NCBI GenBank assembly: GCA_019359715.1
Contig: JAHHGS010000098.1
Span: 1 to 47,847 of the forward strand
DNA from: Aphanocapsa sp. GSE-SYN-MK-11-07L
GTDB taxonomy: Bacteria; Cyanobacteriota; Cyanobacteriia; Thermosynechococcales; Thermosynechococcaceae
DNA length: 47,847 nt
Direction of reading: 5' to 3'
Position numbers and translations under genes: made by a program
Part shown: positions 1-47,847 of the stretch, piece by piece
Layout of the letters: every line of letters starts with the position of its first letter
Numbering within the stretch: position 1 is the first letter of the stretch
The notes under the pieces: model-generated
The model's input: only the letters and a program-made list of their open reading frames with translations
Database searches by the model: none
What the model was told of the DNA's origin: nothing

Positions 1-127
1 CGTAAAGTCACTGAGGAGTTTAAGCAAACGATGGAGATCGTATTTGATGATTATCTACCGCAATGGAATTACACTGCCAAGCCACAAGTGATGTAATTCC
101 GGATCTTATTTAATCCACGATCCTTAG
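1..127 (+). mobile_element. Right end of an ISAzo13-type insertion sequence (partial)
   Basis: Bases 1-96 encode the last 31 residues of a transposase, starting RKVTEEFK, passing through DDYLPQWNYTAKP and ending in TAA. The non-coding tail to 127 ends in TTTAATCCACGATCCTTAG. The same protein tail (RKVAEDF, then DEFLPQWNYTAKP) and the same terminal DNA recur at 43043-43160, which marks both as ends of related elements. The family call, ISAzo13, comes from the remembered FDDYLPxWNY tail. The rest of the element lies outside the window. The two copies differ at many bases, so they are not a recent duplication. Confidence 0.75.
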
Positions 128-599
128 TCACAAATTTAATCCAGTTGGCTAGAGGCATCGAACCAAATGACTTGTAGAGGGCAATGTCCTGAGCGTATGT
201 CCGAGTTGTGGCCAGCTCGTCGTAGGCAATCAGAACACAGATCCTAAATTCATCCTCTAGAAATTCCTGAATCGGAGCAAAATTGGGTTGATGAGCAGCC
301 ATTGCTTGGTCGATGCTGTTAGGGCTTTTATCATAAAGGATTGAGTAGATCTGACGGAAGCCCAGGTAGTGGTTAAGCTCATCCCGTCGCCATCCAGTCT
401 TGAATGCCTCAAACTCAGGTGTAAATGGCAGCCCACTCTGGCTCAGAAAGTCAGAAAAATGCTCGGCATCATACTCAGAACTCAGGTCGCTCCAAATAAT
501 ATCGCGGCTTTGCTCAAGTAACTTGTCTGTGACTTCTAAATCTTTGCGGGTGATGCCATCTAGGAGGGCGATCTCATCCGACTGAGTTGGGTAAGACAT
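128..599 (-). pseudogene. Unknown protein, possibly ferritin-like diiron; 3' end lost to IS insertion
   Basis: About 157 residues survive before the reading frame enters the insertion sequence at 127; the frame then runs on through the IS to a stop at 69. The start at MSYPTQ (599) is preferred; an upstream in-frame start exists at 653. The protein is predicted mostly helical. It has a DELNH segment (an ExxH pattern) and a later YDELATTRTY segment, which loosely recalls four-helix diiron proteins such as ferritin-like or desaturase-like families. That is only a suggestion: the downstream helix that should complete a metal site is missing. There is no signal peptide or membrane segment. I do not recognise the family with certainty. 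Confidence 0.5.
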
Positions 600-676
600 T
601 GTTTTCTCGCTGCTACTATGAATAGTCCGGAGGTCAAAGCCAAACGGATTCATTGGCAGCGATCGGGCGTTGTCAA

Positions 677-1363
677 TTATTTTGACAATCCCTGCATAAA
701 GTCTTGATGCTCAGCCGACTGTAGCCCCTGTTGCAAAACAGCTAACACATGTTGCATGTTGTTGCTCAATAGTGCATCGATCGCTAGCCATAACCCTGGA
801 AAAACTCGACTGCGGATGATACCCTCTGGATCTGGTTGCAGCAGGCTGTACTCTCCATCTACCAGACAAAACCACTCCAACTGGTTTTCAAACGATTGCC
901 AAACGATATATTCCAATACCCCATTTCGCCGATAGGCTTGCTTTTTACTTCCTGTATCAATTGCCGCACTGCTAGCAGCAATTTCGACCACAAGCTCAGG
1001 CGCTCCCTCAATATAGCCATCCCAACTCAGGGTCGTTTGTCCACCCACAGCAGATTCGATAAATAAGACAGCATCCGGTTGGGGTTCATTATCTAGATCC
1101 AATCTTACAGTTGGCTCAATGCTGAGGTCAGTACCTGGGGTCATTGCCTGATAAACTCCTAGCCAAGTCATGACTCGACTGTGAGGTCTACCATGCTGTT
1201 GATGTCTTAATGGCGAAGCCACGTAAACCACTCCTTCAATCAGTTCGGCTTTTTTAATATGAGGTGCAGCCGTGTAGCGGCGCTCAAATTCGGGGCGAGA
1301 GAGCCGATCGCCATTTTCCAGTGGAGGAGTGGGCATTAAGGAGGCTGGCTTCTGGGAGATCAT
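677..1363 (-). CDS. Uma2 family (DUF820) putative endonuclease
   Basis: A roughly 228-residue protein of the Uma2/DUF820 family, expanded in cyanobacteria and built on a PD-(D/E)xK nuclease fold; its substrate is not known. Visible family signatures are LIEGVVY near the N-terminus, EPQPDAVLF (the catalytic Asp), PELVVEIAASSAAID with the Glu, and a following GSKKQAYRRNGVLEYIVW strand-helix. The start at 1363 (MISQKP) is chosen because AGAGG lies about 7 bases upstream; in-frame ATGs at 1399 and 1336 are alternatives. It is divergent from a second Uma2 gene at 1457, with under 100 bp between them. The two proteins are clearly different members, not a tandem duplicate. Confidence 0.85.
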   Translation of the reverse strand: MISQKPASLMPTPPLENGDRLSRPEFERRYTAAPHIKKAELIEGVVYVASPLRHQQHGRPHSRVMTWLGVYQAMTPGTDLSIEPTVRLDLDNEPQPDAVLFIESAVGGQTTLSWDGYIEGAPELVVEIAASSAAIDTGSKKQAYRRNGVLEYIVWQSFENQLEWFCLVDGEYSLLQPDPEGIIRSRVFPGLWLAIDALLSNNMQHVLAVLQQGLQSAEHQDFMQGLSK

Positions 1364-1456
1364 CGGGCAACCTCTAGCATTTGCAAGGGATAGCGCCATT
1401 CTAAAGCATTTCCCAAAGCAGTTATATTAGAAACAATCTCGTTGGAGAATGCCGTT

Positions 1457-2161
1457 ATGGTGCGTTTGGATGTTAATCCCCCCCAATCTGTCAGTGAGGA
1501 TATTTCTGACGAGATCAGGCTACCAACTAATCTATATAGTGATGAGCCACCCTTGGAAACTGACTTTCACCGTCGCCAAATTGACCTATTGATTCGACTG
1601 CTAGAATTCTGGTGGCAAGACCGCCCTGATTTCTATATTTCTGGTAATCTGACGGTCTATTACAACCAGCAGCAGCTTAAAAATCTTGACTTCCGAGGGC
1701 CAGATGTGTTCGTTGTCTTAGGAGCTGAGAAACGCGATCGCCGCAGTTGGACGATTTGGGAAGAAGGGGGCAAATACCCGAACGTCGTCATTGAGCTATT
1801 GTCTAGTTCCACCGCAACGGTGGACAAAGGCACAAAGAAAGACTTGTACCAAGATGTCTGGCGAGTGCCCGACTATTTCTGGTTCCACCCGGAGACGCTG
1901 GAGTTTGCGGGGTTTCACTTAGGGGATGGTCGCTATGCAGCGATCGCCCCCACTGAGTCTGGATGGCTGTGGAGTGAACAGCTTGAGTTATATCTCGGTA
2001 TCCATGAGCGGCAGTTGCGCTGGTTTAGTGCCGAGGGGCAGTTAATTCCGTTGCCGGAAGAGCAGGCACAGCAAGCTGAAGCGCAGGAGCGGCAGCGTTC
2101 TGAACGATTAGCGGCTATTTTGCGATCGCAAGGCATTGATCCAGATCAACTCCCTGAATAG
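1457..2161 (+). CDS. Uma2 family (DUF820) putative endonuclease
   Basis: A 234-residue Uma2/DUF820 protein. The core runs from the FHRRQIDLLIRLL helix through FYISGNLTVYY, RGPDVFVVLG (acidic residue of the PD-(D/E)xK site), PNVVIELLSSSTATVDKGTKK (Glu and Lys) and YQDVWRVPDYFWF. The C-terminus is a short charged, Gln/Glu/Arg-rich helix (about residues 195-225), as commonly seen in this family. ATG at 1457 is preferred over the in-frame TTG at 1442 because GGAG lies just before it. Function is unknown; the fold suggests nucleic-acid cleavage. Confidence 0.85.
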   Translation: MVRLDVNPPQSVSEDISDEIRLPTNLYSDEPPLETDFHRRQIDLLIRLLEFWWQDRPDFYISGNLTVYYNQQQLKNLDFRGPDVFVVLGAEKRDRRSWTIWEEGGKYPNVVIELLSSSTATVDKGTKKDLYQDVWRVPDYFWFHPETLEFAGFHLGDGRYAAIAPTESGWLWSEQLELYLGIHERQLRWFSAEGQLIPLPEEQAQQAEAQERQRSERLAAILRSQGIDPDQLPE

Positions 2162-2182
2162 GAGTGGTCGCTTCAGTAGTAT

Positions 2183-2662
2183 CTAGAGCTTCTTGAAATA
2201 TCTGGCGATCGGTAACAGCTCGAAGCCAGCTTTTTCGTAGGTGTGACGGGCCGGGGCATGACCAGGATCACCCCCAGTTTCAACCATCGCGATAGACATC
2301 CCAGCCTCTTTGATCCAAGCCAGCGCAAATTCTATCAGAGCAGTGCCAATGCCGTGACCTTGAACGTCTGGATCGACAGCAACCATGTAGATTTCACCCA
2401 TGCTGTCTTCTGAGTGGAGTTTGACGGCTACAAAGCCCAGAGTAGAATCTGCATCAATCGCAACCCAGACATTTGTGTCTTCCGCAGCACAGACATCCTC
2501 GACAGCCTTCTCCTGGCTCACCCGCCAATGATCGGGATAAAACGCCTGGTACACATCAGCATTCATTGCTTGATGAATTGACTCAAAGACTGGAGTCCAT
2601 GCCCGCAGAGCCAGACGAATGACTGCATCAAGGTGGTGATGGGTATAGGGTTCAATCTGCAT
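2183..2662 (-). CDS. GNAT family N-acetyltransferase
   Basis: About 159 residues with the layout of Gcn5-related acetyltransferases, which transfer acetyl from acetyl-CoA to an amine. The pattern includes LGFVAVKL and GEIYMVAVDPDVQGHGIGTAL, where Q-x-x-G-x-G/A is the pyrophosphate-binding motif A. A C-terminal Y-EKAGFELLP strand follows (motif B). The start at MQIEPYTHHHLDAV (2662) matches the usual family N-terminus; an in-frame extension to 2743 is possible but looks non-homologous. The acceptor substrate cannot be inferred. It lies directly downstream of mutY on the same strand, about 95 bp away, and may be co-transcribed with it. Confidence 0.85.
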   Translation of the reverse strand: MQIEPYTHHHLDAVIRLALRAWTPVFESIHQAMNADVYQAFYPDHWRVSQEKAVEDVCAAEDTNVWVAIDADSTLGFVAVKLHSEDSMGEIYMVAVDPDVQGHGIGTALIEFALAWIKEAGMSIAMVETGGDPGHAPARHTYEKAGFELLPIARYFKKL

Positions 2663-2757
2663 TTTGGTAAGACTTTTATGCTGGAAGATTCTAGATGCAG
2701 CAGAATTTACCTGCATTACGTGGGGTAGATCAACAATTCTCAAGCTCTAACCCAGAA

Positions 2758-3891
2758 TTAACGTTGGCGTAAAGCTGCAATGATTCGCTCATTTGCTTTT
2801 GGAAATGGAAAATCATCTAGTTCAGATAAGCTGACCCAGCGCACTTCATCGCATTCTAGAGGTTGGGGTTCACCTTGCAGATGACGGCAGTGATGGACAT
2901 TTAGGGTGACTTTGAAGTGCGTGTAGGTGTGGTCAAGCGTGATTAGGCGATCGCCCACCTCAATTTCTATCCCCAGCTCTTCCCGAATTTCGCGGGCAAT
3001 ACAATCTGGCACGGTTTCACCGGGTTCGATTTTGCCGCCGGGAAACTCCCACAGTCCGCCCAACAAGCCCTCTTGGCGGCGGCGATCGATCAAAATTTGC
3101 CCCTGCTGATTCCAAATCACAGCCACGCCAATTTGTTTATGGGGTAAGGGAACAGCAGCTTCGCGCATCGGTAGAGTAGATTGCAGGTTGAGTTGGTGGG
3201 CATGGCAGAGGGTTAACCACGGGCACAGCAGGCAGCTCGGCGCTTTTGGGGTACAAACCGTTGCTCCTAAGTCCATGATTGCCTGATTAAAGTCACGGGC
3301 TTGATCGGGAGCAAGCACTTGCTCAGAGATTTGCCAAAGCTGCGACTCCGCCCGTTTTAGCGGCAGAGGGAGGGCAACTAAGCGGGCCAATACCCTCTTC
3401 ACATTACCATCCAAAATTGGCTGCGGTTGGTTGAAGGCAGCACTTAGAATGCCGCCCGCTGTCGTTCGACCAATTCCCGGCAGCGCAATCGCCTGCTCGT
3501 ATTGGGTTGGAAATTGCCCACCCCAGTCTTGGACAATTTTGCTGGCAGCCCGATGCAAATTCCTGGCCCTGGCATAGTAGCCCAAACCCTGCCAGAGTTT
3601 GAGCACTTGCTGCTGCTCAGCTTTCGCCAAATCAAAAACGGTTGGAAACGCCTTCAGCCAGCGCTGGTAGTAGGGAATCACCGTTTGGACTTGGGTCTGC
3701 TGAAGCATGATTTCAGAGATCCAAATCGCGTAAGGGTCTTGGGTCTGCCGCCAAGGTAAGTCTCGCCCTTGCTGGTGATACCAATCGAGGAGCGATCGCC
3801 GCAGTTGCTCAATTTCTGAACGGGTGAGGGGCGATCGCAGATACCCAGCCGGACTGTCTTTTGCTTTGCTGCCCAATGTACCTCTATTCAA
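2758..3891 (-). CDS. mutY: A/G-specific adenine glycosylase MutY
   Basis: A base-excision repair enzyme that removes adenine mispaired with 8-oxoguanine. The N-terminal HhH-GPD domain shows the catalytic Glu60 in SEIMLQQTQV, the helix-hairpin-helix LPGIGRTTAGGI (137-148) and the catalytic Asp161 in DGNVKRVLAR. The [4Fe-4S] ligands are Cys213, Cys220, Cys223 and Cys229 with the canonical C-x6-C-x2-C-x5-C spacing. The C-terminal domain is NUDIX-like with a complete NUDIX box (about 285-307, including REIREELG), used in MutY for 8-oxoG recognition. The reading frame opens with TTG at 3891 and no upstream in-frame ATG is seen; the first 15-20 residues are uncertain. Length 377 is normal. Confidence 0.95.
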   Translation of the reverse strand: MNRGTLGSKAKDSPAGYLRSPLTRSEIEQLRRSLLDWYHQQGRDLPWRQTQDPYAIWISEIMLQQTQVQTVIPYYQRWLKAFPTVFDLAKAEQQQVLKLWQGLGYYARARNLHRAASKIVQDWGGQFPTQYEQAIALPGIGRTTAGGILSAAFNQPQPILDGNVKRVLARLVALPLPLKRAESQLWQISEQVLAPDQARDFNQAIMDLGATVCTPKAPSCLLCPWLTLCHAHQLNLQSTLPMREAAVPLPHKQIGVAVIWNQQGQILIDRRRQEGLLGGLWEFPGGKIEPGETVPDCIAREIREELGIEIEVGDRLITLDHTYTHFKVTLNVHHCRHLQGEPQPLECDEVRWVSLSELDDFPFPKANERIIAALRQR

Positions 3892-3994
3892 TAGCAGTGA
3901 GTGGACTGGATTTGACCCAGCCCACTCATCATTACAGATCCAAAATGTTAATCAGCCATAGCTTTCAAAACTTATCAGCCCCATTTGTTGCAGT

Positions 3995-4354
3995 TTAGAA
4001 ATTTCCGGCTGGTGGGATGTCTGAGCTTTCAGGGGAAATCTCGATCGCTTGAAAGGCTTGCTCAAAGTTCATCCGCTGTTCAGCGGCTTTTAGAAAATAG
4101 CCGTTCATCATTGAGGCGGCCATCAACCGACCCAAATTTTCGCGGCTGGTCGTAATCATTACCCCGAACTGATCGCTGGGTAGCGCCCCTAACATAGAGA
4201 TAATATGACGTTCCATCATCTCCATCACTTCTGGAGAGCTGGGGCGAGAGATTTGGGCAACTGTCTCCGGTTCCATCGCTTGCACGTACTGCCAAAGTGC
4301 GCTGTCACCCGTCGTATCGCCTAGATTAAATTCTTGGTTAATTAGGTTGTCCAT
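3995..4354 (-). CDS. DUF760 domain protein
   Basis: A 119-residue soluble protein matching the DUF760 family of cyanobacteria and plastids. Typical segments are LWQYVQAMEPETVAQISRPS, MMERHIISMLGALP, FGVMITTSRENLGRLMAASMMNGYFLKAAEQR and a Pro/Ser-rich tail. The function of the family is not established. It has its own upstream region of about 170 bp shared divergently with the next gene. No metal or catalytic motif is evident. Confidence 0.85.
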   Translation of the reverse strand: MDNLINQEFNLGDTTGDSALWQYVQAMEPETVAQISRPSSPEVMEMMERHIISMLGALPSDQFGVMITTSRENLGRLMAASMMNGYFLKAAEQRMNFEQAFQAIEISPESSDIPPAGNF

Positions 4355-4577
4355 GGCATTTAAGCCTTCTGCTTGTCACAGCAATTCATGTTTGTAGAAA
4401 CAACTTAACAAGCCTTGATAGCCCTTCGCAGTGAGTGGAACCGAACCAAAGATAGACGGATTTTGCCCCCTTGTTCGCTAGACTAAATCCTACAGATTCA
4501 ATTCGCACCGAGAGCTTAGATCTAGTGTGCAACTCCCAGTCAGCTTTCCTAATTCACCTCTCAGATTTCAGGTAGCT

Positions 4578-4850
4578 ATGATTTTTCTTTTACACTCTCT
4601 AGCCCAGCTACTTGCTCCTGCCCTGGTTCCAATCTGCTGCGTGATGGCTTGGGGACTAACGATCATGATGTTGTCGAGTTTGTGGTCGCTGGGCAAAGAT
4701 GTTGTTAAGCAAGTCAAACGATTGCACACAATTCCCTGCGCTAACTGTGTGTTTTTAACTGGCGATTACCACCTCAAATGCACGGTCAATCCCTGCGGGG
4801 CACTGACGGAAGCGGCGATCGATTGCCCCGACTACCGACCCGTTTCTTAA
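4578..4850 (+). CDS. Small cyanobacterial membrane-anchored cysteine protein, function unknown
   Basis: A protein of about 90 residues. A strongly hydrophobic N-terminal half (about residues 1-37, one or two membrane passes) is followed by a basic linker and a compact cytoplasmic-type domain with four cysteines: IPCANCVFLTGDYHLKC, CGALTEAAI and DCPDYRPVS. The Cys spacing (C-x2-C-x10-C, x4-C, then C) suggests metal binding or a redox pair, by inference only. I recognise the segment as a conserved cyanobacterial hypothetical protein. The ATG at 4578 is preferred because AGG lies closely upstream; a GTG at 4527 would add 17 residues. Confidence 0.65.
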   Translation: MIFLLHSLAQLLAPALVPICCVMAWGLTIMMLSSLWSLGKDVVKQVKRLHTIPCANCVFLTGDYHLKCTVNPCGALTEAAIDCPDYRPVS

Positions 4851-4884
4851 AAACAGGAGTTATGCAGCGGAAGCCTAAAATTTT

Positions 4885-4927
4885 GATCCCCCTAAATTCC
4901 CCTTAAAAAGGGGAATTTAGGGGGATC
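4885..4927. repeat. Perfect 43-bp palindrome (MITE-like intergenic repeat)
   Basis: A 20-base arm beginning GATCCCCCTAAATTCC and ending CCTT, a 3-base AAA spacer, then the exact reverse complement of the arm. The GATCCCCCTAAA...TTTAGGGGGATC type is common between cyanobacterial genes and behaves like a dispersed miniature element. In either transcription direction it would form a very stable hairpin. Here it lies between the small membrane-protein gene and the SPFH gene, where it could act as a terminator or RNA-processing signal. Confidence 0.8.
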
Positions 4928-5035
4928 ATTCCCGATCGAGCAGTAGGCAATTTAAGAACCCCAATCCTGTCGATCCAGGCTTAGGATTGTTTTAGCTGCC
5001 TTGGCTGACCCCAGATTGAGATTTTCTAGCCCACA

Positions 5036-5875
5036 ATGCAAAAGCAATTTACTTCAGACTGGCAGCGCCTTCTGCTCGGATCTGTGTTCGCCCTCGTTTT
5101 ACTGCTTGGCCTGAATTCCTTTGTAATTATTAACCCTAGCGAAGCAGGGGTGCTGAGTGTATTAGGCAAAGCTCAAGATCAGCCGTTGCTAGAGGGCATT
5201 CACTTTAAGCCGCCCTTTGTTTCCCAGGTTGATGTCTACGATGTGACGGTGCAAAAGTTTGAAGTACCGGCCCAGAGCGCCAGCAAAGATTTGCAGGATA
5301 TTACGGCTAGCTTTGCGATTAATTTTCGGCTTGACCCGACTCAGGTGGTGATGGTTCGCCGTACGCAGGGCAGCTTGCAAAATATTGTCTCCAAAATTAT
5401 CGCTCCCCAAACCCAGGAATCGTTTAAGGTAGCGGCAGCTCGCCGGACGGCTGAAGAGGCAATTACGCAGCGAGAAACCCTCAAACAAGATTTTGACTCG
5501 GCCCTCAGCGATCGGCTCAAAAAGTATGCCGTCATTGTCTTAGATACCAGCGTCGTTGATCTAAATTTCTCCAAAGAATTTTCTAAAGCGGTTGAAGATA
5601 AGCAAATTGCCGAGCAGCGGGCCCAGCGAGCCGTCTATGTCGCCCAAGAAGCTTCTCAGGAAGCCCATGCCGACGTGAACCGGGCCCAAGGCAAGGCAGA
5701 AGCCCAGAAGCTGCTGGCTGAAACCCTGAAAGCAGAGGGCGGACAGTTAGTGCTGCAAAAAGAGGCGATCGCCGCTTGGCGGGAAGGCGGGGCGCAGGTG
5801 CCAAAGGTGCTGGTGATTGGCAAAGAAGGGGCTGGCTTGCCGTTTATGTTGAATTTAGAGAACGCCCAAAAATAA
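5036..5875 (+). CDS. SPFH/prohibitin family membrane protein
   Basis: A 279-residue member of the SPFH superfamily, which oligomerises at the membrane and often acts as a chaperone or scaffold for membrane proteins and proteases. An N-terminal anchor (about residues 11-30) is followed by the SPFH domain starting at VIINPSEAGVLSVLGKAQ, with the typical GIHFKPPFVSQVDVYDVTVQKFEV run. A long Ala/Glu/Gln-rich coiled coil (about 190-240, EDKQIAEQRAQRAVYVAQEA) follows, then a short hydrophobic tail. It resembles cyanobacterial prohibitin homologues such as Synechocystis Phb1. Its TAA overlaps the lspA start by one base (TAATG), so the two are almost certainly translationally coupled. Confidence 0.9.
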   Translation: MQKQFTSDWQRLLLGSVFALVLLLGLNSFVIINPSEAGVLSVLGKAQDQPLLEGIHFKPPFVSQVDVYDVTVQKFEVPAQSASKDLQDITASFAINFRLDPTQVVMVRRTQGSLQNIVSKIIAPQTQESFKVAAARRTAEEAITQRETLKQDFDSALSDRLKKYAVIVLDTSVVDLNFSKEFSKAVEDKQIAEQRAQRAVYVAQEASQEAHADVNRAQGKAEAQKLLAETLKAEGGQLVLQKEAIAAWREGGAQVPKVLVIGKEGAGLPFMLNLENAQK

Positions 5876-6363
5876 TGCTTGGTTTGTTTTTGAAGAACTA
5901 CTCTTTTTGGATTGTGGCCTTGGTCAGCCTGCTGTGCGATCGGCTGACTAAAATTTGGATTGTCCAAAACTTTGAGCTGACGGCTCCGGCTCAAACCGTG
6001 CCGCTCTGGGCGGGCGTGTTTCATATTACCTACGTCACCAACAAGGGGGCAGCCTTTAGTCTGTTTAGTCAGGGGGGCGAATGGTTGCGCTGGCTATCTC
6101 TAGTTGTGAGTCTAGGCTTGATTGCCTTGGGGTTATTTGGGCCAAAACTCACCCGCTGGGAGCAGTTGGGCTATGGGTTTTTGCTGGGCGGAGCGGCTGG
6201 GAATGGTCTCGATCGGTTTATTACCGGCGAAGTGGTGGACTTTCTAGACTTTCGGCTGATTAATTTTCCAGTCTTTAATCTGGCCGACGTGTTTATCAAT
6301 ATTGGGATTGCCTGCTTACTGATCGCCGCCTGGACTAACCGCTCCGATGCCACGACGGATTAA
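5875..6363 (+). CDS. lspA: Lipoprotein signal peptidase (signal peptidase II)
   Basis: A 162-residue integral membrane aspartic protease that cleaves lipoprotein signal peptides after diacylglyceryl modification. Four hydrophobic segments are visible. The two catalytic aspartates sit in the conserved boxes GNGLDRF (Asp113) and FNLADVFI (Asp138); the NxGAAF box is present as NKGAAFSLF. The start at 5875 is the ATG overlapping the SPFH stop codon and gives the standard family length. The frame is open further upstream, but that part lies inside the SPFH gene. Confidence 0.95.
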   Translation: MLGLFLKNYSFWIVALVSLLCDRLTKIWIVQNFELTAPAQTVPLWAGVFHITYVTNKGAAFSLFSQGGEWLRWLSLVVSLGLIALGLFGPKLTRWEQLGYGFLLGGAAGNGLDRFITGEVVDFLDFRLINFPVFNLADVFINIGIACLLIAAWTNRSDATTD

Positions 6364-6397
6364 ATCGAAGGTCGTCCTCAATATGATGACTGCTGTC

Positions 6398-6415
6398 AAA
6401 ACTCTATAGAGTTTT
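6398..6415 (+). terminator. Perfect 18-bp palindrome downstream of lspA, possible terminator
   Basis: AAAACTCTATAGAGTTTT is a perfect palindrome 35 bp after the lspA stop. As RNA it gives a short hairpin with a U-run built into its 3' arm, so it could be a weak intrinsic terminator; an operator is the alternative. No strong G+C stem is present. Confidence 0.3.
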
Positions 6416-6540
6416 CAGATTGGCTCTGAATTGGAAGTGCTAACATGCAGCAAGCTCTAAAAATAAAACGACTCAAGCGCAAAGGACGCAGCGACAGACC
6501 CGAATCTGGCGATTAAGCTAGACTGTAAAGGTATCGTTTG

Positions 6541-6557
6541 TCCCTCGCCAAGAGGGA
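6541..6557 (+). promoter_or_regulatory. Short hairpin in the cp12 upstream region
   Basis: TCCCTC, a GCCAA loop and GAGGGA form a six-base-pair stem about 75 bp before the cp12 start codon. The roughly 266-bp space between lspA and cp12 otherwise shows no convincing gene. The hairpin may lie in the 5' leader of cp12; whether it regulates anything is unknown. Confidence 0.25.
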
Positions 6558-6629
6558 GTTAGTCCAAAATGTTGAGTCAGTCTTTTAGCAGAGTTGCTTC
6601 TACTGACTAAGGTGATTGAGAAAAGTCCT

Positions 6630-6857
6630 ATGAGCAATATTCAAGAACAAATTGAACAAGAGCGTGAACAGGCTCGTGCCGTTTGCGATGTCAAGGGGGG
6701 AACCTCTGGTGAATGTGCAGCCGCTTGGGACGCCGTTGAAGAATTACAGGCGGAAGCCTCCCATCAGCGTGGCGACGTAGAGAACGTTAAGAACTCTCTA
6801 GAGCAATACTGCGACGACAATCCTGAAGCAGTTGAATGCCGGATTTATGACGACTAG
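6630..6857 (+). CDS. cp12: CP12, Calvin-cycle regulatory protein
   Basis: A 75-residue redox-switched protein that bridges GAPDH and phosphoribulokinase and inactivates both in the dark. Diagnostic features are the N-terminal cysteine pair Cys19/Cys29, the AWDAVEEL core (32-39) needed for PRK contact, and the C-terminal pair Cys61/Cys70 within YCDDNPEAVECRIYDD, the GAPDH-binding tail. The start at MSNIQEQ (6630) gives the normal CP12 length; the frame is open upstream to 6594. The next gene starts 48 bp later on the same strand. Confidence 0.95.
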   Translation: MSNIQEQIEQEREQARAVCDVKGGTSGECAAAWDAVEELQAEASHQRGDVENVKNSLEQYCDDNPEAVECRIYDD

Positions 6858-6904
6858 AGTAAGCGGAAACGCTTGTTGAAACTGAGCTGAAAATTTCGGT
6901 TGGC

Positions 6905-7774
6905 ATGCACCAGAAAAGTAGTTCTGCGATCGCCAAGCAGGTTAGCCAATTCACGGGGACTGATTTTCTGGTGCAAGACTGCCGCTCTGTTGGCGGTGGA
7001 AGTATTAATCAAGCCTATATTTTGCTTGGTGATCGGCTGAGTTATTTTGTCAAATTCAATCAGCCAGCTCGACTGAGTATGTTTGAAGCCGAGGCGCTAG
7101 CTCTCCGGCAAATTGCCCAGACTGCTACGATCCGCGTTCCTCAGCCGATTTGCTTGGGGATCACTGATCAGCACAGCTATCTTGTCCTAGAACACTTAAA
7201 TTTGGTCGGGTCTGGCGATTGGCAAAGCATGGGTCGCCACCTGGCCGCTTTGCATCAAAAGGCGAATGCTGATCTGTTTGGCTGGCAGCAAGACAATACA
7301 ATCGGCAGCACGCCCCAGTCCAATCCTTGGTCAGCGTCTTGGCCAGAATTTTTTACTCAGCAGCGCTTGGGCTATCAATTGAAGCTAGCCCAACGGCGAG
7401 GCGGATCTTTCTCAAAATCCTCAGCCTTACTAGAGTGTGTTGCTCAGCAGCTTCAGCATCAGCCTACCCCCGCCTTGGTGCATGGAGATCTATGGTCAGG
7501 TAATGCTGCCTTTACCGCGGTTGGGCAGCCTGTGATATTTGATCCGGCGGCTTACTATGGCGATCGCGAAGTTGACCTAGCAATGACGGAGCTATTTGGT
7601 GGCTTTCCAGCCAGCTTTTACCAGGGCTATCAGCAGGTTTTGCCGATCAGCGCCGACTATCAGCAGCGGAAAGTAATTTATAACCTTTATCACATCCTCA
7701 ATCATTTCAATTTGTTTGGCGGTGGCTACGCGTCGCAAGCCCATCGAATGATTGAGCAAATTTTGCGAGCTTGA
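6905..7774 (+). CDS. Fructosamine kinase family protein
   Basis: A 289-residue member of the fructosamine/ketosamine-3-kinase family, protein-kinase-like phosphotransferases that phosphorylate sugars on glycated proteins and so trigger deglycation. Visible landmarks are CRSVGGGSINQAYIL (nucleotide-binding loop), YFVKFN (ATP-contacting Lys), the acidic EAEALALRQIA helix, LVHGDLWSGN (catalytic Asp and Asn) and VIFDPAAYYGDREVDLAM (DFG-equivalent Asp). Length is normal. It converges with hom, 23 bp between stops. Confidence 0.93.
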   Translation: MHQKSSSAIAKQVSQFTGTDFLVQDCRSVGGGSINQAYILLGDRLSYFVKFNQPARLSMFEAEALALRQIAQTATIRVPQPICLGITDQHSYLVLEHLNLVGSGDWQSMGRHLAALHQKANADLFGWQQDNTIGSTPQSNPWSASWPEFFTQQRLGYQLKLAQRRGGSFSKSSALLECVAQQLQHQPTPALVHGDLWSGNAAFTAVGQPVIFDPAAYYGDREVDLAMTELFGGFPASFYQGYQQVLPISADYQQRKVIYNLYHILNHFNLFGGGYASQAHRMIEQILRA

Positions 7775-7797
7775 TCCCCGCTAATTACTGCAAAGCT

Positions 7798-9129
7798 CTA
7801 TTGCAGAACTCTTAAGAGGCTGGGCACGCTGTCGACCGCATCTAAGCTGCGAATTTCGTCCAGAGCTTGGTGAAAATCACCTTCACAAACCCGGTGAGTG
7901 ACGACGACAATCTCAGCTTGCTCATTGTGAACGCCCGTTTGTACGAGAGATTCGAGACTGATCCCATAGTTGCCAAAGCAGGTGCCCAACTTACCCAAGA
8001 CGCCAGGATGATCGAGGGTACGCAGGCGGACGTAGAAGCGGGTATTGAGTTCTGACATTGGCGCAACCGCGCAATAGTGCTGGTGAGCGCAAATCAGCAG
8101 CGGATGCACTGCCACTTCTTCGCTGCTATGCCCAGCCGCCAGGCCCGCCTTCAACAGCGCCGCAATATTGATCAAGTCAGAGACAACAGCGCTGGCGGTC
8201 GGCCCAGCCCCAGCGCCAGGGCCAAAAAACATCACTTGGCCGAGCGGTTCACCTTCAATCAAAATTGCGTTGTAAACGCCGTTCACGCTGGCCAGGGGAT
8301 GAGCGATCGGCACCAGAGTCGGGTGAACTCTCACTTCTAGCTGATCTTGGTCTGGACTATGCCTAGATTTGCCTGCCCGATGGGCGATCGCCAACAGCTT
8401 GATCACAAACCCCAGCTTTTCGGCATAGGCAATATCAGCGGCGCTGACTTGGCGAATCCCTTCACAGTAAACTTCACTCAGTTTGATTCGCCCACCAAAG
8501 GCTAAAGAAGCCAAAATCGCAATTTTGTCTGCCGCATCTAAGCCATCAATATCCGTTGTCGGGTCGGCTTCGGCATAGCCTAAACGCTGGGCATCGGCCA
8601 GAATCTCGCTAAAATCTCCCCCTTCCTGCTGCATCCGGCTGAGAATGTAGTTGGTGGTGCCATTCAAAATTCCAGTTACGGTATGAACTCGGTTGGCACC
8701 CAAAGATTGCTTCAGGGGCTGAATGACTGGAATGCCGCCTGCTACAGCGGCTTCTAGCATCACATAGACACCGGCTTGATTGGCAGCCGTATAAATTTCA
8801 TCGCCATAGCGGGCAATTACCGCCTTGTTGGCGGTGACAACATGCTTACCGTGGGCGATCGCCGCTAAAATTAGCGATCGGGCTGGCTCCAGTCCACCCA
8901 ACACCTCGACCACAATCTCAATTTCGGGGTCAGTGACGATCGCTTTGAGGTCTGTGGTGAAGCAAGCAGGGGGCAACTCGACTTGGCGGGGCTTAGCAAG
9001 CGATCGCACCCCCACCCGCTGAATCTGCAATTCTGGCAATAGGGAATGGCGCTGTTCGGGGTCGAGTAATATTCGGGCAGCTCCTGTCCCAACCGTTCCT
9101 AAGCCCAGTAAACCAATTTTGAACGTCAC
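7798..9129 (-). CDS. hom: Homoserine dehydrogenase
   Basis: A 443-residue enzyme reducing aspartate semialdehyde to homoserine with NAD(P)H, in threonine, methionine and isoleucine synthesis. A Rossmann nucleotide-binding motif opens the protein (GLLGLGTVGTGAARIL). The homoserine dehydrogenase signature is visible around GYAEADPTTDIDGLDAADKIAILASLAFGG, and the C-terminal 80 residues form an ACT domain (TRFYVRLRTLDHPGVLGKLG), the likely threonine-feedback site. Translation appears to begin at GTG (9129). Length and domain order match standard monofunctional Hom proteins. Confidence 0.96.
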   Translation of the reverse strand: MTFKIGLLGLGTVGTGAARILLDPEQRHSLLPELQIQRVGVRSLAKPRQVELPPACFTTDLKAIVTDPEIEIVVEVLGGLEPARSLILAAIAHGKHVVTANKAVIARYGDEIYTAANQAGVYVMLEAAVAGGIPVIQPLKQSLGANRVHTVTGILNGTTNYILSRMQQEGGDFSEILADAQRLGYAEADPTTDIDGLDAADKIAILASLAFGGRIKLSEVYCEGIRQVSAADIAYAEKLGFVIKLLAIAHRAGKSRHSPDQDQLEVRVHPTLVPIAHPLASVNGVYNAILIEGEPLGQVMFFGPGAGAGPTASAVVSDLINIAALLKAGLAAGHSSEEVAVHPLLICAHQHYCAVAPMSELNTRFYVRLRTLDHPGVLGKLGTCFGNYGISLESLVQTGVHNEQAEIVVVTHRVCEGDFHQALDEIRSLDAVDSVPSLLRVLQ

Positions 9130-9381
9130 AAGCTTTGATCAAAAGGTATTGATCACAATTCTGACATTACTCTTCCCCCGATTGGGCCCTTTAGTAACTG
9201 AGATTGCCGATAACCTAGTTTTGAATGGCCTTGCCTACACTACTAATCATGGTCTGCATCCCAACAGATTATCAACCTTGCCTCCGCCTATCGGATTGAA
9301 TTGCCACTGCGATCAAAATACAACTTGGGTTACTGTAAGACTAGTAATTGAATACCGGTCTCTGCTGTTTTAATTAACGAT

Positions 9382-10275
9382 ATGTATTCAGAAGAGGAAA
9401 TTAAAAGATGCTTTGATGAGACCACTCATACATACCTACAACACAAAAATAGAGGCGGCTCTAATGGTCAAAAAGGGACTCGATACGAAGATTACTTTAT
9501 TACCTATCAATTAGCTCTGCTAGCCAGTAGCGTTATTGAAAATGACATAAACATTGATTTACTTAGTCAAGTATGTGCCTTTGTAGATGATCTCATTATT
9601 GACTGCCCTAACAGTCCCCTAAAACATTATCAGCTCAAAAATAGTCTTGCTGTTTCTTGGACAAGTGGTCAACGTTCGATATCTCAGGACTTTGAGTAAC
9701 AACATCAGCTTAACCAACAAGTAAAGGCTAGAGACTCGCAACTCTACCTAGTCGTTTCAGATCAAGAACTAAAATTCAGATTGCAAACTCAAGTCCCCGA
9801 AGCCATTCAATCTTTCAGTCAGTCTGTCTATTTTCCTTACGCACTTGAAATTATTAACGTCATTCGGCAGACACCCGCTTTTCAGCATGCTCTCGCTTAT
9901 TTATCTGCTTTTGAAGAGCCAGAACCAGACAAAATCGAGTATGTTGCTAAGACTCTTATTGGGACTTGGATAACCAATGGGGCATCAAAAATTTCAGTCA
10001 GGGAACTACTAGACAAAGCTCGTCAAATCTCCCCCTGCTATGTACGCAGTTTTGCCCAAGACTGGCAGCTTGATCCAGAGGTTTCTGAAATTTTAAATAA
10101 TATCGAGAATCTAACGTATAATCTCGCCAAGGGATTTTTTCACTGGGAGTATCTGAGTGGTCTTCAGCGCGGAACTCCACCTTATAGTATTGATTCTGAT
10201 GATTTTCGGCGGTTACAGGAGCGTATTAAACGTCAAAAACCTACTTCCTTTGAAGAATTGGAAAATCTGCTATGA
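9382..10275 (+). pseudogene. PD-(D/E/Q)xK nuclease-like protein, interrupted by an in-frame stop
   Basis: Reads as one 297-residue protein if the TAA at 9697-9699 (codon 106) is bridged; the frame is unchanged before and after, and a single C-to-T change of CAA (Gln) would produce it. The N-terminal part resembles restriction-type nucleases of defence proteins (DUF4297/Mrr-like). An N-terminal QKGTRYEDYF helix carries Glu36, CAFVDDLIID carries Asp69/70, and KHYQLKNS carries a Q-x-K (Gln84, Lys86). The part after the stop (LYLVVSDQEL..., then FPYALEIINVI and a helical C-terminus) has no domain I recognise. It overlaps the next gene by ATGA, so the pair is co-translated. Base composition is more AT-rich than in flanking hom and prfA. 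Named family unknown; a defence role is inference. Confidence 0.6.
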
Positions 10276-10967
10276 CTCGAACCTACTCTCACTTGTATAG
10301 CTCTTTGGTACATAGCCTCCTAGACCAAATTGCTGACAAAACAACTCCTCCGGAATCTTATAAAGCAGATATGCTCAAGATTGGTCAAATTTTGGGAGAT
10401 GCTTTGTTATCTGAACTTGAGCCAAGTCAAAGTAAAGTCCTACTAGCCGCCACTGCTGAAGATGCTGACTTTTTAGCTCAGGGAATCCTCGAACGGCTTG
10501 AAGCTGCCATAGGCTCTGTTGCGTTCGCTTGCTTCTGGAACTATCGGACTAATTTATTTGATCTCGATAGTCTTGGCTCTGCACCAATTTTGAAAACATA
10601 CAAAGAGCCTATTGATCAGATAGATATATTAATCATTGTTAAGTCAGTAATTTCTGGTGCATGTGTCGTCAGAACCAATCTAGAAAATTTAATCCAGAAA
10701 ATTCAACCTCGTAAGATTTTAATTGTGGCTCCAGTTCTGTATCATAAAGCCGAAGAAACTCTTAAACAAAGTTTTGCTTCTTCAATAAGCGACAAATTTC
10801 AGTTCTACTATCTAGCTAAAGATACGGAAAAATCACAAAATGGTGATTTAGTTCCTGGCATTGGTGGGAGGATTTATGAGCGATTGGGCTTTGGTGGACA
10901 AACTGAAAAAAACAAATATGTGCCAGAAATAGTTAAGAAACGCCGTGCTAAATTCTTGCCTGCCTAG
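10272..10967 (+). CDS. Uracil phosphoribosyltransferase-like protein of a two-gene cassette
   Basis: A 231-residue protein whose C-terminal half follows the uracil phosphoribosyltransferase (PRTase) pattern. A hydrophobic strand leads into IIVKSVISGA (121-130, position of the PRPP loop). The strand KILIVAPVLYHKAEETLK follows, then YYLAKDTEKSQNGDLVPGIGGR (179-200), close to the UPRT ending with GYIVPGLGDAGDR. Unlike active UPRTs, the PRPP loop lacks the expected acidic residue(s) and the VPG loop lacks Asp, so it may bind rather than transfer a nucleotide. The N-terminal 110 residues include ILLAATAEDADF-like and FACFWNYRTNLF segments of unknown role. It begins at the ATG overlapping the upstream stop. 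Function unknown; PRTase-like domains do occur in conflict systems. Confidence 0.65.
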   Translation: MTRTYSHLYSSLVHSLLDQIADKTTPPESYKADMLKIGQILGDALLSELEPSQSKVLLAATAEDADFLAQGILERLEAAIGSVAFACFWNYRTNLFDLDSLGSAPILKTYKEPIDQIDILIIVKSVISGACVVRTNLENLIQKIQPRKILIVAPVLYHKAEETLKQSFASSISDKFQFYYLAKDTEKSQNGDLVPGIGGRIYERLGFGGQTEKNKYVPEIVKKRRAKFLPA

Positions 10968-11034
10968 CGGAGCCAACGATAGTTCCGCAAACAAATAGAC
11001 TGGCTATTTGACTATTGCTTAACCAAGAGAAGTT

Positions 11035-11904
11035 CTAATCCTGTCCCCAAACTTGGGCTTGGAGGTAGAGCAAAATTAGCGTTACCACGAGCAACACCGT
11101 AGCAGCAGCGGCGGCGTAGCCAAAATCGAAGAAAGCAAAAGCTTGTTGGTAGATGTAGTAGACCAGCAGATTGGTCGAGTTGAGTGGGCCACCCCCGGTC
11201 ACAACGTAAACTTGCTCAAAGCTGCGGAGAGTGAAGATAGCTGTGGTGACAGTTACAAATACTAAGGTGGGGCGTAACCCCGGTAAAGTAATATGCCGAA
11301 ATTGCTGCCAGCCATTGGCCCCATCTAGTTCGGCCGCTTCGTAGCGACTAACAGGGATTGTTTGCAGCCCAGCTAAAAACACTACCATATTGAAGCCTAA
11401 CTGCTTCCAAATGCTAAGCAAAATCAGCACCGGCATCGCCCAGGTTGTGTCACCTAACCAGGGAATAGCCGGAATCCCAACCTGGGCAAGCAGGGCGTTG
11501 ACTGGCCCATCGGTTTGAAACAGCCAGCGCCAGCCCAAGCCAACTGCGACCAGAGAAGTAATTGAAGGAATAAAGTAAGCGGCTCGGAGAACATCTCGCA
11601 GCCGAAAAGATTGGTTCAACAGCACCGCCAGCCCCAGCGGGATGACAATACTGGGCAACACCGTGGCCACCGTAAAATAAATAGTGTTGCCCAACACCTG
11701 CCAGAAATCAGGATTGAGTGCTAACTGGAGATAATTGCTGAAGCCAACCCAGCGCATCCCCGCCTGCGTGAAGCTACCAGCCGTAAAGCTGAGATAGCCC
11801 AAGTAGGCGATCGGCCAAAGCACAAACGTCCCCAAAAACAGCAGCGCCGGAGCCAGAAACAGCCAGGCGGTGACAGATTCCGGCCAGGCGAAGGGGCTTT
11901 TCAT
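11035..11904 (-). CDS. Sugar ABC transporter permease (MalF/UgpA type)
   Basis: A 289-residue inner-membrane permease of the carbohydrate-uptake CUT1 class with about six transmembrane helices. The cytoplasmic EAA loop, which docks on the ATPase, is clear: YEAAELDGANGWQQFRHITLPGLRP at about 189-213. The start lies at 11904, only 4 bp after the prfA stop, so it is probably read through from rpsD-prfA. No binding protein, partner permease or ATPase of this system is in the window, so the substrate cannot be assigned and the remaining subunits must be encoded elsewhere. Confidence 0.9.
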   Translation of the reverse strand: MKSPFAWPESVTAWLFLAPALLFLGTFVLWPIAYLGYLSFTAGSFTQAGMRWVGFSNYLQLALNPDFWQVLGNTIYFTVATVLPSIVIPLGLAVLLNQSFRLRDVLRAAYFIPSITSLVAVGLGWRWLFQTDGPVNALLAQVGIPAIPWLGDTTWAMPVLILLSIWKQLGFNMVVFLAGLQTIPVSRYEAAELDGANGWQQFRHITLPGLRPTLVFVTVTTAIFTLRSFEQVYVVTGGGPLNSTNLLVYYIYQQAFAFFDFGYAAAAATVLLVVTLILLYLQAQVWGQD

Positions 11905-11908
11905 TGGC

Positions 11909-13021
<1,113 letters not shown>

Positions 13022-13051
13022 TCAAAGGTCAGGTTAGCGGTAGGGCTAACG

Positions 13052-13660
13052 CTAGACCTTACGAGAATAGTATTCCACCACTAGCAGTTCGTTCACCTGG
13101 AGGGCAATCCATTCCCGCTCAACAATGCCAGTGACTTTGGCAGTCAGCTTGGCTTTGTCAAACTCTAAATGGGTCGGGATGTTAGCTAAACCAGGGAATT
13201 GCAAATTATCATTCACCAAGCGGCGAGAGGCTTCCCGGTCTTTGATTCCAATATCATCACCGGGGCGGCACTGGTAGCTGGCGATCGAGACAACCCGCCC
13301 ATTCACCGTCACATGCCCGTGGTTGACCAGTTGGCGGGCAGAGGGAATGGTCGGGGCCATGCCGAGCCGAAACACAGTGTTGTCGAGCCGCATTTCGAGA
13401 AGCTGCAATAGGACTTGCCCAGTTGAGCCGCTGACTCGACGGGCTTTCCGCACGTAGCGAACCAGTTGCTTTTCGCTCAGCCCATAGTTGAAGCGCAGTT
13501 TTTGCTTTTCGTCCAAACGCGTAGCGTACTCAGAGCGCTTTTTGCGGGCTTGCCCATGCTGTCCGGGGGGATAGGCACGGCGGCTGGACTTACGAGTTAG
13601 ACCAGGCAGATCGCCTAAACGACGAACAACTCTCAGGCGGGGGCCCCGGTATCGAGACAT
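13052..13660 (-). CDS. rpsD: 30S ribosomal protein S4
   Basis: A 202-residue primary 16S rRNA-binding protein of the 30S body. It starts [16 protein letters not shown] and carries the S4 RNA-binding domain (about 90-155: [32 protein letters not shown]). A good Shine-Dalgarno (GAGGAAG) lies ahead of the ATG at 13660. In cyanobacteria rpsD often stands alone, as here; it leads a short co-directional run with prfA. The roughly 200 bp upstream, shared with divergent yidD, presumably holds the promoters of both; I could not fix the boxes. Confidence 0.97.
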
Positions 13661-13859
13661 GTAACTTCCTCTCTAGTGCAGTAGGGTGAGCAAAAATAGT
13701 TGCTAGGTGCAGATTCTTAGCGATCAGGACAGACAACTGACAGTTGTGTGATAAATAGCCAGGATTTCTAGTATACGCTGTAGCGATGGGCAGTTCAATT
13801 CCTATAACTGAAATCTTGACTAAAATAAGCTGAGAGCCTGTTCTTAGTTCCTAACGCTA

Positions 13860-14135
13860 ATGCTCAAAAATCTGCTGCTGCTGATTATTATTGGGTATCG
13901 GCGGTTTATTTCGCCGCTATTTCTGCCTAGTTGTCGATATCAGCCCACCTGCTCTGCCTATGCATTAGAAGCGGTGGAGCGGTTTGGCGCTTTGCAAGGG
14001 GGGTGGCTAGCGCTGCGCCGGATTCTGCGCTGTCATCCTTGGCATCCCGGTGGCTATGACCCTGTGCCGGCTTCTAATCCTGAAGTTAAAGTTAACTCAG
14101 ACTGTGATTCGCCCGTTCAAGAGCGCTCAGACTAA
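13860..14135 (+). CDS. yidD: Membrane protein insertion efficiency factor YidD
   Basis: A 91-residue small protein of the YidD (Haemolytic/DUF37) family that assists membrane-protein insertion by YidC/Sec. The family core is textbook: [22 protein letters not shown] and [10 protein letters not shown], with the conserved cysteines, then [24 protein letters not shown]. The last 20 residues are a polar extension. Its 3' end overlaps the convergent ABC ATPase gene by about 44 bp, so the two messages are antisense to each other there. Confidence 0.95.
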
Positions 14136-15066
14136 GCGCAACCGGAGAGCGTTGAGGCTGGGTTGGCGGCGAGGTCTGTCCGTGGGTAATTTCAAGATAG
14201 ATGTCTTCTAGCCCGATCGCCCGGCGGCTAATCGAGTCGAGCGGAATCCCCTCAAACAGCGTTAGTAGGTCGGCCAAGGAGCGAGTTTCGGTTAGCCAAA
14301 AACCGATATCGCTGCCGTAGCGCCGATTAATTAAGCCGTGGGCTTGCCCTCTGGCGATCGCCCGCTCTGATTCGGAAGTTTGAATCAAAACCACCTCTTG
14401 AGCCGGAATTAGCTGCCGCAACTGAGCAACAGTGCCTTCTGCCAGCAGACAGCCCTGCTTGAGAATGCCAATTCGATCGCAGAGCCGATCAGCTTCTTCC
14501 AACAGGTGAGTCGTCAGCAAAATTGTCATCCCCTGCTGCTGGAGCTGACGGATTAAATCCCAGAGGTCATAGCGGGCTTCAATATCCAGCCCAGTGGTCG
14601 GTTCATCTAAAATCAGCAGCTTTGGGTGATGAACAAGGGCGATCGCCATGTTGAGTCGCCGCAACATGCCGCCGCTGAGGGTTTCGGCTGGGCTTTTGGC
14701 TCGATCGCTCAAGCCAACGGCTTGCAAGCAGTGATCAATTCGCTGCTCTCGCTGACTGCCCCACAGCCCGTAGAGGGTGGCAAAAAACTGGAGATTCTCA
14801 ACACAGGTGAGGCTCTTATAAAGTAAATTCTCTTGAGGAACAATCCCAATCAGGGGCTTGATGGCTTTAGTGCTGAGCTGACCGTCGACCAAAACATACC
14901 CACTGTCTGGATTCAGCAGATGGCAAATAATGTTGATCGCAGTGGTTTTACCTGCACCGTTGGGGCCGAGCAACCCGTAGATTTCGCCTTTGGCAATCTC
15001 TAGGGTTAGATCCTGAATCACGGGAGTGCGATCGTAGGATTTACTGATATGACGGAGATTCAGCAC
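14092..15066 (-). CDS. ABC-2 type transporter ATP-binding protein
   Basis: A 324-residue ATPase of the DrrA/multidrug-export type. Walker A is [12 protein letters not shown], the signature is [10 protein letters not shown], Walker B runs [12 protein letters not shown], and the H-loop is in [11 protein letters not shown]. The roughly 90-residue C-terminal extension after the nucleotide-binding domain is usual for this subfamily. It lies about 100 bp downstream of the permease gene on the same strand and is the likely motor of that pair. The exported substrate is unknown. Confidence 0.92.
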
Positions 15067-15165
15067 AGGGTTAAGAAACAGACAGGTCAGACTGAGCTAA
15101 GAGCAGTTCGGAATGATGGTACTACAAAGCCAGCCCTAAACTAAAATTGCAACAACGGCCTGAGT

Positions 15166-15981
15166 CTAACGCCAAAGCGATCGTTCTGCCCTCAACATAT
15201 GGCAGTATGACCACCAGCCAACGGATAGAGCCAGCAAGGCAAACCCACTCAGAAATAGAACATGATTCTTAACCTGCTCAAAGGATTGCCCATTGGCGGC
15301 GACGGCCACCATTGCCTTCGTCATGTGATAGATCGGGTTGAACTTAGCCAATTGCAGCAGTTGATCCGGCAAGAGTTTGGTTGGAAAGAAAGCGCCACCC
15401 AGCATCAGCAAGGGCACCCCAAAGGCAGAGACAAGCGCTCCGACATCGTCTGTGCTGCGGCCTAAGTGAGCTGCGACGGTAAACCCGACTCCGACATAGG
15501 CGGCAATACTGAGCAGCAAAATCGCAATTCCCAACCCCAAAGCGGTTGGTAATGCAGCTCCAAAGCAAGTGGCGACCAGGTACACCAGCAGTCCTTGCCC
15601 AATCCCGATCGCCCCATAGGCCACAAAGATGCCCGAAAAGTAAGCCAGCCCGCTCAAGGGCGACATGAACAGACGCCGAAAGGTTTGGTGTTCGCGCTCG
15701 GCAATTACTGTGGCGATCGGCCCACCCATGCAGCTAAAGAACAGCGCTACCCCCACCAGCGTAGATGGAGCCACTTGCTGAAACGCCTGTCCCAGGGTTT
15801 GAGAAGGAGCCTGAGCCATAATAAAGCCATTTAAGAGCAAAATTGAAATCGGAAAAATTGCCCAAGCAATTAAGCTGCGCTGGCGCCGGATTAGTTCAAT
15901 CAAAATCCGTTGCCCAACCGCTAGGGTTTCTCTGCCGTACTGTAGTCCGGCTTGTCGTCGCTCGCTTGCAAACTCTCTCAT
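15166..15981 (-). CDS. ABC-2 type transporter permease
   Basis: An integral membrane protein of about 271 residues with six predicted helices. The ABC-2 pattern is clear: an N-terminal IELIRRQRSLIAWAIFPISILLLNGFI segment and the mid-protein EREHQTFRRLFMSPLSGLAYFSGIF coupling region. It is the membrane partner of the ATPase encoded just downstream. The start is uncertain: MREFASE at 15981 leaves only five bases to the divergent dipeptidase start, and the frame is open to 16032, which would overlap it. A start further downstream is possible. Confidence 0.85.
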   Translation of the reverse strand: MREFASERRQAGLQYGRETLAVGQRILIELIRRQRSLIAWAIFPISILLLNGFIMAQAPSQTLGQAFQQVAPSTLVGVALFFSCMGGPIATVIAEREHQTFRRLFMSPLSGLAYFSGIFVAYGAIGIGQGLLVYLVATCFGAALPTALGLGIAILLLSIAAYVGVGFTVAAHLGRSTDDVGALVSAFGVPLLMLGGAFFPTKLLPDQLLQLAKFNPIYHMTKAMVAVAANGQSFEQVKNHVLFLSGFALLALSVGWWSYCHMLRAERSLWR

Positions 15982-15986
15982 TTGCC

Positions 15987-16730
15987 ATGAAGCCCTATCA
16001 GCATGTACCAATTTTCGAGTCTGGTGAGCCACTCGTTGCTATACCTCCAGAGTTATTTTGGTTCGAGTTACCGCACCCCTATGCCCGCTTGGGCGCACCC
16101 TATGGACAAACGTCGCCGTTTTGGCTGCGGCAGGGAGTCTTGAACAGTTTAGTGCAGGCTCAGACCACCTTGCAGCGAAACCACCCGAATTGGCAGATTT
16201 TAATTTTTGATGCCTATCGCCCAGTGGCAGTACAGCAGTTTATGGTTGAGCACACCTTTGCTGAGGTGGCTCAGGGCAAGACTGAGCTAAACTCAGCCCA
16301 AACTGAGGCGATTTGGCAGCAGGTGTATCAAATTTGGGCAGTGCCTAGCCATGATCCGCTAACGCCACCGCCCCACAGTACGGGCGGAGCCGTCGATATT
16401 AGTTTGATCGATCAGGCCGGACAGTCAGTCTGGATGGGTTCGCCCATTGATGAACTGTCCACCCGATCGCAGCCCGATTATTTTGCCAAACTTGCCGCTG
16501 CCCCAAATGCCTCAGAGTTAGAGCGATCGCAGGCCGAACAGGCAGCCACTCACCGGCAAATTCTGTGCGATGTCATGACAGCGGCTGGGTTTGAGCGTCA
16601 CTTAGGTGAGTGGTGGCACTTTTGCCTCGGCGACCAAATGTGGGCATGGCTACGGCAGCAGCGGGGAGATCAAACGGCGATCGCCCGTTACGGGCGAGCA
16701 GACCTGTTAGCTGAGCCAGAGAGGACCTAA
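15987..16730 (+). CDS. D-alanyl-D-alanine dipeptidase (VanX/DdpX family)
   Basis: A 247-residue zinc dipeptidase family member that hydrolyses D-Ala-D-Ala. Zinc ligands are recognisable: His and Asp in PPHSTGGAVDIS (H-x6-D spacing as in VanX) and the later His in GEWWHF, next to the catalytic Glu. The family DAYRPVAVQ box is also present. The start MKPYQHVP at 15987 gives the normal N-terminus. No export signal is apparent, fitting a cytoplasmic role in peptidoglycan-dipeptide recycling or turnover; with no vanH/vanA neighbours, a resistance role is unlikely. Confidence 0.92.
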   Translation: MKPYQHVPIFESGEPLVAIPPELFWFELPHPYARLGAPYGQTSPFWLRQGVLNSLVQAQTTLQRNHPNWQILIFDAYRPVAVQQFMVEHTFAEVAQGKTELNSAQTEAIWQQVYQIWAVPSHDPLTPPPHSTGGAVDISLIDQAGQSVWMGSPIDELSTRSQPDYFAKLAAAPNASELERSQAEQAATHRQILCDVMTAAGFERHLGEWWHFCLGDQMWAWLRQQRGDQTAIARYGRADLLAEPERT

Positions 16731-16883
16731 AACCACCAATCAGAAAAGGTGCGATACCAGACGCTCTTCTTCTGAGAATGCCTGGCATAACTCCAAGTTG
16801 AATAAATCAAGAAAACATGGCCACGGATGACTACTGTTTTTGAATATCTTGGCGGAGTATATCTGCGTGTTAGCTGGCTGACG

Positions 16884-17409
16884 CTACTCAAACCTGCGAT
16901 CGACACTAGCTCCTCCATCTAACGAGAAGAATTCAGAAATTTTACGAGCTGCTTCTTGAGGATTCATTTCACTCGTATCAATTATCAAACCTGAATTTGG
17001 TAATTTTGGATAGATATGCTTTTTTGATTGGCGGATTTTCCTAAAACTTTCAAGCGATCGCAGTTTATTGAACTCTGCTCTGGATGGGTTTTCGATCCGT
17101 CGTTCTAGTTCATCGATTGGACAAACTAATTCGATAAATCGAACTTTTCCTCCAAATGGCTCAACAGCATCAAGAGTGTCTTGAATAAACGATGAGTGAG
17201 ACATCATTCTGAGCAGCTTCCTGAAAGACGGAAAGCCAAATCTGTTCACGCAGCTTAATAAATGGCTCGCTGCCAAAATCGAAGACAGCCGTTACAGCAT
17301 CTACCGTTAAATGGTTATGGAAAAGACGGAAGCCAGTTAACTTGGCGAGTTCACGACCAATCGTTAGCTTGCCAGCAGCAGCAGGACCATAAATAAATAG
17401 CAGTTCCAT
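16884..17409 (-). pseudogene. P-loop kinase-like (shikimate-kinase-like AAA) protein, frameshifted
   Basis: The first 70-odd residues (MELLFIYGPAAAGKLTIGRE, a Walker A P-loop, then LAKLTGFRLFHNHLTVD) are in one frame and stop at 17170. The continuation (SSFIQDTLDAVEPFGGKVRF, then LVCPIDELERRIENPSR and PNSGLIIDTSEMNPQEAARKI) is in another frame and ends at 16884. Compared with my memory of intact relatives, about ten codons between SLIV and SSFIQD are missing, so a small deletion near 17185 probably caused the shift. The family is an uncharacterised small-molecule-kinase-like P-loop NTPase. A sequencing error is less likely, given the apparent lost residues. Confidence 0.7.
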
Positions 17410-17470
17410 GATTGCTACCCAGAAATTTTTTGGATTGCGGAATTATCCTACTTGACTGAGAATGCATTTC

Positions 17471-18155
17471 TCACCTCATTACTCTTAGCATTTCGTTCCC
17501 TCCACGCTGGAATTCATAGGGTACACGTTCGAGCGCAACTCTATAACCGGCTTGAGCTAATCTCTCCAGCAGCGGTTCGATCGAGATGTTGCGATCGCTC
17601 CGCATTATAGGTGAGCAATGGGAATATCCGAGCTTCGTAGGCGACTGTACACATTGATTCGATCGCTTGTTGGTGAAACGCCAGCGAGAGTTGATCCGAG
17701 TATAAGAAAAGGAAATGCGAACACAGAGCCAGCTCGAAGGCGGCGGGTTCAAATGGTAAATGGGGCAATTCTCCGACGACATAACGATCTTCTGCTTTCC
17801 CTTGCTCGTAATCGGACAAGAACATCTGCATAGCAGTCATGCGAATTTGACCGAGTTCGTCAGGCGACTTGATGTTAGTCCAGACAAATTTGGCTTGATT
17901 CTGGCGAGTTTGTCCGATCACGTCTTCATAAGTAGCATCAATTCGTTTTTGAATTTGCTGGGCAGACAATCGATAGAGTGGATCGCACGAAACGACCTGG
18001 CGACCAGATTTAGCCAGGTGGGCATTGAAACTGGCTGGTCCATCCGCACAACCGATAATCCTTAGATTCAAATCCTCAGCGGTCAGCGCGAACATTCGCT
18101 GATATTCTTCAAATGAGCGCCCCCAAGGAACAACCGATTGATATTGAAAAGCCAT
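17471..18155 (-). pseudogene. Class I SAM-dependent methyltransferase-like gene, frameshifted by a 4-bp tandem duplication
   Basis: Reads MAFQYQSVVPWGRSFEEYQR, then LRIIGCADGPASFNAHLAKSG (SAM-binding motif I) and VVSCDPLY (acidic ribose contact) through AYEARIFPLLTYNAERSQHL in one frame. It then continues as EPLLERLAQAGYRV...YEFQRGGNEMLRVMR in another. At 17577-17584 the plus strand has TCGATCGA; dropping one TCGA rejoins SQHL to EPLLERL exactly and gives a 226-residue protein. The gene is therefore one simple slippage event from intact. The substrate is unknown. Confidence 0.8.
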
Positions 18156-18177
18156 TATTTTTTGCTTATATTTAAGC

Positions 18178-18594
18178 TCAGAATTCGCCTTTTAGAAATT
18201 GCACGATCGCAGTCGTGTCAGAATAATACATTTGAGATTCCATGATTTTTCCATCGTAAAATTTATAAACGCTGACGGTTGGGGAGTTGAGCCTTTTGCC
18301 ACTGCCTACGTCCAGTCCTTTCAACTGCCAAAGCACGACGACATACTCGCCTGCATCTAGAAAGACGGCATCCATTTTCCTTTCGGCTGCGGGTTGGAGA
18401 TGATTCCAAGCTTGAGCAGCACCTTCGATATGTAGCTTTGCCCCTTCGAGGCCATGAGGTATCCCGCCATAGGGCAGTGATGCAGCATCGCGGATGACAA
18501 TGTCAGGAGCGTAAGCGGCCAGCACACCAGCGACATCGCGTTCTTCAACAGCATTAAACAAACGACGAGTATTGTCTAGATTCTCGCGTGACAT
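18178..18594 (-). CDS. SnoaL-like/NTF2-fold protein
   Basis: A 138-residue protein of the NTF2-like SnoaL polyketide-cyclase-type fold: NTRRLFNAVEERDVAGVLAAYAPDIVIRDAASLPYGG, a central AAQAWNHLQP helix, and the closing strands YVVVLWQLKG and SVYKFYDGKIMESQMYYSDTTAIVQFL. Such proteins range from isomerases to cyclases, and no catalytic assignment is safe. The start MSRENLD (18594) has AAGGAA upstream. It lies about 95 bp downstream of the AraC regulator on the same strand and could be the last gene of the ECF41 operon. Confidence 0.85.
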   Translation of the reverse strand: MSRENLDNTRRLFNAVEERDVAGVLAAYAPDIVIRDAASLPYGGIPHGLEGAKLHIEGAAQAWNHLQPAAERKMDAVFLDAGEYVVVLWQLKGLDVGSGKRLNSPTVSVYKFYDGKIMESQMYYSDTTAIVQFLKGEF

Positions 18595-18690
18595 AACGGT
18601 TTCCTTCTCGCAAGAGATATTGAAATCATCTAACATCTTCAGTATCGAGCAGGGCTTAAAGGCTTTTCTTCAATATTCTTGTGATCGCTT

Positions 18691-19578
18691 TCAACGTTCT
18701 TGCTGTGTCTGTTGTAAAAATACTTTAGGCGTGATTCCGATCAGCCGTTTGAAGTGGTATGTGAAATGACCTTGGCTAGCAAAACCAACTGCCTGAGCAA
18801 TTGCTGCGATCGACAAATTACCCATCAGCATCAGTTGTTTAGCCCGTTCAATCCGACAATAAATTAAATATTGATGTGGCGATGTATTTGTTGATTTCTT
18901 AAACAAATGCGCGAAATGATAAGGACTGAATTGCACAATCCCTGCTAGCTCAGCTAAGTGAATATTTCTATCTAGATTTGCATGAATGAAATCAACAATT
19001 CGTTGCCATTGGGCTTGCGAAAAACCGCCTGCAATCGGTTTGGTTTGGCGTGAATTAGATGAATATCGCGCTAAGAGGTGAACGACTAAGGCATGGGCGA
19101 TCGCATCTGCATATAAGCTGCTGTTTTTTCCATCTATTTCTAACGATGTTTTCAGCGCAAAGCCAATCTGCTGCACAAATGGATCGGAGAGGGTTGCCAG
19201 ATGGGGAATCAGTTCTAAGCGATCGCTGCCGAACACGTCGTAACTCACCTGAGTCAGAAATGATGGTTCTAAAAACAGATTGAAAAACTCAGTTTCCTGA
19301 TCCCAGCGGAACTGTTGGCTAAGACAAGCTGGATAAATTGCCAAATCTCCTAGCTTGGAGTCAACTACCTTATGTTGTTGATCAATTGTTTGTTCCAAGC
19401 GCACAGGCTGGCCAACATTAATACAAAGTGTATGCCGTAACGATATATGTTCTGGCACATCACAGGCAGGGTGCCGAAAGTGAGCAAAGTGAATATTTTT
19501 CCAATTTGAGTAATGACTTGCCAGAACTGGCGGTTGAGGAAGAATGTTCGGCAGATTATTTTGGATCAGATTACTCAT
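18691..19578 (-). CDS. AraC family transcriptional regulator
   Basis: A 295-residue regulator. The N-terminal about 190 residues form a sensor part containing a cupin-like stretch. The C-terminus holds the two helix-turn-helix motifs of AraC/XylS proteins: NIHLAELAGIVQFSPYHFAHLFKKSTNTSPHQYL and LSIAAIAQAVGFASQGHFTYHFKRLIGITPKVF. The ATG at 19578 overlaps the end of the ECF sigma gene (19571), so the two are translationally coupled. That pairing of a sigma factor and an AraC activator in one transcript is unusual. The ligand is unknown. Confidence 0.9.
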   Translation of the reverse strand: MSNLIQNNLPNILPQPPVLASHYSNWKNIHFAHFRHPACDVPEHISLRHTLCINVGQPVRLEQTIDQQHKVVDSKLGDLAIYPACLSQQFRWDQETEFFNLFLEPSFLTQVSYDVFGSDRLELIPHLATLSDPFVQQIGFALKTSLEIDGKNSSLYADAIAHALVVHLLARYSSNSRQTKPIAGGFSQAQWQRIVDFIHANLDRNIHLAELAGIVQFSPYHFAHLFKKSTNTSPHQYLIYCRIERAKQLMLMGNLSIAAIAQAVGFASQGHFTYHFKRLIGITPKVFLQQTQQER

Positions 19579-20485
19579 GGTGATCAGTCATTCCTGATTT
19601 ACTCAACTGCTGTAGCTTCTCTGGATTCCGAATAATATAGATCGTCTGAATACTGCTACCAACGATCTTAAACGTCATCACACTGTGAATGTTGCTGCCA
19701 GTCCGCACAATGACCCCAGGTTGCCCATTGACTTGCGCCAGGTCAGCACGGCTAGCTGCCAACGATTTTCGCTGAATTGCTAACAGGAAACGAGCCACTT
19801 TCATGGAGCCGTGCAGAGGCTTCAGCGCAGCCGCCACCTGACCTCCGCCATCTGACCAGAGCGTGACATCCTGGGCTAAAAGTGCCAATAGCCCCTGCAA
19901 GTTGCCGTGGGTTGAGGCATCCAAAAATTGTGCAGTCATCTGCTCCTGCTGCTGGGATGAAACCGGAAAGCGAGGCCGCTCAGTGGCAAGGTGCTGTCGC
20001 GATCGCCGTAAAATCTGCCGACAGTTCTCAGCACTTTTACCCACGATTTGAGCAATCTCAGGATAGTCGTACTCAAACACCTCGCGTAAGAGAAACACGG
20101 CTCGTTCAGTTGGCGATAGCCGCTCTAGCATGACTAAAAAAGCGATTGAGAGCGACTCTGCCAACTCGACCTGTTCGGCTGGGTCTTGCTGCATCATCAG
20201 GGGTTCTGGTAGCCACGGGCCGATGTACTGTTCGCGACGAACACGGGCAGAACGCAAATAATCAATGCAGAGGCGGGTAATCGTCGTTGTTAAATAGTTT
20301 TTGGGAGTTTGCACTGCGGTTTGGGGTGTTTGCTGCCAGCGCAGATAGGTTTCTTGCACCATATCTTCGGCATCGCTGACAGTGCCCAGCATGCGGTAAG
20401 CAATGCCAAACAGTAACCGACGGTAATGATTGAACGCATTAAGGGGATTTATAGCGCCTTCTGCCAAGTCGTGCTCAGTGCCCAT
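19571..20485 (-). CDS. ECF41-type RNA polymerase sigma factor with C-terminal SnoaL-like domain
   Basis: A 304-residue extracytoplasmic-function sigma factor. Region 2 is seen in FNHYRRLLFGIAYRMLGTVSDAEDMVQETYLRW and region 4 in LSPTERAVFLLREVFEYDYPEIAQIVGKSAENCRQILRRSRQHL. The remaining about 120 residues form a SnoaL/NTF2-like extension with two hallmarks of ECF41: the DGGG motif (LWSDGGGQVAAALKP) and the terminal YIIRNPEKL (NPDKL-like). In ECF41 proteins this extension modulates activity instead of an anti-sigma factor, and none is encoded here. The gene start overlaps the upstream membrane-protein gene by about 37 bp. Confidence 0.92.
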   Translation of the reverse strand: MGTEHDLAEGAINPLNAFNHYRRLLFGIAYRMLGTVSDAEDMVQETYLRWQQTPQTAVQTPKNYLTTTITRLCIDYLRSARVRREQYIGPWLPEPLMMQQDPAEQVELAESLSIAFLVMLERLSPTERAVFLLREVFEYDYPEIAQIVGKSAENCRQILRRSRQHLATERPRFPVSSQQQEQMTAQFLDASTHGNLQGLLALLAQDVTLWSDGGGQVAAALKPLHGSMKVARFLLAIQRKSLAASRADLAQVNGQPGVIVRTGSNIHSVMTFKIVGSSIQTIYIIRNPEKLQQLSKSGMTDHHE

Positions 20486-20850
20486 AGGCCAACTCCAGAT
20501 CCGATTCCTTTTGTGATCAATAACAAGACGGCTGTGGCTTGGAATATCAATCCCCAGCCGGCAAAGGAAATTTGCGAAATGTGATCGGGGCTAATGACAA
20601 TGAAATGATTGTAAATCCCGAACAGTAGCCCCCCAGCCATTGAACCTAAAAAAAGCCAGCGGCCAATGGAGGACAACGGTGTCCATAGCAAAATAGCGGC
20701 GACGATCGACATCAGGACAATGATCAGCCCCACAAATAGACTCTGAGCCGCAGACAAAGGCACTGGGATGTTTTGGTGCGCTAAACTGTGCACTAGAAAT
20801 ATGATTGCGTGGATGGCGACTACGATTGTTCCAGAGTGGGCTAACTGCAT
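20449..20850 (-). CDS. Four-helix membrane protein of the ECF41 operon, function unknown
   Basis: A 133-residue protein with four hydrophobic helices (IVVAIHAIIFLVHSL; LFVGLIIVLMSIVAAILLW; RWLFLGSMAGGLLFGIYNHFIV; WGLIFQATAVLLLITKG). The start at 20850 is set by a strong Shine-Dalgarno, GGAGG, in GAAGGAGGAAAA directly before the ATG; the frame extends to 20877 without it. Position between the AhpD-like and sigma genes, with overlap into the latter, says it belongs to the same response. I do not recognise a named family. A sensor or protective membrane role is conceivable but unsupported. Confidence 0.8.
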   Translation of the reverse strand: MQLAHSGTIVVAIHAIIFLVHSLAHQNIPVPLSAAQSLFVGLIIVLMSIVAAILLWTPLSSIGRWLFLGSMAGGLLFGIYNHFIVISPDHISQISFAGWGLIFQATAVLLLITKGIGSGVGLWALSTTWQKAL

Positions 20851-20923
20851 TTTTCCTCCTTCAGCAATCGGTTGCATCTGAACATTGACTGAGAGAGATA
20901 TCGGTGCACCTCTCCCTAATTAT

Positions 20924-21415
20924 TTATTTGACAGCTAGGGGTTCAGAACTCTGCTGATTTGGCACAGGTGGTTCATAGGTGCCGGGCACGATGCGAGTCG
21001 CGATCGCAATTCGATTCCAGGCGTTGATCGTAACAATCGCGATCAGCAAATTGGCAATTTGCTCAGGCGAGAAATACTGGCTGACTTCTTGGTAAAGCGC
21101 GTCAGAAACATGATCAGTGGCAATCAGCGTCAGAGCTTCGGTAAATGCCAAAGCTGCTCGTTCTGTGGGGGTAAAAAACGGGGTTTCCCGCCAGCCGTTT
21201 AAGGCATAGATCCGCTGTTCCGTTTCGCCGCGTTGTCTAGCATCTTTGGTGTGCATATCAAGGCAGAACGCACAACCGTTAATTTGTGAAGCCCGGATTT
21301 TAATCAGTTCCAGTAGGGTTAGATTGAGCCCACTGCCCTGAACATACTGCTCTAGCTGTAACATGGCTCGATAAGCGGCTGGGTTAGCGCTCAGTTCTAG
21401 TCTTGCCTGCATCAT
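20924..21415 (-). CDS. Carboxymuconolactone decarboxylase/AhpD-like protein
   Basis: A 163-residue member of the AhpD-like/CMD superfamily. The redox motif with relay His is clear: INGCAFCLDMHTKDARQRGE (C-x2-C-x3-H). It is followed by RIYALNGWRETPFFTPTERAALAFTEALTL and NLLIAIVTINAWNRIAIATR, typical of the alkylhydroperoxidase-like subgroup that removes peroxides using thiols. GGGAGGAGC precedes the ATG at 21415. It is the first gene behind an ECF41-type promoter and belongs to the classic COE target set (carboxymuconolactone decarboxylase, oxidoreductase, epimerase) of ECF41 factors. Confidence 0.93.
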   Translation of the reverse strand: MMQARLELSANPAAYRAMLQLEQYVQGSGLNLTLLELIKIRASQINGCAFCLDMHTKDARQRGETEQRIYALNGWRETPFFTPTERAALAFTEALTLIATDHVSDALYQEVSQYFSPEQIANLLIAIVTINAWNRIAIATRIVPGTYEPPVPNQQSSEPLAVK

Positions 21416-21449
21416 GCTCCTCCCTTCAGATCTTTCTGTTTATTGATCA

Positions 21450-21476
21450 GACGAGATAGCCCTGCTGGTTGTGACA
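21450..21476 (-). promoter_or_regulatory. ECF41-type promoter
   Basis: Read on the minus strand: TGTCACA (21476-21470), 16 bases, then CGTC (21453-21450). This is the bipartite pattern I know for ECF41-dependent promoters. It is 35 bp ahead of the AhpD-like gene, and the operon it would drive encodes the ECF41 factor itself, so positive autoregulation is implied. Confidence 0.8.
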
Positions 21477-21537
21477 CCTTTAGGCAAAATTCTTGTGCTG
21501 ATCGCCCGGAGCTGACTGGAATGAATTAAGATTTTTG

Positions 21538-22077
21538 ATGAAGGGTCAGCAAAAACCGCGATCGGCAATGCAAGCAAAATTGACGCAGCGAAGGCAATGG
21601 CGGAGTACGGTGGCAGATATTGTCTTAGCGGCGATCGTTTTAGGCCCGCCAGCGGCTCCGTTCTTGGCGGCTTCTGGTTTACCCTTGCTGCCAATCATTG
21701 CTCAGATTATTTACACGATGGGGCTGCATGTTTGCCCGCAACCGGAAATGGCGGTTGTCATGGCTCCACCGTGGCTGATGGCAGTCTGTATGCGCTGCTA
21801 TGGCACCGTGCTGGCGCTCCTAGCGACCCGTTTGCTCTACGTGGTCGATCGAGGCAACGGCGGGTATTGGCTGAGCCAATACGGACGGCGCGGGCTGCTG
21901 CTGTCGGTGATAATGATGCTGTTTTATCCGGCTGAGCTATTTGCCCAGCGCTGGGGGTTGTGGGGCTACAGCAATCCGGTTGTATTCCCGTTTGGCTGGG
22001 TGACCGGGTTGGGCTTAGGACTGTTAATTATGCCCTGGCTACACGGCTCAAGCCGCCAAGTGTTGCTCCACGACTGA
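21538..22077 (+). CDS. DUF2085 family membrane protein
   Basis: A 179-residue membrane protein with about four hydrophobic segments and the DUF2085 signature: an N-terminal LHVCPQPE and then [13 protein letters not shown] (C-x-RC-x-G pattern). The C-terminal [27 protein letters not shown] is also typical. The biochemical role of the family is unknown; the paired Cys/His residues suggest metal or redox chemistry. The start MKGQQK (21538) follows an in-frame TTG. Its last 30 bp overlap the 3' end of convergent glmM. Confidence 0.85.
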
Positions 22078-23460
22078 AACCAAGTTGGCTGTCCAGCGGT
22101 TGGCCAGTTCCGAAGTAGCGGCTTCCACCATGATGCGGATCACAGGTTCGGTGCCAGAAGCTCGGACTAAGATCCGGCCTTGATCGCCCATATCTGCCTC
22201 AGCTTGGGCGATCGCCTGTTGGACGGGTTGGCAGTGTTTCCAGTCCAAGCGGCGCTGCCGGTCTTCGACCCGCACGTTGCGTAAAATTTGCGGATAGGTC
22301 TGAAAGCTGTTGTCAAGCAGCTCCATGAGGCTAACGCCAGACCGATGCACCAGCGCCGACAGGTGGAGAGCCGTCAGCAGCCCATCGCCACCAATCCCAT
22401 AGTGGCGGCAAAGAATATGCCCCGACTGCTCGCCGCCCAGCATGGCTCCGTGGCGCAGCATTTCGGCATGAACATACTGGTCGCCAACCGCAGACCGAAC
22501 CAGTTGTCCGCCTTGAGCCGCCCAAGCCCGCTCAAACCCCAGGTTAGACATGACGGTTGCCACAATTAAATCGCCCGGAAGCTGCTGATTTTGGCGCAGG
22601 GTTTGCCCCCAGAGGTAAAGAATATAATCGCCATCCACAGCTCGCCCCTTACTATCCACCGCCAAGACGCGATCGGCATCGCCATCAAAGGCAAAACCGA
22701 GGTCGGCTTGATGTAAATCAACTGCTGCTTGCAGTTGCCCCAAATTCGTCGAGCCACAGTTGACGTTGATCCGATCGCCATCCGGTTGGTCGTGCAGGCA
22801 AATTACCTCGGCTCCCATTTGCTGGAAGACTTCTGGGGCCAAGTGAACGGCTGCCCCCCAGGCTAAATCTAAGACAATCCGCATTCCTCGCAAATCTAGG
22901 CTACCTGCCAAGGGAGACTGAATGGCTGCCACGTAGTCGCGCAATAGGTCAGAGCGATCGCCGTAGTGACCGCAGGCTTGACCAATGCCGGACATTGGCT
23001 GATCGCTGTGCAGGCACTCTTCGATTTGGCGCTGTAAATCTAGCCCCAACTTGCTACCATCTTGACCAAAAAACTTGATGCCATTATCGGCGGGTGGGTT
23101 GTGGCTAGCCGAAACCATAATTCCGCCGATCGCTTCGGTCTGGCTGGTTAAGTAAGCGACGCAGGGGGTTGGGCACAGCCCCAAATGCCAAACTTCTAGT
23201 CCAGCCGCCGTCAACCCAGCCGCTAGGGCCATTGCCAACATGTCGCTGGAGTTGCGAGAGTCCTGTCCCAAAATAAATGGGCGCTTGGTCTTGCCCCCAG
23301 ACTGGAGAACCTGCCCGCCCCAATAGCCCACCTGTAATGCCAACATGGGGGTAAGTAAGTCGCCTACCGGCCCGCGAATGCCGTCGGTGCCGAACAAAGC
23401 AATCGCTGGCTGACTCGCAAAATTCTTTGCCGACTCTGGAGTTTGAGCAATCATGACCAT
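22048..23460 (-). CDS. glmM: Phosphoglucosamine mutase
   Basis: A cytoplasmic alpha-D-phosphohexomutase of about 470 residues converting glucosamine-6-phosphate to glucosamine-1-phosphate for peptidoglycan and lipopolysaccharide precursors. The phosphoserine loop is [14 protein letters not shown], the Mg-binding loop is DGDADRVL, the sugar loop is [10 protein letters not shown], and the phosphate-binding end is [15 protein letters not shown]. The FGTDGIRG opening is standard. The start is set at MVMIAQ (23460); in-frame ATGs at 23481 and 23454 are alternatives. It is divergent from the PBP2 gene, a functional neighbour in wall synthesis. Confidence 0.95.
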
Positions 23461-23661
23461 AGAGTTTACGACTCCCCACACCTGAACAACCGATCAAACG
23501 GCAGCGTCATTAGATCAATACAGAATCAAAGGATTGACGCTGCTATTGCCTGCTTTAACGTCAGGCTTATTGCTCTTGCTGACGAAAGGCAAACTAAACT
23601 TAACAATAGTTGATTATGTTCAGAAACATAACATTTTCTTTTTATTGTTGCTCCTGACTTT

Positions 23662-25458
23662 ATGGCCCAGTTAAAGCCTCGTCCTCGGTTTAAGCGTCTC
23701 CAAGACCCGTTGCGGACGGTCGGGCAAGGTCAGCGAGGGCTGGTTTTGATGGCGATCGTTAGCGTGTTGCTCTTTGCTGGCATGGGCAGTCGCCTGGCCT
23801 ATTTGCAATTGGTAGAAGGGCAGAAAAATCGTCAACTGGCGGAAAACAATCGAATTCGGCTGATTCCGAAGCCACCAGAACGGGGCAAAATCTTCGATCG
23901 CAAAGGGCGTATTTTAGCGGGCAACACATTTTCTTACTCTGTGTTCCTATGGCCGATTGCCAACACAAAAGCAGAATGGCCCAATACGCTCAAACTGCTT
24001 TCGCAAATTCTCAATATCTCAGAAGCCGAAATTAAACAGCGGCTGGAACGAGAAGGCTACAGCTCTCCCTCCTTGGTGCGAATTGCTAAGGGGCTAACCC
24101 CATCTCAAATTGTCGCCCTAGCCGAGCACAGCCCCGATTTAGCCGGGGTAGAAGTTGACCGCGAAGCGCTGCGGAATTATCCCAACGGCCCTTTGGCCGC
24201 CCATGCCCTGGGCTACATCGGGGAACTCGATGAAGAAGAACTGGCCAGAAAACAGTCTGAAGGCTATCGCTTGGGGGATGTGATTGGGCAGTCTGGCTTA
24301 GAAGCTGCCTATGAAAAAAACCTGCGCGGCACCTGGGGCGGGCAACAGGTCGAGGTGGATAGTGCGGGCAAGGTGCTGCAAATTTTAGGTGAAAAACCCT
24401 CCAAACCGGGCCGGGATGTTTACACGACGCTAGATCTAGACGTGCAGCGAGCGGCTGAGAAAGCATTGGGCAGTGCTAATGGCGCGATCGTTGCTCTTGA
24501 CCCGCGCAATGGCGGCGTGCTAGCCATGGCCAGCTATCCCAATTTTGATCCAAATTGGTTTGCTCGTCGAATCAGCCAAAGCCAGTGGGATGAACTCAAT
24601 AAACGCCAGTTTCCCTTTTTAAATCGATCCCTCCAGGTTTTTCCGCCCGCCAGCACGTTTAAGATTGTCACCACAACGGCGGGCTTAGAGTCGGGTAAGC
24701 TCTCCCCCGATAGCATTTTGATGACGTACTCGGCTCTAAATGCCGGGGGTTTTGCTTTTCATGACTGGAATAACGCTGGCTTTGGCCCGTTGGGGTTTGT
24801 GGGGGCGCTGGCTTGGAGCAGCAACACCTTCTTTGGGCAAGTTGGGTTACGAGTCGGCGAAAAAACGCTTGTCCACTGGGCGCGGGAGTATGGGTTTGGG
24901 CGCGAAACGGGGGTTGACTTGCCCAGTGAAGCGGCCGGCTTAGTCCCAGACGAAGCCTGGAAGCGAAAAGTTCTGAAGGACGATTGGTACGCTGGCGATA
25001 CGATTATCATGTCGATCGGGCAGGGAGCATTGCAGGTGAGTCCCTTGCAAGCAGCGGTCATGTTTGCCGTGCCAGCCAGCGGTGGGTATCGGGTCAAACC
25101 CCATTTGCTCAAAAATGAACAGCCGGATAGCACTTGGCGGACTTCCTTAAAACTCAAGCCTTCAACCGTGAGCGTGCTGCGACAAGGGCTACGGCAAGTA
25201 GTAACGTCTGGCACAGGCAGTAGGTTAAATGTACCGGGGCTGGCGATCGCTGGCAAAAGCGGTACGGGCGAAGACCCGCCTCGCCAAGTGCACACTTGGT
25301 TCGGCGGCTATGCGCCTGCCCATAAACCAGAGATTGTTGTTGTCGCCTTTGGCGAAAACTCTGGCGGTGGCGGCGGCTCTGTGCAGGGGCCAAAGGTGCT
25401 GCAAGTGCTGCAAGCCTATTTCAAAGCCAAACAGCCAAGCAAGAAGTCTGCCCTATGA
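23662..25458 (+). CDS. mrdA: Penicillin-binding protein 2 (class B peptidoglycan transpeptidase)
   Basis: A 598-residue elongation-type transpeptidase. A single N-terminal membrane helix (about 27-48) and a pedestal domain with RGKIFDRKGRILAGN are followed by the penicillin-binding domain. Its catalytic motifs are SxxK as STFK (Ser331, Lys334), SxN as SSN in AWSSNTFFGQ, and KSG in IAGKSGTGEDP. The protein acts on the periplasmic side with RodA/MreB in lateral wall growth. The gene is monocistronic as far as can be seen, and no rodA follows. The symbol mrdA assumes the elongation-specific subtype. Confidence 0.93.
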   Translation: MAQLKPRPRFKRLQDPLRTVGQGQRGLVLMAIVSVLLFAGMGSRLAYLQLVEGQKNRQLAENNRIRLIPKPPERGKIFDRKGRILAGNTFSYSVFLWPIANTKAEWPNTLKLLSQILNISEAEIKQRLEREGYSSPSLVRIAKGLTPSQIVALAEHSPDLAGVEVDREALRNYPNGPLAAHALGYIGELDEEELARKQSEGYRLGDVIGQSGLEAAYEKNLRGTWGGQQVEVDSAGKVLQILGEKPSKPGRDVYTTLDLDVQRAAEKALGSANGAIVALDPRNGGVLAMASYPNFDPNWFARRISQSQWDELNKRQFPFLNRSLQVFPPASTFKIVTTTAGLESGKLSPDSILMTYSALNAGGFAFHDWNNAGFGPLGFVGALAWSSNTFFGQVGLRVGEKTLVHWAREYGFGRETGVDLPSEAAGLVPDEAWKRKVLKDDWYAGDTIIMSIGQGALQVSPLQAAVMFAVPASGGYRVKPHLLKNEQPDSTWRTSLKLKPSTVSVLRQGLRQVVTSGTGSRLNVPGLAIAGKSGTGEDPPRQVHTWFGGYAPAHKPEIVVVAFGENSGGGGGSVQGPKVLQVLQAYFKAKQPSKKSAL

Positions 25459-25574
25459 TGCTGCGTCCGCTCACACTACTTCAGATCACGGCGTAAGGCG
25501 ATGTGAACATTCTCATAGGTTATCGACTCTTCCAGAATGTCCACTTTTTCGACACAAGGTCATTGTCACTCTGT

Positions 25575-25724
25575 ATGTCCAACTTGAACGGTTTGCTAAG
25601 CGTAAACCTGATACAAATGCTTCAACTTTTGTTGATCAGCTTGAGCTTCGTCGCGATCGCCAGGGTTAGTCGGGGTCAGCGAGTTCCCAGCCAGGAGTTT
25701 TGCCAAAGCCCAAGCAATGGCTAA
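25575..25724 (+). CDS. Possible 49-residue single-helix membrane protein
   Basis: A short open frame starting MSNLNGLLSVNLIQMLQL, with one plausible membrane helix (about residues 11-28, LIQMLQLLLISLSFVAIARV) and a polar C-terminus. The size and helix recall small photosystem or NDH accessory subunits, but I do not recognise it and see no good ribosome-binding site. It could equally be chance coding in a non-coding stretch. Confidence 0.2.
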   Translation: MSNLNGLLSVNLIQMLQLLLISLSFVAIARVSRGQRVPSQEFCQSPSNG

Positions 25725-25950
25725 AAGCCAGACAAATGGTAGCTAAACCTAAGATTTAAAGATTTATTGAGTAAATAGTGGCACTTTTGTCAATTACTTG
25801 TTATAGTTCGTAACAACAAACGGCACTTGTGTCAGAAGCAGATAGATCTGCCTGCACCCTATTTAACTTAGGACTGTCAGCACGCAAGAGGGTTTTCCTA
25901 AGCAAGCTTCATCTCCAAGTGTCTTCGGTTCCACTTTAGGAGTGACTCAT
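25725..25950 (+). promoter_or_regulatory. nblA upstream region with a GTTA...TAAC dyad
   Basis: The whole space between mrdA and nblA is about 490 bp, unusually long for this window, and is AT-rich towards nblA. At 25800-25814 GTTATAGTTCGTAAC forms a dyad (GTTA, 7 bases, TAAC). nblA genes are generally controlled by nutrient-stress regulators (NtcA, NblR, PhoB). The dyad is not a perfect NtcA site (GTA-N8-TAC), so the regulator is open. AGGA lies just upstream of the nblA start. Confidence 0.35.
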
Positions 25951-26139
25951 ATGGACTTTATCCTGCCTGAATTGAGTGTAGACCTGACTTTTGAGCAGCA
26001 GTTTCAAATGCGGCTGATGGAGGAGCAGGTCGGAGCCATGAATCAGCAACAAACCAAGGAGCTACTGTTGCAAGCCTCTCGTCTCCTGATGATGAAAGAT
26101 AATGTGATTCGATCGCTGGTTAAAAAAGTATCTGCTTAA
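25951..26139 (+). CDS. nblA: Phycobilisome degradation protein NblA
   Basis: A 62-residue helical adaptor that binds phycobiliproteins and recruits Clp protease to dismantle phycobilisomes in nutrient starvation. The family pattern is visible: LTFEQQFQMRLMEEQVGAMN (first helix), TKELLLQASRLLMMKDNVIRSLVKK (second helix). Its presence implies phycobilisome-based light harvesting. The start at ATG 25951 (MDFILPEL) is preferred; a GTG three codons upstream is possible. Confidence 0.9.
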   Translation: MDFILPELSVDLTFEQQFQMRLMEEQVGAMNQQQTKELLLQASRLLMMKDNVIRSLVKKVSA

Positions 26140-26167
26140 ATGCTTTGAGAGACGGCCTCAGTCTTTT

Positions 26168-26193
26168 GCTCTGTTCCGCATTCGGAAACGAGC
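26168..26193 (+). other. Hairpin downstream of nblA
   Basis: GCTCTGTTCCG and CGGAAACGAGC pair around a CATT loop (11 positions, two mismatches), 28 bp after the nblA stop. There is no U-run behind it, so it may be an mRNA-stabilising 3' structure or a weak terminator. Confidence 0.3.
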
Positions 26194-26602
26194 AGGGGAA
26201 AGCGGGAAGTCACTCCAGACAATGGTTGTGTTTCAGCTTACTTCTCACTATTTAAACTCTTAAATTACTCGTAAATTAACTGCTGCCAGGTTTGTGCGAT
26301 TGAACATGCCCGCTAATGTAAGTTAATTCTTGGACAGAGAATGCGGCAATCGCCGAAAAATTAGGAACAGGCTATCTCTTATTTTCGGAAGCCCTGCAAC
26401 GGTTTCAGAAACTGATCTTGGTTGATTTGAGCAGCGGACGCTACAGCGTCAAATTTTTGGGATCGGCGAGTGCTGCTGATGTACTCCAGTTGGGTGCTTT
26501 GGGGGTTAGAGTGGTGATCAAATAGCTGAAAAGCTCGGTTGAAAAAGGGGCTTGCAGCTTCGTTAGAGTAGGTTCGGCAAAATTCTCTCCACAACCATTA
26601 AT
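26194..26602. other. Intergenic region before the universal stress gene
   Basis: About 410 bp between the nblA hairpin and the Usp gene. A minus-strand frame of 71 codons (26379-26594) exists, but it has no recognisable motif or ribosome-binding site. I see no RNA gene or repeat here. It presumably contains the promoter of the Usp gene. Confidence 0.4.
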
Positions 26603-27475
26603 ATGTTTCAGCGACTTTTGATCTGTACTGATTTGACCGATGGCCTGAATCGATTCGCCCAATTTGTGCCGAGTCTAGCAGTCAGTGGCATTCAGAAAAT
26701 CACTTTTCTCCACTGTGTGCCGCTGTGGAATGAGGGCGATATTCCCCGCATAGACGAAGAAAAACTTGCCCTGGCAAAAGCGGTGCTTGCCCCTGCTGTG
26801 GCTAATCTGCCTGCAAACGTGGAAGTTCAGCTAGAGTTCCCCTCTGGTCGTCCCCTCGATTTGATTCTGGAGACAATTCAAAAAGTCCAGCCTGATTTGG
26901 TGATGACTGGTATGCCGAGTCGGAGCTTGCTGGATGAAAAGCTGTTTGGCAGCGATACATTGGGGCTAGTCAAGCGAATAACGATTCCACTGATGATTTT
27001 TCGACCTCAGCTGATTTCTGCCTTCACGAGTGAGGAGTTAGGGCTGCGGTGTCAGCATTTATTTCGCCATTTGCTGATTCCTTACGACGGCAGCCCTGCT
27101 TCTGAACATTTATTGAAAGCGATTCGTCAACAGGCAGAACACCGCCCTGCTAACTCTTTGCAGTCTTGCTCTCTCTGCTGGGTGATTGACGAGAGTTCAT
27201 CCAGAGCCAAAGACCAAATTCGGCAGGCCGAAACAACCTTAAAAGAACTTGCCGCAGATTTAGCAAGCTTGCAGCTCCAAATTTTTCCGCTCGTGCGCCA
27301 AGGCAATCCTGTTATAGAAATCCAAGCTGCCGCCAATGAACAAGATATCAGCGCGATCGCCGTTTCTTCCAATCACGCTGGGCAATTTTGGGAACTCTCT
27401 GTCCCCAGTTTCACCGGCGAAATCTTGCGACGCAGTTGGCACCCCGTGCTATTTTTTCCCCCCTCCGATCGCTAA
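26603..27475 (+). CDS. Tandem-domain universal stress protein
   Basis: A 290-residue protein with two UspA-like domains. The first (about 1-133) begins MFQRLLICTDLTDG and ends VMTGMPSRSLLDEKLFGSDTLGLVKRITIPLMIFR. The second (about 150-287) begins FRHLLIPYDGSPASEHLL and ends ISAIAVSSNHAGQFWELSVPSFTGEILRRSWHPVLFF. The G-x2-G-x(9)-G-[ST] ATP-binding signature is degenerate in both halves, so ATP binding is doubtful. Double-Usp proteins are common in cyanobacteria and respond to general stress. It converges on the kinase gene. Confidence 0.88.
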   Translation: MFQRLLICTDLTDGLNRFAQFVPSLAVSGIQKITFLHCVPLWNEGDIPRIDEEKLALAKAVLAPAVANLPANVEVQLEFPSGRPLDLILETIQKVQPDLVMTGMPSRSLLDEKLFGSDTLGLVKRITIPLMIFRPQLISAFTSEELGLRCQHLFRHLLIPYDGSPASEHLLKAIRQQAEHRPANSLQSCSLCWVIDESSSRAKDQIRQAETTLKELAADLASLQLQIFPLVRQGNPVIEIQAAANEQDISAIAVSSNHAGQFWELSVPSFTGEILRRSWHPVLFFPPSDR

Positions 27476-27572
27476 CCAAGTGGCATCCTGAACAATTTAT
27501 TTACAAAGATAAATATCAGAAAAGAGGCATTCCTTCTGCCCTCTGCCTCCCTCCTTCTGCCTTTCCCAATTC

Positions 27573-29129
27573 TTACTCTAAAATCACTCTGCCTTCGCGG
27601 CTCTTAGACCGCTCTAATTTGTCTAGAATTTTTGGCTTCAGCTTTTCAAATTCTACCTTTAACACTTCTTTGCTGAGGCTGGCAGGAGCCGTGGAAACGA
27701 GGTTTTGACTTGACTGCACCCAATCTCGGAGCAACTGGCGCTGATAGGGAGCGATCGTCATGGTCATCACGTTGGCACAGTGGACGGGGTCTTCTAAAGC
27801 AAAAAATAGGAGCGGATAGTAGCCCGTTTGGCCCAAGATTAAAGCCATATCTTGGTAGTACCTGTTTTTAAGGTCAAGATAGCAGGGCATCCAGCGCGCC
27901 CCTTGACTTGCATCATAAATTGCCGTAATCCACAGCATCATTGGGTGAGGAGCCATCGTAAACAAAAATTGATTGTAGCGAGTGTTCAGCAAGCGTTTTT
28001 GAATATCCTGCCGGGGTAGCATCATCCAAACCGCTGCTGCCTGATCTGCTTCAGCATTAACCGTTTGAGCAAAGACAATTTCAGCGACTGGTTTATCTTC
28101 AGGCCAAGCCATTTGCCAGCAGGTTTCTTCGACTGAAAGCAGCACGGCTTGAGGCAAGACAACGGTACTCCGGTTGGTAATCTCGTCTGTGGCAAGGGTT
28201 GGTCGCTCGATCGCTTCTGGCTCTGGAGTCCTGAAAGACTGATCTAAGGGTTGCAGGGTATCTAAAATTTCTTGCACCGTCTGGGGGCGATCGGCAGGCG
28301 ATTTGGCCATGCAGGCCATAATTAAGTCGTCTAGAGCCTTGGGCAAGCTTAGCCCAGGTGCAGCGCTGGCTAGGCTCAGGGGTTTTTGATTGTGGTGGGT
28401 CTTGTACCAACTGCCGATCGAGTGATTTTCTGCTTGCAGAGGCATTTTGGTGGTTAACATCTCGAACATCGTAATGCCCAAGCTGTAAATATCAGACCGA
28501 TTGTCTAGTTCTTTCCCCTCAATTTGCTCTGGGGAACAGTAAGCCAAGGTGCCCATAAAAGACTGAGTTTGACCGCTGTCGCGATCGCTCATAAACTTAG
28601 CAATCCCGAAATCTAAAACTTTCGCCAGTTCACCTAGGGCCGTATCTTGCAGGACTAAGACATTACTGGGCTTAATATCCCGGTGAATCACCGAGCACTG
28701 TTCTCCATCAACTTTGACTCCCTGATGAGCCGCTTTTAACCCCAAACAAATGTGCCGAATCAGCTTAAAGAATCGCTGCAAGGGAATCGATTCAACCATC
28801 AGCATGTCGCTGAGGTTTTCTCCTTCCAAATACTCCATCACATAAAATGGAGACTCATCTTGGTTAACACCATAGTCAATCACCCGCACAATATGAATAC
28901 TGCGCTGCCCCAATAAAGCTCCCATCCTGGCTTCGCCCGAAAAGCGCATTTTCATCCGCTCACTGAGCAGAGACTTGGCCAGAAACTTGACTGCTACAGG
29001 TACTCCCCCTAAGAGGGTATCTTCAGCTCGATACACCCGCCCCATTGAACCTTTACCAATTAACTCGGTAAGCTGATAGCGACTGATGAGTAACTGACCC
29101 AGATTGGGGTCAAACTGAGTACTGGTCAT
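27573..29129 (-). CDS. Serine/threonine protein kinase
   Basis: A 518-residue Hanks-type kinase with an N-terminal catalytic domain (about 17-290). Landmarks are the glycine loop LIGKGSMGRVYRAED (24-38), ATP-anchoring Lys48 in VPVAVKFL, catalytic Asp151 in HRDIKPSNVL, Asp173 in DFGIAKF, and the GTLAYCSPEQIEGKELDNRSDIYSLG activation-to-F-helix region. All key residues are present, so it should be active. The C-terminal about 220 residues form a soluble region without recognised repeats or membrane helices, probably a regulatory or targeting module. It lies 48 bp downstream of the GGDEF-EAL gene, same strand. Confidence 0.93.
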   Translation of the reverse strand: MTSTQFDPNLGQLLISRYQLTELIGKGSMGRVYRAEDTLLGGVPVAVKFLAKSLLSERMKMRFSGEARMGALLGQRSIHIVRVIDYGVNQDESPFYVMEYLEGENLSDMLMVESIPLQRFFKLIRHICLGLKAAHQGVKVDGEQCSVIHRDIKPSNVLVLQDTALGELAKVLDFGIAKFMSDRDSGQTQSFMGTLAYCSPEQIEGKELDNRSDIYSLGITMFEMLTTKMPLQAENHSIGSWYKTHHNQKPLSLASAAPGLSLPKALDDLIMACMAKSPADRPQTVQEILDTLQPLDQSFRTPEPEAIERPTLATDEITNRSTVVLPQAVLLSVEETCWQMAWPEDKPVAEIVFAQTVNAEADQAAAVWMMLPRQDIQKRLLNTRYNQFLFTMAPHPMMLWITAIYDASQGARWMPCYLDLKNRYYQDMALILGQTGYYPLLFFALEDPVHCANVMTMTIAPYQRQLLRDWVQSSQNLVSTAPASLSKEVLKVEFEKLKPKILDKLERSKSREGRVILE

Positions 29130-29177
29130 GATGAGACGAGCAGAGGTGAATTACCAAGATTCTAGAGTGATCCTATG

Positions 29178-32153
29178 CTAAAGCAGTCCTCCTTGAAATA
29201 GCTGGTTCAAAAAGTGTCCGGCAATCCGATTGTCGACTGGGCGCGAAAACAAGTAGCCCTGGCCAAACTTGCAGCCTAAGCTCTGAAGTTGTTCGAGTTG
29301 GGCCTGCGTTTCTATGCCTTCGGCTACAACATCCATTTTGAGGCTATGGGCAATGCTGACGATCGCCTTCACCAACTCCAGGCTTTCTTCGCTCTTATCC
29401 ATCTCATTAATAAAAGAGCGGTCAATTTTTAGCACGTCGATCGGGAGCCGGTGGAGATAGTTCAAAGACGAGTAACCCGTGCCAAAATCATCCATGCTGA
29501 GTTGAATTTGCCGCTCTTTCAACTGGCGCAGGGTTTTTTGAGCTGCTTCTGTGTTCTCAAGCACCATGCTTTCCGTAATTTCTAGCTTCAAGCACTGGGG
29601 GGGCAGCCCAGTTTCAGTCAAAATCTCGTCAACCTGCTCAATTAAGTTTGGGTGAGCCAGTTGCTTACTCGAAAGGTTGACGCTGATCAGGAGTGGATAG
29701 TCGGCTGGAATTTGCGAGAGCCAACTCTGCATTTGACGGCAGGCTTCCCGCAGTACCCAGTGCCCAATCGGAATAATTAGGCCTGTTTCTTCCGCCACAG
29801 TGATAAATTTGTTGGGAAAAATTAGTCCATCGATCGGATGCTGCCAGCGGATCAGGGCCTCGAAGCCAATCAATTTTTCAGTCGCCAGAGTGAGAATGGG
29901 CTGATATTGCAGCCGTAGCTCCTGCCGTTCAATCGCCCGCCGCAGGTCTGTTTCGAGCTGTAGCCGCGCGATCGCCGAAATGTACATCACATTCGTAAAC
30001 AGGGCGTGGCGATCGCCACCGTGGGTTTTAGCCTGGTACATCGCAATATCAGCATTGCGTAAATAGTCCTGGGGATGCTGAATTTGGGGAGCGCTGAGGG
30101 TAATCCCAATACTGGCCGTCGTAAACACAACTTGTCCATGCAAAGAAAAGGGTTGGGCCAGCATCTGCTGAATCCGGCTGGCAACGACTGTTGCATCTTC
30201 GATCCCTTCCAGGTCATCAATCAGGATCACAAACTCATCGCCTCCCAAGCGGGCGATCGTGTCTTCTGGACGCACACAGACCAGCAATCGCTCCGATAAC
30301 TCAACCAACAGCTGATCCCCTGCCAAATGCCCCAGACTGTCGTTAATCACCTTAAATCGATCAAGGTCTAGGAACAAAACCGCAAACTGATAATCAGGGC
30401 GACGGCGAGTATAGCGAATCACCTGTTCTAAGCGATCCATGAACAGGGCACGGTTTGGCAACTTGGTTAGGGGGTCATGCATTGCATCATGGAGCAACTG
30501 CTCTTCGGCTAAACGGCGCTCGGTGTTGTCAGTTAATGAACCTGCCATCCGATAAGCTTTGCCTTCGCGATCGCGAACGGCAATCCCCCGACTCAAGACC
30601 CAGCGGTAGCTGCCATTCTGATGCTGAATTCGGTACTCCTGCTCAAAATGCTGAGTTTGCCCCTGTTGATGGAGCGCCAGGTTGAGCTGCACCCGTTCTG
30701 AATCTTGGGGGTGAATCCGACTAAACCAGTCTTGAGGGCTATTGCCAACCTGGTCTTCGGCGTGGCCCAACATCGATTTCCAGCGGGGAGAAAAGTAGAT
30801 TTCGTCCGTTAATAGATTCCAGTCCCAAATTCCATCATTCGCGCCCAAAATCGAGAGGGCGTAACGCTCTTTGGTTTCTAGGAGCGCTTCTTCTGTCCGC
30901 TTGCGATCGCTAATATCGTGTAAGTACACCGAAAGCCCGCTCAGCCAAGGATAAGCGTGGATTTCTAGCCACCGCCCAAAGTTGGGGAAAAAGGCTTCAA
31001 ATTTGACCGCGACCTGTTGACTAAGCGCCTGCTGGTAGCAATCAAAAAAACGCGAGTTTTGCAGCTCCGGGAAGGATTGCCAGATGCTTGTGCCCAAGAG
31101 TTGGTCACGATTCCGCTGCAATAAAGACTCAGCCTGCTGATTGATATAGGTAAATTCATGCTCGCAGCCAAGGGAGAAAAATCCGCTGGTGATGCTCTCT
31201 AAGGTGTCAAGCAAGCGTTGATTTGTCTGGGCCAGGGCAGCCTCTGCCAGTCTGTGTTCAGCTTCTAGGCGCTTCGATTCACTGATGTCATAAACTGAGG
31301 CAATCCAACCGACCATTTCGCTCTCTGCATTCAAGAAAGGGGAACTGATGCACAAAACATCAATCTGTTCACCATCTCGGCGCTGAAAACGCAGCTCAGA
31401 GGTTCGAGTAGGGGCAGTTTGAGTACCTGTAAACATCTCTGTCAGCCCCACCAGCTGATCTGGCAACCAGTAGCAGAACGGCAACACTTGATCGAGCAGT
31501 TCTGCCTCCGTCCACCCCACCATTCGACAAAAGGCAGGGTTGACATAGGTTTGTCTTCCCTGCAAGTCCATTGAGAAAATGCCAATGGGGAGCGCATTTT
31601 CTAAAGCTTGCCGGAAAGCTCGTTCTGCTTGCAGTTGAGCGTTTGTTTCTAAAAGTTGTTGGGTGCGAGCCTGGACTAAGGTTTCCAACTGGTCGCGGTG
31701 GTGCCTCAGCTCAATCTCTAGCCGTTGACACGCTTGTTGACTCTGCTTCGCTTCACTAATGTCAGTAATTAACCCTTCAAACCCGTCTAAGTTGCCCTGT
31801 GGATCAAACCTGCCAACTCCCCTTTCGAGTACCCATTTGACTTGCCCAGATTTAGTCTGAATCCGGTATTCCACTTCGTAAGATTGTTTGAGTGCAACCT
31901 GCTTGGCGATCGCCTGAAAGGCATCGAGCAGGTCTTCAGCCAACATCACCAAGTTGTAAGAGGGGCTACCCATGAGCAATTCATCCGTTGTGTAGCCAGT
32001 TAAGCCTAAACATCCCGGACTCAGGTAGGACATGGCATAGTCTGGGCTTTTACCGCACGCAAAAAACATGCCTGGCAGATCAGATAGCAGGGAAGCCAAG
32101 CTTTGCGGCTGTTCCTGTCTGTGCATGAATTCTTGGCGATACACTGATGTCAC
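29178..32153 (-). CDS. PAS(x4)-GGDEF-EAL cyclic-di-GMP signalling protein
   Basis: A 991-residue soluble protein. PAS-like domains lie at about 25-135, 185-295, 315-420 and 430-545, with a coiled coil near 140-180. The diguanylate cyclase domain has RLGGDEF at 635-641 and an intact RxxD inhibitory site (Arg628, Asp631), five residues before GGDEF. The EAL domain starts near 735, with EAL at 765-767 and later SMDDFGTGYSSLNYL and DVVAEGIET motifs. Both catalytic sites look complete, so it may make and break c-di-GMP. The input ligand is unknown. It probably shares a transcript with the kinase gene downstream. Confidence 0.93.
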   Translation of the reverse strand: MTSVYRQEFMHRQEQPQSLASLLSDLPGMFFACGKSPDYAMSYLSPGCLGLTGYTTDELLMGSPSYNLVMLAEDLLDAFQAIAKQVALKQSYEVEYRIQTKSGQVKWVLERGVGRFDPQGNLDGFEGLITDISEAKQSQQACQRLEIELRHHRDQLETLVQARTQQLLETNAQLQAERAFRQALENALPIGIFSMDLQGRQTYVNPAFCRMVGWTEAELLDQVLPFCYWLPDQLVGLTEMFTGTQTAPTRTSELRFQRRDGEQIDVLCISSPFLNAESEMVGWIASVYDISESKRLEAEHRLAEAALAQTNQRLLDTLESITSGFFSLGCEHEFTYINQQAESLLQRNRDQLLGTSIWQSFPELQNSRFFDCYQQALSQQVAVKFEAFFPNFGRWLEIHAYPWLSGLSVYLHDISDRKRTEEALLETKERYALSILGANDGIWDWNLLTDEIYFSPRWKSMLGHAEDQVGNSPQDWFSRIHPQDSERVQLNLALHQQGQTQHFEQEYRIQHQNGSYRWVLSRGIAVRDREGKAYRMAGSLTDNTERRLAEEQLLHDAMHDPLTKLPNRALFMDRLEQVIRYTRRRPDYQFAVLFLDLDRFKVINDSLGHLAGDQLLVELSERLLVCVRPEDTIARLGGDEFVILIDDLEGIEDATVVASRIQQMLAQPFSLHGQVVFTTASIGITLSAPQIQHPQDYLRNADIAMYQAKTHGGDRHALFTNVMYISAIARLQLETDLRRAIERQELRLQYQPILTLATEKLIGFEALIRWQHPIDGLIFPNKFITVAEETGLIIPIGHWVLREACRQMQSWLSQIPADYPLLISVNLSSKQLAHPNLIEQVDEILTETGLPPQCLKLEITESMVLENTEAAQKTLRQLKERQIQLSMDDFGTGYSSLNYLHRLPIDVLKIDRSFINEMDKSEESLELVKAIVSIAHSLKMDVVAEGIETQAQLEQLQSLGCKFGQGYLFSRPVDNRIAGHFLNQLFQGGLL

Positions 32154-32533
32154 AATCCGACGGCCCAGAATTTAACAGTTTGGCGCTGAATGTCTAGAGC
32201 AGACCCTGAACGTAACTAACAATCTCAAATCCACTGACTCTGTTCAAGAATCTTAACTTGTGCGGTTCAATTCAATAATCGTGGAATTACCTAAATTTTC
32301 CATGAATGTGTGCTGAGCGATTTTGTAAACTTGCGTAATTTCATCATTCACAAAACCCCTAAATTATAGATTCAGGCTGAAAAGTGTCGGTTTGAACTTT
32401 AAAGACTTGCCTCCGGAGCGCTTGGTTATCAAGCGCCTTAATCTCGCTCCCAACCCAATTGAGCCGCAGCGATAGCTAACGGTAGCATGGTTAGAATTGT
32501 AGATGCTGACGACCAACCGGAGACGCTTGCCCT
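32154..32533. promoter_or_regulatory. Divergent promoter region between the GGDEF-EAL gene and hisH
   Basis: About 380 AT-rich bases. The one clear structure is a hairpin at 32418-32436: GCGCTTG, a GTTAT loop, CAAGCGC. It is a perfect 7-bp stem followed by TTAATC, about 100 bp ahead of hisH. It could be a leader attenuator-like hairpin or a short terminator. I see no leader peptide with His codons and no tRNA. Confidence 0.35.
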
Positions 32534-33169
32534 ATGCCTGTGATTGCTGTAATCGACTATGACATGGGCAACCTCCACTCTGCCTGTAAAGGACTAGAAA
32601 AAGCTGGCGCTGAAACCGTCGTCAGCGATCGCCACCAAGATTTACTGGCCGCCGATGCGGTTGTCTTACCCGGAGTGGGTGCCTTTGACCCAGCCATGCA
32701 GCACCTGCGATCGCGCCACTTGGTGAGTGTGATTCAAGATATTCTGGCCAGCGGCAAGCCCTTCCTGGGCATTTGCCTGGGTCTACAAATTCTGTTTGAT
32801 GGCAGTGAAGAAGGGACTGAACCCGGACTGGGCATTATTCCGGGTTTGGTCAAGCGGTTTTGCCCGGAACCCGGCATCACCATTCCCCACATGGGTTGGA
32901 ATCAACTCCAGTTGACTCAGCCAGACTTACCGCTGTGGCAAAAACTGCCAATGCAGCCTTGGGTCTACTTTGTCCACTCTTACTACGTCGAACCCGTTGA
33001 TCCTCAACTCAAGGCGGCCACAATTACCCACGGCAGCCAAACCGTCACCGCCGCGATCGCCAACAATAACCTAACAGCAGTCCAATTTCACCCTGAAAAA
33101 TCTGCTGATGCTGGCTTGCAGATGCTTTCTAACTTTGTCAGCCAAGTTAAGTCTAAAGTTCTGGCTTAG
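32534..33169 (+). CDS. hisH: Imidazole glycerol phosphate synthase subunit HisH
   Basis: A 211-residue class I glutamine amidotransferase that supplies ammonia to HisF in histidine synthesis. The catalytic triad is Cys81 in FLGICLGLQILF, His186 and Glu188 in QFHPEKSADAG. The IDYDMGNLHS opening is standard. It stands apart from other his genes, as is usual in cyanobacteria, and is followed by rsmD after about 72 bp. Confidence 0.96.
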   Translation: MPVIAVIDYDMGNLHSACKGLEKAGAETVVSDRHQDLLAADAVVLPGVGAFDPAMQHLRSRHLVSVIQDILASGKPFLGICLGLQILFDGSEEGTEPGLGIIPGLVKRFCPEPGITIPHMGWNQLQLTQPDLPLWQKLPMQPWVYFVHSYYVEPVDPQLKAATITHGSQTVTAAIANNNLTAVQFHPEKSADAGLQMLSNFVSQVKSKVLA

Positions 33170-33241
33170 GCTGTTTAGTGTTGCTTGCTAGCGGATTTCT
33201 AAACATAATCCTGCTTACCGTTAGGGCAATTGCGTTCAATT

Positions 33242-33859
33242 ATGGCAACCAGAATCTATGGCAATCGCTTACTGAAAACTTTGCCCGGCTTAGCTACCCG
33301 CCCCACCCCAGCCAGAGTCAGAGAAGCTTTGTTTAATCGATGGCATTCGATCATTCCTGGCTGTCACTGGCTAGACCTTTGCTCTGGCAGTGGAGCGATG
33401 GCTGCCGAAGCCCTCTGTCGCGGCGCTGCCTGCGTCGTCGGGATCGAACGCTCGCCCCAGGCCTGTCGGGTGATTCAGGCTAACTGGCAGTCTGTGGCCC
33501 AACCAGACCAGCAAGTTTCACTCTTGCGGGGAGAAGTTACCCAAAAGCTGAAGACTCTGGCAGGGCAACAGTTTGATTGCATTTACTTTGATCCGCCCTA
33601 CAGCAGCAGCTTATACCAACCTGTGCTGCGAGCGATCGCAGAGCTTAATCTATTAAAAATTGGGGGAGCGATCGCAGTTGAATGCTCACCTCGCCTTCCC
33701 CTTCAGATTGAGATTCCAGAACTAAGGATCACCAGCACTAAAATCTATGGAAATACGGCAGTCGTGTTTCTGGGCTGGTCAGCCAGCGGGGCTAAAACTC
33801 CAGTTCCTTCCCTCGTTGATACTGCTGGTAAGCAGCCACAAATAGACCGGCCAGAGTAA
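33242..33859 (+). CDS. rsmD: 16S rRNA (guanine966-N2)-methyltransferase RsmD
   Basis: A 205-residue SAM-dependent methyltransferase acting on 16S rRNA in the 30S subunit. SAM motif I is [16 protein letters not shown], and motif IV, the catalytic NPPY equivalent, is [11 protein letters not shown]. The family N-terminus ([13 protein letters not shown], then [13 protein letters not shown]) is present; ATG at 33242 is chosen over the TTG at 33230. The last 22 residues ([19 protein letters not shown]) extend past the domain and are encoded antisense to petG. Confidence 0.92.
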
Positions 33860-33905
33860 TCGGAATTAACCCTAGAACAATTCCGCACAGCAGTGGCTCA
33901 ACCAT
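33792..33905 (-). CDS. petG: Cytochrome b6-f complex subunit PetG
   Basis: A 37-residue single-helix subunit needed for assembly of the thylakoid cytochrome b6-f complex. The sequence opens [20 protein letters not shown] and continues [17 protein letters not shown], matching PetG over its whole length. AAGGA sits about 10 bases before the ATG. It is encoded opposite the end of rsmD, overlapping it by 68 bp, so nearly two thirds of petG lies in antisense overlap. It faces away from cytM, which starts about 230 bp to the right on the plus strand. Confidence 0.93.
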
Positions 33906-34135
33906 CTGAATTTTTCCTTAGGATCTTACTTTAACGAAATTATCGTAACATTAATCACCAACTGATCACATCCAGCCTGATGGTTGTGAGCAATCAGCTT
34001 CAGCTTTCTGGGCATCATCTGATTGCCCACTTGTTTTGTCGGAGTTGCCAATTCGTCTTGCTTGCCTGCCCAGAAAACTTTAAGATATGTAATGAAAATG
34101 AAAATTTAGTTATTAATCGGTTTTAGCCAAAGCTT

Positions 34136-34510
34136 TTGGAAGAACAAGCGCTCAAAAAGAATTTTAGTTTTCAAGGTTTATTCCTGACTGCCCTAGCAAT
34201 TTTGCTGACTAGTGGCTTAATTGCCTTGACGATTCATCAGGTTCAAATGTCCGATCCTTACATGCATCAAGTGCTCTCGCTGGCTGGAAATCCTCACCAA
34301 GGGCAAGCCATTTATCAAATGAACTGTTCTGGCTGCCACGGCTTAGATGCAAGCGGAAAGGTGGGGCCAAGTTTGTGGAAGGTGTCCGATCGGCGCTCTC
34401 AAATGGGCCTAATTCAGCAAGTGATTAGTGGCAACACGCCACCCATGCCCAAGTTTCAGGCCAGCCCGGAAGAAATGGCAGACTTGCTCAGCTACCTGAA
34501 TACGCTTTGA
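34136..34510 (+). CDS. cytM: Membrane-anchored c-type cytochrome (CytM-like)
   Basis: A 124-residue class I cytochrome c with an uncleaved-looking N-terminal membrane anchor (about 12-34). The haem site is CSGCH (64-68), and the axial Met is in TPPMPKF (Met104). The ending SPEEMADLLSYLNTL agrees with cyanobacterial CytM, an alternative electron carrier in stress or respiration. The reading frame begins at TTG (34136), as no ATG is available before the haem domain; that start is less certain. The 3' end overlaps convergent plsC by 19 bp. Confidence 0.87.
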   Translation: MEEQALKKNFSFQGLFLTALAILLTSGLIALTIHQVQMSDPYMHQVLSLAGNPHQGQAIYQMNCSGCHGLDASGKVGPSLWKVSDRRSQMGLIQQVISGNTPPMPKFQASPEEMADLLSYLNTL

Positions 34511-35211
34511 GTGATGACCTGCTCCTTGAGCCGTTGTTGAGCCGGTGGACTGCTGCCAGCCAACTGCTCTAGGGCAAGCTTTAAATCGACCGTTAGAGTT
34601 TGGGCGGCCTGTTTAGGACGCTCTAGCGTGTAGTGATTCACATTCAGGGGTTGCCCAATTTTTACCTCCACTTGAGCACCCCAGTCAGGGATCAGCGGCT
34701 GATAGGAGAGGTGAATCGGCACAATTTTAAGATCAGGGCGGGCTGTCGCTGCTTGCAGGGCTAACCGCGCCAGCCCCGGCTTCAACGCCTGCACTTGCCG
34801 ATCGCGAAAAATATTACCTTCTGGAAAAATAACCAGGGATTCGCCAGCTTTTAGAACTTCAATCCCATATCGAAGCGCAGCAATAGCCGGTTGAAGCGTA
34901 TTGACTGAAAACCCGCCGGCATGACGAATCACCCAACCCTGGAGTCCCCGCATTTCATCATCGGAAACCATAAAGCGTAAATCTCGCCCTGTCACCGGGC
35001 GACCGACCGCATAGGGCACGACAAGAGCATCCCATCGCGATCGATGGGTGGGAGCTAAAATAACCGGCCCAGTTCGAGGCAAATGCTGTTGTCCATCAAT
35101 TCGCACTTGTCGAAAATAGAGCCGCAGCGCCAGCCTGCTGCTGGAATAAAGCCAGCGAATAAACCAAGGCGCACCGAGAGCAGGAAAAGATGTAGTCAAT
35201 GTGCCTAACAA
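34492..35211 (-). CDS. plsC: 1-acyl-sn-glycerol-3-phosphate acyltransferase
   Basis: A 239-residue membrane-associated acyltransferase converting lysophosphatidate to phosphatidate in glycerolipid synthesis. The catalytic H-x4-D box is HRSRWD (56-61), and the substrate box is FPEGNIFR (129-136). The N-terminal hydrophobic segment is weak, fitting a peripheral enzyme. cdsA, the next step in phospholipid synthesis, lies nearby (36114) but behind a DUF2808 gene and a terminator, so they are not one transcription unit. Confidence 0.88.
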   Translation of the reverse strand: MLGTLTTSFPALGAPWFIRWLYSSSRLALRLYFRQVRIDGQQHLPRTGPVILAPTHRSRWDALVVPYAVGRPVTGRDLRFMVSDDEMRGLQGWVIRHAGGFSVNTLQPAIAALRYGIEVLKAGESLVIFPEGNIFRDRQVQALKPGLARLALQAATARPDLKIVPIHLSYQPLIPDWGAQVEVKIGQPLNVNHYTLERPKQAAQTLTVDLKLALEQLAGSSPPAQQRLKEQVITQSVFR

Positions 35212-35243
35212 CTATGACCAGTAAAGTTACGGCCAATACAGAA

Positions 35244-35267
35244 ACTCCCTTCACAATAGAAGGGAGT
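35244..35267 (-). terminator. Intrinsic terminator downstream of the DUF2808 gene
   Basis: ACTCCCTTC and GAAGGGAGT form a perfect 9-bp stem with a six-base loop. On the minus strand it is followed by TTTCTGT. It sits about 75 bp after the DUF2808 stop and 33 bp before the plsC start, separating the two genes. Confidence 0.7.
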
Positions 35268-35341
35268 GAGGTTGGATTGATGCATACAGGGACAATTTCC
35301 CGATTGTCACAAAAACCAGAGATCTAAAGCTCAGCGGTCAA

Positions 35342-35944
35342 CTAAGAGCGGTAAATCCCCACGACCCAAGTGCCGATGTAGCGCATCAGTGGAATGTCGC
35401 CAGGAGAAGAGATCCGAGCATTGAAATAATACATCCCTCCGGTCGGCGGATTTCTAACGTTATTAAGCACCACCTGAACGGGAGTACCAGCCGGAATGAC
35501 GTCACTAGGCGTCAGGGTAATAATCCGATTATCTGGGTCAAGAGTAACTTCCGACATCTCAACTGGCTTACCTAAATCCCGCCTCAGGTTAAATAACCCG
35601 CCCCCTTTGCTGCCTTCTGCCCCAACTCTGACCTCAATCCCTTTCGGATCAAACGTGCCGTCAAAATAGTCTGGGTAAGTAATGCTAATCCCGGAGATGG
35701 CAACTTTCTGAGGTCCAAGTTTGAGCCGATAGCGATCGCCGTTAAACCCTGGCGTTCCATAGTCTAAAACATAACTTAATTGTTGCTTGCCGCTGGGGCC
35801 ATCTCCCCAAGTAAAGGTGAATCCAGGGTTTGTCTGTGCGCGAACTGCAACGGGCAGTCCGACAGCGCATAAGCCTGTAAGCAGGAGGGCAGGCCACAAA
35901 CGCCGCTGCCGAGGGCGCCTTTGAGCAGAGATAAGCTTGGGCAT
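35342..35944 (-). CDS. DUF2808 domain secreted protein
   Basis: A 200-residue exported protein. A basic N-terminus (QRRPRQRRLW) leads into a hydrophobic segment and a VRAQT cleavage-like site near residue 36. The mature part has the DUF2808 pattern: YPDYFDGTFDPKGIEVRVG, VTLDPDNRIITLTPSDVIPAGTPVQVVLNNVRNP, GMYYFNARISSPGDIPLMRYIGTWVVGIY. The family is widespread in cyanobacteria and of unknown function. It has its own terminator downstream. Confidence 0.88.
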   Translation of the reverse strand: MPKLISAQRRPRQRRLWPALLLTGLCAVGLPVAVRAQTNPGFTFTWGDGPSGKQQLSYVLDYGTPGFNGDRYRLKLGPQKVAISGISITYPDYFDGTFDPKGIEVRVGAEGSKGGGLFNLRRDLGKPVEMSEVTLDPDNRIITLTPSDVIPAGTPVQVVLNNVRNPPTGGMYYFNARISSPGDIPLMRYIGTWVVGIYRS

Positions 35945-36113
35945 AACAGTTTGAGAAAGTAAGTGTCTGAAGGGCTACACGCAGTCAGCTAACAATTGGT
36001 TTAGTCAACGCCTAACATACTAAGGACGTTTAAACAAACTATTGAGTTCCATTCATTTTACAGAAAAACTTCAACAATCGTCACAGCGTCAGTACAGAGC
36101 CGTTACAGATCAT

Positions 36114-36989
36114 TTAAGGTTGATAGGGCAACAAAGGTAAAGCTAAGGTAATGAAGTAGAAGACGAGTGGGGCTGTAAAAACATAGCTATCGGCTCGATC
36201 TAAAATCCCGCCATGCCCAGGAATAAGCTGCCCTGAATCTTTGACGCCCGCATCACGCTTCATCATTGATTCAGTTAGGTCGCCTAGCAAACTGGCAATC
36301 CCAATCATTAAACCTAACAGAGAACCGGCGATCGCCCAGCTTGGCCAGCCTAAATACCCCGCCCCAGCCAGAGCGACACCAATACTGCCAGCCACCCCAA
36401 ACACCGCTCCTTCGACGGTTTTTTTAGGGCTAATTTCGGACAGGCGAGTTCGCCCGATCGCTTTGCCCATAATGTAAGCGCCAATATCAGCTGCCCAAAT
36501 ACAGGCAAAGGCAAGAACCGTCACCGTTAGCCCCTGCGGAAAGTGAGCAAAATCTGTCCAGTTGTGCGGCCAAAAGCCGTCTAGCGGCAAATTTCGGCTC
36601 TCTAGGTTGCCCAGCGATCGCAGGCGCACCCAATAGCTGGGCAAGTAGCCACCGTAGAATAAGCCCATGATTGAAGCGGAAATATCAGCAATCGTGGCAA
36701 ACTTGGGCTGAAACAATAGATAAAAGCAAATCAAACTGCCCGCGACCGGAAATACCGCATCTGCCAAAGTTGGTGAAAGGTTAGAAATCACCAGTAGGGC
36801 TTGGCTAACCACAAGCGTTGTCTTAGCGGCCGGCGCAATTCCCTTTGCCCGCACCAGTTGAAAATACTCCTGCTGCCCCAGATAAATAATGATGCCAAAG
36901 CCAGCCGTAAAGTACCAGCCACCCAGCAAAATCATGCCCAGCGCCAGAGCGATCGCGACAACGGCGCTAAGAATCCGAGACCAAGGCAT
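36114..36989 (-). CDS. cdsA: Phosphatidate cytidylyltransferase CdsA
   Basis: A 291-residue integral membrane enzyme making CDP-diacylglycerol from phosphatidate and CTP. The CDS signature near the C-terminus is clear: [21 protein letters not shown] and [15 protein letters not shown], with the metal-binding Asp residues. About eight membrane helices are visible. The start is [15 protein letters not shown] (36989), the usual cyanobacterial N-terminus; the frame is open to 37022. Confidence 0.93.
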
Positions 36990-37371
36990 AGCATTTACTA
37001 ATTCCCAGACAGCAAGTTGCAAACTGTCCTCAAAAGATCGTTAGGTTATCTCTTGATTAAGTTTACGCTGCTTAGCAGCAATTAAGATCCGAATTGAGCC
37101 CAATCTGATCCTACCCAATTAATTTTAAGCATGCGCTGACTGTAGTCGGCAAAACAGCCTAAAGTTTCCATCCCCAGGCATAGGAGGTATAGTCAAAAAG
37201 ATTATTGCTGACCTTAACGTCGGTTCTTCATCCTCACTGCATTTTTTGACCACAAGATATCGTTTTTAAAATTGCACGCAACCAGTATTTTTTTAAGCCC
37301 CCAGCAAGCGAAGACTTAAAAAGAAGTATTTGATTTAAAACCAAGTCACGTTGGTACTCATCAATTCCAAT
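36990..37371. promoter_or_regulatory. Divergent region between cdsA and the glycosyltransferase gene
   Basis: About 380 AT-rich bases presumably carrying both promoters. A small perfect palindrome, GCTGCTTAGCAGC, lies near 37069-37081. I recognise no RNA gene, riboswitch or repeat family here. Confidence 0.4.
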
Positions 37372-38406
37372 ATGTCAAGCGCAGGCACAATCCAATTTGA
37401 TTTCACCGTTGCCATCCGAGCTTACAACAGCGCCAAGTCTTTGCCGGCTGTTTTGGAAAAATTGCTAAAACAAGTTGGCACTGAAAGTTTCCGCTGGGAA
37501 GTTTTGGTCGTGGATAACAACAGTCAGGATGCTACAGCCGCAGTGGTTGCCGACTATGCAAAACGGTGGCGCTCAGATGGTCAGCTTCGGTATGTGCTTG
37601 AACCTCGGCAGGGGCAATCCTTTGCCAGGGAGTGTGCCATTTTAAACGCAAATACCGATTTAGTCGGCTTTCTAGATGACGATAATCTACCTCACCCAGA
37701 TTGGGTGGCGCAAGCCTGCAAGTTTGGTCAAGCGCACCCCGAAGTGGGCGCTTATGGCAGTAATATTCTGGCCAAATTGGATGGCACCCCGCCGCCTGAC
37801 TTTGTGCAGGTGAATATCTACTTGGCAATTTCTCATCGGGGTAGCACCGCCTATTGCTACAAGCGAGCTTATCCCCGTCTCGTGCCGATTGGTGCAGGCT
37901 GTGTCATTCGCAAACAGGCCTGGTTTGACTCGGTGCCGCAAAAGCGCCGCCTGCGGGGCCGGTTCGATCAAAACCGCAAGCTCGTCCCCAGTTCAAGTGA
38001 AGACATGGAGATCATGTTTAATATCCAGAACAATTGGCAGGTTTGGCACAATGGCAAGATGGTGGTTGAGCATCATCTTGCTCTGCATCGGCTGGAAACT
38101 GATTATTTGCTCCGAATCGCCCGCTTAGGAGGTCTGAGTGCCCATGCCTGCCGGATTGCTCAACTTCGTTCCTGGCAGCGTCCCTTAATGCCCCTGCTGG
38201 TTCCTCTGCTCTTACTATTTGATGGGATCAGGGTAGCTGTTTGCTATCTGAAAGACGGCCGTGACTTTAGTCATGATCGCGGTAAGGCCTGTAACTTTCA
38301 ATTTCGTTTAGGGCGGCTGTTGAGTCCTTTTTTGACGCCCGCTCCCTTCAGTTACGAAGACTATCCTTTAACCCCGGAAACTGCTTCTGCTCAAAGCACC
38401 CAGTGA
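37372..38406 (+). CDS. Family 2 glycosyltransferase, HpsE-like
   Basis: A GT-A fold glycosyltransferase of about 344 residues. The N-terminal FTVAIRAYNSAKSLPAVLEKLLKQ, the VLVVDNNSQDAT nucleotide-binding strand, the metal-binding DDD in VGFLDDDNLPHPDW and the acceptor-side SSSEDMEIMFNI match GT2 enzymes. A hydrophobic helix near 275-290 (PLLVPLLLLFDGIRVAV) may anchor it to the membrane. It resembles HpsE of the hormogonium polysaccharide locus in filamentous cyanobacteria, but no other hps genes are here. ATG 37372 is preferred over the TTG at 37351. Confidence 0.88.
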   Translation: MSSAGTIQFDFTVAIRAYNSAKSLPAVLEKLLKQVGTESFRWEVLVVDNNSQDATAAVVADYAKRWRSDGQLRYVLEPRQGQSFARECAILNANTDLVGFLDDDNLPHPDWVAQACKFGQAHPEVGAYGSNILAKLDGTPPPDFVQVNIYLAISHRGSTAYCYKRAYPRLVPIGAGCVIRKQAWFDSVPQKRRLRGRFDQNRKLVPSSSEDMEIMFNIQNNWQVWHNGKMVVEHHLALHRLETDYLLRIARLGGLSAHACRIAQLRSWQRPLMPLLVPLLLLFDGIRVAVCYLKDGRDFSHDRGKACNFQFRLGRLLSPFLTPAPFSYEDYPLTPETASAQSTQ

Positions 38407-38434
38407 GTCCCAAAAGAACTAGCCCTCTGAGCCG

Positions 38435-39976
38435 CTAACGACGCTTCCACCAGAGCACGGCAGCCCCGACGAATGCTGCCAACGGCAAGAGCGCCATACT
38501 AAACAGGGCAATCCAATTGCTCTTTGTGACCGTCATTTGCAAGCGGCGATTCGTGGTTTCTTTGGGGCGAATCGAGAGGGCTTGATCGTCGCGATCGCTC
38601 AGCCAAGCCACTGCGTTTAAGAAGATATCTCCGTTTAAGCTCTGCTCAAACGCTCCATTCGCGACAAATTCGGAATCACCAATTACTACCAGCCGGGCTT
38701 GCTTAGCGGGTTGACCCGCCACTACAATCGGTCGGCTGATCGCGACTCCCAAGGTTAATGGGCCCGGGCGATCGATTTGGGGGTCAAGTTGGAGCTGTTG
38801 GTTTTCTGGATTTGCCTCAGCCCAACTTTGGGGGCTGGTTTTGAGTAAATCAGTCACCTGATCTTGCGCAACGGGCTGCACAGTAATTGCCTGAGCTAAT
38901 GGAAAGAAAGAGAACCCCTGATTAAAATTGCGCGTCATCGGGTGATCGCCGTACTGATTGACGATCGCCGCCGCCGGGCCCAAGCCGACCAGCTGGCCAG
39001 CCCCAGAGGCATCCACAACAATCCGGTTATCCAGGCTGACGCCCCAATTTTTGAGCAGTGGGTCTAGCCCGGTCTTGGTTTGCGGGTCAAGCAGCAGCAG
39101 CAGGCTACCAGCATTCTTCAGGTAGGCTTCCAGCATGGCAACTTCTGCCGGTAAAAAGGCTTTTTTCGGGCCAGCAATCACGACAACATTGGCATCGGTG
39201 GGAACTTTGCCGGTGGTCAGCAGGTTGAGCGGCAGAGCAGAAATATTCTTTTGCTGAAGCGCCTGCATCGCTTGGCTTAGGCTGACTTGACCACTTTCAA
39301 GCGCAACTTCGCCGTGCCCGAAGGTAAAGTAAGCAACGGATTTGCGATCGCTGAGTAGACGCTGGAGAGCAGGCGTCAAGTTGACCTCAGACAGGCCGCC
39401 CGTGACGGGTTCTCTTTTTTGCCCAGATTCTAGAAAGGCATCGCCGAGGGCCTGCGGCTTATATTTTTGGGCCAACCCTGGTTCAGCTTGCGGATCGACA
39501 AATTGGTAGCTGAATTTATCATTGCTCTGGCGTTCGTACTGCTCTAACAGCGCCTGGATGGCTGGATCGGGTTGCGTCTCAAACACCCACAGCTTGACGG
39601 GCTGCTTGAGATTGCTCACCACTTGCTGGGATTGGGGAGCCAGGGAGAGCGCCTGCTGATCGGTGAGGTCAATCCGATGGTCAAACCGGACTGCCAAAAA
39701 ATTCAGCAGCCCAATCATCACCAGCACCGCCACAGTAGAAATTAAGGCATTAGTGCTGACCTGGGTGGAGCGTTTGCCCCAAAAGCCTTTGCTGCCACTA
39801 GCCAGCCAGAGTAATCCTAAGGCGACAATTACCGCACCGGCGATCGCCAACCCTTGCGGCCAGCCAGCCCACTGACCAGCCACGGCTGCGGCTGAAAAGC
39901 CGACCACAATTAACAGCGGCCCCAGCCAAAACAAGTAGGGCCATTTTGCCTGGAGGCGAGGGAGAAAAGTCTTCAT
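38435..39976 (-). CDS. GldG-family ABC transporter accessory protein
   Basis: A 513-residue protein with two N-terminal membrane helices (about 14-60), a third near 80-100, a large soluble domain facing outside, and a C-terminal membrane helix (ALFSMALLPLAAFVGAAVLW) with a basic end. The middle carries the ABC-type auxiliary pattern (VAYFTFGHGEVALESG, then LLLLLDPQTKTGLDPLLKNWGV and VVIGDSEFVANGAF). It is the third gene of an ATPase-permease-GldG set named after gliding genes of Bacteroidetes, but widespread in non-gliding bacteria; the substrate is unknown. The gap to the permease gene is 12 bp. Confidence 0.88.
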   Translation of the reverse strand: MKTFLPRLQAKWPYLFWLGPLLIVVGFSAAAVAGQWAGWPQGLAIAGAVIVALGLLWLASGSKGFWGKRSTQVSTNALISTVAVLVMIGLLNFLAVRFDHRIDLTDQQALSLAPQSQQVVSNLKQPVKLWVFETQPDPAIQALLEQYERQSNDKFSYQFVDPQAEPGLAQKYKPQALGDAFLESGQKREPVTGGLSEVNLTPALQRLLSDRKSVAYFTFGHGEVALESGQVSLSQAMQALQQKNISALPLNLLTTGKVPTDANVVVIAGPKKAFLPAEVAMLEAYLKNAGSLLLLLDPQTKTGLDPLLKNWGVSLDNRIVVDASGAGQLVGLGPAAAIVNQYGDHPMTRNFNQGFSFFPLAQAITVQPVAQDQVTDLLKTSPQSWAEANPENQQLQLDPQIDRPGPLTLGVAISRPIVVAGQPAKQARLVVIGDSEFVANGAFEQSLNGDIFLNAVAWLSDRDDQALSIRPKETTNRRLQMTVTKSNWIALFSMALLPLAAFVGAAVLWWKRR

Positions 39977-39988
39977 GGCTAAAATTGG

Positions 39989-40801
39989 CTAAGAGCGCTG
40001 AAATCTAAAGGCATCAATCGATTGGGCAGTTAGAAACAGGCCCAGAAAAATGTAGCTGGCAAACAAAACCAGTCCGCCGCTGTCAACTGCGCCTTGGCTG
40101 AGGTCAGTGTAGTGTTTCAGCAAAGATAAATGGCTGAGGACATCGCCCACCGGCCCACCAATGGTTTTGCCAAGCAAATCGACAATCCACAGCAGCAGAA
40201 TCAGACCAAACGTCAGCATTGCCGCCAAAATTGAACTATCCGTCAGGGAAGAAATAAACAACCCCAGGGACAGAATTGAACCCGCCAATAAAACTAGCCC
40301 CAGGTGTCCAGCTAAAAAGATCCAAACCGAAGCAGGCGGATTGGCACTGTCAAACACAATTGCTTCGTAGACCATCACGGGCAACAGCAGCGTCACATAA
40401 AAGGTCATCACCCCCAGCCACTTGCCCAGCGCCACGACCCAATTCGTGATTGGAGAAGTGGCTAAGAGTTCCAACGTCCCCCGTTTGCGCTCTTCGGCAT
40501 ATAAGCCCATGGCCAGCATGGGTAAAATCACCTGCGACAGGGAACCCATCACGGCCAAAAAACTCTGCAAGACCAGATAAGGCACATCAACGGGCTGCGG
40601 CGGTAGCCCGGTTTGTTGAGCATTGGCGCCAATTTGGCTGGCATAATCAACTACAGATTTTAAAATAAAGGCATAAAACAAGCCAGAGAGCAGCCAAAAC
40701 ACGCCCGCAATTACATAGGCCAGCGGGGAAGCAAAATAGCCTTGCAGTTCCTTGCGGTAAATCGCCAGCAGATTATTGAAGATAATACGCATATTAGGCA
40801 T
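39989..40801 (-). CDS. ABC-2 transporter permease (GldF-like)
   Basis: A 270-residue permease with six membrane helices: FASPLAYVIAGVFWLLSGLFYAFI, LAVMGSLSQVILPMLAMGLYAEERKRGTLELL (with the ABC-2 EERKRGT coupling motif), then a run of four hydrophobic segments. The start overlaps the upstream ATPase gene end by 8 bp, and the GldG-like gene follows after 12 bp, so the three form one operon. A start a few codons later (MRIIFNN) is equally possible. Confidence 0.9.
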   Translation of the reverse strand: MPNMRIIFNNLLAIYRKELQGYFASPLAYVIAGVFWLLSGLFYAFILKSVVDYASQIGANAQQTGLPPQPVDVPYLVLQSFLAVMGSLSQVILPMLAMGLYAEERKRGTLELLATSPITNWVVALGKWLGVMTFYVTLLLPVMVYEAIVFDSANPPASVWIFLAGHLGLVLLAGSILSLGLFISSLTDSSILAAMLTFGLILLLWIVDLLGKTIGGPVGDVLSHLSLLKHYTDLSQGAVDSGGLVLFASYIFLGLFLTAQSIDAFRFQRS

Positions 40802-41825
40802 CTCCTGCCGGTTCCGGCTCGGCTAGATCAGTAGCCAGTGGGATTTCCTCTAGAGGAGTCTCTTCTAGATTTGATGCCCCTAGCTCCGTCGTCGTTAACT
40901 TTAAGAACACTTCCTCTAAATTGCCACCGCTGCGCCGCATTTCGTATAGCCCGATGCCGCTGTTGACAAGAGTAGTGGCGATCGCCTTGCCCAATTCTTG
41001 ATCGGCATCACCGCTAATCCGCAGTCGATGGTGATGGTCGGGCAGAAACTCATGCCCCAGCCACTCCAGGGAGCGAATTTGAGGCAGGTTTTGGAGATGA
41101 GCCGCAATTTCAGCTTGGTTGCCCGCCACTTCCAGGTCAAACGTGGAACCGCCGGTCAGTTGGCCCATCAAATTATCGAGTCCGCCGCTGGCCACCACTT
41201 CGCCCTGATGAATAATTGCCACCCGGTTACAAATGCTGCTCACCTCCGGCAAGATGTGAGTCGAAAGAATCACGGTTGTATCCCCATCCGCCAGGGATTT
41301 GATCAAATTTCGCACCTCAATAATTTGGCGCGGGTCTAGCCCAACCGTTGGCTCATCCAAAATAATGGCGGGCGGGTTGTGGACGATCGCTTGGGCAATC
41401 CCTACCCGCTGCTTATAGCCCTTGGACAGCTTGCGGATAATCACTTTGCGCTTGTCTTGCAGGTTGCAGCCAGTCAAAGCTGCATTCAAACGCTGGGGGC
41501 GATCGCCCGCATTCACCCCTTTTAGGCGGGCAACAAAATTCAAGTATCCTTCCACCGTCATTTCTGGGTAAAGTGGCGGACTTTCTGGCAGGTAGCCAAT
41601 CCGCTGCCGGACTTGCATCGGTTGGGTATGCACCTCAAACCCAGCGATTGTGGCATTGCCAGCGGTGGCCGGCAAATAGCCGGCCAAAATCCGCATTGTG
41701 GTGGTTTTACCGGCTCCGTTCGGGCCCAGCAGCCCTAAAATTTCCCCTGGCTCGACCCGAAAAGTGACGTCTTTAATTGCTTGGGTTGAGCCATAAATCT
41801 TGCTCAAATGCTCAACTTCAATCAT
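40794..41825 (-). CDS. ABC transporter ATP-binding protein (GldA-like)
   Basis: A 343-residue ATPase. Walker A is [12 protein letters not shown], the Q-loop is in RIGYLPESPPLYPEMTVEGYL, the signature is LSKGYKQRVG (LSKG in place of LSGG, common in this subfamily), Walker B runs AIILDEPTVGLD, and the switch His is in STHILPEVS. The C-terminal 110 residues are an extension with a Glu/Pro-rich end. It leads the operon with permease and GldG-like genes. Confidence 0.93.
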   Translation of the reverse strand: MIEVEHLSKIYGSTQAIKDVTFRVEPGEILGLLGPNGAGKTTTMRILAGYLPATAGNATIAGFEVHTQPMQVRQRIGYLPESPPLYPEMTVEGYLNFVARLKGVNAGDRPQRLNAALTGCNLQDKRKVIIRKLSKGYKQRVGIAQAIVHNPPAIILDEPTVGLDPRQIIEVRNLIKSLADGDTTVILSTHILPEVSSICNRVAIIHQGEVVASGGLDNLMGQLTGGSTFDLEVAGNQAEIAAHLQNLPQIRSLEWLGHEFLPDHHHRLRISGDADQELGKAIATTLVNSGIGLYEMRRSGGNLEEVFLKLTTTELGASNLEETPLEEIPLATDLAEPEPAGDA

Positions 41826-42026
41826 TATTCTTCATCGGCCTTTGTTACAAATTGGCTCTGATCAATGACTCCCCATGACCGGCAGTTGCGATCGCATGCA
41901 CCTAGATCTATATACCATCGCTTGCGACGCTTAATTCAACCGAACTTATGCAGGCTCTAGGCAAACTGACCTTGCTCCGAAAAAGTGGACAATTCCCAAG
42001 AGTCGTCAACTCAGGAGCATGTTCAC

Positions 42027-42245
42027 ATGACACAAAAACCCCGCAGGCTATTTACAGACGAGCAGAAGGCTGAGGCAGTCCGCATCGTCAATCAATCTGG
42101 CAAACCGGTGAGCCAGGTTGCCAAAGAAATGGGTCTGACTGAAAGTGCCCTCCGCAACTGGGTCAAACAAGCCCAGATTGACCGTCAGCCAGACCCTCAA
42201 GGACAACTGACCCTGCCGTTGCTCAGGAAAGCTCAGACCCTTTGA
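42027..42245 (+). pseudogene. IS3-family transposase OrfA, truncated
   Basis: A 72-residue open frame with the OrfA helix-turn-helix: RRLFTDEQKAEAVRIVNQSG, KPVSQVAKEMGLTESALRNWVKQ. The usual Leu-zipper part (an LRRENKRL-type helix leading to KKAAAFFA) is missing: after QGQLT the frame reads LPLLRKAQTL and stops. Deletion of roughly 100 bp at the orfA/orfB junction is the simplest reading. Without the zipper and the frameshift region, no OrfAB fusion transposase can form. Confidence 0.8.
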
Positions 42246-42555
42246 GCTAATCGACGCAGAGAAGGAAAATTTTCCGATTGCCTTGATGTGTAAAGTGCTC
42301 AAGCTGTCTAGAAGTGGCGACTCTGCCTGGCTCAAACGCAAAATATCCCCTCGAACTCAGGAGAATGAAATCTTGTCCCAGCAGATTCAACAGATTCATC
42401 AAGGGAGCCGTCAAACCTATGGCTCACCTCGGATTCCTGCCTCTTTGGTCGCAAACGGGTTTCAAGTTGGTCGCCAACGAGTCGTTCGGTTAATGGCAAC
42501 ACTCGGTATCAACGCTCGTCCCCAGCGTCAATTCAAGGTCACGACTGATTCTAAG

Positions 42556-43160
42556 GATCATAGATTAAATAAGGTGTAATTCTTTAATTGTATCTGTAAG
42601 CTAGAGAGGCAGATTAATCATCAGGTGAAGTGATGCAAACATACCCACATCCAGATTGGCACCAGCCATGATACCAGCGAGTTTGCCTGTGACTCGATTC
42701 GCGACGGGTGGAACCCCTATGGCAAAGGGCGCTATCCGCTAGCGGACTCGATTTTACTGGTCTGTGAGGGCGGCGGCAGCAATAGCTGACGCTATGACAT
42801 CGTTAAGCAGGACTTACAGACGTTGGTCAACGAGTTAGGCATCGACATTCGCATTGCCCCCTACCCACCCTATACCTCCAAGTACAATCCGATTGAACAT
42901 CGGTTGTTTCCCCATCTCTCTCGCGTCTGTCAGGGGGTGATTTTTGAGAGTGTCCAAGCCGTGCAACACCTGAGGGCAACCGCCACCACTCGCACTGGGC
43001 TACAGGGATTGACGACAATTCTTGATCAAACCTATCAGACGGGTCGAAAAGTAGCTGAAGACTTCCAATCCAACCCGAAAATTGTTTTTGATGAATTCTT
43101 GCCTCAATGGAATTACACCGCAAAGCCAAAATTACAGGTTATTTAATCCACGATCCTTAG
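42556..43160 (+). mobile_element. 605-bp internally deleted ISAzo13-type element inside orfB
   Basis: Both ends carry the same inverted sequence (left CTAAGGATCATAGATTAAAT from 42551; right end TTTAATCCACGATCCTTAG to 43160). Removing 42556-43160 restores the surrounding orfB frame exactly (TDSK to HDLP). The content is the C-terminal part of an ISAzo13-type transposase: DTSEFACDSIRDGWNPYG, then GGGSNS followed by TGA, then LGIDIRIAPYPPYTSKYNPIEHRLFPHLSRVCQG to WNYTAKPKLQVI. The N-terminal about two thirds are gone, so this is a non-autonomous, MITE-like derivative. Confidence 0.85.
42823..43146 (+). pseudogene. ISAzo13-type transposase C-terminal remnant
   Basis: A 107-residue open stretch with the conserved C-terminal block of ISAzo13 transposases: PYPPYTSKYNPIEHRLFPHL (DDE-type acidic Glu in NPIEHRLF), the RTGLQGLTTILDQTYQTGRK helix and the DEFLPQWNYTAKP tail. 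Homology extends upstream to about 42672 through a TGA at about 42788. It is a fragment of a larger transposase. Confidence 0.85.
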
Positions 43161-43508
43161 CATGACTTGCCGATTGCGGAAAACGTCTTAAATCGGAACT
43201 TTATGACAACAGAGCCAGATCGAGGGTGGGTCGCTGACATCACCTACATTCCCACAGCTCAAGGATGGCTGTACTTAGCCGTCATTATTGATCTGTTCTC
43301 TCGCCGGGTCGCGGGATGGTCAATGGCAGAGCATCTACGGACAGACTTGGTCTTAACCGCTCTAGATGCTGCTTTAGGACAGCGCCTCCCTTCACTTACC
43401 GGATTGATCTTTCATTCTGACCGGGGCAGCCAATATGCCAGTGGAGACTACCAAACGGCGCTCCAGAAAGCTGGCATCACCTGTAGTATGAGCCGTCGGG
43501 CTAATTGT

Positions 43509-43553
43509 TGAGGCAGTCCGTTGGCGGGGTTCCCCCGCTTAAAGGAACTGCTG
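43509..43553 (+). repeat. 45-bp hairpin element inserted in IS3 orfB
   Basis: The extra DNA between codons for Cys and Trp of the otherwise conserved RRANC-WDNAV junction. It has nested dyads: GCAGT (43513-43517) with ACTGC (43547-43551) outside, and GCGGGG (43524-43529) with CCCCGC (43533-43538) inside around a TTC loop. Its length is a multiple of three but it supplies a TGA. It resembles the small dispersed repeats of filamentous cyanobacteria. No second copy was seen in this window. Confidence 0.75.
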
Positions 43554-43803
43554 TGGGATAACGCTGTGGCTGAAAGCTTTTTTGGCACCCTCAAAACCGA
43601 GTTGATTCATCCCCGAATGTTCTCTACACGGGCAATCGCCAGAACGATGATCGCGGAGTGGATTGAAGTGTTCTACAATCGACAACGACTCCACTCGACC
43701 ATCGGCTACCTTTCCCCGGTTCAGTTTGAAGAGAATTATTGGAGCGCTCTCAATTACCCGATCGCAGCTTAACTTACCTGTCCACTTTCTTGGGGTAAGG
43801 TCA

Positions 43804-44024
43804 AAAGACGTAGAGGATGCCATAGGGGAAGCGTCGAATGAGTGCTCGTCGTGCCTGCTGATAGATGAGTGGATAAGCAAGAGGATTGCGCCCAATGCCA
43901 GATAAACAGGTATCAACTGCTCGAACGAACTCAGATCCTAAGCTGGAACCTGTGTTTCATACCACTCGAAAGCGTCTTGAATGTCTAACTCTGCCTCAGG
44001 GCGAATGATGAGGTTATAGCTCAT
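43804..44024 (-). pseudogene. ParE/RelE-type toxin, frameshifted and cut by the IS3 element
   Basis: Starts at ATG 44024 overlapping the antitoxin stop (ATGA): MSYNLIIRPEAELDIQDAFE and WYETQVPA, then a TAG. One base later the frame continues GSEFVRAVDTCLSGIG, NPLAYPLIYQQARRALIRR and FPYGILYVF, where the IS3 terminal repeat begins. Adding back one base near 43940 would give the normal ParE sequence; the last about 20 residues are missing. The toxin is therefore inactivated twice. The left flank of the IS does not encode the lost C-terminus. Confidence 0.85.
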
Positions 44025-44248
44025 TGAGAGCAGCCTAATCGTTGCTTGACTTCTTCCCAAGTTGAGCCAATTATTCGGTCTTGCTGATACCGTTCTAGTC
44101 GGCGATTGAGTTCCTGTTTCTGAGCATCAGTGAGGGGCAGTTCGTCTTGCTGCTCAAGGATGCTGTCCCAGAGGTCTTCGGCAAGTTGGATGCGTTCAGC
44201 AATGCTGAGTTGAGAGATTTCAACTTTGAGGAGAGGATGAGTAGTCAT
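44021..44248 (-). CDS. Addiction-module antitoxin of the ParE pair
   Basis: A 75-residue antitoxin of the short addiction-module component type: VEISQLSIAERIQLAEDLWDSI, then LTDAQKQELNRRLERYQQD and STWEEVKQRLG, the pattern of the family paired with ParE/RelE toxins. The frame is intact although the toxin is destroyed, so it is either an orphan still made or one not yet decayed. A 4-bp ATGA overlap with the toxin gene shows original coupling. Confidence 0.88.
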   Translation of the reverse strand: MTTHPLLKVEISQLSIAERIQLAEDLWDSILEQQDELPLTDAQKQELNRRLERYQQDRIIGSTWEEVKQRLGCSQ

Positions 44249-44388
44249 TGCAACAATTTAATCAGATTAATACTTTTAACTATTTTAAGGTGAATTTTGG
44301 CGATCGCTCCTTCAGTGCAGAAGCGCAAGCAGAACAAGCACGATCGCCCTTCTTTCACCGCATCGCCCCTAAAATTCGCCGAAAAATA

Positions 44389-45081
44389 TCACAGCCCCAT
44401 ATCTTGAGCATTGGGGTAGATACGCTCCTGTTCCAGCCTTGGACGATATTCCAATCGCCCGATTTCAATCAAGCTGTAAAGATCATCCAGAGCTTCTGGA
44501 TAAAACGATTGCATCACTTGACTCACCTCTGCAATGTCCTGGTCTGATTTATTGCCCAGCATTCGCTCAACATCGGCAATATCCTGCGATCGACTAGAGT
44601 TTAGTTTCATTAGCACTAGGTAGGGAAGGCAGATAAACGGAATATTGGGCTGTTGCTCTGAATATACAGGTTGGCTGACTGCCTCGTTTACCCACTGCCC
44701 CTCAGCAAACAGGACATCCAGAGAGATGCCACTGGGTAATTGCCAGGAATTTCCTTCCAGGGGAAGTTTATCTGTAATGGGCGATAGGACTTCGATAAGT
44801 CTTGCTCCTGCGGTTTCCAGATTTGCCTCCAGGGTTTTGAGATCAGCTTTGCGAATCAAAATGTCAATATCCTCAGTTTGGCGGGATGGCATATACAACT
44901 GAGTTGCGACTCCTCCTGTAACAACGTAGGCACAGAGGATATGGTCATGGACAGCCATTTCAATGGAGTTCCAGCGAGGTTGAATCTGACGTAGGAATGC
45001 TTGACTGCTGCCACTGCCATAGCCCTTAGCAAGCCGCTTCCTACTTAACTCAATGATTTTTTTGCGGATGCTGAGCGGCAT
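44389..45081 (-). CDS. Nucleotidyltransferase-fold protein (AbiEii/MNT-like)
   Basis: A 230-residue protein with the minimal nucleotidyltransferase pattern: VVTGGVATQLYMPSRQTEDIDILI (GG loop, then Asp71 and Asp73), SGISLDVLFAEGQW carrying the third acidic residue, and CLPYLVLMKLNSSRSQDIADVERML, typical of AbiEii-type and related NTases. The start MPLSIRKKIIELSRKR (45081) is the likely one; the frame runs open to 45498, but that part is antisense to a DUF4351-derived repeat and looks non-coding. The target is unknown. It stands beside two toxin-antitoxin modules, so a stress or defence role is plausible. Confidence 0.8.
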   Translation of the reverse strand: MPLSIRKKIIELSRKRLAKGYGSGSSQAFLRQIQPRWNSIEMAVHDHILCAYVVTGGVATQLYMPSRQTEDIDILIRKADLKTLEANLETAGARLIEVLSPITDKLPLEGNSWQLPSGISLDVLFAEGQWVNEAVSQPVYSEQQPNIPFICLPYLVLMKLNSSRSQDIADVERMLGNKSDQDIAEVSQVMQSFYPEALDDLYSLIEIGRLEYRPRLEQERIYPNAQDMGL

Positions 45082-45255
45082 TGTAGCTTTTCTAGAATCA
45101 ATGTCTCCAATCTTGCCATAGTTTATCTGCATACAGCACTTTCGCAGCATACTCCTGCAAGAGCGATCGCTTCTCTTATAGTGCAAGTGAAATGACAATC
45201 GCCCCCAGAAGCCAGAGCCACAAGCAGAGAACGGGCGATCGCTTTTTGCCTCACT

Positions 45256-45390
45256 GCGATCGCGCATTAGCCCCCATTCCCTAGAACAGTTAGAAAACCT
45301 GGGTGAAGCTTTGCCCGAGTTTGAAGCGTTGGCAAAGCCTCTCCAACGGAGAATCGCTGATTTGGAACAGTGGTTTAGAAATTTAGAGGA
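45256..45390 (+). repeat. Repeat unit A, copy 1 (DUF4351-derived)
   Basis: 135 bp from GCGATCGCGCATTAGC to TTTAGAGGA, matching 46219-46353 with scattered substitutions and no length change. Followed at once by unit B1. Confidence 0.85.
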
Positions 45391-45431
45391 GCGATCGCCC
45401 CACTCGAAACAACCGCGATCGCCCCCTGGTT
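45391..45431 (+). repeat. Repeat unit B, copy 1
   Basis: 41 bp from GCGATCGCCCCACTCGAAAC to CCCCCTGGTT, matching 46171-46211 with one mismatch. It lies left of the RelN/RelE-type module, in direct orientation to copy 2. Confidence 0.85.
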
Positions 45432-45518
45432 GTGAACGAGGACTGTGGCGCGAATCGCGAAGTTTGCCGAAGGTATCGCTATAATGCTTGAATATCAACC
45501 CAAACGCAGTTAAGCGGC

Positions 45519-45761
45519 ATGAGAGCAGTTAAAGCCACAGGTCACGTTGATGAGCGGGGGCAGATCCATCTAGATCAGCCTCTTGCGGATGTGAATGGTC
45601 GAGTCGAAGTCATTGTTTTGATTGATGAAACTGAACCTGAATCTGATCTGCTGGTGTCGAAAGAGGAAATTTTGGCTAATTTTCGACAGGCTTGGCACGA
45701 AGCAATGACTGGACAAACTGTGCCTGTCTCTCAAATCTGGGAAGGGATTGAGCATGACTGA
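45519..45761 (+). CDS. RelN-like type II antitoxin
   Basis: An 80-residue protein: MRAVKATGHVDERGQIHLDQ, PLADVNGRVEVIVLIDE, then an acidic linker and EEILANFRQAWHEAMTGQTVPVSQIWEGIEHD. The N-terminal beta-hairpin part with the Q-x-x-L-D-x-P pattern and the C-terminal helix ending SxIWEGI are those of RelN-family antitoxins of cyanobacteria. It overlaps the toxin gene by 8 bp and should both repress the operon and neutralise the toxin. Confidence 0.9.
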   Translation: MRAVKATGHVDERGQIHLDQPLADVNGRVEVIVLIDETEPESDLLVSKEEILANFRQAWHEAMTGQTVPVSQIWEGIEHD

Positions 45762-46098
45762 TCTGCCGATCGTACAGGTTGAAGCGGCTAGAACTTTTAC
45801 TCGTGATTTACGCACTCTGGCAAAGAAGTATCGTAGCATTTACCAAGATGTTCAACCGATGATTGAAGAACTTCAAAATGGCAACATCATTGGTGATCAG
45901 ATCCCGAACATCGGTTATATGGTCTTTAAGGTGCGAATTCGCAACACGGATATTCAGAAAGGGAAAAGCGGTGGATATCGCCTCATTTACTATCTCCAAA
46001 CTACAACTGGAATCATTCTTCTGACGATTTATCCAAAGTCCGAGCATGCTGATATTGCTGCGGGTGAAATCAGAGCAATCATCGAGCAAGAGGAATAG
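45754..46098 (+). CDS. RelE/ParE-family toxin
   Basis: A 114-residue toxin with the RelE fold pattern: VQVEAARTFTRDLRTLAKKYRSIYQDV, NIGYMVFKVRIRNTDIQKGKSGGYRLIYYLQ, IILLTIYPKSEHADIAAGEIRAIIEQE. GKSGGYRLIYY carries the basic and aromatic residues expected near the active site, and the Lys-rich helix is intact. RelE toxins cleave mRNA on the ribosome; ParE types hit gyrase. The start at 45754 lies inside the end of the antitoxin gene. Confidence 0.9.
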   Translation: MTDLPIVQVEAARTFTRDLRTLAKKYRSIYQDVQPMIEELQNGNIIGDQIPNIGYMVFKVRIRNTDIQKGKSGGYRLIYYLQTTTGIILLTIYPKSEHADIAAGEIRAIIEQEE

Positions 46099-46170
46099 GA
46101 AAAAGCACTGGTCTTGAGGTTGATTGGATTGAATCATTGGGCAATTGCTCCTAAATTATCTAAGTTTTAT

Positions 46171-46211
46171 GCGATCGCCCCACTCGAAACAACCGAGATC
46201 GCCCCCTGGTT
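46171..46211 (+). repeat. Repeat unit B, copy 2
   Basis: 41 bp matching 45391-45431 with one mismatch (AACCGAGATC here, AACCGCGATC there). It lies just right of the RelE-type toxin gene. Confidence 0.85.
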
Positions 46212-46218
46212 CTAAACC

Positions 46219-46353
46219 GCGATCGCGCATTAGCACTCTCTGCCTAGAACAGTTAGAAAACCTGGATGAAGCTTTGCTGGAGTTTGAAGCGTTGGCAAAG
46301 CCTCTCCAACGGAGAATCGCTGATCTCGAACAGTGGTTTAGGAATTTAGAGGA
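46219..46353 (+). repeat. Repeat unit A, copy 2 (DUF4351-derived)
   Basis: 135 bp equivalent to 45256-45390, separated from unit B2 by seven bases. Here A follows B; on the other side of the toxin-antitoxin pair B follows A. Confidence 0.85.
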
Positions 46354-46455
46354 GCGATTACTGCTCGATTTCACCTGTTTGACAGATTTAGACCATTGGT
46401 TAGTAGAATACGCATAAAAATCGCACTTTCTTGCCTATCCAACCCTATTACTGCC

Positions 46456-47729
46456 CTAAAACTCCCAACTGATAGAACCTGTAATCGTAAACGGCGCACC
46501 TCGTTGAAGAGAAAATCTTCCACCATCAGAGGCTCTGATATAGTCCGTGTCGAATAGATTCCGGATATTGATAGCCGCGTTCAAGCGACCTCGACGGTAG
46601 TAAATCGCTGCATCAGTACGCAAGTAATTTGGCAGCGTAAATGTGTTAGCTAAGTCTCCTTGCCGCTCACCTACATAAAATAGTCCTAATCCAAACCCCA
46701 AACCCTTTACATTGCTCTTCTGAATCTCATAAGTTGTCCATAGGCTGGCTTGATTCTCCGGCACACCTAACAATTTATTGCCAGCAGGAGTGGAATTATC
46801 CTTGGTGACTTCAGCATTGGTGTAAGTATAGGAACCAATCAATTTCCAACCGGGTAGAATCTGACCCACAATATCTAACTCAATCCCGCGACTCCGTTGC
46901 TCTCCTACCTGAATGAAAAACGTAGGATTACTCGGATCGGGTGTGGTCACATTCGTCTTGGTGATTTGATAGGCTGCTAATGTTGCTGAGAGCTTTCCCT
47001 CTAAAAAATCAGCTTTAATACCTGTTTCGTATTGGGTCGCTCTAGTTGGCTCAAACGCCCTACCATCGGGGTTGAATCCACTAGTAGGAGTAAAAGACCG
47101 ACTATAGCTGGCATAGAGAGAAATCGGTTTGATAGGTTGGTACACTAGCCCAATGCGAGGGCTAAACGCGCCGTCATTCTGGATGGGGGTATCGATGTTG
47201 TCATCGAATATTTCATAATCTTCTGAAACCCAATCATAGCGTCCGCCAATCAGTAGCTTCAGGTTATCTAGGAGCGTGATTTGATCCTGAAGATAGACAC
47301 CATAGGATTCAACCCGTCGATCAAACGCCAGAGATGTACTGTATATCGGATCTGGAACATCGTAATCTGGGTTAAAAATATCTAAAGCGGGAAGATTGGT
47401 AGCTCCAAAAACGCCCTCAATAGGTTGGGAAAAGATATTGAAGTCGAAGCCCACTAGGAGTTGGTGTGAAATAGATCCCGTATTAAATTTCCCAAGCAAG
47501 TCGATCTGTCCAAAATAGTTATCTGTTATGGCTTCAAAATCTTGAGCGTCCACTCTTAAAAATTGGTCGTCTACTAACTCTATAACAACATTTGGTGAAT
47601 CTCTTCTGGTGTTACTCGTAACAACAGCAAAACTATTACGGAGTTTCCAGTCGTCGCTAAACGCATGATTCAGCCTGTAACCAAATCTTTGTGTAGTGAC
47701 ATCATAAATGTACTGATCAGGAGGGTGCG
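46456..47729 (-). pseudogene. TonB-dependent siderophore receptor, 5' end lost
   Basis: The outer-membrane beta-barrel of a FhuA/FpvA-type ferric-siderophore receptor. The frame is open from about 47729 (HPPDQYIYDVTTQRFGYRLN), upstream of the first usable start at 47553. It continues through IGGRYDWVSEDYE, FSPRIGLVYQPIKPISLYASYSRSFTPTSG, EPTRATQYETGIKADF, NLFDTDYIRAS and the terminal GSISWEF, whose C-terminal Phe is the usual outer-membrane signature. The signal peptide, TonB box and plug domain are missing; an in-frame TAG lies just upstream, in foreign DNA. The receptor is therefore inactive unless a rearranged copy exists elsewhere. Confidence 0.88.
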
Positions 47730-47745
47730 ACCTCTATCTGATATA

Positions 47746-47847
47746 TCAAGTAGCAACTGGAAAGCCATACTGGTTTAATTTGCTCCAAAACTGACTCCAA
47801 CGATTAGGTGTCAAAACTAAAGCTCTTAAACTCAAAATTACACTGGC
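47746..47847 (-). mobile_element. C-terminus of a probable transposase replacing the receptor's 5' part (partial)
   Basis: A partial frame entering from the right window edge: ASVILSLRALVLTPNRWSQF, WSKLNQYGFPVAT, then TGA. Its short basic/aromatic C-terminal form, and its place exactly where TonB-receptor homology breaks off (about 47730), suggest the end of an insertion sequence. I cannot name the family from 33 residues. Confidence 0.5.

Follow-up and report, generated by a model that had tools for sequence, protein, structure and literature searches.

The question posed by this locus is whether a short motif, a carboxymuconolactone decarboxylase (CMD) gene and a gene for a sigma factor of the ECF41 group constitute a self-amplifying regulatory loop. 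The original prediction placed promoter, target and regulator together; all three had been correctly identified, and each of their features has a counterpart in the published ECF41 system. Within the window, i.e. the whole 47,847-nt stretch of DNA analyzed here, the relevant features are as follows.

21450–21476, minus strand: ECF41-type promoter, exact match to TGTCACA-N16-CGTC
20924–21415, minus strand: AhpD-like CMD family protein, 163 aa (PF02627, 5.9e-24; TIGR00778, 6.4e-19)
20449–20877, minus strand: small four-helix membrane protein, 142 aa (nothing over cut-off in Pfam or NCBIfam)
19571–20485, minus strand: ECF41 sigma factor, 304 aa (TIGR02957, 391 bits; PRK09636 SigJ, 347 bits)
18691–19578, minus strand: AraC-family regulator, 295 aa (PF12833, 2.3e-22)
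18178–18636, minus strand: stand-alone SnoaL-like protein, 152 aa, possible operon member (PF12680, 5.7e-12)
17541–18155, minus strand: weakly methyltransferase-like protein, 204 aa, possible operon member (PF08241, 0.0055, below cut-off)

The predicted order of an AhpD/CMD-like gene, a membrane protein gene and an ECF41 gene was borne out by the PF02627 and TIGR02957 matches, and the assignment of the sigma factor to ECF41, with DGGG and NPEKL motifs, by the latter score, by the presence of both motifs and by an alignment. The TIGR02957 match spans residues 16–293 and lies over the cut-off of 323.25 bits; the PRK09636 SigJ model (NCBIfam) also scored over its curated cut-off. The sigma domains PF04542 and PF08281 fall within residues 17–165 of 303, and the C-terminal extension comprises at least ~100 residues. 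The layout is sigma2, a linker containing YIGPWLPEP, sigma4, and the C-terminal extension with DGGG and NPEKL, the three motifs beginning at residues 87, 212 and 287 (first Met counted). DGGG is an ECF41 group motif, a status supported by our alignment of 26 sequences, in which its D and second G are invariant, as are W, L and both P of WLPEP and N, P and K of NPEKL. Published marks of the group are WLPEP (YVGPWLPEP) in the sigma2–sigma4 linker (Wecke et al. 2012, PMC3426412) and an NPDKL-type motif near the C-terminus. The protein further resembles SigJ of Mycobacterium tuberculosis (PDB 5xe7; 2e-46 over residues 14–259), which is named as an ECF41 member in a 2022 review (PMC8999054); the host differs, and the comparison was one of protein sequence. 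Judging from this likeness, the C-terminal extension probably adopts a SnoaL-like fold, and Pfam did not report SnoaL_2 in the protein. In the 5.1-Mb draft genome, one gene scores over the TIGR02957 cut-off and five weaker matches fall below it.

The putative promoter consists of a −35 element, TGTCACA (21476–21470), a 16-bp spacer and a −10 element, CGTC (21453–21450). The match predicted upstream of the AhpD/CMD-like gene is exact, and CGTC ends 34 nt before the ATG of the CMD gene at 21415, directly 5′ of which lies GGGAGGAG. The CMD gene is predicted to be the first gene and the target of this promoter. It is the only exact match to TGTCACA-N(14–18)-CGTC within the window, and 100 shuffles of the window yielded 0.01 matches on average, with a match in 1 of the 100. 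The stretch between the CMD gene and a divergent gene for a DUF2085 membrane protein (21535–22077, plus strand) is common to that gene and the ECF41 promoter.

Could the motif be a chance match, with the operon controlled otherwise, for example, by its AraC regulator? The genome-wide scan for TGTCACA-N16-CGTC that was proposed with the original prediction recovered the operon site, but this was the only exact copy in 5,105,314 bases (159 contigs), no more than the chance number: the reversed pattern, at the density seen across 30 genomes, predicts about 1.3 copies genome-wide. The count of one is therefore compatible with a chance origin. What exceeds chance is the placement of the motif, with ~3e-5 matches expected in a strand-specific stretch of 250 bp, and its conservation in 25 of 31 loci, as detailed below. 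Given these two lines of evidence, we regard a chance match as extremely improbable.

Conservation was assessed by searching 291 genomes of the class with TIGR02957, which gave matches at an E-value of 1e-40 or better in 30 genomes, with the family cut-off exceeded in 25; the window and 30 loci fetched from 29 other genomes formed a set of 31 cyanobacterial ECF41 loci. The exact motif lies upstream of the ECF41 gene on the same strand in 25 of these, a version with a single mismatch in three (L090, L091, L095), and no motif was found in two (L092, L094); in the remaining locus (L074), the exact motif follows the ECF gene on a 3.6-kb contig. Genomes containing the motif were significantly more frequent among those with ECF41 (27 of 30) than among the others (114 of 261; Fisher p 9e-7). 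A second set, which has several contigs in common with the fetched loci and is not independent of them, comprised the best 80 of 444 relatives in named genomes, scanned for the exact motif with a spacer of 15–17 on either strand from 3 kb upstream to 0.5 kb downstream of the ECF gene. The motif was present in 45 of these best 80 (22 of 25 cyanobacterial and 23 of 55 other loci), whereas a control with each motif half read backwards was found in none of them. The pairing of the motif with ECF41 is not universal because 35 of the best 80 lack the exact motif; 32 of these 35 are non-cyanobacterial, some with little upstream contig sequence.

The same signal emerged from a table of 22 promoter regions, one from the window and the others from the named cyanobacterial loci, of which 21 of 25 were used. 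When the 7-mers before the first gene were counted, a procedure that does not itself presuppose the motif, TGTCACA proved the most frequent; it occurs in 21 of the 22 loci (TGTCACG in the remaining one), each time with CGTC at an identical distance. The 150-bp stretches in this table were not picked blind because some gene starts were chosen with the motif in view: where an ORF began before the motif, an in-frame start after it was taken, and some starts are approximate. Omitted from the table were L105, in which the motif lies downstream on a short contig, L127, for which little sequence precedes the genes, L132, which lacks an exact motif, and, by oversight, L166, which has the motif. The majority conserved stretch in the 22 loci extends to TGTCACAAC in front and TCGTCTTAT behind; at these flanks, the window has TGTCACAAC and TCGTCTGAT. 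Among the 25 named cyanobacterial loci, 12 have a CMD gene before the ECF gene, and eight other first genes tested with Pfam matched Epimerase (L099, L100, L104, L106, L113) or Flavodoxin_2 (L114, L119, L124). On the contig shared by L074 and L105, the exact motif lies just 3′ of the ECF41 gene, 106 bp before another ORF, which suggests a different target order there.

These findings closely reproduce a described system. Wecke et al. (PMC3426412) reported TGTCACA-n16-CGTC as the ECF41 promoter, CMD genes as the only detectable ECF41 targets in two species, with a single target operon, and the motif preceding 97 of the 107 COE genes that stand in the COE-then-ECF order. COE refers to the CMD, oxidoreductase and epimerase classes, i.e. 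the three enzyme classes seen as first genes of the cyanobacterial loci (CMD, Epimerase and Flavodoxin_2). As in ecf41Bli/ydfG of Bacillus licheniformis and ecf41Rsp/RSP_0606 of Rhodobacter sphaeroides (PMC3426412), the promoter is TGTCACA-N16-CGTC, the target is a CMD gene with a CxxC motif (here CAFC at residue 48), the COE gene precedes the ECF gene, the sigma factor has a C-terminal extension and the WLPEP motif, and there is no recognised adjacent anti-sigma gene. Unlike these systems as described there, the cluster contains a membrane protein gene between the CMD and ECF41 genes, and the AraC, SnoaL-like and weakly methyltransferase-like genes come after ECF41. Because the same promoter, target and order were found in that study, the original reading of the locus is correct and already explained; promoter, target, gene order and single-operon regulon are all described for ECF41 by Wecke et al. 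2012 (PMC3426412). Two cyanobacterial members appear among the 373 of the ECF41 survey in the same paper, whose authors also note that Bacillus subtilis has no ECF41 factor, and we found no cyanobacterial ECF41 operon in the literature besides it; subscription papers were mostly beyond this search, and we do not claim absence. The present cluster is a clean cyanobacterial example of the published module, with one gene over the family cut-off and one exact promoter in the draft genome.

The scope of the regulon was approached through relaxed versions of the motif. Allowing up to one mismatch gave 31 sites in the genome of origin, compared to 52 for the reversed pattern, and relaxing the −10 element and the spacer gave 7 compared to 13. 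Both counts are below the reversed control, without enrichment, and we accordingly rejected a wider regulon in this genome. Inspection of 35 distinct near-match sites, the ECF41 promoter included, placed 23 within mechanically called ORFs; apart from the ECF41 promoter itself, none of the 35 preceded a gene that could be recognised, by eye from the first 70 residues, as being of the CMD, epimerase or flavodoxin type; one further site with at most one mismatch, without a locus, was left out. In the 30 genomes with ECF41, for which the 30 rows of motif counts were transcribed by hand, the fetched ECF41 stretches account for 28 of 63 exact copies, and the 35 elsewhere do not exceed the reversed control (46). 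This lack of enrichment elsewhere, in the genome of origin and in the 30 genomes, supports a single-operon regulon, with the proviso that weak or divergent sites would escape a motif scan. A single-operon regulon is no rule for the entire group, and wider roles exist because an Azospirillum ECF41 factor controls motility and lateral flagella, by the title of a paper cited in the 2022 review (PMC8999054).

The next issue is whether the regulator belongs to the transcript that it would activate. The gap between the CMD and membrane protein genes is 46 nt, the membrane protein gene overlaps the start of ECF41 by 37 nt, and a simple scan of the minus strand detected no terminator-like site from CMD to ECF41; from this arrangement, we infer that the three genes are co-transcribed. 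The AraC gene overlaps the ECF41 stop by 8 nt and is a probable downstream member of the ECF41 transcript, and the operon likely runs on into the AraC, SnoaL-like and weakly methyltransferase-like genes. A positive, self-amplifying loop is well predicted; what the analysis directly establishes is the motif, the genes, the family membership, the conservation of the motif at this position and its lack of enrichment elsewhere. Under a different explanation, the motif does drive CMD as an ECF41 promoter, whereas ECF41 itself is expressed mainly from another promoter, so that there is no real loop. Some starting supply of the sigma factor must indeed exist, and ECF41 expressed from a foreign promoter was sufficient to activate the target in the experiments of Wecke et al. 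(PMC3426412). The tight packing of the three genes points the other way, as does the simple scan, which found neither the terminator-like site nor a sigma-70-like site on the minus strand ahead of ECF41. We therefore consider separate expression of ECF41 unlikely. No basal promoter that could start the loop was identified by the sigma-70 scan, which gave 4 sites, compared to 5.2 in shuffles.

Taken together, these results make it very likely that the cluster is an ordinary ECF41 autoregulatory module with C-terminal restraint and signal-gated self-amplification. By analogy with other ECF41 members, for which promoter recognition and C-terminal restraint are known, RNA polymerase carrying the ECF41 factor would read TGTCACA-N16-CGTC at 21476–21450 and transcribe CMD, the membrane protein gene, ECF41 itself and probably the AraC, SnoaL-like and methyltransferase-like genes. 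The extension at the C-terminus, which is SnoaL-like in the relative of solved structure, would restrain the factor until this restraint is relaxed by a signal, presumably either a small ligand or a change in redox state; the operon would then amplify itself, raising the levels of the CxxC enzyme and the sigma factor. The loop should be signal-gated because published work shows restraint of an ECF41 factor by its C-terminal domain; in that work, the extension both restrains and supports activity (PMC3426412). Similarly, the 2022 review lists ECF41 among the factors switched on by conformational change (PMC8999054). At the time of Wecke et al. 2012 (PMC3426412), ECF41 factors had neither a known inducing condition nor a reproducible phenotype, which makes the cluster useful as a test case.

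The membrane protein neighbour is a concrete lead on the inducing condition. The less expected parts of the cluster are this overlapping four-helix protein with conserved histidines and the AraC gene overlapping the end of the sigma factor gene. The AlphaFold2 model of the membrane protein has four helices (mean pLDDT 92.7), and H22, H29, H33 and H90 (numbered without the first Met) are invariant in 11 aligned members. Beyond the window, the family was seen beside ECF41 at L097, L098, L101, L103, L104, L106, L107, L125, L132 and L134; of these, L097 (Phormidium tenue FACHB-886) shares its first three genes with the window's cluster. A Foldseek search with the model returned no match at E 0.001 or better. 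Similarities to unrelated helical bundles, with Z up to 13.1, may reflect only a common arrangement rather than kinship, and two candidate families, Herpes_UL20 (Pfam 0.0056, below cut-off, 1 of 11 members) and an SMR transporter (NCBIfam 16.9 bits, cut-off 188), were rejected as membrane-segment noise.

The genomic distribution of this protein bears on its role. It could be argued that signal sensing and control of the ECF41 factor fall to the overlapping protein as well as to the C-terminal extension, given that the gene for this protein overlaps or abuts ECF41 even in loci that begin with an epimerase gene instead of CMD (L104, L106) and in one Anaerolineae locus (L134). However, most ECF41 loci lack it (it is present in 8 of the 31 loci and 10 of the best 80 named loci, sets with some contigs in common), and in the 291 genomes, only 9 of its 21 copies, distributed over 17 genomes, are beside ECF41, which is missing altogether from 7 of the 17. 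Seven of the 12 copies away from ECF41, some of which are broken, adjoin an epimerase-like gene (by eye; L183 confirmed by Pfam), and of the nine copies in the seven genomes without ECF41, five lie by an epimerase-like and four by a DUF4331-like gene (by eye, one of each Pfam-confirmed). Because copies adjoin epimerase-like genes, including in genomes that lack ECF41, a partnership with the enzyme fits better than regulation of the sigma factor. We accordingly deem control of ECF41 by this protein quite improbable. A more specific proposal, that it belongs to a histidine-rich four-helix family acting as a membrane redox or metal/heme partner of CMD or epimerase that may relay the ECF41 signal from the membrane, is tentative and, as a whole, rather doubtful.

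An AraC gene directly 3′ of ECF41 is found in 4 of the 31 loci, at 18691–19578 in the window, 7948–8847 in L068, 5321–6217 in L093 and 259–897 in L095. The AraC proteins of the latter three loci are 71–72% identical to each other and 36–43% identical to that of the window, so that two different AraC types seem to have come to lie next to ECF41. L095 (G209:C193, 259–2155), from the same family as the genome of the window, retains just the C-terminal part of ECF41 along with a truncated membrane protein gene and the one-mismatch promoter, and looks decayed or misassembled.
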